Shown piece by piece: positions 1 through 64,000 of a stretch of 64,000 bases of DNA. This DNA is from Saprospira grandis DSM 2844 (GTDB lineage Bacteria > Bacteroidota > Bacteroidia > Chitinophagales > Saprospiraceae). Every line of letters begins with the position of its first letter. Within the stretch, counting starts at the first letter, position 1. Under the pieces are notes generated by a model. The model saw nothing but the letters and a program-made list of their open reading frames with translations. It ran no database searches and had not been told where the DNA came from. The stretch covers positions 2,042,013 to 2,106,012 of the forward strand of contig NZ_JH719942.1 in assembly GCF_000275825.1 (NCBI RefSeq), read 5' to 3'. The position numbers were made by a program, and so were the translations under genes.

Positions 1-2345
1 TGTTTTTGGGCCTCAAGCCTGCTGTAGAACAGCTCATGAATGCCCAAAAGCAATTGGTTGTTAAACTGATTCGCTCGGCTAAACAAAAAATTGCCGCTGG
101 CGATACCGGTCCCGAAGAGGGCGGGGGAGGACTCGATCTTTTCCGTGCCTATCGTGGTCTACCCAAAAACCGCGCACTCATTAAGTTTTTGAGCGAACCT
201 GGTATGCAGCAAATTCTACAAAAAACAGAGGCGCATTATATGGCCGAACAAAGTAAGCATATGTATAAAGCCGATGCTGAACTGTTTTTTGTGATCGAAG
301 AGAAAAACCGTAGTGTAGAACTAACTGACCAAGGAACAGATTTCTTGGGTAAGGGCGGTTCTGATAAGCACCTATTTGTTATGGAGGATATCAATGATAA
401 ACTCTTGCAAGTAGATAAGAATGAACAGCTTAGCCCCGAAGAAAAACAGCTCAAAAAAGATGAACTCATTCAAGCTTTTGCCGCAAAAAGTGAGCGCCTG
501 CACGCTATGCGCCAATTGCTCAAGGCCTATGCACTCTTCCATAAAGAAGATGAATATATTGTTGTAGAGGGCAAGGTGAAAATTGTCGATGAGCAAACGG
601 GCCGTGTAATGGATGGCCGCCGCTATTCGGATGGCCTACACCAAGCACTAGAAGCTAAGGAAAATGTAGATATTGAAAATTCTACACAAACTTATGCTAC
701 CGTAACTCTACAGAATTTCTTCCGGATGTACCACAAACTAGCAGGGATGACCGGTACAGCAGAAACAGAATCACAAGAGCTTTGGGATATCTATAAGCTG
801 GATGTGGTGATTATTCCTACCAACCGCCCGATCGCCCGCGATGACCGTAATGATTTGGTCTACAAAACAGAACGCGAAAAGTATAGTGCCATCATTGATG
901 AGGTGATAAAGATGCGCGAAGCAGGCCGCCCCATCCTCGTAGGTACTACTTCGGTCCAAAGCTCAGAGGTGCTGAGCCGTATGCTGAGCCTCCGCAAAAT
1001 TCCTCATAATGTACTTAATGCCAAACAACACGCCCGCGAGGCCGATGTAGTAGCCGAAGCCGGTAAAAATGGACAGGTTACTATTGCCACCAATATGGCC
1101 GGTCGAGGAACCGATATTAAACTAAGCGATGAGGTGAAAAAATTAGGCGGTTTGGCCATTATTGGTACAGAACGCCACGACTCTCGCCGAGTAGACCGCC
1201 AGCTGCGTGGTCGCGCAGGCCGCCAAGGAGATGTAGGCTCTTCTCAGTTTTATGTCTCTCTAGAAGATAAACTGATGCGCCTTTTCCGCTCCGATCGTAT
1301 CGCTAAAATGATGGACCGCCTAGGCCATAAAGATGGCGATGTTTTGCAACATCCCATGATTAGCAAGTCAATCGAAAGAGCACAAAAGAAGGTGGAAGAG
1401 AATAACTTCGGTATTCGTAAACGCCTACTCGAATATGATGATGTGATGAATATGCAGCGGGAAGAAATTTACCGCCGCCGTAATAACGCCCTAGAAGGCG
1501 ATCGCCTCGCAATTGACCTCAACGATATGTTCCTCGATTTGCTCTATGAGCTGATCGCTCAATATCAAAATGAACGCAATTATGAGGGCTTCGAACAGGC
1601 CATGATCCAAAACTTTGGTATCGACCCTGATGTAACAGCCGAAGAGCTGTACACCACAGACCCCAACGATCTGACCGACCAGTTGTCTACCCCTCTTTTT
1701 GCCAACTATAACCGCAAGTTCGAGCATATCGCTCAAGCTATTTTACCCCTCATCCAACGGATCTATGAGGACGAAAGCAATAATTTTACAAAAATTGCTA
1801 TCCCCTTTACTAACGGTATCCAAGCACTGGAAATCAATGCCGATATGGAACAGGCCGTGAAAACTAATGGCAAGAGCCTGATTAACCAAATCGAACGCTC
1901 AATCACTTTGAGCCTTATCGATTCTAGCTGGAAGGAGCACCTCCGCGATATGGACGAACTCAAAGATCAAGTCCAAAATGCTTCTTTTGCCCAAAAAGAC
2001 CCCTTGGTTATCTACAAAATTGAGTCGAGAAAACTCTTTGCCCAACTCCGTAGCCAAATCTCTCAAGAGGTCTGCTCTTTCTTGTTCCGTGGCCTAATTC
2101 CAATCCAACAGGAAAGCCAAATCCAAGAAGCACAAGAGGTAGAAGAAGAAGAATACTTCGAAGAGGTACACAGCAATATCGAAGAGCAAAAAGCAAAAGA
2201 GGAGGCCCAAAAACAGGCCGCTCAACAACCTCAAGGCCCCGCTCCCAGAGTAGCCCCTCGCCGTGTAGAAAATAAGGTCGGTCGCAACGATCTTTGCCCC
2301 TGCGGTAGCGGCAAAAAATACAAGCATTGCCACGGCAAAAACTAA
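1..2345 (+). CDS. secA: Protein translocase subunit SecA, C-terminal part (5' end outside window)
   Basis: SecA is the ATPase motor that drives unfolded secretory proteins through SecYEG at the inner membrane. The frame is open to the left edge, so the first nucleotide-binding fold with Walker A lies outside; about 780 residues are present. Visible are MTGTAETE (about 746-770), the second helicase-fold motif ATNMAGRGTDIKL (1089-1127), RQLRGRAGRQGD (about 1198-1233), the helical scaffold, and a C-terminal SEC-C zinc motif CPCGSGKKYKHCHG near 2296-2337. Bacteroidota SecA is usually about 1,000-1,100 residues, so roughly the first third is missing. A TTG at position 6 is internal and not the start. 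The gene is followed by a strong terminator. Identification is secure. Confidence 0.97.
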   Translation, partial: FLGLKPAVEQLMNAQKQLVVKLIRSAKQKIAAGDTGPEEGGGGLDLFRAYRGLPKNRALIKFLSEPGMQQILQKTEAHYMAEQSKHMYKADAELFFVIEEKNRSVELTDQGTDFLGKGGSDKHLFVMEDINDKLLQVDKNEQLSPEEKQLKKDELIQAFAAKSERLHAMRQLLKAYALFHKEDEYIVVEGKVKIVDEQTGRVMDGRRYSDGLHQALEAKENVDIENSTQTYATVTLQNFFRMYHKLAGMTGTAETESQELWDIYKLDVVIIPTNRPIARDDRNDLVYKTEREKYSAIIDEVIKMREAGRPILVGTTSVQSSEVLSRMLSLRKIPHNVLNAKQHAREADVVAEAGKNGQVTIATNMAGRGTDIKLSDEVKKLGGLAIIGTERHDSRRVDRQLRGRAGRQGDVGSSQFYVSLEDKLMRLFRSDRIAKMMDRLGHKDGDVLQHPMISKSIERAQKKVEENNFGIRKRLLEYDDVMNMQREEIYRRRNNALEGDRLAIDLNDMFLDLLYELIAQYQNERNYEGFEQAMIQNFGIDPDVTAEELYTTDPNDLTDQLSTPLFANYNRKFEHIAQAILPLIQRIYEDESNNFTKIAIPFTNGIQALEINADMEQAVKTNGKSLINQIERSITLSLIDSSWKEHLRDMDELKDQVQNASFAQKDPLVIYKIESRKLFAQLRSQISQEVCSFLFRGLIPIQQESQIQEAQEVEEEEYFEEVHSNIEEQKAKEEAQKQAAQQPQGPAPRVAPRRVENKVGRNDLCPCGSGKKYKHCHGKN

Positions 2346-2371
2346 TTTGATTTAGTTTATTCCCTTAAATC

Positions 2372-2412
2372 GCTCACTTATAAGTATCTTTCTTGTAAGT
2401 GGGCTTTTTTTT
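2372..2412 (+). terminator. Intrinsic terminator of secA
   Basis: Inverted repeat GCTCACTTATAAG / CTTGTAAGTGGGC followed by eight T. The T-run passes directly into the TTTTGGGGCC head of repeat copy 1. Confidence 0.85.
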
Positions 2413-2579
2413 GGGGCCCGCGGCCAGCAAGCTGGCCGCCGCTATGCTGCGGGGCTCACAAGTCTGTTCGGCCCTTCGCCGCTTTCAGCGGCTCGGTCTG
2501 GCCTTCGGCCACCCCTCCGCAGCGCTGGGCCTGCTCGACAAAAAAGGCCCTGCGGGCCAAAAAAGGCTTCGCCCCCGCC
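2409..2579 (+). repeat. Dispersed hairpin repeat (DHR) copy 1, type A
   Basis: Head GGGGCCC and tail GGGCC are complementary, a change from the usual GGCCT/AGGCC that keeps the pairing. Core variant is GGCTCACAAGTCTGTTCGG. Hairpins in order: GGCCAGCAAGCTGGCC, CCGCTTTCAGCGG, GGCCTTCGGCC. A further GGCCCTGCGGGCC hairpin lies beyond the tail. The copy fills the gap between secA and the DUF1569 pair. Confidence 0.85.
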
Positions 2580-2615
2580 TATCTCCATGATTATAAAACC
2601 TAAGCAAAAAACTTT

Positions 2616-3095
2616 ATGGAAAAACAAATTCAGCTGATTAACAATGCTATAGACCAATTAGAGGCCCACTTGCCTTCCGCCCCAATCAAGGCGCCAAAAG
2701 TATCGGCTAGAGCCATTGATTGGCATATAGAACATAGCCTAAAAGCAGCAATTTTAATTATTGATGCATTAGAAGAAAGCGACCCCGCTCAGTTTAAACC
2801 CAAGTTTAGCCCTACCAAAACACTCATTCTCCAAATGGGGCGAATCCCTAGGGGGCGGGCCGTCTCGCCAGATATTTTAAATAACAAAGGGGAGATTTCA
2901 TTGGGGAAAGTCCCCGAAATGATCGGAAAATTGAGAAACTTGCTGCTGAGTACTCAAAAAAAGGCAGAAAAAAGTTATTTCGATCACCCCATTTTTGGCC
3001 ATATGAAACGAAATGAAGCCCTGAGGTTTGTGGCGATTCATAGCCATCACCACCTCAAGATTATTCAAGATATTTTAGCTGCTCAAACTAATTAA
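2616..3095 (+). CDS. DUF1569-type DinB-like protein, first of a tandem pair
   Basis: A 159-residue cytoplasmic protein with the pattern of the DUF1569 group of the DinB/YfiT-like four-helix metal-binding superfamily: DWHIEHSLKAA at residues 35-45 and a His cluster IHSHHHLKII at 141-150. His37 or His40 together with His142 and His144-146 are the likely metal ligands. DinB-like proteins include thiol-dependent transferases, but the substrate of this group is not known, so no reaction is assigned. A close paralogue follows 24 bases downstream and the two are probably co-transcribed. The ATG at 2616 is the first in-frame start after the repeat. The family call is by motif; the function is unknown. 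Confidence 0.8.
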   Translation: MEKQIQLINNAIDQLEAHLPSAPIKAPKVSARAIDWHIEHSLKAAILIIDALEESDPAQFKPKFSPTKTLILQMGRIPRGRAVSPDILNNKGEISLGKVPEMIGKLRNLLLSTQKKAEKSYFDHPIFGHMKRNEALRFVAIHSHHHLKIIQDILAAQTN

Positions 3096-3119
3096 GCTCC
3101 CTTAAATCTGGAATTGTTT

Positions 3120-3593
3120 ATGAAAAAAGAAGTAAATATGGCTCAGCAGAGCCTAAAGGATTTAGCCAGCCATTTGGAGCAAGCGCCGCTTTTGGCCCCG
3201 CAGGTATCAGAAAGAGGCGTAGACTGGCATATTGAGCACTCGCTTAAGGCGGCTATTGCTATGCTGCAAGCTATTGTCAATAGCGATCCAGCGCAGTTTA
3301 AACCCAAGTTTAGCCCCTCCAAATCACTGATTTTGGCCACGGGCAAAATCCCCAGAGGAAAAGCCAAGTCCCCAAAAATGATTAACAACCAAGAAGCCAT
3401 AGACCTCAGTCAGTTGCCTAGCTTATTGGAAAAAAGCCAGGCCCTGCTGCAATTGGTCCAAAAACAAGCAGAAAAAGCCTATTTCGCCCATCCTCTTTTT
3501 GGCCATCTCAAAAGAAACCAAGGCATTAAGTTTGTAGCCATTCATACGAATCATCATCTCAAAATTATAAGGGATATTGTGGCCGCCCAATAA
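3120..3593 (+). CDS. DUF1569-type DinB-like protein, second of a tandem pair
   Basis: A 157-residue paralogue of the preceding gene with the same two metal-site motifs: VDWHIEHSLKAA near the N-terminus and IHTNHHLKII at the C-terminus, where one His of the first copy is Asn. Both copies encode AQFKPKFSPTK or AQFKPKFSPSK, and around this the DNA is almost identical (AGTTTAAACCCAAGTTTAGC in both), which points to a fairly recent duplication or gene conversion. I chose the ATG at 3120; a TTG two codons upstream and an internal ATG at 3138 are alternatives. Substrate unknown. A type B hairpin repeat begins just after the stop. Confidence 0.8.
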   Translation: MKKEVNMAQQSLKDLASHLEQAPLLAPQVSERGVDWHIEHSLKAAIAMLQAIVNSDPAQFKPKFSPSKSLILATGKIPRGKAKSPKMINNQEAIDLSQLPSLLEKSQALLQLVQKQAEKAYFAHPLFGHLKRNQGIKFVAIHTNHHLKIIRDIVAAQ

Positions 3594-3600
3594 ACCCAAA

Positions 3601-3779
3601 AGGGCCGAAGCCCCAAGCCTTTAGTAGGCTCTTTGGTGGAGCGGCTGAGGGATGGACAGTGGTGCGGCGAAGCCGCAGACCCAAGTTTTTGAGCGTAGCG
3701 AAAAAACTGCAGGGCCGAGCAGACCTGCGAGCCAGGAAACAGCCCGACCCAAGCGAAGCGCAGGGGCAGCCCCAAAAAA
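3601..3779 (-). repeat. DHR copy 2, type B
   Basis: Read on the minus strand: head GGGGCTG and tail CAGCC, complementary. Core is GGCTCGCAGGTCTGCTCGG. The second hairpin has arms AGTTTTTTC and CAAAAACTT, the third is TGCGGCTTCGCCGCA. Beyond the tail are GCCTACTAAAGGC and GGGCTTCGGCCC. The head ends 16 bases before the start codon at 3795, so it lies in or beside that gene's 5' leader, antisense to it. Confidence 0.85.
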
Positions 3780-3794
3780 ATATAAAACAGAACT

Positions 3795-4010
3795 ATGAAA
3801 CTAATCGTAACCGTCATTCATGTCCCACTATCTGGTGGATTTTGGGGCCTCAAAGATGATCAGGGCCAAGAATATTTGCCCACAAATTTGGACCAAAAGT
3901 ATGCAAAGGCCGGTTTGCGCCTAGAAATTATGGCCAAGGAGGCCGAAGACTATTTTTCTGTGCAAATGTGGGGAACCCCCGTCGAGATCCTCGAGTTGAA
4001 AGTACTTTAG
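3795..4010 (+). CDS. Small conserved-looking protein, 71 residues, function unknown
   Basis: A 71-residue protein that starts at the ATG directly after repeat copy 2 and ends 28 bases before the subtilase gene. No signal peptide and no Cys. The pattern IVTVIHVPLSGGFWGLKDDQG, then alternating hydrophobic strands and VQMWGTPVEILEL, suggests a small beta barrel (OB-like), but this is an impression of fold only. Codon use matches its neighbours and position suggests co-transcription with the following protease. Two in-phase neighbours with the same codon style make a real gene likely. I do not recognise a function. Confidence 0.6.
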   Translation: MKLIVTVIHVPLSGGFWGLKDDQGQEYLPTNLDQKYAKAGLRLEIMAKEAEDYFSVQMWGTPVEILELKVL

Positions 4011-4038
4011 CCCCATTTTTTACTGTAAAATACTAACT

Positions 4039-5550
4039 ATGAGTTGGATAGGATTGATTTTTATTTGGACCTTTGCCTCTTTGTCGCTTTGGTTGCTCTT
4101 TAAGGAGGAAGCCCATATTCGCAAATATTTTGGGCCTAGCTTTATCGCCTCTTTTCTGATTTTCTTGGCTTATCATCTGGTTTTGCCAAGCACCTTTGGC
4201 TACATTCGGCTAGCGGTTTATCTCTTTATTTTGTTTGGGGGCGCCTTTGTGCTCAATATTTTCTCTAATAATAAAATCGCCTTTCTCTCTCTTTTAGGGG
4301 CCAGTGTTTTTGGCCTTTATCAGCTAGACGTGCAGGGCCTCAATTTGTTTTTTGGCCAAAAGGCCACTGCCGAAAACCTCGATCCACAATCAGAGTTATT
4401 GATTGAATTGGAGGAGGGGCAAAGGCCCAAATTGCTCGATAAATTGGCGGCCAAATATGGCTTTAGCTATGAGCCCGCATTTAAATTGCAAAACCCAGAG
4501 CAAAGCGATTTAGATGATTTTTACGCCTTGAATATTCCAGAAGCAGCTTTGGACCAATTGAGTGAGATTGAAGAAGAACTCAAAGCCTTGCAAGGGGTAG
4601 AAAGTCTAGAGGAAAATGAGATCTTGCAACTTTGGGAGCCCCAAAGCGCTGGCGCAATTGGTCGCTCGCCCAAACAACCTTTGCTCAATGACCCTGGCAT
4701 TGCTAAAATGTGGGCCTATGAAGCTTTGAATTATAATGGGCTGCACCGCTTGTTGCAAGAAGAAGGGATCCGCCCCAAGAAAAAGGCGCGCATCTTCATT
4801 TTGGATACGGGCGTAGATGCCAAGCATGAAGATATTAAGGGCCAATATCGCTCTGTAGCTAGCGAACATGATACAGATGTTCAGGGCCATGGAACGCATT
4901 GTGCAGGAATTGCCGCCGCTGTTTCAAATAATGGCAAGGGCGTGGCTTCGGCTTTTCCCTCTTCAGATTTTGTGGAAGTAAGTAGCATTCAGGTTTTTCC
5001 TCGCTCAGGAGGAACCACTCAGCGCCGAATCATTAACGCCATGCTCTTGGCCGCCGACAAAGGAGCCGATGTGGTGTCTATGTCGTTAGGTGGGCCATCT
5101 AGCGATGATCGCCAAAAGGCCTATGAAGAGGCGGTCCGTTATGTGAATAAAAAAGGCGGCATTGTGGTGGTGGCTGCTGGAAATAATGGTTTTGATGCTC
5201 GTCGAATTGTGCCCGCTTCGGTAAATGGAGTAATTACGGTTTCGGCCTTGGACCCCCAATTGCGCAAAGCGAGTTTTTCTAATGAGGTGCAGCACCTTAA
5301 TTATGGATTGGCTGCTCCTGGCGTAGATATTTATTCGACTATGCCCAACTCTAAGTACGACAAGATGAGTGGAACCTCTATGGCTACGCCTTATGTGGCG
5401 GGAACCTTGGGGCTTTTGCGAGCACTTCATCCGCAACTGACCACCAAAGAAGCCTATGAGCTGTTGGTGAAAACAGGAAAACAAACAGCCGATGGCCAAA
5501 AAACAGGACCATTGATTCAGCCTATGCAGGCCGTAAAGGCCTTAAAATAA
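4039..5550 (+). CDS. Membrane-anchored subtilisin-like serine protease (peptidase family S8)
   Basis: A 503-residue protein with a C-terminal subtilase domain. The catalytic triad is visible: Asp256 in ILDTGVDAKHEDIKG, His284 in GHGTHCAGIAAA and Ser447 in SGTSMATPYVAG. The oxyanion-hole Asn lies in VVVAAGNNGFD. Unlike secreted subtilisins there is no cleavable signal peptide. Instead the first 110 residues form about four hydrophobic segments (WIGLIFIWTFASL, FIASFLIFLAYHLVL, LAVYLFILFGGAFVL, FLSLLGASVFGLYQL). Residues 110-240 form a linker that may act as an inhibitor-like propeptide. The protease domain is probably on the periplasmic side, but topology is inferred. A strong terminator follows. 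Substrates are unknown. Confidence 0.9.
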   Translation: MSWIGLIFIWTFASLSLWLLFKEEAHIRKYFGPSFIASFLIFLAYHLVLPSTFGYIRLAVYLFILFGGAFVLNIFSNNKIAFLSLLGASVFGLYQLDVQGLNLFFGQKATAENLDPQSELLIELEEGQRPKLLDKLAAKYGFSYEPAFKLQNPEQSDLDDFYALNIPEAALDQLSEIEEELKALQGVESLEENEILQLWEPQSAGAIGRSPKQPLLNDPGIAKMWAYEALNYNGLHRLLQEEGIRPKKKARIFILDTGVDAKHEDIKGQYRSVASEHDTDVQGHGTHCAGIAAAVSNNGKGVASAFPSSDFVEVSSIQVFPRSGGTTQRRIINAMLLAADKGADVVSMSLGGPSSDDRQKAYEEAVRYVNKKGGIVVVAAGNNGFDARRIVPASVNGVITVSALDPQLRKASFSNEVQHLNYGLAAPGVDIYSTMPNSKYDKMSGTSMATPYVAGTLGLLRALHPQLTTKEAYELLVKTGKQTADGQKTGPLIQPMQAVKALK

Positions 5551-5563
5551 GCCCAAAGGGTAC

Positions 5564-5595
5564 AAAAAAGCCCCGCCGAAAGGCGGGGCTTTTTT
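5564..5595. terminator. Bidirectional intrinsic terminator
   Basis: AAAAAAGCCCCGCC, loop GAAA, GGCGGGGCTTTTTT. A perfect stem with T-runs on both strands, between the convergent subtilase gene (plus) and iscA (minus). Confidence 0.92.
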
Positions 5596-5619
5596 GTGTC
5601 ATCACTTTATCCCGAGCAA

Positions 5620-5946
5620 CTAGAGCGAAAAACTTTCGCCACAGCCACAGGTTCTAGCAGCATTGGGGTTTTCAAAATAAAACCCCTTGCCATTGAGCCC
5701 ACCTGAAAAGTGCAGGGTTGTATCGAAAAGATAAAGGAAGCTCTTGAGGTCCGTGACCACCTTCACGCCCTTATCTTCAAAGACCTGATCTTCGGTTTGC
5801 GACTCATTGTCAAAATCCATTTTGTAGCTAAGGCCAGAGCATCCTCCGCTAGTCACAGAAACCCGGATGAAAAACTCATCACTGAGTTGCTCTTGCTCCT
5901 TAATTTCTTGGATTTTTTCCTTGGCACTATCGGCTACATAAATCAT
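5620..5946 (-). CDS. iscA: Iron-sulfur cluster assembly protein IscA (HesB/ErpA family)
   Basis: A 108-residue A-type Fe-S carrier, of normal length for the family. It holds the three conserved cysteines: Cys36 in SGGCSG and Cys100 and Cys102 in the C-terminal TCGCGE, which bind iron or a [2Fe-2S]/[4Fe-4S] cluster for transfer to target proteins. It is the last gene of a three-gene minus-strand operon, 24 bases after iscU. No hscBA, fdx or iscR is adjacent, so those functions must be encoded elsewhere or be supplied by other systems. IscA and ErpA cannot be told apart from sequence alone; the operon position favours IscA. Confidence 0.92.
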   Translation of the reverse strand: MIYVADSAKEKIQEIKEQEQLSDEFFIRVSVTSGGCSGLSYKMDFDNESQTEDQVFEDKGVKVVTDLKSFLYLFDTTLHFSGGLNGKGFYFENPNAARTCGCGESFSL

Positions 5947-5970
5947 AGTACAATTGTTTTTGGGCCAAAA

Positions 5971-6357
5971 TTAGGCCTTGGCATTTTTCTCTTGATAATC
6001 CTTAATAGCAGCTTTGATGGCATCTTCAGCCAAAACAGAGCAGTGAATTTTTACGGGAGGAAGCTCTAGCTCTTCCACGATAGCCATATTATCAATAGAA
6101 GCGGCATCATCTACCGACTTTCCTTTGAGCCATTCGGTGGCCAAAGAAGAAGAGGCAATAGCAGAGCCACAACCAAAGGTTTTGAACTTGGCTTCTTGGA
6201 TAATGCCATCTTCGCTCACCTCAATTTGGAGACGCATCACATCGCCACATTCAGGAGCGCCAACAAGGCCAGTACCCACCGTATTTTTATTCTTGTCCAA
6301 GGTCCCTACATTACGAGGGTTCTTGAAGTGATCGAGCAATTTTTCAGAATAAGCCAT
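5971..6357 (-). CDS. iscU: Iron-sulfur cluster scaffold protein IscU
   Basis: A 128-residue scaffold on which IscS-derived sulfur and iron are assembled into [2Fe-2S] clusters. The cluster ligands are Cys37 (PECGD), Cys63 (FGCGS) and Cys106 (KIHCS), with the assembly Asp39. The LPPVK segment at 99-103 matches the recognition site of the HscA chaperone, which implies that an HscA/HscB pair exists in this genome although it is not in the window. The gene lies 34 bases downstream of iscS and 24 bases upstream of iscA in one operon. The lack of the longer SufU-type insertion separates it from SufU. Confidence 0.96.
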   Translation of the reverse strand: MAYSEKLLDHFKNPRNVGTLDKNKNTVGTGLVGAPECGDVMRLQIEVSEDGIIQEAKFKTFGCGSAIASSSLATEWLKGKSVDDAASIDNMAIVEELELPPVKIHCSVLAEDAIKAAIKDYQEKNAKA

Positions 6358-6391
6358 AATATATGGAGTTTAAGCAGTTTTCAAACAAATT

Positions 6392-7612
6392 CTAGTGTTC
6401 AGACCATTCTACCGAGTCCAAATCAATTCCTTCTTGATACATTTCCCAGATAGGAGATAAAGAACGCATGTGGTTCACGCCATTGCGGATGCGCTCAATC
6501 GCATAGTCTACATCTTCTTCTGTCGTAAAGCGACCCAAGCTGATGCGCAAAGAAGAGTGGGCCAAGTCATCGCCCAATCCCAATGCTTTGAGTACATAAG
6601 AAGGCTCCAAAGAAGCCGAAGTACAAGCAGAACCAGAAGATAGGGCAATATTTTCATTGAAGGTCATCATGAGTCCTTCCCCTTCTACATGCTTAAAAGA
6701 AATATTCGTCAATTGAGGCAAGCGGCTTTCTTTGGCGCCATTCAAGACCACCTCTTCCATTTGCAACAATTCCCGGTCAATTTTATCGCGCAAAGCTTGC
6801 AAGCGAACAGTTTCCGCTTCCATTTCTTCGCTGGCCAATTCGCAGGCCTTACCCAAACCAACAATAGCAGGCACGTTTAGGGTTCCAGAACGCATCCCTC
6901 TTTCATGTCCACCGCCATCAATCTGAGCCGTCAATTTAACTCTAGGGTTTTTGCGGCTCACATAAAGTGCGCCTACGCCTTTGGGGCCATAAATTTTGTG
7001 CCCGCTAAAGGCCAAAATATGAATGCCCATATCTTTTACATCTACCGGTACTTTCCCCACGGCCTGAGTGGCATCGCTAAAGAAAAGCGTTTTGTTTTCT
7101 GCACAGATTTTAGCAATTTCCTTTACCGGTTGGATGGTCCCAATCTCGTTGTTGGCAAACATAAGGGCCACCAAAATGGTTGTATCCTTAATGGCTGCAC
7201 GCAATTCCTCCAAGTCAATCAAGCCCTGGCGGTTCACATCCAGATAAGTTACTTCAATGCCTTCACGCTCCAGTGCCTTACAAGTATCCAAAACCGCTTT
7301 ATGCTCTGTTTTGGCCGTAATAATATGGTTGCCTTTTCGGCGGTACATATTGGCCACCCCTTTGATGGCTAGATTAACGCCCTCGGTGGCACCAGATGTA
7401 AAAATAATTTCACGGGGATCGGCCCCCAATAATTTAGCAATGCGCTCGCGTGCTTGGTCCACTGCATCCTCAGCTACCCAGCCAAAGGAGTGGTTGCGGC
7501 TAGCGGCATTCCCAAATTTATCTTGAAAATAGGGCAACATTTCTTCCAAAACTCTAGGGTCTACAGGAGTGGTTGCGCTATTGTCCAGATACACAAGTCT
7601 TTTATCGCTCAT
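6392..7612 (-). CDS. iscS: Cysteine desulfurase IscS
   Basis: A 406-residue pyridoxal-phosphate enzyme that converts L-cysteine to L-alanine and passes the persulfide sulfur to IscU and to tRNA thiolation enzymes. Key residues seen: His104 in TEHKA, the PLP Lys206 in [11 protein letters not shown], and the persulfide Cys330 in [17 protein letters not shown], a long mobile loop typical of group I (IscS/NifS) enzymes. It is the first gene of iscSUA. Upstream on the minus strand a TATCTTTG -7 element and a perfect 15-base palindrome at 7638-7652 suggest one promoter with an operator at the transcript start. Identification is secure. Confidence 0.97.
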
Positions 7613-7637
7613 AGCAGTTATTTTTTGTCCTTTCTAT

Positions 7638-7652
7638 TTAGATTCAATCTAA
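7638..7652. promoter_or_regulatory. Perfect palindrome TTAGATTCAATCTAA, candidate operator of iscSUA
   Basis: Seven-base arms around a central base, lying 3 bases downstream of the -7 element at 7656-7663 and 25 bases before the iscS start codon. This is where a repressor would block initiation. The sequence does not resemble the E. coli IscR site, and no regulator gene is adjacent. Confidence 0.5.
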
Positions 7653-7655
7653 TCA

Positions 7656-7663
7656 CAAAGATA
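7656..7663 (-). promoter_or_regulatory. Bacteroidota -7 promoter element of iscSUA
   Basis: On the minus strand TATCTTTG matches TAnnTTTG, the Bacteroidota -7 consensus, 43 bases upstream of the iscS ATG. No convincing -33 TTG is seen at 20 bases' distance. Confidence 0.5.
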
Positions 7664-7778
7664 ACAGACTTCTAGAATTAATTGTTTGCCTTTACCCCCT
7701 TTTTTCTCTTGTAGTGACAGCTATTTTTTATTTTTAGCGCACTAAGGGCCTGAAACGCCTTTTTTTATGATTTTTTTA

Positions 7779-7931
7779 AGGGGCCTCCGCGGCGGCTGCG
7801 CCTTGCGGCGCTCCTTTTCGGGGCTCGCAGGTCTGCTCGGCCCTTCGCCGCTTTCAGCGGCTCGGTCTGCCGCTGTGCGGCACCCCTACAAGCAGCTAGG
7901 CCTGCGGCGGCTTCGCCGCCTGTCCGCCGCA
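7779..7931 (+). repeat. DHR copy 3, type A
   Basis: Head GGGGCCT with tail TAGGCC. Core GGCTCGCAGGTCTGCTCGG. Second hairpin CCGCTTTCAGCGG, third CCGCTGTGCGG, and GGCGGCTTCGCCGCC beyond the tail. It occupies the divergent gap between iscS and the methyltransferase gene. The rest of this 381-base gap (7613-7778, 7932-7993) holds the promoters of both genes. Confidence 0.85.
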
Positions 7932-7961
7932 GAAATTCAAAGCAATCTCATAAAAATGCCG

Positions 7962-7969
7962 TAACTTTG
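7962..7969 (+). promoter_or_regulatory. Candidate -7 promoter element TAACTTTG for the SpoU methyltransferase
   Basis: Matches TAnnTTTG 24 bases before the ATG at 7994. It lies 30 bases after the end of repeat copy 3. No clear -33 element. Confidence 0.4.
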
Positions 7970-7993
7970 GCCCTCTAAATAAGAAATGAAAAT

Positions 7994-8746
7994 ATGCCAA
8001 AACATCCTAGAGATCGCTTTATTAGCGTATATGGACGCAAGCCTGTTTTAGAGCTGCTCGAGCAAACCCCCTTGCCCAAAATTCATAGTATCCGCCTCGA
8101 TAAAAAAGCCAAAGGCCCTACTATCGCCGCTATTCTTAAAAAACTTAAGCAATTGGGCCTAGAGGCAGAACGCGTGAAGGGCGAAGAGGTGCACCGCATT
8201 TCTAAAAATCCTAAGCAGGATCAAGGAATTGTGGTGGATGTAGAAAATAGCGCTATGGATGATTTTAGCGATTTTTTTCAAGGCCCACTCCCTAGTAAAA
8301 TGGCTTTTTTGGCCCTAGATGGCGTAACCACCCCGGCCAATTTGGGCCTGATTATTCGCTCGGCTACGGCTTTTGGCCTAGCTTTGCTCTTGCCCCGAAA
8401 AGGCAGCGCCAAACTTAGCCCACTTGTGGTAAAGGCTTCTGCCGGCGTTTTGTTCAAAAGCCAAATTGTGGGCTGCGAACGTTTGGGGCCCGCTTTAAAA
8501 ATGGCCAAGGCTGTCGGCTTTAAGGTCTATGCCTTAGCCGGAGGAGGAAGTAGCAATTTTTACCAAACCCAATTTGCCGATCGGGCCATTTTTATTATGG
8601 GCAATGAAACCGAGGGCGTTGGGGAGCATCTGGCCCAATATATAGATGAATACTGCCATATTCCGATGTGGAATGCCGTAGAGTCTTTAAATGTGGCCTG
8701 TGCAGCCACCACCGTCGCCGCCGAATATGCCCGCCGTCAACTCTAA
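7994..8746 (+). CDS. TrmH/SpoU-family RNA 2'-O-ribose methyltransferase
   Basis: A 250-residue SPOUT (alpha/beta knot) methyltransferase using S-adenosylmethionine. All three family motifs are present: motif 1 LDGVTTPANLGLIIRSATAF (109-127, with the catalytic Asn and Arg), motif 2 IFIMGNETEGVG (199-210) and motif 3 IPMWNAVESLNVACA (223-237). The N-terminal 100 residues resemble the small RNA-binding substrate domain of RlmB/TrmH enzymes (SVYGRKPVLELL). The target could be 23S rRNA (RlmB, Gm2251) or tRNA (TrmH, Gm18); the N-terminal domain favours an rRNA enzyme. Its stop lies 20 bases before the lipoprotein gene. Confidence 0.92.
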   Translation: MPKHPRDRFISVYGRKPVLELLEQTPLPKIHSIRLDKKAKGPTIAAILKKLKQLGLEAERVKGEEVHRISKNPKQDQGIVVDVENSAMDDFSDFFQGPLPSKMAFLALDGVTTPANLGLIIRSATAFGLALLLPRKGSAKLSPLVVKASAGVLFKSQIVGCERLGPALKMAKAVGFKVYALAGGGSSNFYQTQFADRAIFIMGNETEGVGEHLAQYIDEYCHIPMWNAVESLNVACAATTVAAEYARRQL

Positions 8747-8766
8747 AAAGTTTAAACTTATCGCTT

Positions 8767-9528
8767 ATGCGTTCATCTTATTATGGCTGTTGCTTTTTAC
8801 TGATGTTATTGCTTGCTGCTTGTGGCAGTAGCAAAAAGTACAAACTACTAGAAAGTAACCGGCAGGCTTTGCAGTTGCAGCTAGATAGTAGCCGTAGCCA
8901 ATTGGCCCAATTGCTTAGAGAAGGAAAAAGCAAGCAGCAGCAGCAAGAAGAGCAGTTGGCGCAGGCCGTGGCGGCCCAAAAACAGGCAGAAAAAGCAAGG
9001 CAAAATAGTCTGCAGCAACTAGCCGAAACAGAAAAGGCCAAAACAGCCTGCGAGCAGCAATTGGCCCAAAGCGAAAAAGCCCTGCAAATGTTTCAGGCCC
9101 AATTGGGAAAAGAAGCTCAAAATAAAATAGAGTTTATTTTGGCTGAAGAGCTGATTCTGAATCAATTTAAGACCTATAAAGGCTTAGCATTTGAGCGAAT
9201 TTCAGCTAGCCAAGCCCTTAAAATTGCTTGTCCCGACAGCCTACTTTTTAGAGGTAAAAATTCGGTACAAAGCTCTGCCCTTCCCTTTTTAGAGGATTTG
9301 GCTTCTCTTTTGAGCGAAAAAGAAGATTGGGAGATAGAGCTTCAAGCAGTTGCGGATAAAGAAACAAAAGTAAATGCTCGTTTGGCCCAGGCCAGCCGTC
9401 GGGCCAATTCGGTGGCTAGTACGTTGCGTATTTTAAAGTTACCATTGTCTAGACTCTATCTGAGCGCCTGGGCCAAAGGAGATGACAGGCCGCTCTATAT
9501 TTATATTTACCCTAAGGGAAAACCTTAG
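8767..9528 (+). CDS. Coiled-coil lipoprotein with a degenerate OmpA-like C-terminal domain
   Basis: A 253-residue protein. I start it at the ATG at 8767 because this opens a lipoprotein signal: MRSSYYGCCFLLMLLLAAC with lipobox LAAC and Cys19. The open frame extends farther upstream but only over the methyltransferase gene. Residues 30-125 are a Gln/Lys/Glu-rich coiled coil. The C-terminal 90 residues (LLFRGKNSVQSSALPFLEDL and after) follow the OmpA fold pattern but lack the GHTD and NRRTEI peptidoglycan-binding motifs. The next gene is an intact relative, so this copy probably arose by duplication and lost direct peptidoglycan binding. Envelope location is inferred. Confidence 0.75.
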   Translation: MRSSYYGCCFLLMLLLAACGSSKKYKLLESNRQALQLQLDSSRSQLAQLLREGKSKQQQQEEQLAQAVAAQKQAEKARQNSLQQLAETEKAKTACEQQLAQSEKALQMFQAQLGKEAQNKIEFILAEELILNQFKTYKGLAFERISASQALKIACPDSLLFRGKNSVQSSALPFLEDLASLLSEKEDWEIELQAVADKETKVNARLAQASRRANSVASTLRILKLPLSRLYLSAWAKGDDRPLYIYIYPKGKP

Positions 9529-9540
9529 GCGAAAGCGGGA

Positions 9541-9694
9541 GCGGCCAACTTTGGCCGAAGGCCAAAACGGCCTAGCGATGTGCAGCAGTGGCCCGAAGGG
9601 CCAGACCAAGGCAGCGAAGCTGCCGCAGGGCCGAGCGAATAGCGAGCTGCGAAACGTAGCGCCGCAAGGCAAAGCCGAAGCGGAGGCCCCAAAA
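9541..9694 (-). repeat. DHR copy 4, type A
   Basis: Read on the minus strand: head GGGGCCT, tail TAGGCC. Core variant CAGCTCGCTATTCGCTCGG. Second hairpin GGCAGCTTCGCTGCC, third GGCCCTTCGGGCC, then GGCCTTCGGCC beyond the tail. Its head ends 32 bases before the ATG at 9727. Confidence 0.85.
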
Positions 9695-9726
9695 CAGGAT
9701 TTACATCATTAAAAAATAAATAATTT

Positions 9727-10770
9727 ATGTTGCGAAGAAACTACTTAGTTGCTGTTAGCCTACTCTTTTTGATGTTAGCTGGGCTTAGCTCTTGCGTGTC
9801 TAGCCGCCGCTATAAAGAGGAGGTAACGGCCAAAGAAGCGGCGGAGAAAAATGCCTCGGAAGCGGAGCGCAAGCGCCAAGAAATTCAGGAAGAATTGAGC
9901 GGTGTTCAGGGAGAGTTGAGTAAGCTTAAGAGCTCGCATAAGGAATTGACCTCTGATTATGAGCTTTTGCAAGAGCGCTACAACCAACAACAACGATTGA
10001 ATAAAGACTTGCAGTCCTCTTATGATAAGTTGTTGGCTCTGAATGAGAAATTGAAGGAAGAAGCAGCCTCTAAGAAAAGAGAACTATCTGAAGAATTGAG
10101 TGTTAAGCGCCGAGAATTGGAGCGTCGAGAAAGAGAGCTAAAAGCAGAGCAAGAGCGCTTGGAGCAATTGCGCAAAGAGCTTCAAGGAAAAGATGCCAAT
10201 ATTACTGATTTGGAGAAATACAAAAAGGAATTGGAGGCTGATTTGGCTGCTCGCGAGCGCCGAGTAAAGGAGCTAGAGGCCGCTATTGCCGAAAGAGATG
10301 CCAAGGCTAATGCGTTGAGAGCTAAATTGCTAGAAGCCCTAAAAGGATTTAAGGATGCAGGTGATTTGGATGTGGAAATCCGAAATGGAAAAGTGTATGT
10401 GTCTTTGAGTCAAAAATTATTGTTTTCTTCTGGAAGTGCAAGAGTAGACCGCCGTGGTGTTTCGGCCCTAGAAACACTTTCTGGCGTACTCAACCGCAAC
10501 AAAGATTTGTCTATTTTGATTGAGGGGCATACCGACTCTGATGGAGATGCCAAAATGAACTGGGACCTTTCTACTGATCGGGCTTTGGCCGTGAGCCAGG
10601 TTTTGATTAAAAACGAGGTAGATCCTGCAAGAGTTACGGCTGCTGGCCGTGGAGAACATGCGCCCAAGGTCTCTAATGATAGCCCTGAAGGGAAGGCCAA
10701 AAACCGCCGGACCGAAATTATTTTGGAGCCACAACTCAATGAAATTATGGGGATCCTATCACAGGACTAA
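9727..10770 (+). CDS. OmpA-family peptidoglycan-associated lipoprotein with long coiled coil
   Basis: A 347-residue outer-membrane lipoprotein. The signal MLRRNYLVAVSLLFLMLAGL ends in lipobox GLSSC (Cys23). Residues about 30-215 are an uninterrupted charged coiled coil. Residues about 235-340 are an OmpA domain with the expected LLFSSGSARV, IEGHTDSDGD, LSTDRA and KNRRTEIILEP motifs; the Asp of GHTDSD and the Arg of NRRTEI bind diaminopimelate in the family. It likely tethers the outer membrane to the wall, with the coiled coil as spacer. It lies downstream of a truncated-function relative and is followed by a clean terminator. Confidence 0.92.
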   Translation: MLRRNYLVAVSLLFLMLAGLSSCVSSRRYKEEVTAKEAAEKNASEAERKRQEIQEELSGVQGELSKLKSSHKELTSDYELLQERYNQQQRLNKDLQSSYDKLLALNEKLKEEAASKKRELSEELSVKRRELERRERELKAEQERLEQLRKELQGKDANITDLEKYKKELEADLAARERRVKELEAAIAERDAKANALRAKLLEALKGFKDAGDLDVEIRNGKVYVSLSQKLLFSSGSARVDRRGVSALETLSGVLNRNKDLSILIEGHTDSDGDAKMNWDLSTDRALAVSQVLIKNEVDPARVTAAGRGEHAPKVSNDSPEGKAKNRRTEIILEPQLNEIMGILSQD

Positions 10771-10801
10771 GTCCGAGTCTAAATAAAGGCCAAAAATAAG
10801 C

Positions 10802-10836
10802 AAAGCCTAGTTTACCGAAGTAAGCTAGGCTTTTTT
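10802..10836 (+). terminator. Intrinsic terminator of the OmpA lipoprotein gene
   Basis: AAAGCCTAGTTTA, loop CCGAAG, TAAGCTAGGCTTTTTT. Confidence 0.85.
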
Positions 10837-10858
10837 ATGAAAGTACTGTATTTCTGCT

Positions 10859-11098
10859 TTAATGAAGCTCAGTCTCTAAATGAGAAAGACGACTATAGTC
10901 TAGGATGTTATCTAGGATATCCTGCTCGGGCTCCAACAAACAATCATCTAATTGCGATTGTCCTTTTTTGAGCTGCTCTAGTTCTTCTTGTAGAGAGATA
11001 TTCGTTTTAAGGGCTTTTTGTAGGGCCATAGATTCCAAGCAATCGAGCTCATCATATAGGTAGAGTAGAAGGTCCTGAGTAGTAAATAATTGCTTCAT
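10859..11098 (-). CDS. Small acidic protein, 79 residues, function unknown
   Basis: A 79-residue, Leu- and Glu-rich, probably all-helical protein with no signal peptide or membrane segment. The N-terminal LLLYLYDELDCLESMALQKAL recalls the start of small anti-sigma-like or sigma-associated proteins of Bacteroidota, where a YLYDEL motif is followed by helix pairs. No zinc ligands (HxxxCxxC) are present and no sigma factor is adjacent, so I do not assign that role. It lies alone between two terminators. Codon use is normal for the window. A real gene is likely, its function unknown. Confidence 0.55.
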   Translation of the reverse strand: MKQLFTTQDLLLYLYDELDCLESMALQKALKTNISLQEELEQLKKGQSQLDDCLLEPEQDILDNILDYSRLSHLETELH

Positions 11099-11171
11099 GG
11101 TGGTTGGAATTAAGTATGTGGAGTATATTCAACTATTTTGAGCAAATAGAATTATATTCGGTGCATATAAT

Positions 11172-11207
11172 AAAAACGATAGCCTGCTAACAAATGTTGC
11201 AGGCTAT
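11172..11207 (-). terminator. Terminator of the DUF2147 gene
   Basis: Hairpin ATAGCCTGC / GCAGGCTAT (arms 11179-11187 and 11199-11207), followed on the minus strand by CGTTTTTA. An AT-rich run on the other side makes weak plus-strand activity possible. Confidence 0.6.
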
Positions 11208-11294
11208 AGAATATTTTTTCAAAATTTTATTTTGTAAAAAAGTATTGAATTTACCCAACCCTTTTTTATTTACTTTCGTTTTTAATTACCAATA

Positions 11295-11768
11295 TTAGTC
11301 TACGCGATGCCAAGTTTGTGTTCTGTAGAACATGCCCCACCAACCTCTTACTTTGAGGGTGTTGGCATTATCTAGCCAAATGGTGCAAGAATAGAGTTTT
11401 CCTTTTTTGGGATCAAGGATTTGCCCGCCAGCATAGCGTTTGCTTTCTTTCTTCATGCCATCAATAATGGTCATACCAACTACCTTCTTGTTTTTGCGGT
11501 TGCCCGGACAAACCTCGCAGATAGGGTCTTTGTCTTCATCTGCTGTGCGGTTGAGCAGTTTGGTGATTTTACCGTAGTATTTGCCATTCTCCTGATAGAT
11601 TTTTACATAAGAACGAGCTTTGCCAGTTTCATCGTCAATGGTTTTCCAGGTGCCTAGGCAGGTTTTACCATCTACAGAAACTTGGGCCGATAGGGCCAGA
11701 GAAAAAACGAGAAAGAGGCTCATTAGGCCCCAACGAATGGATGCTGTCCAGTTCATAGTTGTTAACAT
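11295..11768 (-). CDS. Secreted DUF2147-family protein
   Basis: A 157-residue protein. A signal peptide (WGLMSLFLVFSLALSAQ) is followed by the DUF2147 pattern: GTWKTIDDETGKARSYVKIY, YGKITKL, the CEVCPG turn, VGMTIIDGMK, ILDPKKGKLYSCTIWLDNAN and the C-terminal KVRGWWGMFYRTQTWHR. The family is a lipocalin-like small beta barrel common in Bacteroidota and Proteobacteria, with no established substrate. The ATG at 11768 is used here, but an ATG at 11756 (MNWTASIRWG) would give an equally good signal. It is transcribed alone, with a hairpin terminator 88 bases downstream. Confidence 0.85.
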   Translation of the reverse strand: MLTTMNWTASIRWGLMSLFLVFSLALSAQVSVDGKTCLGTWKTIDDETGKARSYVKIYQENGKYYGKITKLLNRTADEDKDPICEVCPGNRKNKKVVGMTIIDGMKKESKRYAGGQILDPKKGKLYSCTIWLDNANTLKVRGWWGMFYRTQTWHRVD

Positions 11769-12003
11769 TTAATAGTGATTATAAAGTAGAATTTATCTGT
11801 TTGCTATTTGGCTCAGTCTGACTAGCAAAATAAGAGCCGTATTTTAGCTGCCTTTCCTTAACTTACAATTGTTTGTCCTAAGTTAATGGATTATTTTAAA
11901 TATTTGTTTACAACCTATTTCTTTCTAGGGCCATAACAAGCAAATTCAACTAGCTTTTTGTATATTACGCCCAAATTTTATCAAATTTTCATTACAGAAA
12001 AAT

Positions 12004-13122
12004 ATGCGTTTTACCCTATCCTCTGCAGAGCTCAAAGAGCAGCTCCAGCTCGTTAATGGAGCTTTAGGCTCTAACCCAGTGCTACCTATTCTGGAAGATT
12101 TTCTCTTCCAACTTGAAGATGGCCGCTTGCGGATTACCGCTACCGACCTAGAAACCTTCGTGCAGGCAGAACTCCAAGTTAATGCCGAAGAGGAAGGGGC
12201 CGTGGCCGTTCCTGCAAAAATTTTGCTCGATACACTCAAACAACTCCCTACTCAACCCATTAGCTTTCAAGTAGATCCCAATAATTTTGCCATAACAATT
12301 ACTTCCGCTTTTGGCCAATACCAATTGGCCGGCGAAGATGGCGACGATTATCCCAAATTACCCCAAGCCGATAGCGCCGAGGAAATCGAAATGCCCTCCT
12401 TGCTTCTCCTAGAAGGTATCAATAAAACGCTTTTTGCCGCTAGCAACGACGAACTCCGCCCCGCTATGACTGGAGTGCTGATCGAAATTAACCCCCAAGG
12501 CGTTACTTTTGTCTCTACCGATGCCCATAAGTTGGTGAAGTATAGCTTTACAGAAGTTGAACCCACTACCGATACTACCCTGATCCTCCCCAAAAAGGCC
12601 CTGAACCTACTCAAAAATGGCCTTTCTGACCATAACGGCAATGTCCGTATCGCCTTTAGCCGTAGCAATGCCTTTTTCTATTATGCCAACCAGATTATTA
12701 TCTGCCGCCTAATCGATGCCCGCTACCCCGATTATAATTCGGTGATTCCTAGTAATAATACAAAGATGATGCGAGTGGTGCGCCAAGATTTTCTCAATTC
12801 ACTCAAACGAATCGCCAATTATGCCAATAAGGTGACCAACCAAGTGAAGCTGACCATCTCTGAAGAACATCTCAAAATTGAAGCAGAAGATATCGATTTC
12901 TCTAATAAGGCCTCCGAAAAAATGCCCTGCTACTATGAAGGCGAAACCCTAAGCATCGGCTTTAATGCCAAGTTTTTGGTCGAAATGCTCAATGTGATCG
13001 GCGGCGATAACGTTTTGCTGCATCTCGAGTCTCCTAACCGAGCCGGCATCCTCCGCCAAGAAGAAGAAAATCCCGGCGAAGATCTACTCATGCTCGTGAT
13101 GCCCGTGATTTTGAATTACTAG
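12004..13122 (+). CDS. dnaN: DNA polymerase III sliding clamp (beta subunit)
   Basis: A 372-residue processivity clamp, of normal length for the family, which forms a ring dimer round DNA and tethers polymerase III and repair enzymes. The three repeated clamp domains can be followed: residues 1-120 (MRFTLSSAELKEQLQLVNGA), 125-245 (GVLIEINPQGVTFVSTDAHKLV) and 250-372. RYPDYNSVIPSNN and the C-terminal LMLVMPVILNY, equivalent to the MPMRL end, border the partner-binding pocket. dnaA and recF are not adjacent, as is common in Bacteroidota. A terminator follows. Identification is secure. Confidence 0.97.
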   Translation: MRFTLSSAELKEQLQLVNGALGSNPVLPILEDFLFQLEDGRLRITATDLETFVQAELQVNAEEEGAVAVPAKILLDTLKQLPTQPISFQVDPNNFAITITSAFGQYQLAGEDGDDYPKLPQADSAEEIEMPSLLLLEGINKTLFAASNDELRPAMTGVLIEINPQGVTFVSTDAHKLVKYSFTEVEPTTDTTLILPKKALNLLKNGLSDHNGNVRIAFSRSNAFFYYANQIIICRLIDARYPDYNSVIPSNNTKMMRVVRQDFLNSLKRIANYANKVTNQVKLTISEEHLKIEAEDIDFSNKASEKMPCYYEGETLSIGFNAKFLVEMLNVIGGDNVLLHLESPNRAGILRQEEENPGEDLLMLVMPVILNY

Positions 13123-13145
13123 GCCATAAATAGGCTAGAATATAC

Positions 13146-13182
13146 AGCAGTAAGCTCCCCGAGTTTACTGCTTTTCTTTTTT
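13146..13182 (+). terminator. Intrinsic terminator of dnaN
   Basis: AGCAGTAA / TTTACTGCT hairpin, then TTTCTTTTTTT, which leads directly into the head of repeat copy 5. Confidence 0.8.
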
Positions 13183-13330
13183 TGGGGCTGCCCCGCCCTT
13201 CAGGCGGGTCGGGCTGTGCGGGGGCTCGCTGTTCGCTCGGCCCTTCGCTTTTTCGCTACGCTCAAAAGCTCGGTCTGGCCTAGGGCCACCCCCTACCATC
13301 CCTCAGCCAAGGCGCTGCGCGCCTTCTAGA
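13180..13330 (+). repeat. DHR copy 5, type B
   Basis: Head GGGGCTG, tail CAGCC. First hairpin CCCGCCCTTCAGGCGGG. The second has arms GCTTTTTC and CAAAAGC, the third is TGGCCTAGGGCCA. GGCGCTGCGCGCC follows the tail. Core variant GGCTCGCTGTTCGCTCGG. It fills the convergent gap between dnaN and the next minus-strand gene. Confidence 0.85.
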
Positions 13331-13339
13331 CCAAGACCC

Positions 13340-14824
13340 CTAGCGCTTTTCCAATATTTCCAAACGCTCTACCGCTAAGTTTTGCCCCCATTGCAAATGC
13401 AAACTGTAAACGCCCGCCGCTATTTCTGGCCCCAACTGAATCTTGGCGCCTTCTCCAGCCCCTACTTTCTGCCCCCGCAGGTTGTATAAGGTCCAGCTAT
13501 CAATAGGCTGGGCAGCCCGCCAAACTCTAGGCCCTTCCTCAATCAAATCTATCTGGACCAATAAGGGCAGCTTGGCCGCAGGCCAAGCTGCCCGCTCCCT
13601 TTTGGCCAAACCCGCAGCTTCACCCGCCAAGCGCAATCCCTTGGGCTGTGGCAATATGCTCAATAAACGACCCTCCGCCCAAGGTAAAACCACTTGCTCG
13701 ATTTGCTCGCCCTCATAATAGACCAAATAAGGCGAATAGGGCTTGCCCCGGGCCAAATAAGTACTGTCGGCCAGCTGTAGAGAGTCCTGAAAATACCCCC
13801 CCAGAAATAAACCTCTTTCTCCCCAATAAGCCGCTTGCACATAAATATTGCTTGGGCTGCTGCTCTGCCCCTTGGACCAAATTTGCCCAGCTGTATCCAG
13901 TTCAGCCCAAAAATAATCATAGTATTTATAGGCTGTCTTGAAGAGGGGAGGAGCCGATTTTGGCCCCAATAATCCCGTAAAATGACCCAAAACCATAAAG
14001 CGATCTGCTTTTTTGGAGTGGGCCAAGAGCAAAACTGGCCGATCAGAATAGACGCCCTGCCAAGGCCAAACCTTTTTTCTTTGGCCCAAACTATCCAACT
14101 GCAAAAGTAGAAAATCCGTATGCACAGGATTATTAAACAGCAGTTGCTGATCTATCATTAGGCTGTCCCTATATTCTATGGCCCAAATGAGCTGCTTGCC
14201 TAAGGGCAAAATAGAGCGGCCCCAGCTTTCTCGGCTTCTGGGACCAGCTCCCCAAGCCAAAAGTTTTCCCGTTTTTGTAGCAATTTTGGCCCAAAGGGCC
14301 TGACTAATCCCTGCCCCATACAGACTTTGGCCCTGCCAAAGCAAACTATCATTAAAACTACCCGATAAATAAAGATAGGGCCCCTTTTGGGCCAATTGAT
14401 AAAGCTTGTTGCTGCCCTTGGGCAACCAACTACTGCCCCAAAGCCAATTTCCAGCAGCATCTAGGCCAAAAATAAGCAGGCTTTGCTTGGCCGATTGGGC
14501 CAGCAAACTATCTTTTATCCACAAACTATCCTGAAATTGCAAGGCCCCAAAAACTTGACCGGCTGGCCCAGCAACTAGTCCCCGCCAAGCCAAATTTTTG
14601 CCCTCAAAAGACCAGCTTTTGCCCCTAGAGGATTGCAGACTTAAGGAAACTTGGCCCGCCTTGGCTTGAGTTTGAGCTTGCCAAACTTGCTCCTTGCCCA
14701 AAACTTGAGCGTCTATTTGGCTCTTTTGGGCCAAAATCACCATAGGAAAGAGCAAAAAAACATAATTTAGATAAAGTCTAAATAACTTGAATGAAAGGAA
14801 GGAGATAAACGTCAAATAGCGCAT
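13340..14824 (-). CDS. Large secreted protein with a type IX-like C-terminal sorting region
   Basis: A 494-residue protein with a long N-terminal signal region (LNYVFLLFPMVILAQ) and a body rich in Gly, Leu, Gln and Trp. The body has repeated motifs of the kind LYLSGSFNDSLLWQGQSLYG and GLFLGGYFQDSLQLADS, which resemble beta-propeller or SBBP-like blades. The last 75 residues, with IDSWTLYNLRGQKVGAGEG, GVYSLHLQWG and VERLEILEKR, fit the type A C-terminal domain of type IX secretion substrates. It is therefore probably exported across the outer membrane and surface-attached. Catalytic motifs are not seen; its role is unknown. Repeat copies flank it on both sides. Confidence 0.7.
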   Translation of the reverse strand: MRYLTFISFLSFKLFRLYLNYVFLLFPMVILAQKSQIDAQVLGKEQVWQAQTQAKAGQVSLSLQSSRGKSWSFEGKNLAWRGLVAGPAGQVFGALQFQDSLWIKDSLLAQSAKQSLLIFGLDAAGNWLWGSSWLPKGSNKLYQLAQKGPYLYLSGSFNDSLLWQGQSLYGAGISQALWAKIATKTGKLLAWGAGPRSRESWGRSILPLGKQLIWAIEYRDSLMIDQQLLFNNPVHTDFLLLQLDSLGQRKKVWPWQGVYSDRPVLLLAHSKKADRFMVLGHFTGLLGPKSAPPLFKTAYKYYDYFWAELDTAGQIWSKGQSSSPSNIYVQAAYWGERGLFLGGYFQDSLQLADSTYLARGKPYSPYLVYYEGEQIEQVVLPWAEGRLLSILPQPKGLRLAGEAAGLAKRERAAWPAAKLPLLVQIDLIEEGPRVWRAAQPIDSWTLYNLRGQKVGAGEGAKIQLGPEIAAGVYSLHLQWGQNLAVERLEILEKR

Positions 14825-14947
14825 AATGGTTAATATATTAAGGGCAAACAGCTCTATTTAGGGGTTTTGCTGTACTTAACAAGGATTTAAAGATGGGGCG
14901 ATGAACTGGCCCAACGCCTAAAAAATTGTACTTTTGTGGGCCAATTT

Positions 14948-15104
14948 GGGCGGCGAAGCCGCCTGGGCCGAAGGCCCAACGGCTGAGGGATAGAAAGTGG
15001 TGCGGCGAAGCCGCAGACCGAGCGGGCGAAGCCCGCGAAGGGCCGAGCAGACCTGCGAGCCACGACATAGCCCGACCCGCCTGAAAGGCGGGACAGCCCC
15101 AAAA
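14948..15104 (-). repeat. DHR copy 6, type B
   Basis: Minus-strand reading: head GGGGCTG, tail CAGCC. Hairpins CCCGCCTTTCAGGCGGG, GCGGGCTTCGCCCGC and TGCGGCTTCGCCGCA; GGGCCTTCGGCCC and GGCGGCTTCGCCGCC lie beyond the tail. The first stem differs from copy 5 at one base and remains paired. The head ends 32 bases before ccmE. Nothing else is recognisable in the 312-base gap 14825-15136. Confidence 0.85.
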
Positions 15105-15136
15105 CAAAATCATAGTAGAGATAAAAACGATAGGAT

Positions 15137-15553
15137 ATGAAAAAGATGCAAATTTTGGCTTTGATTGTCATTGCCGCCGCTATTGGAGTATTGATTACAC
15201 AGGCTAGCGATTACCAAAGTTATGGTGATTTTTCGGTAGCTATGAAAGAAATAGACCGCAACCATCAGATTGTGGGGCAGTTGGTGGTAGATGATGCCCG
15301 CCCGATTGTGTATAATCCGGAAAAAGATGCCAATGCTTTTTCTTTTTATATGGAAGATGAGCAGGGGACGATCAAAAAGGTGGTGGCGCAGATGGCCAAG
15401 CCGCAAGATTTTGAGCGTTCGGAGCAGATTGTATTGACGGGCCGCATGCAGGGCAGTCAATTTATTGCGAATGATATGCAGCTAAAATGTCCGTCTAAGT
15501 ATCAGGACCAGGCGCTGCAGAGCCAAAAAGCAAGGCAGGTAGTAAGTAAATAA
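15137..15553 (+). CDS. ccmE: Cytochrome c maturation heme chaperone CcmE (CXXXY variant)
   Basis: A 138-residue protein: a single N-terminal membrane anchor (residues 4-21), then the OB-fold heme-binding domain of CcmE (SVAMKEIDRNHQIVGQLVVD, AFSFYMEDEQGTI, IVLTGRMQGSQFIANDMQLK). In E. coli CcmE heme binds covalently to a His in an HXXXY motif; here the motif is Cys118-Pro-Ser-Lys-Tyr122, the CXXXY form known from archaea and some sulfate reducers. CcmE takes heme in the periplasm and passes it to CcmF, whose gene follows 45 bases downstream. The start is the ATG 32 bases after repeat copy 6. Confidence 0.9.
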   Translation: MKKMQILALIVIAAAIGVLITQASDYQSYGDFSVAMKEIDRNHQIVGQLVVDDARPIVYNPEKDANAFSFYMEDEQGTIKKVVAQMAKPQDFERSEQIVLTGRMQGSQFIANDMQLKCPSKYQDQALQSQKARQVVSK

Positions 15554-15598
15554 GGAGGCTTGAGGAGCTTTCTATTTTAGTAAGTTGATTTAGGGAAG

Positions 15599-18109
15599 AT
15601 GAATTACGAAGGAGAACATTTGTGGCCAGGAATAATTGGGCACAGCCTGATTGTTTTGGCATTTGTGAGTAGCCTTTTGGCCCTTTGGGCCTATGCTGGG
15701 GCCACTAATAGCCGAGCAGATTTGGCCAAAAGTAGAGATTGGAAACGGATTGGCCGCTGGGGCTTTGGCATTCATGGCCTGAGTGTTTTTGGCGTGATTG
15801 GGCTGTTGTTTTACATTATGATTGCTCGTTATTATGAGTATGAATACGTTTGGGGGCATACCTCCGACAGCCTGCCCTTTCAGTATATTTTTTCGGCCTT
15901 TTGGGAGGGCCAAGAGGGCAGCTTTTTGCTCTGGATGTTTTGGCATGTGGTTTTGGGCTTTGTTGTCATGAGCCGAAAAGACAAATGGGAGGCGCCCGTA
16001 TTGGCCGTTTTTGGGCTGGTGCAGGCCTTTTTGACCTCCATGATTTTGGGCTTTTATTTTGGCGAGGGAGACGACCGCATCGGCTCGAACCCCTTTGTGC
16101 TGCTGCGTAATGTGCATGAGGCCCCCATTTTTAATATGCCCAATTATTTGCAGTCGATTGAGGGCAGTGGCCTGAATCCGCTTTTGCAAAATTACTGGAT
16201 GACTATTCATCCGCCCACCCTCTTTTTGGGTTTTGCCTCGACTTTAGTGCCTTTTGCCTTTGCTATTGCGGGACTTTGGACCAGAGAGCATAAGGCTTGG
16301 ATTAAGCCAGCCCTGACTTGGTCGCTTTTTTCTGGCGCTATCCTCGGTACGGGTATTCTGATGGGAGGCGCCTGGGCCTATGAGGCCTTGAGCTTTGGGG
16401 GCTATTGGGCCTGGGACCCCGTAGAAAATGCCTCTTTGGTCCCTTGGATTATTATGTTGGCGGGCACGCATACGGCCTTGGTGGCCCGCAATAGCCCGCA
16501 TTCGATACGCTCGACTTATCTGTTTTTTATCCTGAGCTTTGTGCTGATTGTCTACTCGACTTTCTTGACGCGCTCGGGGGTTTTGGGCGAAACCTCGGTG
16601 CATGCCTTTACCGAAATGGGCCTAGAGTGGCAGTTGATTCTCTTTATGGGGGCCGTGAGTATTTGGCCTTTGGTCCTTTATGTTAAGGCCAAAAAGGAGA
16701 TTCCCGCTGTAGCAAAGGAAGAGAGCAGCTACTCCAGAGAGTTTTGGATGTTTGTGGGGGCTTTGGTCCTGCTGTTTTCTTCGGTTTTGATTACGGCTAC
16801 CACCTCTATTCCCGTTTGGAATAAATTGGCGGATGCCTTTTCTTCCCTTCTTGGCGGCGGCGATATTACCAATATTGCCCCCCCCGAAGATGAGGTGGCC
16901 CATCATAATCGCTACCAATTGTGGATTGGCGTATTGATTGGCTTTTTATCGGGTATTTCGGTGCTTTTGCGCTATCGTAGCCGAGAGATTTCGGCTTCTT
17001 TTGGCCGATTTTTGGGCATTCATTTGGGGGGAGTTTTTCTGCTTTCAGCCCTAATTACCGTTCCCCTGATGCTTTGGTCTTCTATTGTGGCTTGGCAATA
17101 TTGGTTGCTGGTGGGCAGTGGAATTTTTACCGTGATTACGAATTTAGACTATATCGTTTCGGTTCTCCGAGGCAATATTAAGGTGGCGGGAGCGCCCGTG
17201 GCCCATATTGGTTTTGGTTTGTTGATGGTGGGCGTGGTCTTTTCTGGCGCCCTCAAACGGCCCATCTCAGAGGGATTTACCTCTATTGAGGTCAATGATA
17301 TCAATCCGCAATCGAATAAGAATGTTTTGGTGGTCAAGGGGCAGCCGGTCCCTATTGCCGATGGTTATACGGTAGAATATAGCCGCGATTGGGCCGAGGG
17401 CAATCAGCAGTTTTTTGAGCTGAAGTTTACTAAAAAGGACCCTGCAGGCAATATCATAGAGGAGTTTAGCACCTCGCCCAATGTGATTCGGGATTCTTTG
17501 CCCAAGGGCAAGTTTAAGTTCCGTGCGGCCAACCCAAATACCCGGCATTATTTCGAGAAAGATATCTTTACCTTGGCCATTCCGCATTGGGCCTTTGAAG
17601 ACCCCGAGGCCAGCAAAGAAGAGGAAGAAGCCGCCAAATGGGAGTCGCATATTATTGAGCAGGGCGATACCTTTTTTACGGCCAGTCATTATGTGGTTTT
17701 TGATAAAATTGGGACCGAATTACCCCAAAATGAAGCCTATCAGTTTCAGGAGGGCGATATTCCCATTACGGCCATTCTCAAGGTCTACGAACTCAATTCG
17801 GATAGCTTTTATTTGGCTAAACCCTTTTTGTATATCCGAGATAATCGGCCCCTCAATATTCCTTTTGAGCTAAAGGAACTGGGCCTCGATTTCCGTTTTG
17901 CTCAGGTACTGCCCGAAAGCAAAGATCGGATGAAAATGCAGTTTGATGTCCGTAGCCATAGTCCCGAAAAAGCCTATGTGGTGGTCCAAGCTTTGGTCTT
18001 TCCTGGCATCAATTGGGTCTGGATCGGCTCCATCATGATGATGATTGGCCTGCTGATGGGCATGTTTCAACGGATGGGGAAAATAAAATCTAAAAAGCTA
18101 GAGATCTAA
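15599..18109 (+). CDS. ccmF: Cytochrome c heme lyase CcmF (CcsA/CcmF family)
   Basis: An 836-residue polytopic inner-membrane protein, longer than E. coli CcmF (647 residues) through an extended soluble C-terminal domain (residues about 575-800), as is common in Bacteroidota. The WWD heme-handling motif GGYWAWDPVENASLVPWI starts at about residue 267. Also seen are NPLLQNYWMTIHPPTLFLG, STFLTRSGVLGETSVHAF and a late pair of membrane segments near 810-825. CcmF joins CcmE-bound heme to the CXXCH motif of apocytochromes in the periplasm. The operon with ccmE supports this. The ccmA-D and ccmH functions are not in the window. Confidence 0.95.
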   Translation: MNYEGEHLWPGIIGHSLIVLAFVSSLLALWAYAGATNSRADLAKSRDWKRIGRWGFGIHGLSVFGVIGLLFYIMIARYYEYEYVWGHTSDSLPFQYIFSAFWEGQEGSFLLWMFWHVVLGFVVMSRKDKWEAPVLAVFGLVQAFLTSMILGFYFGEGDDRIGSNPFVLLRNVHEAPIFNMPNYLQSIEGSGLNPLLQNYWMTIHPPTLFLGFASTLVPFAFAIAGLWTREHKAWIKPALTWSLFSGAILGTGILMGGAWAYEALSFGGYWAWDPVENASLVPWIIMLAGTHTALVARNSPHSIRSTYLFFILSFVLIVYSTFLTRSGVLGETSVHAFTEMGLEWQLILFMGAVSIWPLVLYVKAKKEIPAVAKEESSYSREFWMFVGALVLLFSSVLITATTSIPVWNKLADAFSSLLGGGDITNIAPPEDEVAHHNRYQLWIGVLIGFLSGISVLLRYRSREISASFGRFLGIHLGGVFLLSALITVPLMLWSSIVAWQYWLLVGSGIFTVITNLDYIVSVLRGNIKVAGAPVAHIGFGLLMVGVVFSGALKRPISEGFTSIEVNDINPQSNKNVLVVKGQPVPIADGYTVEYSRDWAEGNQQFFELKFTKKDPAGNIIEEFSTSPNVIRDSLPKGKFKFRAANPNTRHYFEKDIFTLAIPHWAFEDPEASKEEEEAAKWESHIIEQGDTFFTASHYVVFDKIGTELPQNEAYQFQEGDIPITAILKVYELNSDSFYLAKPFLYIRDNRPLNIPFELKELGLDFRFAQVLPESKDRMKMQFDVRSHSPEKAYVVVQALVFPGINWVWIGSIMMMIGLLMGMFQRMGKIKSKKLEI

Positions 18110-18126
18110 TCTTTAATTGATAGAGC

Positions 18127-18161
18127 AAAAGGAGTAGTAATTTTTTACTGCTCCTTTTTTT
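18127..18161 (+). terminator. Intrinsic terminator of ccmEF
   Basis: AAAGGAGTAGTAA / TTACTGCTCCTTTTTTT. Repeat copy 7 starts 2 bases later. Confidence 0.9.
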
Positions 18162-18162
18162 G

Positions 18163-18324
18163 TTTTGGGGCCTCCGCTGCGGCTTCGCCTTGCGGCGCTA
18201 CGCTTTGGGGCTCGCAGGTCTGCTCGGCCCTGCGTCGCCTTCGGCTCCTGGGTCTGGCGCTACGCGCCACCCCTCCGCATCGCTAGGCCGTTTGGCCTTC
18301 GGCCATGCAGGCGGCTTTGCCGCC
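18163..18324 (+). repeat. DHR copy 7, type A
   Basis: Head GGGGCCT, tail TAGGCC. Second hairpin GCCTTCGGC, third GGCGCTACGCGCC. GGCGGCTTTGCCGCC lies beyond the tail and abuts the 21-base tandem array. Together with copy 8 it makes a tail-to-tail inverted pair around the array. Confidence 0.85.
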
Positions 18325-18522
18325 AGACCTAACTAGTTTAGCTCTAGACCTAACTAGTTTAGCGCCAGACCTAACTGGTTTAGCTCTGGACCTAACTAGT
18401 TTAGCCCTGGACCTAACTAGTTTACCTCCAGACCTAACTGGTTTACCTCTAGACCTAACTGGTTTACTTCTAGACCTAACTAGTTTAGCGCTGAACCTAA
18501 CTGGTTTAGCGCTGGACCTAAC
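18325..18522. repeat. Tandem array of a 21-base repeat, about 9.4 units
   Basis: Unit pattern RRACCTAACTRGTTTASC plus 3 variable bases. Units start at 18325, 18346, 18367, 18388, 18409, 18430, 18451, 18472, 18493 and 18514 (partial), with no spacing error. ACCTAACT and GTTTA are kept in every full unit; variation is concentrated in the last bases of the unit. With a 21-base (two helical turn) period all units present the same face of DNA. The array lies in the 726-base gap between ccmF and the mannose-1-phosphate guanylyltransferase gene, enclosed by repeat copies 7 and 8. Confidence 0.95.
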
Positions 18523-18585
18523 TTTTGTCTTTTTTCATTTTGTTGCGTTTTTTCCATTTTTAACAAAATGCTAACAAATGGGCCT

Positions 18586-18621
18586 GAAAAAAGGCGCAAA
18601 ACCTAAGTTTTGCGCCTTTTT
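18586..18621. terminator. Bidirectional intrinsic terminator
   Basis: AAAAAGGCGCAAAAC, loop CTAA, GTTTTGCGCCTTTTT: a 15-base perfect stem with T-runs on both strands. It lies between convergent genes and probably ends transcripts from the minus-strand guanylyltransferase gene. Confidence 0.9.
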
Positions 18622-18671
18622 CAGTGGCTAGGGCTAAATCTCTAGCTATTTGGGCAGTTGTTTTTGCCTGA

Positions 18672-18830
18672 TGCAGGCGCAAAGCGCCGCAGGCCCAGCG
18701 CTGCGGAGGGGTGGCGCGCAGCGCCAGACCAAGGCGGCAAAGCCGCCGCAGGGCCGAACAGACCTGTGAGCCCCGTAGCATAGCGGCGGCCAACCTAGGC
18801 GAAGCCTAGCTGGCCGCGGGCCCCAAAAAA
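18672..18830 (-). repeat. DHR copy 8, type A
   Basis: Minus-strand reading: head GGGGCCC and tail GGGCC, the same compensated closing pair as copy 1. Core variant GGCTCACAGGTCTGTTCGG. Hairpins GGCGGCTTTGCCGCC and GGCGCTGCGCGCC, then GGCGCTTTGCGCC beyond the tail. The head abuts the 3' end of the guanylyltransferase gene. Confidence 0.85.
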
Positions 18831-18835
18831 ATAGC

Positions 18836-19930
18836 TTAGAGTAAATCCTCGCCCCATTGGTCTACGGCAGCTTGGCGAATCTCCTTGATATGTTGTTCTG
18901 CGGAGAGGGGGGCCAAGAGGAGCAATTGGGGTTCATCGACCACCAGCATATTGTCTAGATCGTAGAGAATGACGGGGCGGTTTTGGCTGCTATAGAGCAG
19001 GTTATTTTTGCTATTGCTGAGTTGGCATTGCTGTTTATCGAGGCCGAGGACCAGATTATTATCCTCATCTTTATTGGGGGCCACTTGTTGGAGGGCCTGC
19101 CAGGTGCCCACATCAGACCAGCCGATATCGGCGGGTAGGGTATAGATATTATCGGCTTTTTCGCTCACGGCATAATCAATAGAAATGCTTTCTATTTGCT
19201 CATAGATGGCTGCGCTACCTGTTGGAACGGCCAATTTATTTTGGAGTTGGCCCTCATAATTTTGGAAAGCCTGGTAGAGGCTGGGGCTATGTTTGGCCAA
19301 GGATTTTTGGATAGTTTGTACCGACCAGAGGTAGATCCCAGCATTCCAGAGATGTTCGCCGCCGGCCAAAAAGGCCTTGGCTTTTTCTAGCTGGGGTTTT
19401 TCGGTAAACTGCTTAACCTTAGAGATATTGCCTTGGGCTTGGGCATCAAAATGAATATAGCCGTAGCCCGTATTGGGGTAGTGGGGTTGGATACCGAGGG
19501 TGAGAAGCGCATCATTTTGGCCCACAAAATCGAGACCTTCCTGTAGTTTTTTAACAAATTCTGCCTCATTGAGAATCAGGTGATCGGAGGGCGCGAGAAC
19601 CACCCGGGCTTGGGGGTTAATTTGTTCTAGGAAGCGCATGCCCATAGCGATACAGGGCGCTGTATTTTTGCGGGCGGGCTCCATAATGATATTCTGAGGG
19701 GCGAGGCCAGATTGATTTAGGGCCAGTTGGCCGTGTTCCTCAGAGGTAACGATAAAGATATTTTCCTTAGGGATAAAGGCTTCAAAGCGCTTAACGGTTA
19801 GTTGGAGGAGCGTTTGGCCCACGCCCAAAACATCTAGGAATTGTTTGGGTAAGCTATGGCGGCTAGCGGGCCAAAATCGAGTGCCGAGTCCCCCAGCCAT
19901 AATAAAGACATAGTCGTTAGATAACTGCAT
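18836..19930 (-). CDS. manC: Mannose-1-phosphate guanylyltransferase (GDP-mannose pyrophosphorylase)
   Basis: A 364-residue nucleotidyltransferase that makes GDP-mannose from GTP and mannose-1-phosphate for surface polysaccharides and glycolipids. Seen are the signature IMAGGLGTRFWPASRHSLPK (residues 10-29), the following KQFLD, the APSDHLI motif, the TLGIQPHYPNTGYGYIHF substrate loop, FTEKP, LWNAGIYLW and the metal-site IDYAVSEKADN. Only the transferase domain is present; the C-terminal phosphomannose isomerase domain of two-domain ManC/AlgA enzymes is absent, which is usual in Bacteroidota. It lies 38 bases downstream of the SRPBCC gene and may share its transcript. Confidence 0.93.
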   Translation of the reverse strand: MQLSNDYVFIMAGGLGTRFWPASRHSLPKQFLDVLGVGQTLLQLTVKRFEAFIPKENIFIVTSEEHGQLALNQSGLAPQNIIMEPARKNTAPCIAMGMRFLEQINPQARVVLAPSDHLILNEAEFVKKLQEGLDFVGQNDALLTLGIQPHYPNTGYGYIHFDAQAQGNISKVKQFTEKPQLEKAKAFLAGGEHLWNAGIYLWSVQTIQKSLAKHSPSLYQAFQNYEGQLQNKLAVPTGSAAIYEQIESISIDYAVSEKADNIYTLPADIGWSDVGTWQALQQVAPNKDEDNNLVLGLDKQQCQLSNSKNNLLYSSQNRPVILYDLDNMLVVDEPQLLLLAPLSAEQHIKEIRQAAVDQWGEDLL

Positions 19931-19968
19931 ATAAATAAGATCTGATTGTAGGGCCAGGGCCCAAATGA

Positions 19969-20532
19969 CTAGTTTTGTACATCTTCCTCTTCCTCATCTT
20001 CAAAAAAGCCATAATCGGCTTCTAGGCGTTGGAGGCTATAAAGAAGGCTAGTCTTAAAGTAATTTTTGAGAAAGTAAGCTTGGTATCGTCCGAGGGGATC
20101 TTTGCTATTATGGGGGAGGTCGGCTTCTAGGCGCCAAGCGAGTTGGGTATAGTCGGGAATACTATTATCGAGGGCCATAATGCCTTGAATTTTGAGTGGG
20201 GAGCGGTCAATCTCCAGCTCAAAATTGATTTGTTGTTCATTGGCTTGGGTAATAATAAGTTTGGCGGAAATCTGTTTGCTTTTCCAGAACATCATAGCGC
20301 CGGGGCCTACTTCTGGGCCTTCAAAAGAGAAGGAGTAGCCTTGTTCTTTGGTCCAGGCGGACCAATCGGGCCAATTGGCTGGGGTTTGGAATAGGGCCAA
20401 TAGTTCTTTGGGGCTAGCGGCGAGTTGGGCCACCTCTTCGATGCGCCAAGACTGGGGGAGCATAAAGGCAAAAACGGCAGCAACTAGGGCCAAGACGGCA
20501 ATCAGTACAATGAAGGTAAATAGTATAGACAT
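19969..20532 (-). CDS. SRPBCC/START-like protein with N-terminal membrane anchor
   Basis: A 187-residue protein from the ATG at 20532 (MSILFTFIVLIAVLALV). An ATG 15 bases upstream is possible but is closer to the sucA terminator. One N-terminal membrane helix is followed by a Bet v1/SRPBCC pattern: IEEVAQLAASPKELLALFQT, WPDWSAWTKE, GPGAMMFWKSKQ, INFELEIDRSPLKIQGIMAL and LAWRLEADLP. Such domains bind hydrophobic ligands; the substrate is unknown. The C-terminus is acidic (FFEDEEEEDVQN). It is separated from sucA upstream by a terminator and precedes the guanylyltransferase gene by 38 bases. Confidence 0.75.
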   Translation of the reverse strand: MSILFTFIVLIAVLALVAAVFAFMLPQSWRIEEVAQLAASPKELLALFQTPANWPDWSAWTKEQGYSFSFEGPEVGPGAMMFWKSKQISAKLIITQANEQQINFELEIDRSPLKIQGIMALDNSIPDYTQLAWRLEADLPHNSKDPLGRYQAYFLKNYFKTSLLYSLQRLEADYGFFEDEEEEDVQN

Positions 20533-20551
20533 AGGGCAAAGGTGCATACAT

Positions 20552-20580
20552 AAAAAAGGGCCGCAGTATTGCGGCCCCTA
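20552..20580 (-). terminator. Intrinsic terminator of sucA
   Basis: On the minus strand GGGGCCGCAATACTGCGGCCC is followed by TTTTTT. It lies 9 bases after the sucA stop and just upstream of the SRPBCC gene. Confidence 0.85.
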
Positions 20581-20588
20581 AAGTTACG

Positions 20589-23357
20589 TTATTTATGGCT
20601 TTGCGCCAATTCTTCTATAGGTGCAAAAGCTCGTTGAAGTATATCTTCTAGCTCTTGATTGTGTTGTTTTTTGTATCCCGTGGCTGGAGAAGCACTAGAT
20701 TTTCGGGCAATGAGGCCCAAATCATAGTTGCGGTAGAAGGCCAAGAGATATTGCCAAGACCCCATATTTGAGGGTTCTTCTTGTACCCAGAAGAATTTGG
20801 CGTTGGCATATTTCTTAATCAATTCATTGACCTGTGCTTGCGGGAAGGGGTAGAGTTGTTCTAGGCGAACGATAGCGATATCGTCATGCCCTTCTTTCTC
20901 TTTCTTCTCTAATAGGTCGTAGTAAAGGCGGCCTGTACAGCAAAGTACTTTTTTGATTTTGCTGGCATCTTTTACACTAGCATCATCAAAGGTTTCTTGG
21001 AAACCACCAACGGTAAAGTCTTTAAAGTCAGAAATACAACTTGGGTGACGGAGCAAACTCTTAGGCGACATCACGATCAGTGGCTTGCGGAAGGGGCGGG
21101 CCAATTGTCTGCGGATGAGGTGGAAGAAGTTGGCGGGTGTAGTCACATTGGCTACAGTCATATTGTATTCTGCGCAGGCTTGCAAGAAGCGTTCTAGGCG
21201 AGCAGAAGAGTGCTCGGGGCCTTGGCCTTCATAGCCATGAGGGAGAAGCATGACCAAACCGCTCATGCGGGCCCATTTACTTTCAGAAGAAGTAATGAAC
21301 TGGTCAATAATGGTTTGGGCACCATTGACAAAGTCGCCAAACTGTGCTTCCCAAACCACTAGGCTATCCGGAGAGGCCAAAGAATAGCCGTACTCAAAGC
21401 CCAAAACGGCAAACTCAGAAAGTAGAGAGTTAAAAATGCGGAATTCGGCTTGTTCATCTTCTTTTAGATGATTGAGGCGGTTATATTGCTCGTTGGTTTT
21501 TATATCATAGAGGACCGCATTGCGGTGCGAGAAGGTCCCACGCTTAACATCTTGTCCACTCATGCGTACAGGATGTCCCTCCAAAAGCAAAGAGCCATAA
21601 GCCAAATGCTCGGCCATAGACCAGTCGCATTGGCCTGCTTTGATATGGCCTTGGCTACGCTTAAGAATCCGCTTAAACTTAGAGAGCATATTAAAGTCCT
21701 TGGGAATCTCTTGTAGGTTATGGAGAATATAGGTCAATTGCTCTTCAGAAATAGCCGTATCGGGAGATTTTAGATAATCTTCCCAAGAGGTTTTCTTTTG
21801 CAATTGGCTCCAGGCTACTTCTGGGGCCTGAAGCGTATAGTCTACTTCTTTTTGTTCTACCCGATCAAAGCGCTCTTGCAAGAAGGTATTAAATTCTTTA
21901 TCCATTTGCTCGGCCATTTCTTTTTCAATTGCCCCTTGTTCAATAAGGCGATCGAGGTAGATGGAGCGAGGGTCGCGATGATTTTTGATAAACTCATAGA
22001 GCTTGGGCTGTGTAAATTTGGGATCATCTCCCTCATTATGCCCATGTTTGCGGTAGCAAACCATATCAATAAAGACATCCGTATTAAATTTCTGGCGATA
22101 TTCTGCAGCTAGGGTAGCGGCAAAAATAACGGCATCGGGATCATCTCCATTGACGTGGAAAACGGGGGCTTGCACCAAGGCGGCAGCTCCAGTACAATAG
22201 GTAGAAGAGCGAGCATCTTCAAAGTCGGTAGTAAATCCAACTTGGTTGTTAATGACAAAATGGATCGTTCCACCAGTATAATAACCTTCTAGTTGGCTCA
22301 TTTGGACCACCTCATAGACCACTCCTTGTCCAGCAACGGCGGCATCTCCATGAATGAGAATAGGCAGAATCTTGTCAAAGTCAGAGGTATAAAGGACATC
22401 GGCCTGGGCGCGGGCATAACCTTGCACTACAGGACCTACAGCCTCTAGATGCGAGGGATTAGGCACCAATTTCATATGGACCTCTTTGCCAGAAGGGGTG
22501 GGATACTTAGAGGCATAACCTAGGTGATATTTCACATCGCCATCGCCAAAGGTTTCTTCGGGCATGACGTTTTGGAACTCACTAAAGATATGGTCATAGG
22601 TTTTGCCCATAATGTTTACCAAAACATTGAGGCGACCACGGTGGGCCATGCCAATAACCACTTCTTCTACGCCTTCTTCTGCGCCTTTACAGATGATGGC
22701 ATCTAGAGCAGGAATTGTCGTTTCTCCACCCTCTAGACCAAAGCGTTTTTGGGCCACATATTTCTTGGCCAAAAAGTTTTCAAAGCCAATGGCCCCATTG
22801 AGCTTTTCCAAAATGCGGCGCTTTTGAGAAATGCTCAGGTCATAAGCCTTTTTAGGTTGGCTTTGCTCCATACGGTCGCGGAGCCACATACGTTTGTCAC
22901 GGTGCTCAATATGGCTGTATTCTACGCCAATATTGCCACAATAAACTTCAATCAGTCGGTTGCGGATGTCCTTCAATTTGGCATTGGGCATTCCGATTTC
23001 GGCCCCAGCCATAAAACTTTGCTCCAAATCTTCCTCCTTGAGGTTGTAGTTGGCCAAGTCGACATTAGGGAAACGAAAACGTCTGGGCCGTACGGGGTTG
23101 GTTGTAGACAAGAGGTGCCCTCTCTGACGATAACCGTGAATCAGTCCCAATACAGCAAATTCTTTCTGAAGTTGGCTGGTAGACAGCCCGCCTTCAATGC
23201 TATCGGTAGGCCCTGCGGCCCCCTGCTCAATGGCAAAATCAAATCCTGCAAAAAATTGTTTCCAGCCCTCGGCCACCTCTTCAGGGTTCTCCTTATAGGT
23301 CTTGTACAAGTTGTCAATATAACCTGGATGGGCATTGGAAATAAAAGAGTAGCTCAT
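20589..23357 (-). CDS. sucA: 2-oxoglutarate dehydrogenase E1 component
   Basis: A 922-residue thiamine-diphosphate enzyme (E. coli SucA has 933) that decarboxylates 2-oxoglutarate in the TCA cycle and passes the succinyl group to E2 lipoate. The N-terminal FISNAHPGYIDNLYKTYKEN and EVAEGWKQFFAGF are typical. Also seen are VVIGMAHRGRLNVLVNIMGK, the ThDP/Mg2+ segment with IHGDAAVAGQGVVYEV and HVNGDDPDA, YRKHGHNEGDDPKFTQP, and the transketolase-like RGTFSHRNAVLYD and LLPHGYEGQGPEHSSARLER. E2 (sucB) is not adjacent here. It has its own terminator downstream. The 409-base upstream gap holds its promoter region and repeat copy 9. Confidence 0.97.
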   Translation of the reverse strand: MSYSFISNAHPGYIDNLYKTYKENPEEVAEGWKQFFAGFDFAIEQGAAGPTDSIEGGLSTSQLQKEFAVLGLIHGYRQRGHLLSTTNPVRPRRFRFPNVDLANYNLKEEDLEQSFMAGAEIGMPNAKLKDIRNRLIEVYCGNIGVEYSHIEHRDKRMWLRDRMEQSQPKKAYDLSISQKRRILEKLNGAIGFENFLAKKYVAQKRFGLEGGETTIPALDAIICKGAEEGVEEVVIGMAHRGRLNVLVNIMGKTYDHIFSEFQNVMPEETFGDGDVKYHLGYASKYPTPSGKEVHMKLVPNPSHLEAVGPVVQGYARAQADVLYTSDFDKILPILIHGDAAVAGQGVVYEVVQMSQLEGYYTGGTIHFVINNQVGFTTDFEDARSSTYCTGAAALVQAPVFHVNGDDPDAVIFAATLAAEYRQKFNTDVFIDMVCYRKHGHNEGDDPKFTQPKLYEFIKNHRDPRSIYLDRLIEQGAIEKEMAEQMDKEFNTFLQERFDRVEQKEVDYTLQAPEVAWSQLQKKTSWEDYLKSPDTAISEEQLTYILHNLQEIPKDFNMLSKFKRILKRSQGHIKAGQCDWSMAEHLAYGSLLLEGHPVRMSGQDVKRGTFSHRNAVLYDIKTNEQYNRLNHLKEDEQAEFRIFNSLLSEFAVLGFEYGYSLASPDSLVVWEAQFGDFVNGAQTIIDQFITSSESKWARMSGLVMLLPHGYEGQGPEHSSARLERFLQACAEYNMTVANVTTPANFFHLIRRQLARPFRKPLIVMSPKSLLRHPSCISDFKDFTVGGFQETFDDASVKDASKIKKVLCCTGRLYYDLLEKKEKEGHDDIAIVRLEQLYPFPQAQVNELIKKYANAKFFWVQEEPSNMGSWQYLLAFYRNYDLGLIARKSSASPATGYKKQHNQELEDILQRAFAPIEELAQSHK

Positions 23358-23597
23358 TTTCAGCTGCTTTATGCGTTGTTGATAATCATTTAGGCCTTAA
23401 AACTAGGCCTAGTCAATATCTTGTAAATATAGAAAATCATTCTCCTATTAGTAAGGCCCTTTTTGCTTTTCTGTGCACAAAAACTATTCAGTTTCTAAGG
23501 GTTTAGCTAATAGCTAAATGAATATATAAAAATCTATTTATAGATGGAAGTCAGACAGGCTTTTATTTTGCTTCTTTTCTATATTATTTGTTTCTTT

Positions 23598-23757
23598 TTT
23601 TGGGGCTGTCCCGCCCTTTGGGCGGGTCGGGCTGTGTCGCAGCTCGCAGGTCTGCTCGGCCCTGCAGGCTTTTTCGCTTTGCTTCAAAAGCCTTTGGTCT
23701 GCCCCTTTGGGGCCCTGCTGTCCATCCCTCAGCCTGCGGGCGCTTTGCGCCCTGCTA
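23598..23757 (+). repeat. DHR copy 9, type B
   Basis: Head GGGGCTG, tail CAGCC. First hairpin CCCGCCCTTTGGGCGGG. The second has arms AGGCTTTTTC and CAAAAGCCT, the third is GCCCCTTTGGGGC, and GGGCGCTTTGCGCCC follows the tail. Outside the repeat, 23358-23597 contains no recognisable gene. Confidence 0.85.
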
Positions 23758-23766
23758 AACGCAGAA

Positions 23767-24078
23767 TTACTCCGTTACGGCTTGTTGGGCTTTGCTGCGC
23801 TCTTCGGCCAAAATGCGTTCTTCTCTAGGCGAGGGGCGGCCATCTAGACGGGCCCGAACGGCGGCTTGGCTATCATTCGGCTTGCGTTTGCCCAGCAGCA
23901 GCTGGTTGTTGCTTTTGGCGTTGCTTTGGCCCGAACGGCGGCTGAGGGCCTGATTGCTTTGTTGTAGTTGGCTAGAAGGCACTACCTTCAGCTGATCGCC
24001 TTCTTGTATGGGGGCGGTTTTATGTTGGGCAAAAATGGCCGAACTGCCCAAAAGGAAAAGGGCAATAAATAGGTATTT
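23767..24078 (-). CDS. Small secreted protein with C-terminal DGRPS-REE motif (first of two)
   Basis: A 103-residue protein from the ATG at 24078, which gives a clean signal peptide (MKYLFIALFLLGSSAIFAQ); the frame is open 24 bases farther upstream. The mature part is polar, Gln/Ser/Arg-rich and probably disordered, and ends in DGRPSPREERILAEERS. The next minus-strand gene upstream (24279-24599) has a similar design and ends in DGRPSKREELLLLELKN, so the two are diverged paralogues. A repeat copy lies between them. No known domain is recognised. Confidence 0.6.
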   Translation of the reverse strand, partial: KYLFIALFLLGSSAIFAQHKTAPIQEGDQLKVVPSSQLQQSNQALSRRSGQSNAKSNNQLLLGKRKPNDSQAAVRARLDGRPSPREERILAEERSKAQQAVTE

Positions 24079-24116
24079 CATGATATTCTCGTTTTGGTCC
24101 AAAATAATAATAGCGG

Positions 24117-24268
24117 CGGGCAGGCGAGCGCAGCGAGCCGGCTGAGGGATAGAAAGTGGGGCGGCGCAGCCGCAGACCCAGCCAGCTTGCTGGCGCAGGG
24201 CCGAGCAGACCTGCGAGCCACGACATAGCCCGACCCAAGGCCGTCAGGCCGCAGGGGCAGCCCCAAAA
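24117..24268 (-). repeat. DHR copy 10, type B
   Basis: Minus-strand reading: head GGGGCTG, tail CAGCC. The first hairpin contains GCGGCCTGACGGCC instead of the usual CCCGCCC stem. Second hairpin GCCAGCAAGCTGGC, third TGCGGCTGCGCCGC. It separates the two small secreted-protein genes. Confidence 0.85.
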
Positions 24269-24278
24269 TACAAAAGAA

Positions 24279-24599
24279 TTATTCTTTGGGCGTTGCCTGG
24301 TTTTTCAATTCGAGCAAAAGCAGCTCTTCTCGCTTAGAGGGGCGGCCATCCTCACTGCTGCGTTGCTCGACATCTTGCAGCTGCCGCAGAGGCGTCGGCG
24401 CCTTTATCGATTGATTAGTGCCCTGCTGATACATCTGCATGGTCGGGGCCGAACGCAAATTTTGTAGCTTGCTTTTGTCTAGCTGTACCGCCGAGCTCTT
24501 GATCTGCTGGCCTTTTTCAAAGGCTTCTTGCTTTTCAGACTTTTGGGCCCACAAACTCAGACTGAGCAACAAAAAAAATAGAGTAGATAGAATACGCAT
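24279..24599 (-). CDS. Small secreted protein with C-terminal DGRPS-REE motif (second of two)
   Basis: A 106-residue protein with a signal peptide (MRILSTLFFLLLSLSLWAQ) and a polar mature part. SSEDGRPSKREELLLLELK near the C-terminus matches the end of the neighbouring small secreted protein (23767-24078), while the rest has diverged. No Cys and no known domain. The pair probably arose by tandem duplication before repeat copy 10 came to lie between them. Codon use is like the neighbours. Upstream is a 512-base gene-free stretch. Confidence 0.6.
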   Translation of the reverse strand: MRILSTLFFLLLSLSLWAQKSEKQEAFEKGQQIKSSAVQLDKSKLQNLRSAPTMQMYQQGTNQSIKAPTPLRQLQDVEQRSSEDGRPSKREELLLLELKNQATPKE

Positions 24600-25111
24600 A
24601 AGACAAATTTTTAACTGATGAAGCCCGATTTTTGGCCCCTTTGGCCTATGAAAATTAGGCAGAATATAAAATTACAAAATTAAAGTTTAACATAGGCGCT
24701 AGGCCCTTTTTTTCTTTTTTGGCCCTCTTGCTGCAGCAAATATCCTCCCAATTTAGCCTTAAAATTAAGGCTTGTAAAGCCAATGTTAATTTGGTGGCTT
24801 GCTTAAAATGAAAGTGAAAATAAAATAATATTTTGTACTGATCAGGTAGGCTTCTTGTTTATATTTCTATTTGCTGCTTTTTGGCCTAAAATTTCTTGGC
24901 TCTTCTTTTTGGCCTAAGAATCTAAGGTCTATCTTTGGGCAAGCCATTGTAACTGCATGTTTTTTAGTGGGTTTTGGTCGGAAAAAGGGGGCTTGAGGTC
25001 GAGAGAACTTGCCTTAGCTTTGGGCTTGCCCTACCTTTGTGTTAGCAAAAGGGAAAAACAGCTCCCAAAAATAAACAGATACAAATATCTCCAACTCAAA
25101 TTTTCACCCTT
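24600..25111. other. Gene-free stretch of 512 bases
   Basis: AT-rich divergent intergenic region between a minus-strand secreted-protein gene and the WG-repeat gene. It carries the promoter at 25009-25039. No RNA gene, repeat copy or coding frame was recognised in the remainder. Confidence 0.6.
25009..25039 (+). promoter_or_regulatory. Bacteroidota-type promoter of the WG-repeat protein gene
   Basis: TTG at 25009-25011, 20 bases, then TACCTTTG at 25032-25039. Both elements and spacing fit the Bacteroidota primary sigma consensus. The leader is about 65 bases. Confidence 0.7.
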
Positions 25112-25696
25112 ATGAATTTTCGTAATTTCTTTTTCGCTCTAGCTTTGTTTATCGGTTTTCAGTCCGTTTCTGCTCAGGCTAGTTGGGCGCTATACAGCAA
25201 TGAGGATTTTGCTATTGAAGTGACTGCCATTGGGGAAGAGACGGCCAGTGGGGCCGAGGTAGTTTCTGCCTATCAAGAGGGCGTAGCTTTGACCAAATTA
25301 TACAATAAATACGGCCTTGTCAATGCACAGGGCGTAGAAATTATTGCTCCTCGCTATGAGGAAATCCGCCCCTTTGAAAATGGCTATGCGGCTATTCGCA
25401 AGGGCAACAAATGGAGCTTTATCAATAAGCAGGGCCGTAAGATTAGCAGTTTCCGCTTTGATTGGGTGGGCCGTTTTGAGCAGGCTGCTGCTGCGGTTCA
25501 GATCAATGGAAAATGGGGCTTTATCAATGAGCAGGGCGCTTTGATTGTGCCTGCAGAGTTTGAGGCGGTCCGCAGTTTTGGCCAAAATGGCTTGGCTATG
25601 GTCAAAAAAGATGGCCAATGGTACAATTTGAACCAAAAAGGCGAATTGACGACTTTGCCCAGCAATTTGGAGCAGGGCCTACAAGCTAGCCGCTAA
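25112..25696 (+). CDS. Secreted WG-repeat protein
   Basis: A 194-residue protein with a signal peptide (FFFALALFIGFQSVSAQA) followed by about four WG (KWG/YxxIxP) beta repeats: KYGLVNAQGVEIIAPRYEEI, KWSFINKQGRKIS, KWGFINEQGALIVPAEFEAV and QWYNLNQKGEL. WG repeats form beta-rich modules in many bacterial secreted and periplasmic proteins; no enzymatic role is known. No C-terminal type IX sorting domain is present, so a periplasmic location is likely. It is transcribed from a well-formed promoter and ends before a terminator shared with the convergent TPR gene. Confidence 0.85.
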   Translation: MNFRNFFFALALFIGFQSVSAQASWALYSNEDFAIEVTAIGEETASGAEVVSAYQEGVALTKLYNKYGLVNAQGVEIIAPRYEEIRPFENGYAAIRKGNKWSFINKQGRKISSFRFDWVGRFEQAAAAVQINGKWGFINEQGALIVPAEFEAVRSFGQNGLAMVKKDGQWYNLNQKGELTTLPSNLEQGLQASR

Positions 25697-25744
25697 GTAA
25701 AGAACATAAGAACAAGCATAAGTATATTTAGGATTTGTAATGAA

Positions 25745-25773
25745 AAAGCCCGCAGCCAAAAGCTGCGGGCTTT
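25745..25773. terminator. Bidirectional intrinsic terminator
   Basis: AAAGCCCGCAGC / GCTGCGGGCTTT around a CAAAA loop, between the convergent WG-repeat and TPR genes. Confidence 0.85.
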
Positions 25774-25777
25774 CTAT

Positions 25778-27601
25778 TTATACGCCATCGCCACGCAATT
25801 TCCTAAAGCGTTTTCGGGCTTCTACGGTGAAGTAGCTGCCCATATGCTCCATGAGGATTTGCTCGTAGAGGGGCATGGCTTTCTCTGGTTGATTAAGTCG
25901 CTCTTCATAAATTTGGGCCATTTGAAAGAGAGCGTTATCTACCAAAATGCCCTCGGGGTAGTTGGCCACAATTTGCTCTAGTTCTCTTAGGGCTTTGCTA
26001 TAATCCAGTTTTTGCAAAAAGACCTTGGCCTTAGCAAAATGGATGTCGTCTTCTAGTCCGTGCCCTTTATAAAGCAATTTGATGCTATCCATCTGCGAAA
26101 AGGCTTCTTCAAAGCGATGCTGAAAGATTTTTAGCTCGGCTTGGGCAAAAAGACGCATGCTGTTGGCCGTTGTATCTAAATTGTAGTGCTCCATAATAAA
26201 GACCGAAACATCTATGGCATCGTTGGAGATGAGCTCAGAGCTGGCCCCTTTTAGGATTTCGAGCTGGTCTTGGGCCCACTCAAAGTCGCCTTTATAATAA
26301 GAGAGTTTTGCATTTTTATAACGGGCCATTTCGCCCAAGGGGCTATCTTTTTGGTCCTTATCTACTTGGCTATAAAGCAGGCTGGCCTCCCAAACTTCCT
26401 GGTTCATCAAGAAGTAATCGCCCAACTGGATTTTGGCCTCGGCCAAGCGCTGCCGGTCCAAGCGAGGCATTTCTACGGCAGCTTTCAAAATCTGAATGGC
26501 TTGCCCCAAATCATTGAGGTAGAGGGCCTCTAGTTCGGCTAGCTGTTTCATGATGCCATAGGTGCCCGCATTTTGCCCAAATTCCTTCAAAAAGGCTTTA
26601 TACTCGCCCTCCAAAGTTCTTAGTTGCTCTTCGGTATAGGCAAAGCCCTTGCTGAGCTGCTTGCGCTTGGTATACAGAATTTGCTCTTTGGCATTGATGT
26701 AATAAATAGAGCTTTTGCCTTTTTCTTCCACAATGTAGGCAAAGGCATCTAAGGCGGCCTGATATTGCTCTTCATTTAGGGCCATTTGGGCTAGCTTATA
26801 GACTCTAGAACCATTTTCCTGCAAACGAAGGTCTAGCGCCCGAGCTTGTAGCAATGCACTCTCAAAGTCTTCTTCTTGCACATAAACCCAAACGAGCATT
26901 TCAGGATAAAGGCTGTTGTTTGCATCTTTTTGGCTTCTCCGAAAAAGCTCTGTTTTTAGTACCTCATAACTGCCAGTCATCTCGGGCAAATACCGCTGCA
27001 AAAAGGCCTGTATATTGGTCAAGCGACCCGGCACGGCCTCAATGGCATCCAAATAGGCCTTGACCATTTCCTCGGGATTGCCCGCCAAACGATGGGCATT
27101 TCCGCGCTGATAGGCAAAAACCCCTGGCTGCCCCAATAGCTTTTCTCCCTTTTCATAGGTCGCCACCATCTCGGCATGCCGGTCTTGCCGCTGAAAAGCA
27201 TTGGCCAAACGCGTAATCTGAATTTGGTTGCCCGTTAGCTCCTTAATGGCCCGCTTGTACTCTTTTTCGGCTTTCTCCATTTCTTGCTGCCGAGCATAAA
27301 GCCGCCCATAATCTACCCGTCGTTCTAGTTTTTCTGGACTCGCCTTGATGGCCCGCCGAATTACTTTTTCTGCCGTTTTATAGTTTTCCAACTCAAATAA
27401 AGCACTCAAATAACGCTCATAGTAGTAGTCGTGGCTGCGGTCTTTGTTGTGCAGTTCCTCAAAGCAGGCAGCGGCTTTTTCAAATTCGCCATTGCGGTAA
27501 TATTGTAGGCAAAGTCTGGCTTTTTGGGCATTGTTAAAGCTTTGCCCAAAAGTAGGAGAGATGGCCGAAATAAAAAGGGCCAAAAAGAGATACTTATACA
27601 T
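25778..27601 (-). CDS. Secreted tetratricopeptide-repeat protein
   Basis: A 607-residue protein with a signal peptide (MYKYLFLALFISAISPTFGQ) and helix-pair repeats throughout: YYRNGEFEKAAACFEELHNK, NYKTAEKVIRRAIKASPEK, EEDFESALLQARALDLRLQ, LDYSKALRELEQIVANYPEG and QPEKAMPLYEQILMEHMGSY. The last repeats resemble the YbgF/BamD-type TPRs of periplasmic scaffolds. It likely serves protein-protein contacts in the periplasm; partners are unknown. The gene is monocistronic, ends at a shared terminator, and has repeat copy 11 beside its 5' end. Confidence 0.85.
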   Translation of the reverse strand: MYKYLFLALFISAISPTFGQSFNNAQKARLCLQYYRNGEFEKAAACFEELHNKDRSHDYYYERYLSALFELENYKTAEKVIRRAIKASPEKLERRVDYGRLYARQQEMEKAEKEYKRAIKELTGNQIQITRLANAFQRQDRHAEMVATYEKGEKLLGQPGVFAYQRGNAHRLAGNPEEMVKAYLDAIEAVPGRLTNIQAFLQRYLPEMTGSYEVLKTELFRRSQKDANNSLYPEMLVWVYVQEEDFESALLQARALDLRLQENGSRVYKLAQMALNEEQYQAALDAFAYIVEEKGKSSIYYINAKEQILYTKRKQLSKGFAYTEEQLRTLEGEYKAFLKEFGQNAGTYGIMKQLAELEALYLNDLGQAIQILKAAVEMPRLDRQRLAEAKIQLGDYFLMNQEVWEASLLYSQVDKDQKDSPLGEMARYKNAKLSYYKGDFEWAQDQLEILKGASSELISNDAIDVSVFIMEHYNLDTTANSMRLFAQAELKIFQHRFEEAFSQMDSIKLLYKGHGLEDDIHFAKAKVFLQKLDYSKALRELEQIVANYPEGILVDNALFQMAQIYEERLNQPEKAMPLYEQILMEHMGSYFTVEARKRFRKLRGDGV

Positions 27602-27624
27602 AGTCGTTCAAGATTCATAATGAG

Positions 27625-27772
27625 TTGGGGCTGCCCCGCCCTTTGGGCGGGTCGGGCTGTGTCGCAGCTCGCTGTTCGCTCGGCCCTTCGGCGCTTTCAG
27701 CGCCTTGGTCTGCCGCCTTCGGCGGCCCTGCTTTCCATCCCTCAGCCAAGCGGCTGCGCCGCTTTCTGGACC
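27625..27772 (+). repeat. DHR copy 11, type B
   Basis: Head GGGGCTG 23 bases from the start codon of the minus-strand TPR gene; tail CAGCC. Hairpins CCCGCCCTTTGGGCGGG, GGCGCTTTCAGCGCC and CCGCCTTCGGCGG, then AGCGGCTGCGCCGCT beyond the tail. The remaining 183 bases to the thioesterase gene hold no other recognised feature. Confidence 0.85.
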
Positions 27773-27955
27773 CAGAATAGGCCCTTTGTCTAATGTAAGC
27801 CTTTTGCCGCAAAAATTGTTCTGAATGCTTCGCTTATAGCGGCCCTTTAGTTTTTTATTAAGGGCCGCGGCCCCCGCTTTTTACTAGAACTGCCAAAAAA
27901 GGCCTAGTTTCGTTCTATTCTTTCATGCTGAACAGGAGTTCATAAAACAAAAGAA

Positions 27956-28342
27956 ATGACCTTAGAAGAACGTAAAGAACAATCGACCACCAGAATATTT
28001 AAGGCTATTTTTCCCAATACCACCAATCATTATAATACGCTTTTTGGTGGGGCGGCTTTACAACTGATGGATGAAGTGGCTTTTATCTGTGCTACTCGCT
28101 TTTGCCGCAAAAGAGTGGTGACCATCTGCTCGGATCGAGTCAATTTTAATCATCCTATTCCAGCGGGCACTTTAGCCGAGTTTGTGGCCAAGGTGAGCAA
28201 GGTGGGGCGTACCAGCCTAGATATTGACGTCCGGATTTACCTAGAAGAAATGTATGAAGACAACCGCGAGCTAGCCATTAACGGTTGCTTTAGTTTTGTG
28301 GCCATAGATGAGGACCGCAACCCTATACCCGTTTTAGATTAA
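27956..28342 (+). CDS. Acyl-CoA thioesterase, hotdog fold (YciA/BACH-like)
   Basis: A 128-residue single hotdog domain that should hydrolyse acyl-CoA to free acid and CoA. The pattern TTNHYNTLFGGAALQLMDEV, with the conserved Asn, GG turn and Asp on the central helix, and CSDRVNFNHPIPAGTLAEF are characteristic of the YciA/BACH acyl-CoA hydrolase group. E. coli YciA has 132 residues. It probably works as a hexamer in the cytoplasm; chain-length preference cannot be read from sequence. It is monocistronic, followed by repeat copy 12. Confidence 0.88.
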   Translation: MTLEERKEQSTTRIFKAIFPNTTNHYNTLFGGAALQLMDEVAFICATRFCRKRVVTICSDRVNFNHPIPAGTLAEFVAKVSKVGRTSLDIDVRIYLEEMYEDNRELAINGCFSFVAIDEDRNPIPVLD

Positions 28343-28388
28343 GCGCTAGGAAGCAGTATTATTTTGCCTTAAGGCCAGGCCTCATTTT

Positions 28389-28512
28389 GGCCTAGCGATG
28401 CGGCGGGGTGGCCGCAGGCCAGACCCAGCAGGCGAAGCCTGCGCAGGGCCGAGCAGACCTGCGAGCCCCAAAGCGTAGCGCAGCAAGCGCAGCGCAGCTG
28501 AGGCCCCAAAAA
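28389..28512 (-). repeat. DHR copy 12, type A
   Basis: Minus-strand reading: head GGGGCCT, tail TAGGCC. Second hairpin GCAGGCTTCGCCTGC, third GGCCTGCGGCC. A short copy without extra hairpins beyond the tail. The head ends 9 bases before the start codon at 28522. Confidence 0.85.
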
Positions 28513-28521
28513 ACAAAACTT

Positions 28522-29271
28522 ATGATTTCCCCTAAACTAATTATTGGTACTGTTTTATTTCTCTTGCCTCAATGGATTTGGGGGCAGGGATTGCTGCGGG
28601 TGTTTTTTCCGCAGGCCAGTTTTGAGACCTATATGCAAACGCCTTTTCGGGTCAAATTGACCAAGGCCAGCAATAACGGCATGCATAATCCCAACCCTAA
28701 AGACGGCAGTAACTGGACCAGCTGTCGGGCAGGGCAGGGGCAGTTGGTGGGCACATTTAGAGATATTAGCGCCTGTGCGGCTAGCTTGCATCTGGGCCGG
28801 CCCGTGAGCAAAGAAGAACTGGCTAATTTTAGTTATGGGCAGGCGGCTGATGTATTAGAAGAGCTTTGGGAAGCTATTTGGGCCCCAACTATTCCGCATC
28901 AGGCAACGGCCAACATTTGTATGCATGTGAAGGTGCATTACGGCAATATGCGGCCCATAGAGCGCGCTTTGAATAGCTTGGGGGCCAATTGTAAGGTAGA
29001 TGGCGTTTGGCGAAAGTGGGAGCTGCGCTGGCTGCAACACCTGAGCTACGCCAATTCGGGGGCTACTTATATGGCCATTCGGGCCGAGCTTTCTAAGAGT
29101 AAGAATTTCAGACGGCATGTCCGCCGTTATTTTAAGCCCATAGAGGGCCCAAAAACAGAGGAGGAGCAGCTATTGGCCTGGGGGAAAAAATGTTTGTTCT
29201 TTTATATGGACCATTTTTGTCGGCCAGCAAGCAAGAAAAACCCGCCTCGGCCTTGGAGCAGCTACCCCTAA
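28522..29271 (+). CDS. Secreted protein of unknown function, 249 residues
   Basis: I start at the ATG at 28522, which gives a signal peptide (LIIGTVLFLLPQWIWGQ); upstream the frame runs through repeat copy 12 and is not coding. The mature part contains NWTSCRAGQGQL, DISACAASLHLGRPVSKEEL, then PHQATANICMHVKVHYGNMR and RALNSLGANCKVDGVWRKWE, with several Cys, and a basic C-terminus. The section AxxICMHVKVHYGNxxPIExALNSLG followed by VDG faintly resembles the repeat region of GH108/TtsA-type muramidases, but the catalytic EGGY motif is missing, so no activity is claimed. Codon use is normal. Confidence 0.6.
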   Translation: MISPKLIIGTVLFLLPQWIWGQGLLRVFFPQASFETYMQTPFRVKLTKASNNGMHNPNPKDGSNWTSCRAGQGQLVGTFRDISACAASLHLGRPVSKEELANFSYGQAADVLEELWEAIWAPTIPHQATANICMHVKVHYGNMRPIERALNSLGANCKVDGVWRKWELRWLQHLSYANSGATYMAIRAELSKSKNFRRHVRRYFKPIEGPKTEEEQLLAWGKKCLFFYMDHFCRPASKKNPPRPWSSYP

Positions 29272-29272
29272 A

Positions 29273-29311
29273 CAAAAAATGACCCCAGCCAACATAAAGC
29301 TGACTGAGGTC
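29273..29311 (-). terminator. Terminator of the tRNA-Glu pair
   Basis: On the minus strand GACCTCAG / CTGGGGTC with ATTTTTTG after it, 8 bases downstream of the promoter-distal tRNA. Confidence 0.65.
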
Positions 29312-29318
29312 GGAAGCG

Positions 29319-29390
29319 TAGCCCATAGGGGAGTCGAACCCCTCTTTCCAGGATGAAAACCTGGCGTCCTAACCGATAGACGAATGGGCC
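29319..29390 (-). tRNA. tRNA-Glu (UUC), promoter-distal copy
   Basis: A 72-base tRNA. Acceptor arms GGCCCAT / ATGGGCT with discriminator A; anticodon stem CCAGG/CCTGG around loop TTTTCAT with anticodon TTC (glutamate); T arm GGGGTTCGACTCCCC. CCA is not encoded. Identical in sequence to the copy at 29421-29492 and cotranscribed with it. Confidence 0.96.
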
Positions 29391-29420
29391 ATAATGGCGT
29401 TCAAAAAAGAACTAAAAAAG

Positions 29421-29492
29421 TAGCCCATAGGGGAGTCGAACCCCTCTTTCCAGGATGAAAACCTGGCGTCCTAACCGATAGACGAATGGGCC
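29421..29492 (-). tRNA. tRNA-Glu (UUC), promoter-proximal copy
   Basis: Second, apparently identical 72-base tRNA-Glu, 30 bases upstream of the other in transcription order. Same anticodon TTC and T arm; CCA is not encoded. Transcribed from the promoter at 29515-29545. Confidence 0.96.
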
Positions 29493-29514
29493 ATAACTTT
29501 CGTTGTAGCGGATG

Positions 29515-29545
29515 CAAATATAACAAGCTATTTGAGAACTCACAA
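29515..29545 (-). promoter_or_regulatory. Bacteroidota-type promoter of the tRNA-Glu pair
   Basis: On the minus strand TTG (29543-29545), 20 bases, then TATATTTG (29515-29522), 22 bases before the tRNA. A near-ideal match in elements and spacing. The response regulator gene ends 7 bases upstream. Confidence 0.8.
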
Positions 29546-29551
29546 CTTTTT

Positions 29552-30394
29552 CTAAATATTTTTCAAATATTCTTCTAAACGTTCTTGGCTGTGCAGTTGC
29601 ATTTTTTGCCGAAGGCCGTATCTATTGCGCAGGGCTGACTCTGGAGAGATGTCTAGAATATCCATAATTTCTTTTTGGTCTAGGCCCATGTAAATCAGGG
29701 TACAATAGATCAATTCTTCTTTTGTAATGTTGGGGTGGGTACTTTCTAGTTTGTTGATAAACTCTTGATGCAGCAGTTGGATTCTGTTTTGGAGTTCGGT
29801 CCAATTGCCTTCTACTTTGAGTTTATGTTTAATTTTTTGTTGGAGTTGGAGCAGGGGCCCATGGCTTTCTAGTTGTTCTAGCTCATCTAAAATTTCTTTG
29901 AGCAATCGTTTTTGCTGGGCAATTTGGATCAGGCTAGCGGAGAGTTCTTGTAGCTTAAAGCGGGAGCGTTCTTCTTCGGCTTGTATAAGGGCCTTATAAT
30001 ATTGGTCTCGGCTGAGGATAGAGCGGCAGCGGGCGAGTAATTCTATGGGGTCTGCGGGTTTGCGCAGAAAGTCGGCGGCACCAGCATCTAGGGCCTCTCG
30101 CAAAGATTCGGGGCTAGTCATAATGCCGGTATACATAATAACGGGAATATTTTGCTGTTGGGGGTGGGCTTTGAGTTTTTGCAAAAAGCTAATGCCATTG
30201 GTGCCGGGCATTTCCCAATCGAGCAGGATGAGGTCAATGGCGTAGCGTTCTAGTAGTTTGTCGGCAATAGCTGCAGAAGGAGCGGCTAAAATCTTATAGG
30301 TTTCTTCTTGCTGCATGAGCTGTTCTACAGCAAGCAGACGATTTTGGGGGTTATCATCTACAATCAGAAGACTATATTGGTACTCAGAGGGCAT
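29552..30394 (-). CDS. Response regulator with receiver domain and atypical C-terminal helix-turn-helix
   Basis: A 280-residue protein. The receiver domain (residues 8-125) has the acidic pair Asp13-Asp14, phospho-acceptor Asp59 (LILLDWEMPG), Thr89 and Lys112. A coiled coil (about 130-215) follows. The C-terminal part ITKEELIYCTLIYMGLDQKE and ALRNRYGLRQKM (about 220-263) looks like the LuxR/GerE-type helix-turn-helix found in Bacteroidota TPR regulators. The ATG overlaps the end of the histidine kinase gene by 11 bases, so the two are a translationally coupled two-component pair. Target genes are unknown. Confidence 0.88.
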   Translation of the reverse strand: MPSEYQYSLLIVDDNPQNRLLAVEQLMQQEETYKILAAPSAAIADKLLERYAIDLILLDWEMPGTNGISFLQKLKAHPQQQNIPVIMYTGIMTSPESLREALDAGAADFLRKPADPIELLARCRSILSRDQYYKALIQAEEERSRFKLQELSASLIQIAQQKRLLKEILDELEQLESHGPLLQLQQKIKHKLKVEGNWTELQNRIQLLHQEFINKLESTHPNITKEELIYCTLIYMGLDQKEIMDILDISPESALRNRYGLRQKMQLHSQERLEEYLKNI

Positions 30395-32720
30395 AAAGAG
30401 GAGTAGTTAGTTGTTCATAAAGGGGCTGGTCGCTATTGTAAATAGCTTGTTGTAAGAGCTTGCACCACTGTTGTAGGGGCAAGTCATTTTTTGGGGTTTC
30501 TTGTAGCTGTTCTACTATTTTGCGCAAAGCGGAGGCCTCATAAACGCTCAGGCTATGGAGCTCGCTTAGGTAAGGCGCAAGGCAGTTTTTCAACTCAAGC
30601 AGATGCTCTTGCATAAAGCTTTGGGCATCTGTGGCCGGAGAGGGGGCAATGGCTGTTTGCTTATGGGGGTGCATGCTTTGGGGAACGGGCACCTGGGCTT
30701 GTTCGCCAACTGGCAGGCTAATGCGGAAAATACTGCCTTTTTGCTCTTGGCTCTCAATGCTAATTTGCCCTTGCATACATTCCGTAAACTGCTTGGCTAA
30801 GATGAGCCCCAAACCCGAAACGCTTTTGCTTTTGGTCTGTAGCTTTTGGGTCTGAAAGAGCTTATGAATGGCTTCTTTGCTCATGCCTTCGCCTTCATCT
30901 TCTACCTCAATATACAATAGATTTTCCTCCTCCCAACTACGAATATAGATATTTCCCCCTTCCGAGGAAAACTTAATGGCATTGGTTAGTAGGTTGCGCA
31001 AAACGGTGCGCAGCATGTAGGGGTCGGCTTTGGCATAGGCCGATACATAGTCCTGGTAAATGTTTAGGTTTTTAAGTAAACGCATGCTACTGAGCAAACG
31101 CAAGCTCTCTTCTACAATGGGCCGAATGTCAATGTCTTGGCTGTCGGCCTCTAGTTTGCCCGTTTGCCCTTGTATCCAACCCAATAGGTTTTCAAAAATC
31201 CAGTAGGCCTGCTGAGAAGATTCATCCAAAATCTGAAAAGAAGTTTTTAGCTCTTGCCAACGGTTGTTTTGTATGTAGGTTTGCATAAGCTTAGAAAAAC
31301 CAGTCAAGCTATTAAATGGCCCCCGCAGATCATGGGCAATGACCGAAAACAAGAGGTCTTTGGTCTCGTTCAGCTCTCTTAGCTCTTCCGCATTTTCACT
31401 AATAATTTGTTGCTTGCGCGCAATGGTGCGGTTTTGCTCACTCAAGCTAATGTTTTTCTGACTCACTTCTCGGCTCTTCTTATTGAGCAAAACAACAAAT
31501 ACTGCCAACAGAACTAGCAAACAAGCAATAACCGATAAAATCCACCACTGTATGCGCTGCTCTTTTTGCTCCTGAGCCAAGGCCTGCTCTTGCTGGGCTA
31601 GCTTTTCTCGGCTGTTGTAGTTTCGCCACTCGGCATGAAAACGCAACATGCTCTCCGAGGCCCCCGGCGTCTGCCGCTTGACCAAATCATAGAGCTGTTC
31701 ATAAGCCGCCGCCATGGCCGCATAGTTTTCTTCTTCTCGATATAAGGAGATTAAGGCTTTCCAAAGCAGCTCTTTTTCATCAAAAAAGGAAAGGGCTTGG
31801 CTTTTCTTTAAGGCGGCTTTCCAAAGTTTTTCAGCCTCTTTTTTATCGCCTTTTTCTCTAAAAAGTAGCCCTAGACTGTAATAGGATTTTAAGAAGTAGG
31901 GACTCAATTGAGGGTGGGGCTCTGCCAAGGCTATAGAACGTAAAAAATGATGCTCGGCACTGTCCATCTGCCGCTGCAAATGAAAGGCTTCTCCCAAAAT
32001 GTAGTGCTGGGCAATGGGCAAAAATTCTAGGTCGTAACGCCCTGCCAACTGCCCGCCTGAACGATGCGCCATAGAGCTTTTTGCCAATCGCTCGGCTTGC
32101 TCCCCCTTTTTCTGAACCAAGGCCAAACGCCCCAAATAAAAATAAGAATGAGCCAGTAAAAAGGAGTCCTGAAATTGCTCTCTAGACCTCAATGCTTTCC
32201 GAAAATATTGCTCGGCTTCAGAATAACCCCCCTTCTGCTCAGCCAATAAAGCTAAGTTGTTATAAGCAGTTTCTAGCCCCCTTGCCCCCGCTTCCTCGCT
32301 AGGCTTAAAAATTTTAATGGCCCCCTCATAATAGGACCGGGCTTCTTCATATTTCTTTAGGTCGTAGTATAAATTACCTATGTCTATTAACGCAAAACCC
32401 GAAGACTGCTCCTCTCCCACATTTTTCATCAAAATGTAGCTGTTGGTAAATAGTTCTGCCGCCCGATAGGTATAGCCCCAATGCCGATAACTATGCCCCA
32501 TGTTGTTGTAAATCCGCGCCAAAGCAAGACTGTCTTTCTGGCTTTTCGCCTTGCTCTCCGCAAACTTCAAAATATCCATGGCCTTCCGCCGGTCTTTCCG
32601 ATATAAGGCCTCGGCCTGCCCCAAATAGAGCTCCAACTCTTGCTCCCAAACTAAACTGTCTTGCCCCAGCAAAACAGAAGCCCACAAACAACAGTACAAG
32701 ATGTATCTTAACCTTCTCAT
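30384..32720 (-). CDS. TPR-sensor histidine kinase
   Basis: A 778-residue membrane kinase. A signal peptide (residues 1-19) is followed by TPR repeats over about 60-345 in the periplasm, one membrane helix (WWILSVIACLLVLLAVFVVL, 392-411), a coiled coil, the dimerisation domain with phospho-acceptor His463 in SVIAHDLRGPFN, and an ATPase domain: N box LRNLLTNAIKFS (572-583), G1 EDEGEGM and G2 GLGL (636-639). The last 100 residues (about 680-778) form a helical tail of Hpt-like length, but no clear phosphotransfer His is seen. The partner response regulator overlaps its 3' end. The signal sensed by the TPRs is unknown. Confidence 0.93.
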   Translation of the reverse strand: MRRLRYILYCCLWASVLLGQDSLVWEQELELYLGQAEALYRKDRRKAMDILKFAESKAKSQKDSLALARIYNNMGHSYRHWGYTYRAAELFTNSYILMKNVGEEQSSGFALIDIGNLYYDLKKYEEARSYYEGAIKIFKPSEEAGARGLETAYNNLALLAEQKGGYSEAEQYFRKALRSREQFQDSFLLAHSYFYLGRLALVQKKGEQAERLAKSSMAHRSGGQLAGRYDLEFLPIAQHYILGEAFHLQRQMDSAEHHFLRSIALAEPHPQLSPYFLKSYYSLGLLFREKGDKKEAEKLWKAALKKSQALSFFDEKELLWKALISLYREEENYAAMAAAYEQLYDLVKRQTPGASESMLRFHAEWRNYNSREKLAQQEQALAQEQKEQRIQWWILSVIACLLVLLAVFVVLLNKKSREVSQKNISLSEQNRTIARKQQIISENAEELRELNETKDLLFSVIAHDLRGPFNSLTGFSKLMQTYIQNNRWQELKTSFQILDESSQQAYWIFENLLGWIQGQTGKLEADSQDIDIRPIVEESLRLLSSMRLLKNLNIYQDYVSAYAKADPYMLRTVLRNLLTNAIKFSSEGGNIYIRSWEEENLLYIEVEDEGEGMSKEAIHKLFQTQKLQTKSKSVSGLGLILAKQFTECMQGQISIESQEQKGSIFRISLPVGEQAQVPVPQSMHPHKQTAIAPSPATDAQSFMQEHLLELKNCLAPYLSELHSLSVYEASALRKIVEQLQETPKNDLPLQQWCKLLQQAIYNSDQPLYEQLTTPLYAL

Positions 32721-32730
32721 GTTTTTTTAT

Positions 32731-32880
32731 TTTTTGGGGCCTCCTGCCTGCGGCAGGCGCTACGCTTTAGGGCTCGCAGGTCTGCTCGGCCCTTCGCTTT
32801 TTTCGCTGCGCTCAAAAAACTTGGTCTGGCCTTCGGCCACCCTGTCGCATCGCTAGGCCAACTAAGGCCTAGCCGCTTTC
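32731..32880 (+). repeat. DHR copy 13, type A
   Basis: Head GGGGCCT, 11 bases from the start codon of the minus-strand kinase gene; tail TAGGCC. First hairpin CTGCCTGCGGCAG. The second has arms TTTTTTCG and CTCAAAAAA, the third is GGCCTTCGGCC, and AGGCCAACTAAGGCCT overlaps the tail. It fills the divergent gap between the kinase and metalloprotease genes. Confidence 0.85.
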
Positions 32881-32925
32881 TCTGCTCTTGAGCTCATTTT
32901 ATAGCTAGCTAAAATACATTTTTCT

Positions 32926-34998
32926 ATGCGATTATCTCTATTCTTGCTCTTTTTCCCACTCTTCCTTTTGGCCCAAAAAGGAGCTTACGCCCCCTACGGA
33001 GGCGTATTTACCCCCAAAGGCCAACTCAAAGCACTTTTGGTCCCCGTCTACTTTAATAACCAGCCCCAAACTAATCCCAATTTTAAAAATCAAGAGCATT
33101 ATTTGGCCCAATGGGATAGCCAAAATCCCAATATGCTGCCCAATCCTATTAATCCAAAAACAGGCCGCTGCCCCAGCTTTATGGCCAATGATCGTAGCGA
33201 TTTTTTGCCCGAAAATTTAAGCAAGATGGGCTTCAATGCCTCTTCTCTCTTTTTTCTCCAATCTCAAGGGCAGTTCCAATTTACAGTAGAGGTTTTTAAG
33301 GATAGTAGCGGCCAAGCCGCCGCAGTAGGCATCGACCCCAGCGGCGGCCGCAGCTGGTCCGATATGAACCGCAAAGCCCTTTTTGCCATGATGGCCGCCA
33401 ACCCTCATTTGCCCCTTAGCCATTTGGACCAAAGAACAAATTACCCCAATTTCCAGTTCGATAACCAAAATACCCGCCCCGATAGCCTAGTCGATTATGT
33501 CATTTTTGTCTACCGCTATTCCCCAAATTGGAGCCAACAACCCGCCCCCGGCATGAACCGCTGGCTGGGTTCTGGCGGCGGTTTTGCCAGCCCCGGCAGC
33601 ATTGGCCTCGAAAGCTACCAAGGCTATAGCATCCAACAAGGATTTACCATGATGTGGGGCTCCAATGTGTTTGTCCACGAATTGGCCCATAGCCTCTTTA
33701 ATGCCCCCCACTTTTTTGGGGCCAACCAAACCGTAGGCGATTATTTTAGACGGCCCGCTATTGGCTGGGGCGCTACGAGTACGATCCCCATTTTTCAGCT
33801 TTTTAATGCCTGGGAAGCTTGGTATATGGGCTATTTGCCCAATTTGCGCAGCCTAGAGCTCACTTTTGGCCAAAAAGAGGTTTTGGCCCTAGACGATTTT
33901 TGTACCGAACAGGAGGCGCTCCGCATTCGGCTGCCGCAGGGCCAAGGCCAATGGCTCTGGCTAGAGCTGCACCAAAAACTACATCCCTTTGATGAACACG
34001 CTTGGGCCGGGCAGCAGCTGGGCCAATTGCAACTGAGCGGAACCCCCGCTGGACTCTACGCTTATGTAGATGATACGGGCATTGATAGCCTGCAACAAAT
34101 TGTTCGGGCACTTTCGCCCGCCTGCAATGCGCTCTATCCCATTAACGCAGCTGGAAATTACGATTATACTTATATCCAAGAAGAACCTAAACGCAATGCT
34201 TGGGGAAATCCGCTTTACCGTTTTCAGCGCCTAAGGCCCAATGCAGTTAGTGGAACCAATCCCTTTTTCTTTTTTAGAGCAGATTTGAATCAAGATGGTC
34301 GAATTGCCTACAACCGAAATTATAATGGTGCCCGAAATGAGGGCATGCCCATTATTTATGAACAAAATGATACGGGCGGATATAGCGAACTCTACCAAAG
34401 TTTTGGCATGCAGGCGGTAGCCCCTCTGCCTCAAGGCTACCGAACTCAAGCCTTTGGTCCAGGTGATCAACTTTGGGCGGGGGGAAACCCCGCTTTGGTC
34501 CATTACCCAAAATATGATTTTAGAAAGGATCTTCAGGCGCCTTACCGCTTACAGGATCTACATATTAAGGTTGTGGCTACAGAAAATCAGCGCTACATTT
34601 TAGAAATTGAGCGCAAAGCCATTGAATTAAAAGAGGGCCAAGATTGGGCAGGAGAAATTATTTTGCCCAATTGCAGTGAAGATGAGCGAGTAGACCTCAT
34701 TTTGGCCAAAAAACAAGTTTTGCAATTGCGACCTTCAGGCACCGCCAATCGGAGCCGACAACAAGTAAATGGCCGCTTTGTGGGGCCTACCATTTTGACC
34801 TTAGCGCAGGGAAGCAGCTGTTATTTGGCCAAAAAGTCTAGACTCTATATTGCTAAAGGTGGCCAACTGAAACTAGAAAAGGGCGCCAAAATTATTTTGG
34901 GCCCCAAAGCTAAAATTATTATCGAAAAAGGGGGAGAGCTAATCGCAGAAGAGGGACAAATAGAATTGGGCCGCAGGGCTAAAATTATCAAAAAGTAG
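32926..34998 (+). CDS. Secreted zinc metalloprotease, M6/gluzincin-like
   Basis: A 690-residue protein with a signal peptide (MRLSLFLLFFPLFLLAQ). The zinc site is HELAH with His251, Glu252 and His255, followed by SLFNAPHFFGAN, which may supply the third ligand; the arrangement resembles immune-inhibitor-A-like M6 peptidases. Before it lies a prodomain-like stretch ending in VDYVIFVYRYSPNW. A calcium-type loop RADLNQDGRI occurs near residue 450. The C-terminal 100 residues contain AKGGQLKLEKGAKIILGPKA and similar Gly/Lys/Ile turns, which look like a beta-helix stalk. No standard type IX sorting domain was recognised. A secreted, perhaps predatory or nutritional, protease is a fair inference. 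Confidence 0.82.
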   Translation: MRLSLFLLFFPLFLLAQKGAYAPYGGVFTPKGQLKALLVPVYFNNQPQTNPNFKNQEHYLAQWDSQNPNMLPNPINPKTGRCPSFMANDRSDFLPENLSKMGFNASSLFFLQSQGQFQFTVEVFKDSSGQAAAVGIDPSGGRSWSDMNRKALFAMMAANPHLPLSHLDQRTNYPNFQFDNQNTRPDSLVDYVIFVYRYSPNWSQQPAPGMNRWLGSGGGFASPGSIGLESYQGYSIQQGFTMMWGSNVFVHELAHSLFNAPHFFGANQTVGDYFRRPAIGWGATSTIPIFQLFNAWEAWYMGYLPNLRSLELTFGQKEVLALDDFCTEQEALRIRLPQGQGQWLWLELHQKLHPFDEHAWAGQQLGQLQLSGTPAGLYAYVDDTGIDSLQQIVRALSPACNALYPINAAGNYDYTYIQEEPKRNAWGNPLYRFQRLRPNAVSGTNPFFFFRADLNQDGRIAYNRNYNGARNEGMPIIYEQNDTGGYSELYQSFGMQAVAPLPQGYRTQAFGPGDQLWAGGNPALVHYPKYDFRKDLQAPYRLQDLHIKVVATENQRYILEIERKAIELKEGQDWAGEIILPNCSEDERVDLILAKKQVLQLRPSGTANRSRQQVNGRFVGPTILTLAQGSSCYLAKKSRLYIAKGGQLKLEKGAKIILGPKAKIIIEKGGELIAEEGQIELGRRAKIIKK

Positions 34999-35081
34999 AG
35001 CTGGCCCAAGCTTTTGCTGGCCAGAAGAAAGCGCCGCCTTAGGGTTGTATAGATAGATCATGGCGCAGCCAAACGGCCCTC

Positions 35082-35232
35082 TCGCTGGCTGAACAGCCAG
35101 CGAATCGGCTGAGGGGCTGTAGCAGGGCCGCCGCAGGCGGCAGACCCAGCGGGCGCAGCCCGCGCAGGGCCGAGCAGACCTGCGAGCTGCGCAATGGCCC
35201 GACCCGCCCGCAGGGCGGGGCAGCCCCAAAAA
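35082..35232 (-). repeat. DHR copy 14, type B
   Basis: Minus-strand reading: head GGGGCTG, tail CAGCC. Hairpins CCCGCCCTGCGGGCGGG, GCGGGCTGCGCCCGC and CCGCCTGCGGCGG; arms TCGCTGGCTG and CAGCCAGCGA lie beyond the tail. It sits directly upstream of the hip operon, at the border where base composition changes. Confidence 0.85.
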
Positions 35233-35255
35233 GAAATAGTAAAAGTGTTTTTAAA

Positions 35256-35320
35256 TGCACTTATGTTTATTTTTCTGCTTGAAATGGTTAGGTTTTTGCT
35301 ATTTAGTGTATTATAGTGCA
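35256..35320 (+). promoter_or_regulatory. Candidate HipB operator region upstream of hipBST
   Basis: Inverted hexamers TGCACT (35256-35261) and AGTGCA (35315-35320) bracket an AT-rich segment, and GTGCAC is itself palindromic at 35316-35321. HipB-type antitoxins bind paired palindromes and repress their own operon, so these are candidates. The evidence is sequence symmetry only. Confidence 0.4.
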
Positions 35321-35337
35321 CAATTAAATGCGAGAAA

Positions 35338-35574
35338 ATGGAGTGGATACATTTGGCCAAGCAGATTAAATCGAGGCGAAAGCAGCTTAAATTGACGCAG
35401 GAAGAGTTAGCGGAAATAGCTGGTGTAAGTTTAAGGGCTTTGAAGCAACTGGAATTGGGGAAGGCGAATCCAACGCTCAGGACCTTGTTTTTACTGGGGG
35501 ATACAATGGGGTTGAGATTGAACTTTGAAATTAGAACAATAGATAGTGATGCGAAAAGCGACAGTTTTATTTAA
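35338..35574 (+). CDS. hipB: HipB-type antitoxin, XRE-family DNA-binding protein
   Basis: A 78-residue helix-turn-helix protein: LAKQIKSRRKQLKLTQEELA, then IAGVSLRALKQLELGKANPT and LRTLFLLGDTMGLRLNFEIR, the usual five-helix Cro/CI fold of HipB. It should bind operators upstream and repress the operon. It is the first gene of three; the next start codon lies inside its 3' end (26 bases of overlap), so translation is coupled. The whole operon is AT-rich and nearly free of the GGCC words that mark the neighbours' codons, a sign of transfer. Confidence 0.88.
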   Translation: MEWIHLAKQIKSRRKQLKLTQEELAEIAGVSLRALKQLELGKANPTLRTLFLLGDTMGLRLNFEIRTIDSDAKSDSFI

Positions 35575-35878
35575 GGGGGAAGAGGCGGCTGATATTTGGC
35601 AGGAAAAAGATGGCAGTTTTGGTTTTCGTTATCGGGATGCTTGGTTTGCGGATCCTTTGCGGCCCAGTATAATTTTTAGGATGCCGAAAAGTCAGCAGGA
35701 ATATCGGTCAGAGCACCTTTTTGCTTATTTCTTTAGCATTTTGCCAGAGGGAGGCTTTCGAAAACGTCTTTGTCGGGATTTAAAAATTGATGAAGAAGAT
35801 GATTTTGGGCTCTTATTGCGTTTGGCGGTAGAAGATGCTACTGGGGCGATTACTTTAAAAGATGTAGAGGATGTTTAG
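35549..35878 (+). CDS. hipS: HipS-like protein (separate HipA N-terminal subdomain)
   Basis: A 109-residue protein equivalent to the N-subdomain 1 of HipA: VLFKGEEAADIWQEKDGSFG, RYRDAWFADPLRPSIIFRMP, then HLFAYFFSILPEGGFRKRLC and FGLLLRLAVEDATGAITLKD. In HipBST systems this part is a separate gene and acts as the antitoxin that blocks the kinase. The start is the ATG at 35549; a GTG lies one codon upstream. It overlaps hipB by 26 bases and the kinase gene by 8 bases (ATGTTTAG). Order and sizes match HipB-HipS-HipT. That HipS is the antitoxin here is inferred from the family. Confidence 0.85.
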   Translation: MRKATVLFKGEEAADIWQEKDGSFGFRYRDAWFADPLRPSIIFRMPKSQQEYRSEHLFAYFFSILPEGGFRKRLCRDLKIDEEDDFGLLLRLAVEDATGAITLKDVEDV

Positions 35879-36824
35879 ACGTTGTTTGTGTTGTTTAGGG
35901 CCTTTAAAAGCACGAGATGTAGATTATGATAAAAGGTGTTTAGATGTATTATTTGATGGACAACCTTTAGTTAATCGAATTAACTTAGCTAGGTCAGCGC
36001 CAAGTACAGCTAAACTTTTATCTATTTCTGGCGTACAGGAAAAAAAGGCTATCGTGTTGGATGGAGGGATTTTGCGTTTAGCACAAAAAGGAGAGCTTAG
36101 TCATTTTTTTGCTAAGCCTATAGGGCTTTCTGAGCATAAAAAAATGACTTTAATGCCAGCTAATGAGCATTTAAGTATGCAATTAGCTTGGCAAGTTTTT
36201 GGGATAGAAGTAGCTACTAATGCCTTAATAAGAGTAGGGGAGGGGGATTTTGCGTATTTATGTAAGCGCTATGACCTGATTGGGGAACAACGTCTCAAGC
36301 AGGAAGATTTTGCGGCTTTATTGGGCAAAACATCAGCTACAGATGGGACTTCTTACAAGTATAAAGGAAGTTATTTAGAGCTATTTGAAGTGCTAAGAGA
36401 AGTTCCTACCTATAAAATAGAGTCTAGGAAGTTATTTGAGCTTATCGTATTTAATTATTTGATTTCCAATGGAGATGCGCACTTGAAGAATTTTGCCCTA
36501 CTAGAAAGACAAACAGGAGACTACGGATTGAGTCCTGCTTTTGATTTGTTAAATACGCGTCTACATATAGAAGATAAAACCTTTGCTTTAGATGGCTTAT
36601 TACCTGCGGAATTAAGCAAAGGGAAAGTCAAGGCTCAATTTTACAAATTGGCAGATTTAGCTGCCCTTCCCATAAGTTGGGTCAATCGTTGTTTTAAAAG
36701 ATTTTTATCGGAAGGGGTAAATCAAAGGGTAGAAGCGCTAGTAAATAGCTCTTTTTTAGATGAAAAGACTAAAAGGCAGTATATACAACTTTTCCAAAGC
36801 AGAAGAAATAAATTATTGCGTTAG
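35871..36824 (+). CDS. hipT: HipT-like serine/threonine kinase toxin
   Basis: A 317-residue kinase of the HipA family that lacks the N-subdomain supplied by the previous gene. The N-terminus has a small Cys cluster (Cys5, Cys7, Cys8, Cys22: RRCLCCLG, DKRCLDVLF), as in stand-alone HipA-like proteins. The Gly-rich loop reads LLSISGVQEKKAIV, with the SIS motif that carries the autophosphorylated serines of E. coli HipT. Catalytic NGDAHLKNF and the metal-site FDLLNT follow. HipA phosphorylates GltX and HipT phosphorylates TrpS; the target here is not known. AT-rich codon use suggests horizontal acquisition. Confidence 0.88.
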   Translation: MFRRCLCCLGPLKARDVDYDKRCLDVLFDGQPLVNRINLARSAPSTAKLLSISGVQEKKAIVLDGGILRLAQKGELSHFFAKPIGLSEHKKMTLMPANEHLSMQLAWQVFGIEVATNALIRVGEGDFAYLCKRYDLIGEQRLKQEDFAALLGKTSATDGTSYKYKGSYLELFEVLREVPTYKIESRKLFELIVFNYLISNGDAHLKNFALLERQTGDYGLSPAFDLLNTRLHIEDKTFALDGLLPAELSKGKVKAQFYKLADLAALPISWVNRCFKRFLSEGVNQRVEALVNSSFLDEKTKRQYIQLFQSRRNKLLR

Positions 36825-36834
36825 CTTAGAAATA

Positions 36835-39831
36835 CTATTCCCCCAAAGCCTGATAACAAAGCTCATGAATTCTAGTCCGAATATCTAAGCGGATAAGCTG
36901 CATATTTTCGCTATCGGGATAAGTTCTGTTGGATAAAAATATATAAATCAGCTCATTATCGGGGTCGGCCCAAGCGCCAATGCCCGTAAAGCCCAGATGC
37001 CCAAAAGTATTTGGCGATGCTTGTTTGGCTACATTAATAGAGGCCTTGGGATCGGTAATCTCTTTGCGATCAAAGCCCAAGCCTCGGCGAGAGCGAGCAC
37101 TATATTGCTTAGTAAATAGGGCAATTGTGCTCTCTTTGAGGTATTGACGGCCCTTATAGCTGCCTCCATTGAGCCAAAGCTGATAAATGGCGGCCAGCTC
37201 TTGGCCCTGAGAAAATAGTCCCGCATGTCCAGAAACCCCAGCCAGCATAGCCGCACCCATATCGTGCACATCGCCCTGGACCTTTTGGTAGCGGTAGTAT
37301 TTATCTTCTTCGCTGGGAATAATCTGGCTTTTACTAATTTTTCGATTTAAGGGATTAAAGCCCGTATATTCTAGGCCCATAGGCGCATAAAAATGCTCTT
37401 GAACATATTCATCTAGGCCCTGTCCACTGACTTCTTCTACCAAACGAGCAAATAAATAGAAGCCCAAATCGCTGTATTTATAGTTGGTCCGCCCCCGAAG
37501 GTTTTGCTCAATAATACGGTTCCACAAATAGGGCTTTACCTTATCTTTATGGAAATATAGCCCCTCGGCAATCCGAACTTGATAAGGACCTTGCGGCTTT
37601 TTGCGATAGAGGCTATCCATCGGGCGCTTATTCTCATCCAAGGTTTTAGCATAAAAGGGAATCCAAGGCTTGAGCCCCGCCTGATGCGCCAAAACGGCCC
37701 GAATTTTCAAATTGGCTTTGTTGCTGCCCTTGAGCTCTGGAATATACTGGCCCAATGGAGCATCCAAATCAATTAAGCCCCGCTCATAAAGGTGCATGAG
37801 GGTCATGGTGGTAGCCGCTACTTTGGTTACAGAGGCCAAGTCATAAACATCATCTAAGCGCTGTGGACGTCTTTTGGCGTAGGTATGATGACCGTAGGCT
37901 TTATGAAAAACAATTTTTCCCGATTTGGCCACCAAGATTTGGCAACCTGGAGTGGCCTTTTTGCGAATCGCTTCTGCGGCAATTTTATCAATCTGATTTA
38001 GAATATCGCTGCGCATGCCCATAGATTCAGGGCTCTCGGCATGGGGCATACGAAAAACCTGCGTTTTTACCCCTAAGCCTGCTCTTAAGTTTTTGCTGGC
38101 CGAAACGGGCAGTTGGCCCATAAAGGATTGTGCGCCAACCATAGCTCTTGCGGCCTGAATTTGAGCCGAACGATCGTTCACATAAGCACAAGAAAGGTAG
38201 GGAACTTCTTCAAAGTAACCCAAGCTATAAGGGCTGCCAAAGGCAATAAGGACTACCTTGGTCTTTTGACTTAGCTTTTTGACAAAGCGCTCAACAGAAC
38301 TCGATACCCCAAAACGATCTTTTTGCTTCCGACGAAGACGATCAAGGGCTATAAATACGACCTCCTGCTGCCCCAATTGCTGCAATAAACGCCGCTCTTG
38401 AGCTACAGAAATGCTTGTGCCCGCATAAAAATGCTGCTGAATGCCATAGCGCTGCAGTTCTAACTGAAAGCTATTTTTACGGCCAGAACCAATACAAAGA
38501 CTCGCTATTTTTCGACCCTTGATTTGACGAAGCGGGAGCAGACTGTCGGGATTGGCGACTAGGGTCAAACTCTGCCCCAAGATCTTTTTATATAAGTCTT
38601 GAGCCGCCTGATTATTGATGTTTTTAACCACATTTTTGGTCGATACGGGCTTGTAATTTGCCAGTCCCGCTCTATATTTGGCCCTTAAAATCTTGCGAAT
38701 GCGCTGCTCTAAATCCTCCCAGCTCAAATCGCCTTTTTTCAAGGCGGCCAAAATCATTTTTTTAGATTGTGCCACTCTTTGAGACATTAATAGAATGTCG
38801 TTTCCCGCTTTTAGGGCTTCTACATCGGCTTGGCCAGGCCCATAATGCTTGGCCACTCCCTGCATATTCATGGCGTCGGTAATCACAAGGCCCTTAAAAT
38901 TGAGCTCTTCTTTGAGCAGCTTTTGGATGGTGGCATAGGATAGGGTGGTGGGCCGCTTATCTCTAGGGTCTAGGGCCGGAATATTTAGGTGGGCCACCAT
39001 AATAGAGCCCAAACCTTGGGGAATCAACTGCCGAAAAGGATAGAGCTCTAGGCTGTCTAACCGACTTCTAGGGTGTTTGATTTTCGGCAAATCGTAATGA
39101 GAATCAACATCTGTATCGCCATGTCCCGGAAAATGCTTGGCGCAGGCCATCAGCCCGTTGTCTTGCATGCCTCGCATATATTGGTAGGCTTTTTCGGTCA
39201 CATTGCGTTTTTGCTCGCCAAAAGAGCGGTCGCCAATCACGGGATTTGCGGCATTGTTGTTAATATCAACCACTGGCGCAAAATTGATATGAATGCCAAT
39301 ATGCTGGGCTTGTCGGGCCACTTCTTTGCCAAAATCATAAATCAGGCGATTGTCGGGCAGGGCCCCAAAAAGTAATTGTCGGGGGTAATTAATGATCGAG
39401 TCGAGCCGCATAGCCAAGCCCCATTCGCCATCGATAGCGACCAAGAGCGGCACTTTAGGCGCCCAGGCTTGGTATTGATTACAAAGGCTAGCGGCTCGAG
39501 TGGGTGGGCCTTTAAAGAGCACAACTCCGCCCAAATGCTCCTTTTGGATGAGTCGTTTCATGCGGATTTCGTCATTTTTGCCCTGCAAAGGGTAGGCGGC
39601 CACCATAAAAAGTTGGCCAAGTCGCTCTTGGGGGCTCATGCTTTCCCACTTTTGGTTAATCCAAGTTTCTTCTTGGGCCAAAATGCGAGTTTCTAACGCT
39701 TGAAGTTGTTTTTGTTGGGGAAAAAGCTGGGGCCCAAGCTCTGGAGAATCGGGGGGCAGGCTCGATTGGCACATCAAAAAGCTAAAAAACAGGATGGGCA
39801 TAAAGGCCAGATAGCCAAGACGAAAGCGCAT
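36835..39831 (-). CDS. Fusion of NagZ-like glycoside hydrolase family 3 and beta-lactamase-like serine hydrolase
   Basis: A 998-residue envelope protein. N-terminal hydrophobic segment (residues 5-20), then a family 3 beta-N-acetylglucosaminidase: VAIDGEWGLAMRLDS, KHFPGHGDTDVDSHYDLPK (232-250, NagZ signature with the His/Asp dyad) and nucleophile Asp319 in VITDAMNMQGVA. A Rossmann-like C domain follows (about 430-590). Residues 600-998 are a class C beta-lactamase/DD-peptidase-like domain with Ser667-Val-Thr-Lys670 (DLASVTKVAATT) and YKYSDLGFYLF. The fusion suggests peptidoglycan recycling or remodelling outside the cytoplasm. Similar fusions are known in Bacteroidota. It is transcribed away from the ribosomal cluster. 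Confidence 0.92.
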   Translation of the reverse strand: MRFRLGYLAFMPILFFSFLMCQSSLPPDSPELGPQLFPQQKQLQALETRILAQEETWINQKWESMSPQERLGQLFMVAAYPLQGKNDEIRMKRLIQKEHLGGVVLFKGPPTRAASLCNQYQAWAPKVPLLVAIDGEWGLAMRLDSIINYPRQLLFGALPDNRLIYDFGKEVARQAQHIGIHINFAPVVDINNNAANPVIGDRSFGEQKRNVTEKAYQYMRGMQDNGLMACAKHFPGHGDTDVDSHYDLPKIKHPRSRLDSLELYPFRQLIPQGLGSIMVAHLNIPALDPRDKRPTTLSYATIQKLLKEELNFKGLVITDAMNMQGVAKHYGPGQADVEALKAGNDILLMSQRVAQSKKMILAALKKGDLSWEDLEQRIRKILRAKYRAGLANYKPVSTKNVVKNINNQAAQDLYKKILGQSLTLVANPDSLLPLRQIKGRKIASLCIGSGRKNSFQLELQRYGIQQHFYAGTSISVAQERRLLQQLGQQEVVFIALDRLRRKQKDRFGVSSSVERFVKKLSQKTKVVLIAFGSPYSLGYFEEVPYLSCAYVNDRSAQIQAARAMVGAQSFMGQLPVSASKNLRAGLGVKTQVFRMPHAESPESMGMRSDILNQIDKIAAEAIRKKATPGCQILVAKSGKIVFHKAYGHHTYAKRRPQRLDDVYDLASVTKVAATTMTLMHLYERGLIDLDAPLGQYIPELKGSNKANLKIRAVLAHQAGLKPWIPFYAKTLDENKRPMDSLYRKKPQGPYQVRIAEGLYFHKDKVKPYLWNRIIEQNLRGRTNYKYSDLGFYLFARLVEEVSGQGLDEYVQEHFYAPMGLEYTGFNPLNRKISKSQIIPSEEDKYYRYQKVQGDVHDMGAAMLAGVSGHAGLFSQGQELAAIYQLWLNGGSYKGRQYLKESTIALFTKQYSARSRRGLGFDRKEITDPKASINVAKQASPNTFGHLGFTGIGAWADPDNELIYIFLSNRTYPDSENMQLIRLDIRTRIHELCYQALGE

Positions 39832-39860
39832 AAGTTGGATGATTTAAGGCGATGAATATT

Positions 39861-40004
39861 TTTTGGGGCCTCCGCTGCGCTACGCTTGCTGCGCTACGTT
39901 TCGGGGCTCGCAGGTCTGCTCGGCCCTTCAGCGCTGCGCGCTTCGGTCTGGCCTTCGGCCACCCCTCCACATCGCTAGGCCGATAGCCGCTTGGCTTTGG
40001 CCGC
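39861..40004 (+). repeat. DHR copy 15, type A
   Basis: Head GGGGCCT, tail TAGGCC. Second hairpin AGCGCTGCGCGCTT, third GGCCTTCGGCC. With copy 16 it makes a tail-to-tail inverted pair in the gap between the GH3 fusion and rpsL. Confidence 0.85.
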
Positions 40005-40141
40005 AGTAGGGGAGGGGAGGATATTGCGTTTAGCGCAAAATAAGGCAGTGTAAGGAGTTTTGGAGAGCAGAGCAAAGAAAAACTTTGCTTTGGACGCAAA
40101 AAGGGCCAAAGAAGGGCCTTTAGAGCAAAAAAAAAGGAGGA
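40005..40141. other. Spacer between repeat copies 15 and 16, with short inverted repeats
   Basis: No gene is seen. It contains GCGTTTAGCGC, GCAAAGAAAAACTTTGC and GGGCCAAAGAAGGGCCT, hairpins that do not match the repeat family's core. The gap 39832-40459 otherwise holds two repeats and the rpsL promoter and leader. Confidence 0.5.
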
Positions 40142-40267
40142 GCGGCCTAGCTGCCCGCAAGGGGGGCCTTGGGCCAGACCCAAGCGGCGGCTTTGCCGCC
40201 GCTGCAGGGCCGAGCAGACCTGCGAGCCCTGAAGGGGAGCGGCGGGCGCAGCCCGCAGGCCCCTAAA
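40142..40267 (-). repeat. DHR copy 16, type A
   Basis: Minus-strand reading: head GGGGCCT, tail TAGGCC. First hairpin GCGGGCTGCGCCCGC, second GCGGCGGCAAAGCCGCCGC. It lies upstream of the rpsL promoter, so it is outside the ribosomal transcript. Confidence 0.85.
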
Positions 40268-40349
40268 CCAACTGATAATCAGGGAGAAAGCTTTTTTTGA
40301 AAAAAGCCCCCTAAAAAGTTTAAAAAACTACATAAAAGTTTAGAAATCA

Positions 40350-40381
40350 TTTTAATAAAACTAGAATTAGTGTTACCTTTG
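40350..40381 (+). promoter_or_regulatory. Promoter of the str operon (rpsL)
   Basis: TTTT at 40350-40353, 20 bases, then TACCTTTG at 40374-40381. The -7 element is a full TAnnTTTG match; the -33 is TTTA rather than TTTG. It gives a leader of about 70 bases. Confidence 0.6.
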
Positions 40382-40397
40382 CAAACGCTTAGGCAAA

Positions 40398-40416
40398 CCC
40401 TTAGTCCATCTAAGGG
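40398..40416 (+). promoter_or_regulatory. Leader hairpin of rpsL mRNA
   Basis: CCCTTAG, TCCAT, CTAAGGG: a perfect seven-base stem in the 5' leader. A role in feedback control is possible but not shown. Confidence 0.4.
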
Positions 40417-40459
40417 CAGTTATTTATTGTCTCTGTTTATCTGTAAAAATAATTATTAG

Positions 40460-40846
40460 ATGCCAACTATTAATCAATTAGTACGCAACGGAAGGAAGCT
40501 TATCGTCAAGAAGAGCAAGGCCAGAGCGTTGGACGCATGTCCTCAGAAACGCGGTGTCTGTACTCGTGTATACACGACTACACCCAAGAAGCCTAACTCA
40601 GCTTTGCGTAAAGTAGCCAAGGTACGTTTGACCAATGGTATCGAGGTAATTGCTTACATTCCCGGTGAGGGTCACAACTTGCAGGAGCACTCAATCGTAT
40701 TGGTACGTGGTGGTCGTGTGAAGGACCTTCCTGGTGTACGTTATACAATTGTACGTGGTGCTTTGGATACTGCGGGTGTAAACGATCGTAAGCAAGCTCG
40801 TTCACGTTATGGTACCAAGCGTCCTAAGGCTGCGAAGAAGAAATAA
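40460..40846 (+). CDS. rpsL: 30S ribosomal protein S12
   Basis: A 128-residue decoding-centre protein, first gene of the str operon. [13 protein letters not shown] and [13 protein letters not shown] are fully conserved. Lys43 and Lys88, the usual sites of streptomycin resistance changes, are wild type. The C-terminus is Lys-rich (RPKAAKKK). A 125-base spacer separates it from rpsG. Confidence 0.98.
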
Positions 40847-40971
40847 TTCGCGCTTAGACGAAGATCCTTTTTGTTGAGGTAAACCCTAGAAAAGCTGGGG
40901 TTGAAGAGTGGACCGGCCCATAGGGGGCAGTTACTTTTCGAAGTTCACGCAACGACATTAAAATTTAAGAC

Positions 40972-41445
40972 ATGAGAAAACGTAAACCGAAGGTGCGGCA
41001 AATCGAGCCCGATCCGCGCTATGGAGACAACACGATCACAAGATTCGTGAATATGATGATGTTGGATGGCAAGAAGAGCACGGCATTCCGTGTATTCTAT
41101 GATGCCATGGACATTGTAGGCGAGCGCTCTGAGGGTGAAGAAACTGCTCAGGAGGTATTTCATAAAGCGCTTAAGAATGTAATGCCTCAGGTAGAGGTGC
41201 GTTCTCGCCGTATTGGAGGGGCTACCTTCCAAATTCCCACAGAAATTCGTCCGGGTCGCCGGATGTCTATTGCCATGAAGTGGATGATCAAGTACGCCCG
41301 TGCGCGTTCTGGTAAAGGGATGGCAAACAAACTCTCTCAAGAAATTTTAGCTGCAGCTAAAGGTGAAGGCCAGGCTGTGAAGAAGAAAGAAGATACGCAC
41401 CGCATGGCTGAATCTAACCGTGCATTTGCTCACTTCGCACGCTAA
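40972..41445 (+). CDS. rpsG: 30S ribosomal protein S7
   Basis: A 157-residue primary binder of the 16S rRNA 3' domain that nucleates assembly of the 30S head. The N-terminal MRKRKPKVRQIEPDPRYGD, LDGKKSTAFRVFYDAMDIV and RRIGGATFQIPTEIRPGRR are typical. Of normal family length. It lies between rpsL and fusA as in most bacteria. Confidence 0.98.
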   Translation: MRKRKPKVRQIEPDPRYGDNTITRFVNMMMLDGKKSTAFRVFYDAMDIVGERSEGEETAQEVFHKALKNVMPQVEVRSRRIGGATFQIPTEIRPGRRMSIAMKWMIKYARARSGKGMANKLSQEILAAAKGEGQAVKKKEDTHRMAESNRAFAHFAR

Positions 41446-41494
41446 TTCAACTCTATATATTTTATTTTAACCTTTTTCAAAAGCCACCAAAGTC

Positions 41495-43627
41495 ATGGCA
41501 AAGAAAGACCTAGTATTCACTAGAAACATTGGTATTGCTGCACACATTGATGCCGGTAAGACCACTACCACTGAGCGGGTATTGTTCTACACTGGTTTGA
41601 CTCACAAGATTGGTGAGGTTCACGATGGTGGAGCTACCATGGACTGGATGGAGCAAGAGCAGGAGCGTGGTATCACGATTACTTCTGCAGCGACGACCAC
41701 CAGTTGGAATTGGAAAGACAAGTCTTACCACGTAAACATTATCGACACACCTGGTCACGTAGACTTTACGGTAGAGGTGTCTCGTTCTTTGCGTGTATTG
41801 GACGGGCTCGTGTTCCTTTTCTGTGCTTCTAGTGGGGTACAGCCTCAGTCTGAAACTAACTGGCGTCTAGCCGATGGTTTTAAAGTTCCTCGTATTGCAT
41901 TTGTAAACAAAATGGACCGCACAGGTGCCGATTTCTTCGGTACTGTTCAACAGATGCGCGACATGTTGGGGGCCAATGCTGTTCCTCTTCAGGTGCCAAT
42001 CGGTTCTGAAGATGATTTCAAAGGGGTAGTAGACCTAATTACTGGTCAAGCTATCGTTTGGAATGAGCACGATATGGGTATGACTTATGAGGTTGTAGAT
42101 ATGCCTACTGACTTGGAGGATACTGTAGCCGAGGCTCGTGAGCAATTGCTAGAAGCTGTTGCTGATTATGATGAGTCTTTGTTGGAGAAATTCTTTGAGG
42201 ATCCTGAGTCTATCTCAGCTGAAGAAATCCGTTCAGCAATTCGCTCTGCTGTATGTGATATGAGCATTATTCCTGTAATGTGTGGTTCTGCCTTTAAGAA
42301 CAAAGGGGTACAAGCGGTACTAGATGCAGTATGTGCATTTTTGCCTTCTCCTTTGGATGTAGAGGAAGTAAAAGGAACTAACCCTGATACAGAAGAAGAG
42401 GAGCCCCGCCCCGCTTCTTATGACGCTCCTTTTTCTGCTTTGGCCTTTAAGATTGCCACAGACCCTTATGTAGGTCGCTTGGCTTTCTTCCGCGCCTATT
42501 CTGGTGTACTCGAAGCAGGTTCTTACATTCTCAATACTCGTTCTGGCAAGAAGGAGCGTATCTCTCGCCTCTACCAAATGCACTCTAATCAACAGAATGC
42601 AATTCCTGAGGTAGGTGCTGGTGATATTGCTGCTGCTGTAGGATTTAAGGACATCAAAACTGGTGATACCCTTTGTTCTGTAGACAATCCGATCGTTTTG
42701 GAAAGTATGACTTTCCCCGAGCCCGTAATTGGCTTGGCAATCGAGCCTAAAACTCAGAAAGATGTAGAGAAGTTGGGTATGGCTTTGGCCAAACTCATGG
42801 AGGAAGATCCTACTTTCCGCGCTACATATAATGAGGAAACTGCTCAAACCGTAATTAGCGGTATGGGTGAGTTGCACTTGGAAATCATCGTGGACCGCCT
42901 CAAGCGCGAGTTCAAAGTAGAGGTGAACCAAGGTGCTCCTCAAGTAAACTATAAAGAGGCCCTAACTACTACTGTTTCTCACCGCGAACGCTTGAAAAAG
43001 CAGTCTGGTGGTTCTGGTCTATTTGCCGATATGGAGTTTGAACTCGGCCCCGCAGATGAGGAGTTCCTCGAAAGCGAAGAGTTCAAGTCTGGTAAGGCAC
43101 GCTTGCAATTTAAGTGGGCTATCGTAGGGGGATCTATCGATAAGGCTTATGTCAACCCCATCACTAAAGGCTTTGAGTCTATGATGGATAATGGCGTATT
43201 GGCTGGATACGGTATGGACTCTATGAAGGTTCGCGTTTATGATGGATCTATGCACAACGTTGACTCTAAGCCTATCGCTTTTGAGCTTTGTGCTAAGGAG
43301 GGTTTTAGAGCAGCAGCTCGCAAAACTAAGCCTGTTATCATGGAGCCTATCATGAAATTGGAAGTAATTACTCCTGAAGAGTATACCGGTACCGTAATTG
43401 GTGACCTCAACCGTCGTCGTGGCCTCCTAAAAGGTCAGGAAGCTCGCGGTGCGGCCATCGTTGTAAAAGCCGATGTACCTCTATCAGAAATGTTTGGTTA
43501 TATCACTGAACTACGTACCCTAACTTCTGGTCGTGCTTCTTCTACCATGGAGTTCTCTCACTATGCTCAGGCTCCTGAGGGAATCGCCAAGAAGGTAATC
43601 GAAGACGCCAAGGGTGTCGCTGGTTAG
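41495..43627 (+). CDS. fusA: Elongation factor G
   Basis: A 710-residue translocase GTPase. The P loop is [14 protein letters not shown], switch I contains [14 protein letters not shown], then G3 DTPGHVDF and G4 NKMDRTGAD. Domains II to V follow, with [18 protein letters not shown] and the C-terminal [13 protein letters not shown]. It promotes translocation and ribosome recycling. It is last in the str part; a terminator and repeat copy 17 follow, so the S10 genes may have their own promoter. Confidence 0.98.
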
Positions 43628-43639
43628 TCATAAATTATA

Positions 43640-43684
43640 AAAGCCGTCGCTTTCCATTTACTGGAAGGTGGCTGGCTTTTTTTT
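43640..43684 (+). terminator. Intrinsic terminator of the str operon
   Basis: AAAAGCC with GCTTTCCA opposite TGGAAG and GGCTTTTTTTT; the stem has a few mismatches in the middle and a long T-run. Repeat copy 17 starts within the following T-rich tract. Confidence 0.75.
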
Positions 43685-43688
43685 GTTT

Positions 43689-43805
43689 TTTTGGGGCCTC
43701 CGCTGCGGCTTCGCCTTGCGGCGCTACGTTTCGCAGCTCGCTGTTCGCTCGGCCCTCGCTATGCTCGGTCTGGCGCTTCGCGCCACTGCTGCACATCGCT
43801 AGGCC
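43689..43805 (+). repeat. DHR copy 17, type A
   Basis: Head GGGGCCT, tail TAGGCC. Core variant CAGCTCGCTGTTCGCTCGG. Second hairpin CGCTATGCTCG, third GGCGCTTCGCGCC. It lies between fusA and rpsJ inside the ribosomal cluster. Confidence 0.85.
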
Positions 43806-43876
43806 AAAACAGCTGGACCCAAATCAACAGCTATTAGAAATCTTATTTATCTATTTTTTTAAATCATGTAAGAGGC

Positions 43877-44185
43877 ATGAATCAAAAAATCAGAATCAAG
43901 TTACGTTCCTACGATCACAATCTCGTGGACAAGTCTACTGCTAAGATTGTACAAACTGTTCGTAACACCGGCGCAGTTGTAACCGGTCCGATTCCGCTGC
44001 CCACCGAGAAGAAGGTATTCACTGTTTTGCGTTCACCGCATGTGAATAAAAAATCACGGGAGCAATTCCAACTGCGTACTCACAAACGCTTGATCGAAAT
44101 CTATAGCTCTACTGCCAAAACAGTAAGCGCCCTAGAGAAGCTGGAGCTTCCTTCAGGGATAGATATCCAAGTGAAATTGATGTAA
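43877..44185 (+). CDS. rpsJ: 30S ribosomal protein S10
   Basis: A 102-residue 30S protein, also a transcription antitermination factor (NusE) that binds Nus[41 protein letters not shown] and HKRLIEIYS are conserved. It opens the S10 set. Separated from fusA by a terminator and a repeat, so a promoter is expected within 43806-43876, but none is obvious. Confidence 0.98.
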
Positions 44186-44226
44186 GCAGAATTTGTTAAT
44201 CTATAATTCCAAAAAGTTAAAGAACC

Positions 44227-44913
44227 GTGGAAGGATTAATTGGAAAAAAAATTGGAATGACCAGTATCTACACTGAAGGCGGCGCAAACGTTGCTTGTAC
44301 TGTAGTAGAGCTGGGGCCCTGCACCATTACTCAGGTGAAGACGCAGGAAACAGATGGTTACGATGCTCTGCAGCTAGGCTTCGGCGAGCGCAGATCAAAA
44401 AATGTTAGCCAACCTTTGAAAGGTCACTTTGAAAGCCAAAAAGCTCATAAAGAAGAGGGCGTTAAGGCGGCAAGTGCTGTAAAACAAAACAAGCGTGGAC
44501 AAGAGGTAACAGTTTACCCTCGTCACTTGGTAGAATTTAGAGAATTTTACACAGAAAAAGCGCTTGGCGAAACCCTAACTGCCGAGGAGGTATTTGCTGA
44601 AGGCGATACAGTACAGGTGGTAGGTACTTCAAAAGGAAAAGGATTTCAGGGTGTTGTAAAACGCCACGGATTTGCTGGTGTGGGTATGCGTACGCACGGT
44701 CAGCATAACCGCGGACGTGCACCCGGAGCGATTGGAGCTTGTTCTTACCCTGCAAAGGTATTCAAAGGTATGCGTATGGCTGGCCGTATGGGTGGCAAGC
44801 GTGTAACTGTGAAGAAGCTCAGCGTAATGAAAATGTTTCCTGAGAAAAATATTTTGCTAATCAAAGGAGCTATTCCTGGTCACAAGGGCTCTATTGTAAT
44901 CGTGAAGAAGTAA
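44227..44913 (+). CDS. rplC: 50S ribosomal protein L3
   Basis: A 228-residue 23S rRNA-binding protein near the peptidyl transferase centre. [19 protein letters not shown] starts from a GTG, the only recognisable start in the frame. The conserved loop [16 protein letters not shown] and the tail [16 protein letters not shown] are present. Slightly longer than E. coli L3 (209) through a loop near residues 75-110. One base separates it from rplD. Confidence 0.98.
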
Positions 44914-44914
44914 A

Positions 44915-45724
44915 ATGAAACTAGAAGTATTAGATATCAACGGAAAAGGCTTGGGTAGAGAGGTAGAACTCTCTAGTGATGTCTTTGGTTTGGAGCTGAA
45001 AGAAAATCACGAGCACGTAGTTTACTTGGCTGTAAAGCAGTACCTTGCTCATCAGCGCCAGGGCACCCATAAGTCTAAAGAACGTGCAGAAATTGTAGGT
45101 TCTACGCGTAAGCTACACCGCCAGAAAGGCACGGGTGGAGCGCGTAAGGGTAGCATTAAGAACCCTTTGTTTAGAGGAGGAGGACGTGTATTTGGTCCCC
45201 GCCCTCGTAACTATGGCATTAAGCTAAACAAAAAAGTTGGCCGTTTGGCTCGTAAGGCTGCTTTGAGCAACAAGGCTCAAGATAACCGCATTGTGGTTGT
45301 TGAGGACTTGAAGTTTGATGCGGCTAAGACCAAGAACTACATCAAGTTTTTGGAGGCTTTGAATATTGCGAACAAGAAGAGTTTGTTGCTTGTAAATGCT
45401 CCTGTAGCACCTGCAGCACCTAAAGCTCCTCGTTTGCAGAAGGGCCGTGGACGTAAAGCGGCACAGCAGAAAGAGTTCAATCAGGCTTATGTAGCGGATT
45501 TGAAAGCTTATGAAGCAACTGTAGCGGAATATGAAAAAACGCTAGAGGAGCAGGATAAGGTTTATGATGAGGTATACACAAATGTGGCCTTATCTGCCCG
45601 CAACCTCTCTCAGGCTGATGTAATCAATGCTCGTGACTTGAATGTTTATGAGACAATGAATGCAGACTGCTTGGTAATTACGGAGAGTGCATTGGCTGCT
45701 ATTACAGCTCTTTTGACTAAATAA
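44915..45724 (+). CDS. rplD: 50S ribosomal protein L4 with a large insertion
   Basis: A 269-residue protein against about 200-210 in most bacteria. The core is recognisable: QGTHKSKERAEIVGSTRKLH, GTGGARKGSIKNPLFRGGG (the tunnel loop) and GPRPRNYGIKLNKKV. The C-terminal part resumes at VALSARNLSQADVINARDL. Between them, at residues about 162-222, lies some 60 extra residues: a Pro/Ala/Lys/Arg stretch (APVAPAAPKAPRLQKGRGRK) and then an acidic helix likely to form a coiled coil. The frame is unbroken and codon use is normal, so this is not a sequencing artefact. Confidence 0.95.
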   Translation: MKLEVLDINGKGLGREVELSSDVFGLELKENHEHVVYLAVKQYLAHQRQGTHKSKERAEIVGSTRKLHRQKGTGGARKGSIKNPLFRGGGRVFGPRPRNYGIKLNKKVGRLARKAALSNKAQDNRIVVVEDLKFDAAKTKNYIKFLEALNIANKKSLLLVNAPVAPAAPKAPRLQKGRGRKAAQQKEFNQAYVADLKAYEATVAEYEKTLEEQDKVYDEVYTNVALSARNLSQADVINARDLNVYETMNADCLVITESALAAITALLTK

Positions 45725-45754
45725 TATTATAAAGCTTGCTAAAAAACGGCTAAA

Positions 45755-46117
45755 ATGGCAAAGAAAGCAATCATCATTAAGCCGCTTCTTTCTGAGAAGA
45801 GCACTGAGTTGGCTGACAACCCAATTTCTACGAAGTACACTTTTGTGGTGGCAATGGACGCCAACAAAATTGAGATCAAGAAAGCGGTTGAGGAGCAGTT
45901 TAGTGTAACTGTAGACGACGTAAACACTTCTATTCGCCCAGGTAAGCGTAAATCACGCGTAGTAAAAGGACGTATGGTAAGTGGACGTACTAGCCCTTAT
46001 AAGAAGGCAGTAGTAACTGTTGCCGAGGGAGAGTTCATTGAAGGTTTCTACGGTATTGACACGGAAGAGGAGTTGGAAGAAGTAGATGGAAACGAAACTG
46101 AGGCTGCAGAAGCCTAG
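45755..46117 (+). CDS. rplW: 50S ribosomal protein L23
   Basis: A 120-residue protein at the exit-tunnel rim, where it docks trigger factor, SRP and SecA/SecY. IIIKPLLSEKSTELAD and TKYTFVVAMDANKIEIKKAV are typical. It has an acidic C-terminal tail (EEELEEVDGNETEAAEA) of about 20 residues beyond the usual length. A 237-base gap with repeat copy 18 separates it from rplB, which is normally adjacent. Confidence 0.97.
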   Translation: MAKKAIIIKPLLSEKSTELADNPISTKYTFVVAMDANKIEIKKAVEEQFSVTVDDVNTSIRPGKRKSRVVKGRMVSGRTSPYKKAVVTVAEGEFIEGFYGIDTEEELEEVDGNETEAAEA

Positions 46118-46154
46118 CGTTTAAGAGAAACAGATATTTTATTTTCTGCGTAAA

Positions 46155-46286
46155 GCAGGCGGCAAAGCCGCCGCAGGCCTAGTTGCCTGTAGCGGTGCCG
46201 GCTTTGCCGGCAGCCCGAAAGGGCCGAGCAGGCTTGCGAGCCGTGGAAGGGAACGGCCTGAGCGAAGCGAGGGCAGGCCCCAAAAA
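46155..46286 (-). repeat. DHR copy 18, type A, within the S10 operon
   Basis: Minus-strand reading: head GGGGCCT, tail TAGGCC. Core variant GGCTCGCAAGCCTGCTCGG, shared with copy 19. Third hairpin GCCGGCAAAGCCGGC, then GGCGGCTTTGCCGCC beyond the tail. It lies antisense between rplW and rplB. Confidence 0.85.
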
Positions 46287-46354
46287 AGATAGAATAGTCT
46301 GTAAATTATATTATTCACCTATAGTTTGCGAAACTGATAAATTCGTAGTTTAAC

Positions 46355-47194
46355 ATGCCAGTTAAGAAGTATAATCCGATTACGCCTGGTACTAGAACTC
46401 GGCTTGGGAACACTTTTGCGGAAGTGACCACAGACAAGCCAGAGAAGAGCCTGATTCGTAAGAGCTCGAAGTCTGGGGGTAGAAATGGACAAGGGCGCAT
46501 GACTGTTCGTCACCGAGGTGGTGGGCACAAGCGTCGTTATCGTGTAATTGACTTTAAGCGTAACAAGGATGGGATTCCTGCTACTGTAAAGAGCATTGAG
46601 TATGATCCCAACCGTACAGCTTTTATTGCTTTGTTGGTATACGCTGATGGAGAGAAGCGCTATATTTTGGCGCCTCACAAATTGAAGGTAGGAGATGTTC
46701 TTTTGTCGGGAGTAGAGATTGCTCCTAACTTGGGGAACAGTTTGCCTTTGAGCAAGATTCCTTTGGGAACAACTATTCATGCTATTGAGACTCGTCCTGG
46801 TAAGGGAGCCACTTTTGTAAGAAGTGCAGGTACTTCTGCTACTTTGGCTGGTCGTGATGGCAAGTATGCGATCATTAAGATGCCTTCTGGTGAGACGCGC
46901 TTGGTTTTGTCTGAGTGTAGAGCCACAGTGGGTACAGTTTCTAACCCTGACCATGGATTACAGGTATTGGGTAAGGCTGGTCGCAAGCGTTGGTTGGGTC
47001 GTCGTCCTCGGGTACGTGGTGTAGCCATGAACCCTGTAGATCACCCCATGGGTGGTGGTGAGGGCCGTGCTTCTGGGGGTCATCCTCGTTCTCGTGGCAA
47101 CATTATGGCCAAGGGACAGAAGACGCGCAAGAGCAAGAAGTACTCAGATAAGTTTATCATCACGCGTAGAAAAACAGGTAAAAATAAGAAATAG
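46355..47194 (+). CDS. rplB: 50S ribosomal protein L2
   Basis: A 279-residue rRNA-binding protein needed for subunit association and peptidyl transfer. [39 protein letters not shown] and [20 protein letters not shown] are conserved; the His in the last motif is the one near the peptidyl transferase centre. Normal length. It follows repeat copy 18 by 68 bases and precedes rpsS by 2 bases. Confidence 0.98.
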
Positions 47195-47196
47195 AT

Positions 47197-47466
47197 ATGG
47201 CACGTTCACTGAAAAAAGGACCATACGTTTACCACAAGTTGATCAAAAAATTGATCAAGGCGAAGAGTTCAAAGAAGAAAGGGGTGATCAAGACATGGTC
47301 ACGTTCTTCTATGATTATTCCTCAGATGGTAGGCGAGACTATCGCTGTGCATAATGGCCGTACATTTGTACCGGTTTATGTAACAGAGAACATGGTAGGT
47401 CATAAGTTGGGAGAGTTTGCTCCTACACGTACTTATCGCGGGCACTCTGGAAACAGAAAGAAATAG
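47197..47466 (+). CDS. rpsS: 30S ribosomal protein S19
   Basis: An 89-residue head protein that contacts S13 and the 16S rRNA 3' domain. [39 protein letters not shown] and [19 protein letters not shown] are conserved. Starts 2 bases after rplB. Confidence 0.98.
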
Positions 47467-47507
47467 CCCAGGATCTAATTTTAATAAAATAAAAGCAGCA
47501 TAAAGTC

Positions 47508-47933
47508 ATGCAATATAATAATGAGACGGTACAGGCGACGGCGAAGTTGAAAGGCTGCCGGATGTCTGCGCGCAAGATGCGTTTGTCTGCGGATATTGTC
47601 CGTGGTCTACCTGTATCAAAGGCTTTGGGTATTGTAAAATTTACCCGTAAGGAAGGTGCTCGTCATTTGGAGAAGATGCTATTATCTGCAGTAGCGAACT
47701 GGTCTGTATTGACTGGTGAGGAGGCAGATGAGTATGGCTTGGTCGTGAAGGCTATTTGGGTAGACCAAGGGCCTCAGCTCAAGCGTTTTTTGCCTGCGCC
47801 ACATGGTCGTGCGCACCGTATTCGTAAACATTCTTGTCACGTAAGTTTGGTGGTAGAGAATACCGTAGCTCTTCCTACTGATTTTGTAGTAGAGGAAGAA
47901 GTGGCAGAAGAAATTGAAGCATCAAACGATTAA
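47508..47933 (+). CDS. rplV: 50S ribosomal protein L22
   Basis: A 141-residue exit-tunnel protein. GCRMSARKMRLSADIVRGLP and the tunnel loop region WVDQGPQLKRFLPAPHGRAH are conserved, followed by IRKHSCHVSLVVE. A short acidic tail (EEEVAEEIEASND) extends the usual length. Confidence 0.97.
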   Translation: MQYNNETVQATAKLKGCRMSARKMRLSADIVRGLPVSKALGIVKFTRKEGARHLEKMLLSAVANWSVLTGEEADEYGLVVKAIWVDQGPQLKRFLPAPHGRAHRIRKHSCHVSLVVENTVALPTDFVVEEEVAEEIEASND

Positions 47934-47951
47934 AATCTTAAGTCAAAACTT

Positions 47952-48719
47952 ATGGGACAGAAAACTAATCCAATAGGTAACCGTCTAGGGATTGTACGCG
48001 GCTGGGATTCTAACTGGTTTGGCGGCAAGGACTATGCGGAGAAAGTAGTAGAGGATGAGAAGATCCGTGCCTATCTACGTGTTCGCGTAGAGAAGGGTGG
48101 TATTGCACGTATTGTGATTGAGCGTACGCTCAAGCGCGTAACTGTAACTATTCATACATCACGCCCTGGTATTATTATCGGTAAGGGTGGTCAAGAGGTT
48201 GATCGCATTCGTGAGGAGTTGAAGAAGTTGACAGCCAAAGAAGTGCAGATCAACATTTTTGAAATTCGCAAGCCTGAGTTGAACGCACAGATTGTTGGCG
48301 AGACTATCGCTAAGCAGTTGGAAGCGCGTATCAATTACCGTAAGGCAACAAAAATGTCTATTCAATCAACTATGCGTGCAGGTGCCGAGGGCATCAAAGT
48401 GCGTTTGTCTGGTCGTTTGAATGGTTCAGATATGTCTCGTTCTGAGGAGTATAAAGAGGGGCGTTCTCCTTTGCATACTTTCCGTGCAGACATTGACTAC
48501 GCTATTGTTGAGGCACAGACTGTATATGGTAAGATTGGGGTAAAAGTATGGATTTGTCGTGGAGAGATTTATGACAAAGTAGACTTGTTCCCTAGTCAGC
48601 AGAGCCGTAGCGGACGTGGCGGACGTGGTGGTCGTGGTGGACGCGACAACAACCGTCGTGGTGGTCGTGACAACAACCGTCGTGGTGGTCGTGATAACCG
48701 TCGTGGCAGAAAGTCTTAA
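47952..48719 (+). CDS. rpsC: 30S ribosomal protein S3 with RGG-rich tail
   Basis: A 255-residue protein at the mRNA entry site. [20 protein letters not shown], the KH-domain GxxG in [16 protein letters not shown] and the C-domain [18 protein letters not shown] are conserved. The last 38 residues (from about 217) are an Arg/Gly/Asn tail with [11 protein letters not shown] and repeated GGRDNNRR, an RGG-box-like, positively charged extension beyond the usual S3 end. Two hairpins lie downstream before rplP. Confidence 0.97.
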
Positions 48720-48745
48720 AAAACCTCCTGTAAATAAGGAGTTTT
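48720..48745 (+). promoter_or_regulatory. Hairpin after rpsC
   Basis: AAAACCTCC / AGGAGTTTT in the 129-base rpsC-rplP gap. The T-run is short (four), so it is more likely an attenuator or mRNA-processing hairpin than a full terminator. Confidence 0.45.
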
Positions 48746-48775
48746 GCAAGAAAAAACTTATTTTTGCAGCCACTT

Positions 48776-48807
48776 TTGGCCTTCCTTATGATTATAGGGG
48801 AGGCCAA
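48776..48807 (+). promoter_or_regulatory. Second hairpin in the rpsC-rplP gap
   Basis: TTTGGCCTTCCT opposite AGGGGAGGCCAAA, a near-perfect stem with no T-run. It lies 41 bases upstream of rplP and may shape the start region or transcript stability. Confidence 0.4.
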
Positions 48808-48848
48808 ATAGGGTTAATTTTATTTGAACGTAGCACAATACATTAATA

Positions 48849-49271
48849 ATGTTACAACCGAGAAGAACCAAATACCGCAAGCAGCAGAAGGGCCGTATCA
48901 AAGGTATTGCCCATCGCGGTTCTAAAATTTCTTTCGGGACATTCGGCATTAAAACCTTGGAAGAGGGTTGGATTACCAACCGTCAGATTGAGGCGGCTCG
49001 TATTGCGATGACTCGCTATATGAAACGTGAAGGAAAGGTATGGATCCGAATTTTCCCCGATAAGCCTATCACTAAGAAGCCCAACGAAGTACGTATGGGT
49101 AAGGGAAAGGGAGCTTTGTCTCACTATGTTGCTGTAATTAAGCCAGGTCGTGTTCTATTTGAAATTGATGGAGTTAAGCGATCTATTGCTGAAGAGGCTT
49201 TGCGCCTAGCGGCTCAAAAGTTGCCCGTCAAGATGAAGTTTGTCGTGCGCAACGATTATGTAGAACAATAA
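48849..49271 (+). CDS. rplP: 50S ribosomal protein L16
   Basis: A 140-residue protein near the A-site tRNA elbow. [39 protein letters not shown] and [20 protein letters not shown], with the conserved Arg of the last motif, identify it. Normal length. It lies after two intercistronic hairpins. Confidence 0.98.
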
Positions 49272-49285
49272 CAGATTTATAGGTA

Positions 49286-49537
49286 ATGGACAAGATTAAG
49301 GCAACGTCTATGACAGACGAGCAGCTGAAAGAAACTCTTGAGCAAGCAGAGACTGCTTTGCATGAGATGGTTTATCAGCACAATGTTTCTGCTTTGGCCC
49401 GTCCTAGCGATCTTAAGCTGGCTCGTAAGAACATTGCGAGAATCAAGACGGAGCTTCGTGCTCGTGAATTGAAGCAGCTAGAAGAAGCTGGCGACCTCAA
49501 GCGAGATCGCATCCGGGCTCGTAGAAAGAAGAAATAG
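49286..49537 (+). CDS. rpmC: 50S ribosomal protein L29
   Basis: An 83-residue two-helix protein at the tunnel exit, a little longer than E. coli L29 (63) at both ends. SMTDEQLKETLEQAETALHE and LARKNIARIKTELRARELK carry the family pattern. The basic C-terminus ends RIRARRKKK. Fourteen bases after rplP. Confidence 0.95.
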   Translation: MDKIKATSMTDEQLKETLEQAETALHEMVYQHNVSALARPSDLKLARKNIARIKTELRARELKQLEEAGDLKRDRIRARRKKK

Positions 49538-49564
49538 GAATAGAAAAATTTTAAATCTAATCTA

Positions 49565-49831
49565 ATGGCAACAGAATCAACACGCAATCTGCGCAAGCAA
49601 CGTGTAGGTATCGTGACCAGCAACAAGATGGATAAAACCATCACTGTTTCTGTTGAGCGCCGGGTGAAGCACCCCATCTATGGTAAGTTTGTAAAAACGA
49701 CCAATAAGTTTAGCGCTCATGATGAGAAGAACGACTGCAATACAGGCGATGTCGTTCGCATTATGGAAACTCGACCCTTGAGCAAAAAGAAGCGCTGGAG
49801 ACTAGTTGAGATTATTGAACGTGCGAAATAA
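49565..49831 (+). CDS. rpsQ: 30S ribosomal protein S17
   Basis: An 88-residue OB-fold 16S rRNA binder. [38 protein letters not shown] and [20 protein letters not shown] are conserved. It lies between rpmC and rplN in standard order. Confidence 0.98.
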
Positions 49832-49843
49832 TTATATTTTATC

Positions 49844-50212
49844 ATGATACAAGCAGAAAGTAGACTGCGAGTAGCTGATAACACGGGAGCCAAAGAAGTA
49901 CTTTGTATTAAGGTACTTGGTGGCTCTAAACGTCGTTATGCCTCTATCGGTGACATCATTGTAGTTACGGTAAAGGATGCAGCTCCTGGCGGTCAGGTAA
50001 AAAAAGGCGTTGTTTCTAAGGCGGTAATCGTACGCACGAAAAAAGAAATTCGTCGCCAAGACGGTTCTTATATTCGCTTTGATGACAATGCAGTTGTTCT
50101 CCTCAATGCCTCGGAAGAGCCAAGAGGAACTCGTATTTTTGGCCCAGTAGCCCGTGAGTTGCGTGAGCGCGACTTTATGAAAATTGTTTCACTTGCTCCT
50201 GAAGTACTATAA
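49844..50212 (+). CDS. rplN: 50S ribosomal protein L14
   Basis: A 122-residue protein at the subunit interface, of normal length. [40 protein letters not shown] and [17 protein letters not shown] are conserved. Two bases separate it from rplX. Confidence 0.98.
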
Positions 50213-50214
50213 TC

Positions 50215-50544
50215 ATGGCAAACAAAAAGCAAACTAAGGTGAAGCTACACGTTAAAGTGGGAGACACCGTAAAAGTGATCTCTGGAGACGAAAAAGGCAA
50301 TACTGGTAAAGTAGTCAAAACCTTTCCTCTAGAGCAACGTGCAATTGTAGAAGGACTCAATAAGGTGAAAAAACATATCCGCGCTACTAATGAACGCGCA
50401 GGTGGTATCATCGAAAAAGAAGCCTCTCTTCACGTTTCTAACCTTATGCTCGTAGACGCTGAAGGCGTAGCTAGCAAGGTAAAAATGGAAATTCAAGACG
50501 GCAAAAAAGTCCGCATTTCTAAGAATACAAATCAAGTTATTTAA
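50215..50544 (+). CDS. rplX: 50S ribosomal protein L24
   Basis: A 109-residue KOW-domain protein that starts 50S assembly. [20 protein letters not shown] is the KOW motif; [19 protein letters not shown] follows. Two bases after rplN and 2 bases before rplE. Confidence 0.97.
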
Positions 50545-50546
50545 TA

Positions 50547-51101
50547 ATGAGCTATCAACCTAGATTAAAGCAGAAATACCAAGAAGAGGTGGTTGCTAAG
50601 CTGAAAGAAAAGTTTCAGTACAAAAGCATCATGCAAGTACCCCAGTTGGAAAAAATCTGCGTAAGCCAAGGTGTAGGAATGGCTACCTCTGACAAGAAGT
50701 TGGTTGATAATGCTGTCGGGGAGCTAACTCTTATCACTGGTCAGCGTGCCGTGAAAACTAGAGCGAAGAAGTCTATCTCAAACTTCAAACTCCGTGAAGG
50801 TATGCCTATCGGAGCTCGCGTAACTCTACGTGGCACCAATATGTATGAATTCCTCGATCGCCTAATCAATGTTGCTCTCCCTCGTGTACGTGACTTCCGC
50901 GGTATCAGCAACAAAAGCTTTGATGGTAGAGGTAATTACACCCTAGGTGTAACAGAACAAATTATCTTCCCTGAGATCAACTTGGATAAAATTCCTCGTA
51001 TCACAGGTATGGATATCACTTTTGTCACTTCGGCTCCAACAGATGAGGAATCTCTAGAATTACTCACTCTTCTTGGACTACCCTTTAAAACTAAAAGCTA
51101 A
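50547..51101 (+). CDS. rplE: 50S ribosomal protein L5
   Basis: A 184-residue 5S rRNA-binding protein of the central protuberance. [60 protein letters not shown] and [10 protein letters not shown] are conserved. Normal length, 2 bases after rplX and 2 bases before rpsN. Confidence 0.98.
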
Positions 51102-51103
51102 TT

Positions 51104-51373
51104 ATGGCCCGTAAATCCGTAATCGCAAGAGAAAAGAAAAGACAGCGCCTAGTGCAAAAATATGCTGCTCGCCGCGAACAACTCAAAAAAGAAGGTCGTT
51201 GGGATGAACTAGATAAGTTGCCCAAAAACTCTTCTAAAGTCCGCCTGCACAACCGTTGCCAACTTACCGGACGCCCCAAAGGCTATATGCGCCAATTTGG
51301 CCTCTGCCGTGTGAAGTTCCGCGAAATGGCCCTAGCCGGCAAAATTCCTGGTATAACCAAGGCTAGCTGGTAA
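51104..51373 (+). CDS. rpsN: 30S ribosomal protein S14, zinc-free form
   Basis: An 89-residue S14 of the longer type without the CxxC-CxxC zinc ribbon. [19 protein letters not shown] and the C-terminal [20 protein letters not shown] and [18 protein letters not shown] are conserved. Having the zinc-free forms of both S14 and L36 fits independence from zinc supply. Confidence 0.97.
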
Positions 51374-51470
51374 CTTTTACTCTCTACGCTTTCGAACTAG
51401 AATTCAAAATTTATTCATCAGCTAAAAGATCTCTCTTCACTGAGATAATTTTAGCGATAACATTGCAATC

Positions 51471-51875
51471 ATGGCAGTAACAGATCCTGTTGCGGACTAC
51501 CTAACTCGAATCCGCAATGCCCAGATGGCTAAACATCGCATCGTCGAAATTCCAGCCTCTAATCTGAAAAAAAGAATTACCGAAATTCTTTATGATCAGG
51601 GCTATATCCTCCGTTACAAGTTTGAAGAAACTTCTAACAAACAAGGAGTTATCAAAATCGCTCTCAAATACGATGCTTCTTCTAAGCAACCCGTTATTCG
51701 TAAAATGAAACGCATTAGCCGCCCAGGCCTCCGTCACTATGTGAAGGCCGATGAGCTACCCCGCGTAATTAACGGCCTAGGCTTGGCAATCATCTCTACC
51801 TCTAAAGGGGTAATCACAGACAAAAAAGCTCGTGAAGAGAATGTAGGTGGTGAAGTACTCTTCTATATCCACTAA
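51471..51875 (+). CDS. rpsH: 30S ribosomal protein S8
   Basis: A 134-residue 16S rRNA central-domain binder and, in E. coli, the translational repressor of the spc operon. [20 protein letters not shown] and the C-terminal [20 protein letters not shown] followed by [10 protein letters not shown] are conserved. A 97-base gap lies upstream. Confidence 0.98.
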
Positions 51876-51915
51876 GCCCTTTTCTCAGATTTAATAAGAT
51901 TTAAAAAATAATAGC

Positions 51916-52470
51916 ATGTCTCGTATAGGAAAACTGCCTATTGAAATTCCAGCGGGCGTAGAAGTTAATATCAAAGGTAATCTCGTAGAGGTTAAAGGCG
52001 CTAAAGGCCAACTCTCTCAAGAAATTGCCTCTTCTGGTATCTCTGCCAAACTTGAAGATGGTAAGGTACTGGTATCTCGCGCTACTGAGCAAAAACGTCA
52101 TAAAGCTATGCATGGCCTCTACCGCCAGCTGATCGCTAACATGATTGAAGGAGTTTCTAAAGGTTATAAAGTAGAACTAGAATTGCATGGTGTGGGTTAC
52201 CGCGCTAGCAACAAAGGCCAACGCCTAGAATTGGCCCTAGGTTATTCTCACCCCGTTATGTTCTACATCCCAGAAGAAGTAAGCGTAACTACAGAAACCA
52301 AAAAAGGTACGCCCCCCTTGGTGACTCTAGAGTCTTTCGATAAACAACTTATCGGCCAAGTAGCTGCCAAAATCCGTAGCTTCCGCAAACCCGAACCCTA
52401 TAAAGGTAAAGGTGTACGCTTCAAAGGAGAACAAATCCGTAGAAAAGCCGGTAAAACCGCTGCCAAATAA
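51916..52470 (+). CDS. rplF: 50S ribosomal protein L6
   Basis: A 184-residue, two-domain protein near the factor-binding site. MSRIGKLPIEIPAGVEVNIK, VELELHGVGYRASNKGQRLE, LALGYSHPV and the tail EPYKGKGVRFKGEQIRRKAG are conserved. Normal length. Confidence 0.98.
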   Translation: MSRIGKLPIEIPAGVEVNIKGNLVEVKGAKGQLSQEIASSGISAKLEDGKVLVSRATEQKRHKAMHGLYRQLIANMIEGVSKGYKVELELHGVGYRASNKGQRLELALGYSHPVMFYIPEEVSVTTETKKGTPPLVTLESFDKQLIGQVAAKIRSFRKPEPYKGKGVRFKGEQIRRKAGKTAAK

Positions 52471-52529
52471 TAGCAGCCTCCTTCATCTAATTTTTTCATT
52501 TTTTGCGAACAGTTTTATAGCTCTCTATT

Positions 52530-52910
52530 ATGGCTTCAAAACAAATGACTCGTCGTCAGCGCATTCACAGAAGAATCCGCAAAAAGCTTAAAGGTACTGC
52601 CGAGCGCCCACGCATGACAGTATACCGAAGCAACTCTCATATATCTGTCCAGCTAATCAATGATATCGCTGGCACAACATTGGTCTCCGCTAGCTCTAAA
52701 GAAGACGGAATTGATGGCCAAAATGTCAATAAATCTGAAAAAGCTCGCCTAGTTGGTGGCCTGATTGCCAAAAAAGCAATCGAAAAAGGTATCAACACGG
52801 TTGTCTTCGATCGTGGTGGCTACCTCTACCATGGCCGCATCAAAGCCCTCGCAGAAGGCGCTCGCGGTGCCCAAAAAGAAGATGGCAGCAATGAGCTCCT
52901 TCAATTCTAA
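52530..52910 (+). CDS. rplR: 50S ribosomal protein L18
   Basis: A 126-residue 5S rRNA binder. [20 protein letters not shown] and [20 protein letters not shown] are followed by the conserved [21 protein letters not shown] short C-terminal extension ([12 protein letters not shown]) runs past the usual REGGL end. Confidence 0.97.
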
Positions 52911-52937
52911 ATCATCTAGCGAAAACCAATATTAACC

Positions 52938-53453
52938 ATGGCAAAGAAATCTAATCGCGTAAAGCCAGTAGATACTGAATTCCAAGATAAATTGGTCTCC
53001 CTCAACCGTGTCTCTAAAGTGACCAAAGGAGGCCGTACCTTCAGCTTCGCCGCTATCGTTGTAGTTGGAGACGGAAAAGGACAAGTAGGCCACGGCCTCG
53101 GTAAAGCCCGCGAAGTCTCCGCAGCTATCACTAAAGCCGCAGATGAAGCTAAAAAGAATCTCGTTAAAGTGCCCGTACTAAACGGAACTATCCCGCACGA
53201 ACAACACGGTAAGTTTGGCGCAGGTAAAGTACTTATTCTCCCCGCAGCCGACGGTACAGGGGTGATCGCTGGCGGTGCTATGCGCGCCGTACTAGAAGTA
53301 GCCGGCGTCCATAACGTACTCGCCAAGTCTCTCGGTTCTTCCAACCCGCATAACGTAATTAAAGCAACTATCGACGCTTTGCAAAAATTACGTACGCCAG
53401 TTCAGGTAGCTAGAACTAGAGGAGTCAAACTCGAAAAAGTTTTTAACGGATAG
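52938..53453 (+). CDS. rpsE: 30S ribosomal protein S5
   Basis: A 171-residue protein at the mRNA entry, important for decoding fidelity. [40 protein letters not shown] and [20 protein letters not shown] are conserved, as is [19 protein letters not shown]. Twenty bases upstream of rpmD. Confidence 0.98.
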
Positions 53454-53473
53454 TCCTTAACCTCTCTGATATC

Positions 53474-53653
53474 ATGAAAAAAGTACGTATCACGCAAATT
53501 AAAAGTGTTATCGATCGTCCAAAAGACCAAAAGGCAACTATGGTAGCCCTCGGTCTGCGCAAAATCAATCAGTCTGCTGAGCAAGTTGTTAGCCCTCAGG
53601 TAGCCGGAATGATCAATAAAGTTAAACACTTGCTAAAAGTAGAAGAGCTCTAA
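53474..53653 (+). CDS. rpmD: 50S ribosomal protein L30
   Basis: A 59-residue protein: MKKVRITQIKSVIDRPKDQK, ATMVALGLRKINQSAEQVVS, then PQVAGMINKVKHLLKVEEL. The L30 pattern (KVTQIKSxIxRxxxQKxTLxALGLRKxxxxV) and the place between rpsE and rplO make this certain, although the gene is short. Confidence 0.97.
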   Translation: MKKVRITQIKSVIDRPKDQKATMVALGLRKINQSAEQVVSPQVAGMINKVKHLLKVEEL

Positions 53654-53695
53654 CATTTAGCTCCTCCTTTTCTCATCAGTAAAACATTTCACATA

Positions 53696-54385
53696 ATGAA
53701 ACTGAGTAACCTCAAACCCGCTAACGGTGCCGTAAAGAATCGTAAACGCATCGGCCGCGGGACTAGCTCAGGCCGTGGTGGAACTTCTACTCGCGGTCAT
53801 AAAGGTGCCAAATCTCGCTCTGGATTCAAAAGCAAAAGAGGCCATGAAGGTGGCCAAATGCCTATCCAAATGCGCCTGCCTAAACGCGGATTCAAAAATA
53901 CTGCCCGCCGCTATCAATCTTACCAACCCGATAGCTTCACCGTAGTAAATTTGAACGACCTCCAAGATGCAGCCAACAAAATGAATACGACTACTGTCGA
54001 TATCAATACTCTAGTCGCTGCCGGCCTCATCAAAAAGAATGAACAGTTTAAGGTCCTCGCTCAAGGCGAACTAACTGCCGCTCTTCAAGTTTCTGCCTTC
54101 CGCTTCTCTAAAGCTGCCAAAACAGCTATCGAAGAAAAAGGAGGAAGCTGCATGCTTATCGTTAAAGCTAACCAAATCCAAGGTGTCGTAGAAGCTGCTA
54201 AGCTCTCTGCCGTAGGCGCCAAAGAATTGGCCGAGCACTTTAAGCACCTTAATGAAGACGATAAGTTGCACGTTATCGCTGAAGGTAGCCTCAAAACTAA
54301 ATTTGACCTCCAAGCTACTAAGGTAGACGATGAAGTCAAAACTCAAATCGAAGCCTTAGGCGCAGCAGTCTCTCTGCTCGGCTAA
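53696..54385 (+). CDS. rplO: 50S ribosomal protein L15 with duplicated C-terminal domain
   Basis: A 229-residue protein against about 145-150 in most bacteria. The Gly/Arg-rich N-terminus (GRGTSSGRGGTSTRGHKGAK, RLPKRGF) is normal. The usual L15 end is residues 118-155: FKVLAQGELTAALQVSAFRF and SKAAKTAIEEKGGSCMLI. About 75 more residues follow, and residues 191-228 (LHVIAEGSLKTKFDLQATKV, DDEVKTQIEALGAAVSLL) match that segment at about one quarter identity with the same hydrophobic pattern. An internal duplication of the L15/L18e-type element is the likely origin. A terminator follows the gene. Confidence 0.95.
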   Translation: MKLSNLKPANGAVKNRKRIGRGTSSGRGGTSTRGHKGAKSRSGFKSKRGHEGGQMPIQMRLPKRGFKNTARRYQSYQPDSFTVVNLNDLQDAANKMNTTTVDINTLVAAGLIKKNEQFKVLAQGELTAALQVSAFRFSKAAKTAIEEKGGSCMLIVKANQIQGVVEAAKLSAVGAKELAEHFKHLNEDDKLHVIAEGSLKTKFDLQATKVDDEVKTQIEALGAAVSLLG

Positions 54386-54388
54386 AAT

Positions 54389-54438
54389 CGGTACAAGCCT
54401 AAAAGGAGAAATTCTACTTTCTCCTTCTTTTTTGTACC
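54389..54438 (+). terminator. Intrinsic terminator after rplO
   Basis: GGTACAA and TTGTACC enclose an inner stem AAAGGAGAAA / TTTCTCC followed by TTCTTTTTT. It would separate secY and the alpha genes from the upstream ribosomal genes. Confidence 0.75.
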
Positions 54439-54476
54439 CCAAGTGTCTAATGCTTTAGCTCCCCTTTCTTAAGGTT

Positions 54477-54595
54477 TTTTGGGGCCTGCCGCTTTCAGCG
54501 GCCGCTCCCTTGCACAGCTCGCAAGCCTGCTCGGCCCTCAGCGCTTTCAGCGCCTCGGTCTGTGGCTCCGCCACACTGCTTCAGGCAGCTAGGCC
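54477..54595 (+). repeat. DHR copy 19, type A, within the spc region
   Basis: Head GGGGCCT, tail TAGGCC. First hairpin CCGCTTTCAGCGG, second AGCGCTTTCAGCGC, third GTGGCTCCGCCAC. Core variant CAGCTCGCAAGCCTGCTCGG, like copy 18. It lies between rplO and secY. Confidence 0.85.
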
Positions 54596-54877
54596 AATGC
54601 ATACCGCTCCGCAAAAACAAAAAACCCGAAAACTGGGAGAAATACTTACTAAAATAGCCGCATTAGCCCAAAGCTTTGCTGCCCAGGATAAAAACCCCAG
54701 CCTATTGCCTATAATAGGCTAGGGGTTACTAGGGCCTTTAATACCCCTTTTGTCCTTTTTCGCAGATATAAAGCCTCACTAAGCGCTATTTATTTCCTTC
54801 CCTAAAATAATTCTCTTAATTTAGGGGCCGCAAAAGTCAATCTAGACACCTCTTTTAGACTATAACAGAGCTGATCC
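54596..54877 (+). promoter_or_regulatory. secY leader region with hairpin 54693-54726
   Basis: The 492-base gap between rplO and secY holds a terminator, repeat copy 19 and this stretch. AACCCCAGCCTATT opposite AATAGGCTAGGGGTT forms a strong hairpin without a T-run. A promoter for secY-infA-rpmJ is expected here, but no clear TAnnTTTG element is seen. Confidence 0.4.
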
Positions 54878-56293
54878 ATGAAATCCTTTATAGAAAAAAT
54901 GAAAGAGATCTGGGCTATCCCAGAACTCAAGAACAGAATCTTGCTTACCCTAGGTTTGCTTGCAGTCTACCGCTTCGGTAGCTTCGTCATTCTTCCCGGT
55001 ATCGATACCGCCGAAATTCAAAAACAACTCAGTAGCGGAGGAGATGATGCTCCCGGCCTGCTAGACCTACTCAACACCTTCTCAGGTGGGGCCTTCTTTA
55101 ACGCTGCCGTTTTTGCTCTCGGTATTATGCCCTATATCTCGGCATCAATTATCGTCCAATTACTCGGATTCGCAATTCCTTACTTTCAGAAATTGCAAAA
55201 AGATGGAGAAGCCGGCCAACGCCGACTCAACCAAATTACTCGCTATATCACTATAGCAATTACCCTAGTGCAAGGCTCTGCCTACCTCAACTATATGCAT
55301 GCCTCTTTCCCAGAAGCTATCTCTAGTGATGTAGGTCTCCCCATTTTCTGGTTCTCTAACATTATTATCCTGACCGCAGGTACCGTATTCTGTATGTGGC
55401 TAGGAGAACGCATTACCGATAAAGGTATCGGAAATGGTATCTCTCTACTCATTACCGCAGGTATTATCGCTACCCTCCCTCAGGCTTTTGTCGGAGAAAT
55501 GAACCTCAAGTTTAGCGCAATGGCCGGCGGCCCGGTAATCTTTATCGTAGAACTCGCCCTCTTCGCTCTTGTCGTTCTAGCTTCAGTCGCTCTGGTTCAA
55601 GCTGTTCGTAAAATCCAAATTAAGTTTGCTAAACATATGGTGGGCCGTGCCGATGGCGCTAGCCGCGTCGCCGCTATGGGTGGCCAGTCTGGCCTCGACC
55701 ATATTCCAATCAAACTTAATGCAGCAGGAGTAATGCCTATCATCTTTGCCCAAGCCCTCATGTTTGTTCCAACTGCCATCGCTGGCTTCCTCGGAGCTTC
55801 TACAGGCGCAGATACTATCTGGGGCCAATTGGCAGACTTTACCTCTGTTCCTTATAATGTACTCTTCTTCTTTTTGGTCGTTATCTTTACCTATGTCTAC
55901 ACCGCACTGATCGTTAACCCTCAGCAGCATGCAGACCAACTGAAACGCCAAAATGCTTTTATCCCCAACGTGAAGTCTGGGGCCGATACAGTAGAGCATA
56001 TTGATAAGGTCGCCTCTCGTGTTACCCTTCCCGGATCTATCGCCCTCGGTGCTATCGCTATTTTACCCGGTATCGCAGCTGGCGTACTCCAAATTGACCT
56101 CGGATTCGCTATCTTCTTCGGAGGTACTTCACTACTCATTATGGTAGCCGTAGTCCTCGATACCCTACAGCAAATCGAAGGTCACCTAGCCATGAACTCT
56201 TATGGCGGATTTATCCAAGGCGGACGCCTCAGAGGCCGAAGAGAAAACACAGCCGTAGATGCTACATCTACTACTGAAAATCCTGCTGGTTAA
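54878..56293 (+). CDS. secY: Protein translocase subunit SecY
   Basis: A 471-residue, ten-helix channel protein that forms the SecYEG pore used by SecA. Conserved features include IWAIPELKNRILLTLGLLAV, the plug-region segment after helix 1, SASIIVQLLGFAIPYFQKLQ, KDGEAGQRRLNQITRY, LGERITDKGIGNGISLLI and NPQQHADQLKRQNAFIPNVK. The C-terminal tail is slightly long and acidic/Thr-rich (RENTAVDATSTTENPAG). adk and map, often nearby in other bacteria, are absent between secY and infA. Confidence 0.98.
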   Translation: MKSFIEKMKEIWAIPELKNRILLTLGLLAVYRFGSFVILPGIDTAEIQKQLSSGGDDAPGLLDLLNTFSGGAFFNAAVFALGIMPYISASIIVQLLGFAIPYFQKLQKDGEAGQRRLNQITRYITIAITLVQGSAYLNYMHASFPEAISSDVGLPIFWFSNIIILTAGTVFCMWLGERITDKGIGNGISLLITAGIIATLPQAFVGEMNLKFSAMAGGPVIFIVELALFALVVLASVALVQAVRKIQIKFAKHMVGRADGASRVAAMGGQSGLDHIPIKLNAAGVMPIIFAQALMFVPTAIAGFLGASTGADTIWGQLADFTSVPYNVLFFFLVVIFTYVYTALIVNPQQHADQLKRQNAFIPNVKSGADTVEHIDKVASRVTLPGSIALGAIAILPGIAAGVLQIDLGFAIFFGGTSLLIMVAVVLDTLQQIEGHLAMNSYGGFIQGGRLRGRRENTAVDATSTTENPAG

Positions 56294-56374
56294 AACAACA
56301 GCCTGAATAAACAGTCTAATTATTAGGTATTTACCAAGAATTTAAAGATATTTGCAGTCCGAAAAAACAGTCTA

Positions 56375-56593
56375 ATGGGAAAAAAGAATCTTATTCGTCA
56401 AGACGGCGAAATTACTGAAGCGCTTTCTAATGCGATGTTCCGCGTAAAGCTAGAAAACGAACACGTAATTATTGCTACCATCTCAGGAAAGATGAGAATG
56501 AATTACATCCGAATCCTACCTGGCGATAAAGTAGCCGTCGAAATGTCTCCCTATGACCTTAGCCGCGGACGTATTATCTATCGCTACAAGTAG
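56375..56593 (+). CDS. infA: Translation initiation factor IF-1
   Basis: A 72-residue OB-fold protein that binds the 30S A site during initiation. [40 protein letters not shown] and [17 protein letters not shown] are conserved. Normal length. Lies 81 bases after secY and 17 bases before rpmJ. Confidence 0.98.
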
Positions 56594-56610
56594 TAAAAGT
56601 AACCTTAATC

Positions 56611-56727
56611 ATGAAAGTTAAGCCTTCTATCAAGAAAAGATCGGCCGACTGCAAAATCGTCCGCCGTAAAGGAAAAGTTTACATTATTAACAAAAAGAAC
56701 CCTAAGTTCAAGCAACGTCAGGGATAA
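56611..56727 (+). CDS. rpmJ: 50S ribosomal protein L36, zinc-free form
   Basis: A 38-residue protein: [20 protein letters not shown], then [18 protein letters not shown]. Of the four zinc ligands (three Cys, one His) of the zinc-binding form only Cys14 remains, so no zinc ribbon can form. Position between infA and rpsM is standard. Confidence 0.97.
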
Positions 56728-56742
56728 TTTAAAACATATATT

Positions 56743-57120
56743 ATGGCTCGTATAGCAGGTGTTGATCTACCCAAGAATAAAAGAGGTGTTATCGGCCTAA
56801 CCTATATTTATGGTATCGGATCTACTCGCGCGAAGCATATCCTTGCTGAGGCGCAGATTGACGAAAGTACCAAAGTAAAGGATTGGTCAGACGATAATAT
56901 TAAAGCAATCCGCAACATCCTTTCTGATGAGTTCCTAGTAGAAGGACAACTCCGCTCAGAAGTACAGATGAACATCAAACGCCTTATGGATATCGCTTGT
57001 GTTCGCGGACTCCGCCACCGTCGTGGTCTTCCCGTTCGTGGACAACGTACCCAGACTAACGCTCGTACTCGCAAAGGAAGACGTAAAACCGTTGCGAACA
57101 AGAAGAAAGTGGGTAAATAA
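56743..57120 (+). CDS. rpsM: 30S ribosomal protein S13
   Basis: A 125-residue head protein contacting P-site tRNA and L5. [32 protein letters not shown] and the tail [20 protein letters not shown] are conserved. Fifteen bases after rpmJ. Confidence 0.98.
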
Positions 57121-57158
57121 TTCTAATTTTTTGTCAAGCTTAATATCTCAAGGCAGTT

Positions 57159-57548
57159 ATGGCTAAATCATCTAAGAAAGTCAAAAAGAAAAGTGTAAAA
57201 GTAGAAGCACAAGGCCGTGCTTATATCCAAGCTACTTTCAACAATATTATTATCAGTATTACCAATAAAGCAGGTCAAGTTATCTCTTGGTCTTCTGCTG
57301 GTAAGCAGGGTTTCCGCGGTTCTAAAAAGAATACGCCTTATGCAGCGCAGGTTTGTGCTTCAGAAGCAGCTCGCGAAGCTTATGACCTAGGTCTACGTAG
57401 CGTCACCGTTTACGTGAAAGGACCCGGCTCTGGCCGTGAAGCCGCTATTCGTGCCATCGATGGTGCAGGTGTTCGTGTAACTACTATCCAAGACACAACT
57501 CCTCTCCCCCATAATGGCTGTCGCCCACCCAAAAAGCGCCGCGTATAA
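57159..57548 (+). CDS. rpsK: 30S ribosomal protein S11
   Basis: A 129-residue platform protein. [40 protein letters not shown] and [16 protein letters not shown] are conserved; the Asn-Gly of the HNGCRP motif is the known isoaspartate site. Normal length. Confidence 0.98.
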
Positions 57549-57602
57549 TGCCTCCTGGCATTGGCTTTTATTCAAAAAACAACCGTTAAATCTTAGGAAA
57601 CA

Positions 57603-58217
57603 ATGGCAAGATATAGAGGACCAAAAACAAAAAAGTCTAGAGCTTTTGGTGAATCTATCTACGGATATGATAAATATTTCGAGCGTAAGAAATACCCCCC
57701 CGGCCAACATGGCCTAGCTAAACGCCGTAAGCAAAAATCTGACTACGGTAAACAGCTTATGGAAAAACAAAAGGTCAAATATGCTTATGGTGTGCTCGAA
57801 CGCCAGTTCCGCCGCATGTTTGAAGCCGCTAGCCGCAAATCTGGCGTTACCGGCGAAATCCTTCTCCAAATGCTAGAAGCCCGCCTCGATAATGTAGTCT
57901 ACCGCCTAGGTATCGCTCCTACTCGTCGCGCCGCTCGCCAACTCGTTACTCACGGCCATATCGCCGTCAACGGTGTTGTTACTAACGTACCCTCTTACTC
58001 TGTTCGCCCAGGCGAAATCGTAGCCGTACGTGGTAAATCTCAAGGCCTAGTTACTATCCAAGAGTCTGTTGCTGCCAATAGCAAAGAAGCTCAAAAATAT
58101 AGCTGGCTAGAATTTAACGCCGAGAAACTAGAAGGTTCTTTTGTCGCTTATCCCAACCGCGACGAAATCCCAGAGCCTATCAACGAACAACTTATCGTTG
58201 AACTCTACTCTAAATAA
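57603..58217 (+). CDS. rpsD: 30S ribosomal protein S4
   Basis: A 204-residue primary 16S rRNA binder and, in E. coli, repressor of the alpha operon. [40 protein letters not shown] and the S4 domain [20 protein letters not shown] are conserved. The N-terminal zinc-type Cys are absent. A hairpin lies between it and rpoA. Confidence 0.98.
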
Positions 58218-58239
58218 TCTGTATCTTAAGCAGATCTCT

Positions 58240-58280
58240 AGCTTAGGACAACCCCCAAGGGTTCGTCCTAAGCTTTCTTT
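58240..58280 (+). terminator. Hairpin between rpsD and rpoA
   Basis: AGCTTAGGAC opposite GTCCTAAGCT, with a weak inner stem, followed by TTCTTT. It may be a partial terminator or attenuator inside the alpha operon that sets the ratio of RNA polymerase alpha to ribosomal proteins. Confidence 0.55.
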
Positions 58281-58352
58281 GTTGCCTTCCTACACTCTCA
58301 TAAGGCTCCTAGTCTGATTATTTTATCTAATCGCCACATCTCTATTTTATTT

Positions 58353-59351
58353 ATGAGCTTGCTGAACTTCCAAAAACCTGATAAAATTCTTCTCCAAAAG
58401 GCCGACGACTTCGAGGGCTCTTTCGAGTTTAAACCGCTAGAACCCGGCTTTGGCCAAACTATCGGTAACTCTCTACGCAGAATTTTACTCTCTTCTCTCG
58501 AAGGTTTTGCCGTTTCTGCCGTCAGAATTAAAGGGGCCGAACACGAATTCTCTACTATCGAAGGCGTGGTCGAAGATGTTGTCGATATCGTGCTCAATCT
58601 AAAACAACTTCGCCTGAAGTACCTTCTAGATGATCCCGATATTACCTCTGAGAAAATTTACCTCAGTGTGTCTGGAAAAAATCAACTTCTCGCCTCCGAT
58701 ATCAACGAACATACTAACGTCTTCCAAGTTACTAACCCCGATTTGGTGATCTGTAACCTCGATGACGAAATTACTTTCGAAATGGAACTTACCGTAACGA
58801 AGGGCCGTGGATATGTTCCCGCTGAGGAAAATATGCCCAAAGATGCCCCTATCGGTTATATTCCAATCGACGCAATTTATACACCGATCAAAAATGTTCA
58901 TTACTCTGTATCCGCTAGCCGCGTAGGCCAGCATACCGATTATGAAAAACTGAACATCGATATCAAAACTGATGGCGCTATCCACCCAGAACAAGCCATC
59001 AAAGAAGCCGCAAAAATCCTTATCCAACACCTGATGCTCATCACCGATGAGAATATCAAGTTCCCCGATGAAACCGATAAGGAAGACAATATCGTCGATG
59101 AGCACATCTTGCATATGCGCAAGTTGCTCAAAACTTCTTTGGAAGACCTCGACCTCTCTGTCCGCGCCTATAACTGCCTCAAGGCCGCCAAAATTAATAC
59201 TTTGGCCGACCTCGTGCAGTATGAAACTCACGAACTACTCAAGTTCCGCAACTTTGGTAAAAAATCTCTAGTCGAAATCGAAGAGCTGCTCCAAGACAAA
59301 AGCCTTACTTTTGGTATGGACCTCAGCAAATACAAACTCGACGAAGAGTAA
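58353..59351 (+). CDS. rpoA: DNA-directed RNA polymerase subunit alpha
   Basis: A 332-residue subunit. The N-terminal domain (residues about 10-235) assembles the enzyme: FKPLEPGFGQTIGNSLRRIL, LSSLEGFAVSAVRIKGAEHE and TKGRGYVPAEENM. The C-terminal domain (about 260-325) binds upstream DNA and activators: LDLSVRAYNCLKAAKINTLA and LLKFRNFGKKSLVEIEELL. Normal length for Bacteroidota. It lies 135 bases after rpsD and 69 bases before rplQ. Confidence 0.98.
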   Translation: MSLLNFQKPDKILLQKADDFEGSFEFKPLEPGFGQTIGNSLRRILLSSLEGFAVSAVRIKGAEHEFSTIEGVVEDVVDIVLNLKQLRLKYLLDDPDITSEKIYLSVSGKNQLLASDINEHTNVFQVTNPDLVICNLDDEITFEMELTVTKGRGYVPAEENMPKDAPIGYIPIDAIYTPIKNVHYSVSASRVGQHTDYEKLNIDIKTDGAIHPEQAIKEAAKILIQHLMLITDENIKFPDETDKEDNIVDEHILHMRKLLKTSLEDLDLSVRAYNCLKAAKINTLADLVQYETHELLKFRNFGKKSLVEIEELLQDKSLTFGMDLSKYKLDEE

Positions 59352-59420
59352 ATTATAATCTTTCACTTTTGTAGTAACCGAGCCCACTGCGCTTAGTGCT
59401 ACGATGTTAAAATTACCATC

Positions 59421-59936
59421 ATGAGACACGGTAAAAAGTTTAACCACCTTAGCCGCAAAGCCGGCCACCGTAAGGCCCTCTTCCGTAATATGGCTATCGC
59501 CCTTATTACACACAAACGCATCAAAACTACTTTGCCCAAGGCCAAAGCCCTTCGCAAGTTTATTGAGCCTATCCTTACTCGCGCCAAAGATAATACCACG
59601 CACTCTCGTCGGGTTATCTTTAGCTACCTCCAAAATAAAGATGCGGTTAATGAGCTCTTTAATGAAGTAGGCCCCAAAATCGCTGAGCGTCCCGGTGGAT
59701 ACGTACGTATCCTCAAAGTGGGTTTCCGCCCCAGCGATGCCGCCGATGTAGCTATCATTGAGCTAGTGGATTATAACGAAACCGCTGAAGCTACTCCAGA
59801 AGCTGACAAAAAACGTACTCGCCGTCGCCGCAAAAAGAAAAGCAGCGAAACTACCGAGGCCGTAGCTACTGAAGAAACTACAGAAGAAGCCACCGAAGAG
59901 GCGGCCGACAATGAAGAAGAAAAGACTGAAGAATAG
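59421..59936 (+). CDS. rplQ: 50S ribosomal protein L17
   Basis: A 171-residue protein, about 45 longer than E. coli L17 (127). [40 protein letters not shown] and the core [20 protein letters not shown] are conserved. The extension begins with a basic run ([12 protein letters not shown]) and ends in an acidic Thr/Glu tail; such tails are common on Bacteroidota L17. Last gene of the ribosomal cluster, followed by a terminator. Confidence 0.97.
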
Positions 59937-59961
59937 GTCTAGCCCTTCTCATATCTCATAC

Positions 59962-60003
59962 AAAACCCTTTTTCCTTTTGGAGAAAGGGTTTTATTTTTT
60001 TTG
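59962..60003 (+). terminator. Intrinsic terminator of the alpha operon
   Basis: AAACCCTTT opposite AAAGGGTTT, then TA and eight T, which merge with the head of repeat copy 20. Confidence 0.85.
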
Positions 60004-60140
60004 GGGCTGCCCCGCCCTGCGGGCGGGTCGGGCTGTGCGGGGGCTCGCTGCTCGCTCGGCCCATCGCGGGCTGCGCCCGCTCGGTCTGGCCTTCGGCCCC
60101 CCCCTTCCATCCCTCAGCCTGCGGCGGCTTTGCCGCCTGC
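59999..60140 (+). repeat. DHR copy 20, type B
   Basis: Head GGGGCTG, tail CAGCC. Hairpins CCCGCCCTGCGGGCGGG, GCGGGCTGCGCCCGC and GGCCTTCGGCC, then GGCGGCTTTGCCGCC beyond the tail. With copy 21 (type A) it forms a tail-to-tail inverted pair. Confidence 0.85.
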
Positions 60141-60198
60141 TAGAGGCAGAACATCAAATGGCCGAAGCCATTGGCCAAAAGCTAGCCCCAAAAGAGGA

Positions 60199-60323
60199 GC
60201 GGCCTAGCGATGTGTAGGGGGGCGGCGAAGCCGCAGACCTAGCCAGCTTGCTGGCGCAGGGCCGAGCAGACCTGCGAGCCCCGAAACGTAGCGCCGCAAG
60301 CGTAGCGCAGCGGAGGCCCCAAA
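60199..60323 (-). repeat. DHR copy 21, type A
   Basis: Minus-strand reading: head GGGGCCT, tail TAGGCC. Core GGCTCGCAGGTCTGCTCGG. Second hairpin GCCAGCAAGCTGGC, third TGCGGCTTCGCCGC. The head ends 28 bases before the dtd start codon. The 415-base gap 59937-60351 is almost wholly repeat copies 20 and 21. Confidence 0.85.
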
Positions 60324-60351
60324 TTACTCATCAACCTATAAATCTAAAAAA

Positions 60352-60810
60352 ATGCGTTTAGTCATTCAACGAGTAAAAAATGCCGAAGTAAAGGTAGATG
60401 GCAAAACAGTAGGCCAAATTGAGCAGGGGCTTTTTGTGCTGCTCGGTATTCATCAAGAAGATAGTAGCAAAGATGTTGATTGGCTCATCCAAAAGCTAAT
60501 TAAAATCCGTATATTCAATGACGAGCAAGGCAAAATGAATTATTCTGTTCGAGATGTTCAAGGGCAGCTCCTTGTTGTGAGTCAATTTACGCTTTATGCG
60601 GCCTGTAAAAAAGGCAATCGGCCCTCCTATACTCGAGCAGCTAGGCCAGAACAAGCCATTCCGCTCTATGAAGAATTTATAGCCAAAGCAGAGGCGGAAT
60701 TGGGCCAAAAAGTAGCGACTGGGCAGTTTGGCGCCGACATGCAAATTGAACTAAACAATGATGGGCCTGTTACCATCATTTTGGATAGCATCACCCCCGA
60801 GATTTTTTAA
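60352..60810 (+). CDS. dtd: D-aminoacyl-tRNA deacylase
   Basis: A 152-residue enzyme that cleaves D-amino acids (for example D-Tyr) and glycine mischarged on tRNA-Ala. MRLVIQRVKNAEVKVDGKTV, the active-site motif SQFTLYAACKKGNRPSY and the cross-subunit motif NDGPVTIILDS, with the conserved Gly-cisPro, are all present. E. coli Dtd has 145 residues. It is a cytoplasmic homodimer. The start follows repeat copy 21; 24 bases downstream is a secreted-protein gene with probably unrelated function. Confidence 0.96.
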   Translation: MRLVIQRVKNAEVKVDGKTVGQIEQGLFVLLGIHQEDSSKDVDWLIQKLIKIRIFNDEQGKMNYSVRDVQGQLLVVSQFTLYAACKKGNRPSYTRAARPEQAIPLYEEFIAKAEAELGQKVATGQFGADMQIELNNDGPVTIILDSITPEIF

Positions 60811-60834
60811 CCTCCCCTCCCAAAACTTAATTTT

Positions 60835-61647
60835 ATGAGAAAATCTTTCCTTTTTTTCCTTTTTGGCCTAGGCCTACTTTATGCGGGCCTGCAAAGTAGT
60901 AGTGGCGGACGAGCCGCGGGCGGAAATGACAACAGTGGTTCGCCCTTATCTAGCTCCACTTGTTCGGCCTGTCATGGGGCGGCCTCCTCGAATACGGTCG
61001 TGAGCGTAAGCTTATTGGACCAGAGTGGCAATGTAGTGACCGAGTATATTCCGGGCGAGCATTACTCTATTTTTGTCAATGTGAATAACCCCAACTATAG
61101 CCAATATGGGGCGCAGGCTGTTATTTTAGATGGGGCCAACAATCAGGCGGGGACATTGGACAGTGTCATTACGTCAAATACACAGATTTCAACTGTTAAT
61201 AACAGAAGTTATTGGGAGCATCAGGGGCGCTCGAGTACAGGCAACTTTACGGCTGCTTGGACTGCCCCCGCGGCAGGTACAGGAACGGTAACTGTCTATG
61301 CGATGGGCAATGCGGTAGATAGCAGCGGCAGTACATCTGGGGATGCGCCTTCTAGTCCGATTAGCATTAGTTTTACGGAAGTAGTGAGCAGTGGTTTAGT
61401 CAGTTTGCCTAGCGAAGGGCTAAGGGTTTGGCCAAATCCTAGTCCGAATGGGCAGTATTTTTTCCGTCAAACTACCGATGCGCCATTGCAGTCGCTACGG
61501 ATATTCAACAGCCAAGGGCAGCTTATCCGAGAAGAGCAGCTTCAAGGTTTCGAGGGGCAGATTTCTTTAGAAAATGAGGCCAAAGGGCTTTATTATTTAG
61601 AACTGCAAACGGAGAAAGGGCGTTGGCAGAAAAAATTGGTCCGTTAA
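60835..61647 (+). CDS. Secreted Reeler-like/choice-of-anchor protein with CxxCH motif and type IX sorting domain
   Basis: A 270-residue protein. Signal peptide (FLFFLFGLGLLYAGLQSSS), then GSPLSSSTCSACHGAASSNT with a CSACH heme-binding-type motif (about residues 43-47). Next is a Reeler-like beta domain (VTEYIPGEHYSIFVNVNNP, YGAQAVILDG, YWEHQGRSSTGNFTAAWTAP, VTVYAMGNAV) and a C-terminal type A sorting domain (LRVWPNPSPNGQYFF, LRIFNSQGQLIREEQL, KGLYYLELQTEKGRWQKKLV). It should be exported by type IX secretion and attached at the surface. Whether the CxxCH binds heme is not known; ccmE/ccmF in this window could supply it. Confidence 0.85.
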   Translation: MRKSFLFFLFGLGLLYAGLQSSSGGRAAGGNDNSGSPLSSSTCSACHGAASSNTVVSVSLLDQSGNVVTEYIPGEHYSIFVNVNNPNYSQYGAQAVILDGANNQAGTLDSVITSNTQISTVNNRSYWEHQGRSSTGNFTAAWTAPAAGTGTVTVYAMGNAVDSSGSTSGDAPSSPISISFTEVVSSGLVSLPSEGLRVWPNPSPNGQYFFRQTTDAPLQSLRIFNSQGQLIREEQLQGFEGQISLENEAKGLYYLELQTEKGRWQKKLVR

Positions 61648-61670
61648 AAGAAGTCTAATTAACTAAAATG

Positions 61671-61712
61671 AAAGCAGTCCTCTAGTCTTTGAGCTAGGGG
61701 ACTGCTTTTTTT
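61671..61712 (+). terminator. Intrinsic terminator after the CxxCH protein gene
   Basis: AAAGCAGTCCTCTAG opposite CTAGGGGACTGCTTTTTTT. Confidence 0.88.
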
Positions 61713-61787
61713 GGGCCAAAAGAAGAACAAACAGCGCTTTGAAAACTGCCTAAAAATGTGTTTTTTAGGGGTCTTAAAGCAAAAAAT

Positions 61788-63143
61788 ATGATGCATCAGA
61801 GAATGCGAAACAATGCCAAAACGCTTAGCCGAGAGCTCAATTGGTTAAAGTCGGTATTGAAACTTCGCTATAAAATATCTATAGAAAGCCAGCGGCCCAA
61901 CCAGGACATCTATGAAATCTTGCCGCCAGACATTAGCCAAGACAATTCGGTTTATGGGCAGTGCATACGGCATTTTGCCATGAGTTCTGATGAGCGTTTA
62001 GTCTTGATTTTAAGTCTTTGTCCGCATATTCGGCCCGAGATATTGGATCTCTTTTTTACTAAAAACAAGAGTTACGAGCGCATTTACACTCAATTTGGGG
62101 GCTTAGTGGGCAAGCGCCACAGCGGATTTCTTCCCACAGGAGAAACGGCGGCCTTTATCATTGCGGGAAACAATGTGGCCAAGCGCATAGAAGTGCTAGA
62201 GTTATTTCGGCCTGCCCACTATTTTTCTAAATTGGGTATTCTCAAGCTGGACCTACAAAAGGGCCAATACCGAGAGCCCGTATTGAGTAACCCTTTAGAG
62301 ATTTCTGAGGAATACTTGATGCGGCTTACGAGTGGGCAGCCCTACAAACCTGATTTTAGTACAACTTTTCCGGCCAAATTGCTCAGCACTCGTTTAGATT
62401 GGGCCGATTTGGTCCTAGACCCCCATGTTTTGGCCGAAGTTTCTGAAATTACGGCTTGGCTAGAGCATGAAGATAAAATCATGAACGATTGGGGCCTTAA
62501 AAAGCTGCTCAAAAGAGGCTATCGCGCCCTTTTCTATGGCCCTCCAGGTACGGGTAAAACCCTAACTGCTTGCTTATTGGGCAAAAGTATGGGCCTAGAT
62601 GTCTATAGAGTAGACCTCTCTCAGGTGGTCTCTAAGTACATTGGAGAAACCGAAAAAAACATGGCCAATATCTTTGATCAGGCCGAAAATAAAAACTGGA
62701 TCCTCTTCTTTGATGAGGCCGATGCTTTATTTGGCAAACGGACCAATGCCTCTGATTCTAAAGATCGACATGCCAACCAAGAAGTGGCTTATCTGCTCCA
62801 AAGAGTAGAAGACTACTCTGGCGTGATTATATTGGCCACCAACCTCAAGGCCAATATGGATATTGCCTTTAGCCGCCGCTTTCAATCCATGATCTATTTC
62901 CCCACGCCCAACTACGAACAACGCCTCCGCCTTTGGCGCAATAGCTTTGAAGGCCTACAGCTAGAAGATGATGTAGACTTTCACCAATTGGCCAACGATC
63001 ATAAAATTGCTGGGGGTAGCATCATTAACATCCTGCGCTATTGCTCGCTCTCGGCCCTAAGTAGAGGCCAAGATAAAATAGCCATGGAGGATATAGAAGA
63101 AGGCTTGCGCAAAGAACTACGCAAAGAAGGGAAAACACTCTAA
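61788..63143 (+). CDS. AAA-family ATPase
   Basis: A 451-residue protein from the ATG at 61788; a GTG 30 bases upstream is a weaker alternative. Residues about 1-215 form an N-terminal region without a known motif (LNWLKSVLKLRYKISIESQR and so on). The AAA module follows: Walker A GPPGTGKT (251-258), Walker B ILFFDEADALFG with Asp309-Glu310, sensor 1 VIILATNLKANMD, and Arg fingers in FSRRFQSMIYFPTP. The C-terminal helical domain ends RKELRKEGKTL. The general group acts on protein complexes; the substrate is unknown. The ion channel gene lies 123 bases downstream. Confidence 0.88.
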   Translation: MMHQRMRNNAKTLSRELNWLKSVLKLRYKISIESQRPNQDIYEILPPDISQDNSVYGQCIRHFAMSSDERLVLILSLCPHIRPEILDLFFTKNKSYERIYTQFGGLVGKRHSGFLPTGETAAFIIAGNNVAKRIEVLELFRPAHYFSKLGILKLDLQKGQYREPVLSNPLEISEEYLMRLTSGQPYKPDFSTTFPAKLLSTRLDWADLVLDPHVLAEVSEITAWLEHEDKIMNDWGLKKLLKRGYRALFYGPPGTGKTLTACLLGKSMGLDVYRVDLSQVVSKYIGETEKNMANIFDQAENKNWILFFDEADALFGKRTNASDSKDRHANQEVAYLLQRVEDYSGVIILATNLKANMDIAFSRRFQSMIYFPTPNYEQRLRLWRNSFEGLQLEDDVDFHQLANDHKIAGGSIINILRYCSLSALSRGQDKIAMEDIEEGLRKELRKEGKTL

Positions 63144-63266
63144 ATATTAAATTAAAAGCCTTGGAATACAAGCCTTATATAATAAATTACTAATTTTAAG
63201 TTCTGTGCTACACCTACCTAACACTATTGAACCAATCACACTGCTAAGCAAAAAAGAAACAGCCCT

Positions 63267-64000
63267 ATGAGCAGTTCCTCAAAAGGATTACAGGAGTTCG
63301 CACGCTCTATTATCCGCACCAATCTATTTAATTTTAGCATTCTCGGAGCTATTGTCATCAATGGACTCCTCATTGGTATCCAAACCTATGAATGGGCTCC
63401 AGAATGGTTGCATTATGTGCAGCTCTTTATCCTCTTTGTCTTTTTTGGAGAAATCTGGCTGCGCTGGGTGGGCAGAACAAGCACAAAGCAGTTCCTCTCC
63501 GATGGCTGGAACTATTTCGATATTATCATCTTGGTCCTAGGCGTCGTCCCCGAAGTCGCCGATATTATTATGGCTAGCGAAAAAAGTGGCCAGAATAGTG
63601 TCTGGGCTACCCTGCGGGTGCTCCGAGTCGTGCAACTGACCCGCTCTATCCGAGCCGTAGAAGAAATGCAGGTGCTGGTGGCCGTTTTGGTCCGCTCCGT
63701 GCGCTCACTTTCCTATATCGCAGTCCTCTTTTTCTTGATTATGTATATCTACGCTATTATCGGCGTTTCGCTCTTCAAGAATCCAGATTATGCCGAATCA
63801 GACCATCTAGCGCTGACCATCAGCAACCCAGACCCCTACAAGGATATGGGAGAGGCCTTTTTTACACTGTTTAGAATCCTAACCGGAGAAGACTGGACCG
63901 ACCTGCGCTACAATATGCTCGATAATGAGTATACTACAGCCAATGGCCGATCTGTGGTCGCCCCCGATGTGCCCAATTGGGTCAAAACACTCTATCATGT
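63267..64000 (+). CDS. Voltage-gated ion channel, NaChBac-like (3' end outside window)
   Basis: At least 244 residues of a six-helix channel subunit. S1 to S3: NLFNFSILGAIVINGLLIGI, LHYVQLFILFVFFGEIWLRW and FDIIILVLGVVPEVADIIM. S4 has Arg at every third position: TLRVLRVVQLTRSIRAVEE. S5 is SYIAVLFFLIMYIYAIIGVS. The pore helix and filter read FFTLFRILTGEDWTDLRY: the TxExW pattern of bacterial sodium channels, here TGEDW. S6 and the C-terminus lie beyond the window. Such proteins work as tetramers in the inner membrane. Na+ or Ca2+ preference cannot be decided by eye. Confidence 0.9.
   Translation, partial: MSSSSKGLQEFARSIIRTNLFNFSILGAIVINGLLIGIQTYEWAPEWLHYVQLFILFVFFGEIWLRWVGRTSTKQFLSDGWNYFDIIILVLGVVPEVADIIMASEKSGQNSVWATLRVLRVVQLTRSIRAVEEMQVLVAVLVRSVRSLSYIAVLFFLIMYIYAIIGVSLFKNPDYAESDHLALTISNPDPYKDMGEAFFTLFRILTGEDWTDLRYNMLDNEYTTANGRSVVAPDVPNWVKTLYH

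Follow-up and report, generated by a model that had tools for sequence, protein, structure and literature searches.

Tandem Duplication of the C-Terminal Domain of Ribosomal Protein uL15 in a Saprospira/Aureispira Clade with an Enlarged uL4

RESULTS

The window, meaning the whole 64,000-nucleotide stretch of the Saprospira grandis DSM 2844 genome that was analyzed, carries the rplO gene in its spc-operon position, after the genes for uS5 and uL30 and before secY, and the same order of open reading frames was observed in relatives. Family searches confirmed uL15, uL4, and uL23 only, while uS5, uL30, SecY, and the other ribosomal proteins (r-proteins) were named by eye and from gene order. Proteins and genomes with the additional C-terminal region of uL15 described here are referred to as tailed and those of relatives without this region as untailed. 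The following features were found at rplO.

53696 to 54385, + strand: rplO, encoding uL15 of 229 amino acids (aa), in which the C-terminal domain is duplicated in tandem (TIGR01071, PF00828)
53912 to 53932, + strand: insertion of ~7 aa, residues 73 to 79, just before the first domain (alignment of 16 tailed and 15 untailed uL15 sequences)
53933 to 54160, + strand: first (canonical) L18e-like C-terminal domain, residues 80 to 155 (hhalign, untailed-domain profile, and AlphaFold2 model)
54152 to 54379, + strand: second (duplicated) L18e-like domain, residues 153 to 228 (local alignment, hhalign, profile searches, AlphaFold2, Foldseek, and VIA-align)
54403 to 54426, + strand: terminator-like stem-loop and then a T run, 3' of rplO (9-pair stem)

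The original prediction for this locus was of an L15 protein of 229 residues with an intact frame and a clean terminator. The frame at 53696 to 54385 of the + strand was indeed open and encoded 229 aa, and a stem of 9 pairs followed by a T run was located at 54403 to 54426, in a scan that detected 2 such sites compared to 1.0 expected from shuffles (standard deviation, 1.1). This stem-loop lies in a gap of ~490 nt between rplO and secY (window 54386 to 54877). The protein scored 152.5 bits with TIGR01071 (cut-off, 77.95), for which the best stretch was residues 2 to 152, and 76.6 bits with PF00828 (cut-off, 21.5), for which two stretches were matched. As the curated uL15 cut-off was cleared, the protein was regarded as uL15 with a variant architecture and not as a member of another family, having two C-terminal L18e-like domains in place of the usual single one. 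The N-terminal arm and the first C-terminal domain (CTD) are like those of ordinary bacterial uL15 (rplO; TIGR01071, PF00828), which lacks both the second tandem CTD and the ~7-aa insertion; the insertion was present in 16/16 tailed and 0/15 untailed proteins of the alignment. In none of the 54 PDB sequences matched at an E value of up to 1e-20 did the best stretch extend past profile position 168 of 228.

A second copy of the C-terminal element had been proposed on the basis of a repeat of residues 118 to 155 at residues 191 to 228 with about one-quarter identity. This repeat was confirmed by the presence of 11/38 identities in an ungapped comparison of the two segments, whose offset of 73 gave the top score among offsets of 60 to 89. 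The local alignment score of 54 (shuffle mean, 26; standard deviation, 4.9) was reached by 1 of 5,000 shuffles, or by 2 of 5,000 when the whole of the first 157 residues was used. Profile comparisons were performed with an alignment set of 31 sequences, comprising 16 tailed uL15 proteins, the window's own included, and 15 untailed relatives. A profile of the 15 untailed relatives detected two domains in the window uL15, with i-E values of 2.3e-26 and 8.4e-07, and had no match besides this protein among 731 window frames of at least 40 aa. A profile of the untailed domain detected two domains in 16/16 tailed proteins, with i-E values for the second domain of 3.5e-18 to 2.5e-07, and in G306 the second domain scored slightly above the first.

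The window tail alone matched PF00828 over profile positions 2 to 71 of 72 with an E value of 0.0017 (19.2 bits; curated gathering cut-off, 21.5). This family was matched at an E value of up to 1 by 15/16 tails, the best value being 7.8e-13, and weak matches of tails to other Pfam names (DUF6461 and others) were taken as chance. In hhalign comparisons, the 16 tails aligned with the untailed CTDs over 75 columns (Prob, 99.1; E value, 8.9e-19) and with the first domain of the same tailed proteins (Prob, 97.3; E value, 2.4e-11), while the lowest E value and the highest Prob among 200 column-shuffled controls were 0.0038 and 8.75, respectively. The two-domain profile matches, the hhalign results, and the PF00828 matches in 15/16 tails indicated that the repeated unit is a complete L18e-like domain. 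Residues ~153 to 228 of uL15 are a complete tandem copy, with a period of 73 aa, of the L18e-like CTD at residues ~80 to 155. The proposed duplication was therefore real, but its extent had been underestimated, as the whole domain of ~73 aa is repeated and not just the last 38 residues. A frame artifact or an assembly error was rejected, because the same full-length architecture was present without stops in 16 assemblies, some of which are near-identical to each other.

The second domain could in principle be an acquired archaeal or eukaryotic eL18 protein and not a copy of the uL15 domain. The fold is shared, with eL18 being assigned to the same CATH class as uL15 domain 2 in the passage cited (PMC11354259), but the matches of the tail were to bacterial L15. 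The window tail alone matched TIGR01071 with an E value of 0.0025 over L15 positions 76 to 142, whereas the L18e equivalog NF003079, which scored 37.7 bits against a cut-off of 85, fell on residues 119 to 158 of the full protein, in domain 1, and was not listed for the tail. PF17135 similarly fell within domain 1 (residues 129 to 155; E value, 0.041) and was not listed for the tail. When a profile of the tails was compared with PDB sequences, L15 chains were at the top and the first eL18 chain was at an E value of 0.33. An eL18 origin is, on these results, scarcely credible.

An AlphaFold2 model of the full-length protein, built from the 31-sequence alignment, had a poorly predicted N-terminal arm followed by two consecutive domains with block-mean pLDDT values of 89 to 94 from residue 81. 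The order of strands and helices was equal in both copies, and a strand at residues 151 to 157 closed the first copy and opened the second. As the output came without an inter-domain error estimate, the model was read for the fold of each domain by itself. The tail was also modeled alone, with a pLDDT of 91.6. A Foldseek search with this tail-alone model detected 7 PDB chains at an E value of up to 0.001, six of which were L15 by molecule name and the seventh of which was a chain of the Haloarcula 50S. A viral structure library had no match at an E value of up to 0.001. With VIA-align, the best match was 9i5t_O, a uL15 CTD (Z, 12.6; rmsd, 1.4; 74 aligned), and 7jil_L of Flavobacterium was matched at a Z of 11.4. 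The high-confidence prediction for the second domain is a uL15 CTD fold. The outcome named in advance as telling against a duplication, a tail fold unlike that of the L15 C terminus, was the reverse of what was obtained with respect to the pLDDT, the best PDB match, and the occurrence of PF00828 in 15/16 tails.

In the full-length model, the C-terminal extensions of mitochondrial uL15m (9evs_1M, 7qi5_M, and 3j6b_J) aligned with part of the second domain. A true homologue of the second domain in uL15m, as suggested by this alignment, was unsupported by the search with the tail-alone model, which matched the first domain of uL15m.

Alignments of this kind bear on an explanation in which a lineage-specific factor docks on the second domain, close to the tRNA exit site or the central protuberance, comparable to the pairing of uL15m with ICT1/mL62, and in which the uL4 insertion described below is independent. 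The uL15m chains spanned both domains of the full-length model (9evs_1M, model residues 72 to 229, Z of 9.4; 7qi5_M, residues 70 to 225, Z of 8.6). Residues 225, 240, and 261 of human uL15m are given among the binders of ICT1 (PMC12319706), and the C-terminal extension of chloroplast uL15c is described as lying near the E site (PMC5071890). The tail-alone model, however, matched the first domain of the listed mitochondrial chains, and hence a second L18e domain in uL15m is at most tentative. We consider a platform for such a factor to be unlikely.

The distribution of the tail was examined in three samples. Among 60 relatives, an L15 match was obtained in 57 and the tail in 6. In a family sample of 398 genomes, L15 was matched in 367 and the tail was present in 16, with a gap in the best E values from 3.3e-86 to 8.8e-64. 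In a phylum sample of 395 genomes, L15 was matched in 381 and the tail was found in 1, the window's own genome (E value of 3.1e-117, compared to 2.8e-62 for the next). Outside the best rows of the family, phylum, and uL4 searches, these counts were judged by the best E value and could be escaped by a strongly diverged tail. G003, a genome of the same genus that is 63% complete, had no uL15 or uL4 match and was counted in neither the tailed nor the untailed group. A scan of named genomes with a single peptide pattern of the tail, which was not exhaustive, detected 7 loci, of which four were in Aureispira records and the others in Saprospira grandis Lewin and in two MAGs, one of Saprospiraceae and one of Chitinophagales. 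The concern that such a tail might be common in Bacteroidota and already described was not borne out as far as it was tested (16/367 in the family and 1/381 in the phylum). No description of this uL15 CTD duplication was found among the papers listed in searches of an open-licence library.

A tree of 46 loci was constructed from uS5, uL30, uL15 residues 1 to 72, and part of SecY, with both uL15 domains and the 7-aa insertion excluded. The branch between the 16 tailed and 30 untailed loci had a UFBoot value of 100, and G084 was the first branch within the tailed clade (support, 74). The second domain was full-length and recognizable in all 16 members found. These results indicated that the common ancestor of the Saprospira/Aureispira clade duplicated the uL15 CTD in frame and in tandem, once. 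The duplication first noticed in this genome has thus held up, while its apparent peculiarity to this genome has not, as the tail marks one clade of 16 genomes.

Estimates of NG86 omega for domain 2 ranged from 0.079 to 0.285 in 7/7 pairs, which are not independent of each other, and those for domain 1 ranged from 0.046 to 0.155 in 6 pairs, with dS being saturated in the seventh. The second uL15 domain is under purifying selection. In 5/6 comparable pairs, omega for domain 2 exceeded that for domain 1, indicating that the constraint on the copy is somewhat weaker than that on domain 1. Pairwise identity among tailed uL15 proteins was similar for the two domains, with that of domain 2 being slightly lower in the Saprospira group and slightly higher in the Aureispira group, and domain 2 was more conserved than domain 1 in 5/6 pairs of the four g22/g98 representatives. 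The identity of tailed domain 1 to untailed CTDs was 0.39, compared to 0.45 for untailed CTDs among themselves (N-terminal identity, 0.75 to 0.80). The net charge was +14 to +21 for the uL15 arm, -1 to +2 for domain 1 in 15/16 proteins (-4 in G084), and -3 to -5 for domain 2 in 15/16 proteins (0 in G084).

A comparison of gene products across the S10-spc-alpha cluster covered 7 tailed genomes, one of them the window's own, and 4 untailed ones, of which G011 was represented by a stretch that ended before the last genes. Two further products of the window were enlarged.

44915 to 45724, + strand: rplD, encoding uL4 of 269 aa (207 to 217 aa in 4 untailed relatives; gene-product comparison and family search)
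45395 to 45565, + strand: lineage-specific insertion of ~57 aa in uL4, residues ~161 to 217 (Pro-rich at first, then charged and, judged by eye, helical in appearance)
45755 to 46117, + strand: rplW, encoding uL23 of 120 aa with an acidic C-terminal extension, residues ~102 to 120 (46058 to 46114; gene-product comparison and family search)

The uL4 protein was 269 to 275 aa in the 7 tailed genomes versus 207 to 217 aa in the 4 untailed genomes, and the insertion had no match in Pfam. A uL4 profile was matched by 364 of the 398 genomes of the family sample, and in 16 of these the match ran in one piece over 274 to 275 positions. The genomes with the uL4 insertion were the 16 with the uL15 duplication, and the other 348 were without it (best E values of 1.8e-124 or better versus 2.6e-81 or worse). 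For PDB sequences, the best stretch ended at or before position 169 of 275 in the uL4 profile among the 60 of 77 matches listed. The uL23 protein was 110 to 120 aa in 16/16 tailed genomes versus 98 to 99 aa in the 4 untailed genomes measured; in the cluster comparison, it was 116 to 120 aa in the tailed genomes versus 98 aa in the untailed ones, apart from one untailed frame that reads 114 aa due to an upstream start. As the 16 genomes form one clade, the uL15 duplication, the uL4 insertion, and the longer uL23 are most simply dated to the same stem branch.

Small differences were observed in two other products. In the 7 tailed genomes of the comparison, uL22 (window 47508 to 47933) is longer by 7 residues at the N terminus, and in all of these except G084, uL18 (window 52530 to 52910) has ~8 additional residues near the C terminus. 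By inspection, the remaining products of the cluster had no consistent difference in length between tailed and untailed genomes. Lengths of bL20 were 114 to 115 aa in 13 tailed and 114 to 117 aa in 10 untailed genomes, while bL35 was 64 aa in 13/15 tailed genomes (66 and 127 aa in the others) and 64 to 66 aa in untailed genomes, with one of 95 aa. The similar lengths of bL20 and bL35 in the two groups indicated that there was no general inflation of r-proteins. For bL21, the length was exactly 101 aa in 7/14 tailed genomes and 102 aa in two, the other frames being uncertain or wrong.

These proteins were also relevant to the idea that the second domain replaces a lost neighboring r-protein, which was rejected because bL35, bL21, bL20, and uL13 were found in nearly all tailed genomes. 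The bL35 protein was detected in 15/16 (not in G330), bL21 in 14/14, bL20 in 13/14 (not in G330), and uL13 in 13/14 (not in G359), with the presence of bL21 and uL13 being based on one-piece profile matches. As bL35 and bL20 adjoin, their absence in G330 is probably an assembly gap.

No clade-specific indel of more than 3 nt was detected within the 23S rRNA gene in comparisons of 3 to 7 tailed and 2 to 7 untailed sequences, depending on position, the 5' part being compared in 3 tailed and 2 to 3 untailed sequences. Full-length 23S genes were 2,868 nt in tailed G154 and 2,882 nt in untailed G113. The fold of the second domain is that of an r-protein domain and would suit an extra rRNA-binding domain that compensates for an altered 23S rRNA. 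The limit of 3 nt on clade-specific indels in the readable part, the similar 23S lengths of G154 and G113, and the acidity of domain 2 in 15/16 proteins nevertheless argue against such compensation, which we regard as highly unlikely.

The growths could also be constructive neutral ornaments that were fixed on one stem branch and kept by tolerance or dependence, with domain 2 having no specific new partner. Consistent with this are the confinement of the tail to one clade, the enlargement of several r-proteins in that clade, the unrelated low-complexity uL15 tail in another family member (G251; 231 aa), the higher omega of domain 2 in 5/6 comparable pairs, and the frequency of r-protein extensions in some lineages, chloroplasts among them (PMC5071890). 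At 0.079 to 0.285, however, omega for domain 2 remains well under 1, the domain is full-length and recognizable in the 16 members found, and it is the more conserved of the two in 5/6 pairs of the four g22/g98 representatives. A neutral origin and retention is possible but rather doubtful.

DISCUSSION

The explanation that we favor as the best, with about even confidence, is that an ancestral duplication was kept as a protein-docking domain of the 50S, with the uL4 insertion as its possible counterpart. The complete L18e-like uL15 CTD was duplicated in tandem and in frame in the Saprospira/Aureispira stem, and the second domain would be a built-in part of the 50S, acting via protein-protein docking and not via rRNA binding. 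More tentatively, its partner would be the uL4 insertion, and the pair would brace the uL15-uL4 sector of the large subunit. Docking is preferred over rRNA binding because domain 2 is acidic in 15/16 proteins, domain 1 is near neutral, and the arm is strongly basic. A finding against docking is that the charges are reversed in the first-branching G084 (domain 1, -4; domain 2, 0). We infer the position of the second domain as well as its partner; the domain could plausibly lie on the solvent side of the 50S.

The proteins uL15, uL4, and uL23 lie in the same sector of the subunit. Their co-occurring changes in one clade amount to one evolutionary event, so that co-occurrence by itself shows no functional link between uL15 and uL4. 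A contact between bacterial uL15 and uL4 is known (PMC4881015), and the residue pair named in the passage cited involves Pro 8 of uL15, which is in the N-terminal part and not in the CTD. Other partners of the second domain are suggested by the holding of ICT1 by uL15m and by the chloroplast uL15c C-terminal extension, which is placed near the tRNA exit site and may be far from the globular domain of uL4 (PMC5071890).

In yeast, eL18 and ES15L accommodate the initial segment of the uL4 extension (PMC4598080), and the extensions of eL13 and eL18 are described as meeting on uL15 (PMC7804294). The clade is like this eukaryotic arrangement of eL18 and the uL4 (Rpl4) extension in having an extra L18e-fold domain beside an enlarged uL4. 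It differs in that the domain is fused to and derived from uL15, that the uL4 addition is internal and not C-terminal, and that the contact is one that we only infer. The bolder proposal that a bacterial lineage independently rebuilt the eL18/uL4-extension module, with a uL15 copy in an eL18-like role receiving the uL4 insertion to form a protein-protein brace that spans the back of the 50S with no expansion of rRNA, is one to which we give little weight.

Two organellar systems were also compared. Mitochondrial uL15m is a longer uL15 whose C-terminal region aligns partly with domain 2 and which docks ICT1 in humans (PMC12319706), but a duplication of the L18e domain in uL15m is at most tentative, the first domain being the part matched by the tail-alone model. 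In chloroplasts, L15, L4, and L23 were extended together in one lineage, as in the clade; unlike in the clade, the extensions are terminal and many other plastid r-proteins are enlarged too, according to the passages cited (PMC5071890).

The clade-specific architecture of uL15 with two CTDs, coinciding with an enlarged uL4, is a new form of uL15. A near-universal protein doubled a domain once, with a uL4 insertion and a longer uL23, in a clade that includes the complete genome of Saprospira grandis Lewin. To our knowledge, core bacterial r-proteins rarely gain a whole folded domain. The clade provides a natural bacterial test of whether r-proteins grow in matched pairs that contact each other, as has been proposed for the ribosomes of eukaryotes (PMC7804294), and of whether such growth needs rRNA expansion. 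R-protein alignments used for phylogeny carry a hidden repeat in the uL15 of this clade.

The duplication is a marker of the clade. The length of uL15 alone was rejected as a marker of duplication, since the uL15 of G251 is 231 aa with one domain and an unrelated tail; in the same check, 10 other genomes whose open frames were long had an ordinary uL15 of 148 to 154 aa with one domain. The C-terminal tail of the G251 protein (locus L234; G251:C339:23400-24500) is of low complexity and partly acidic. Together with the duplication in the clade, this unrelated tail indicated that uL15 was lengthened at least twice in the family, by different means.
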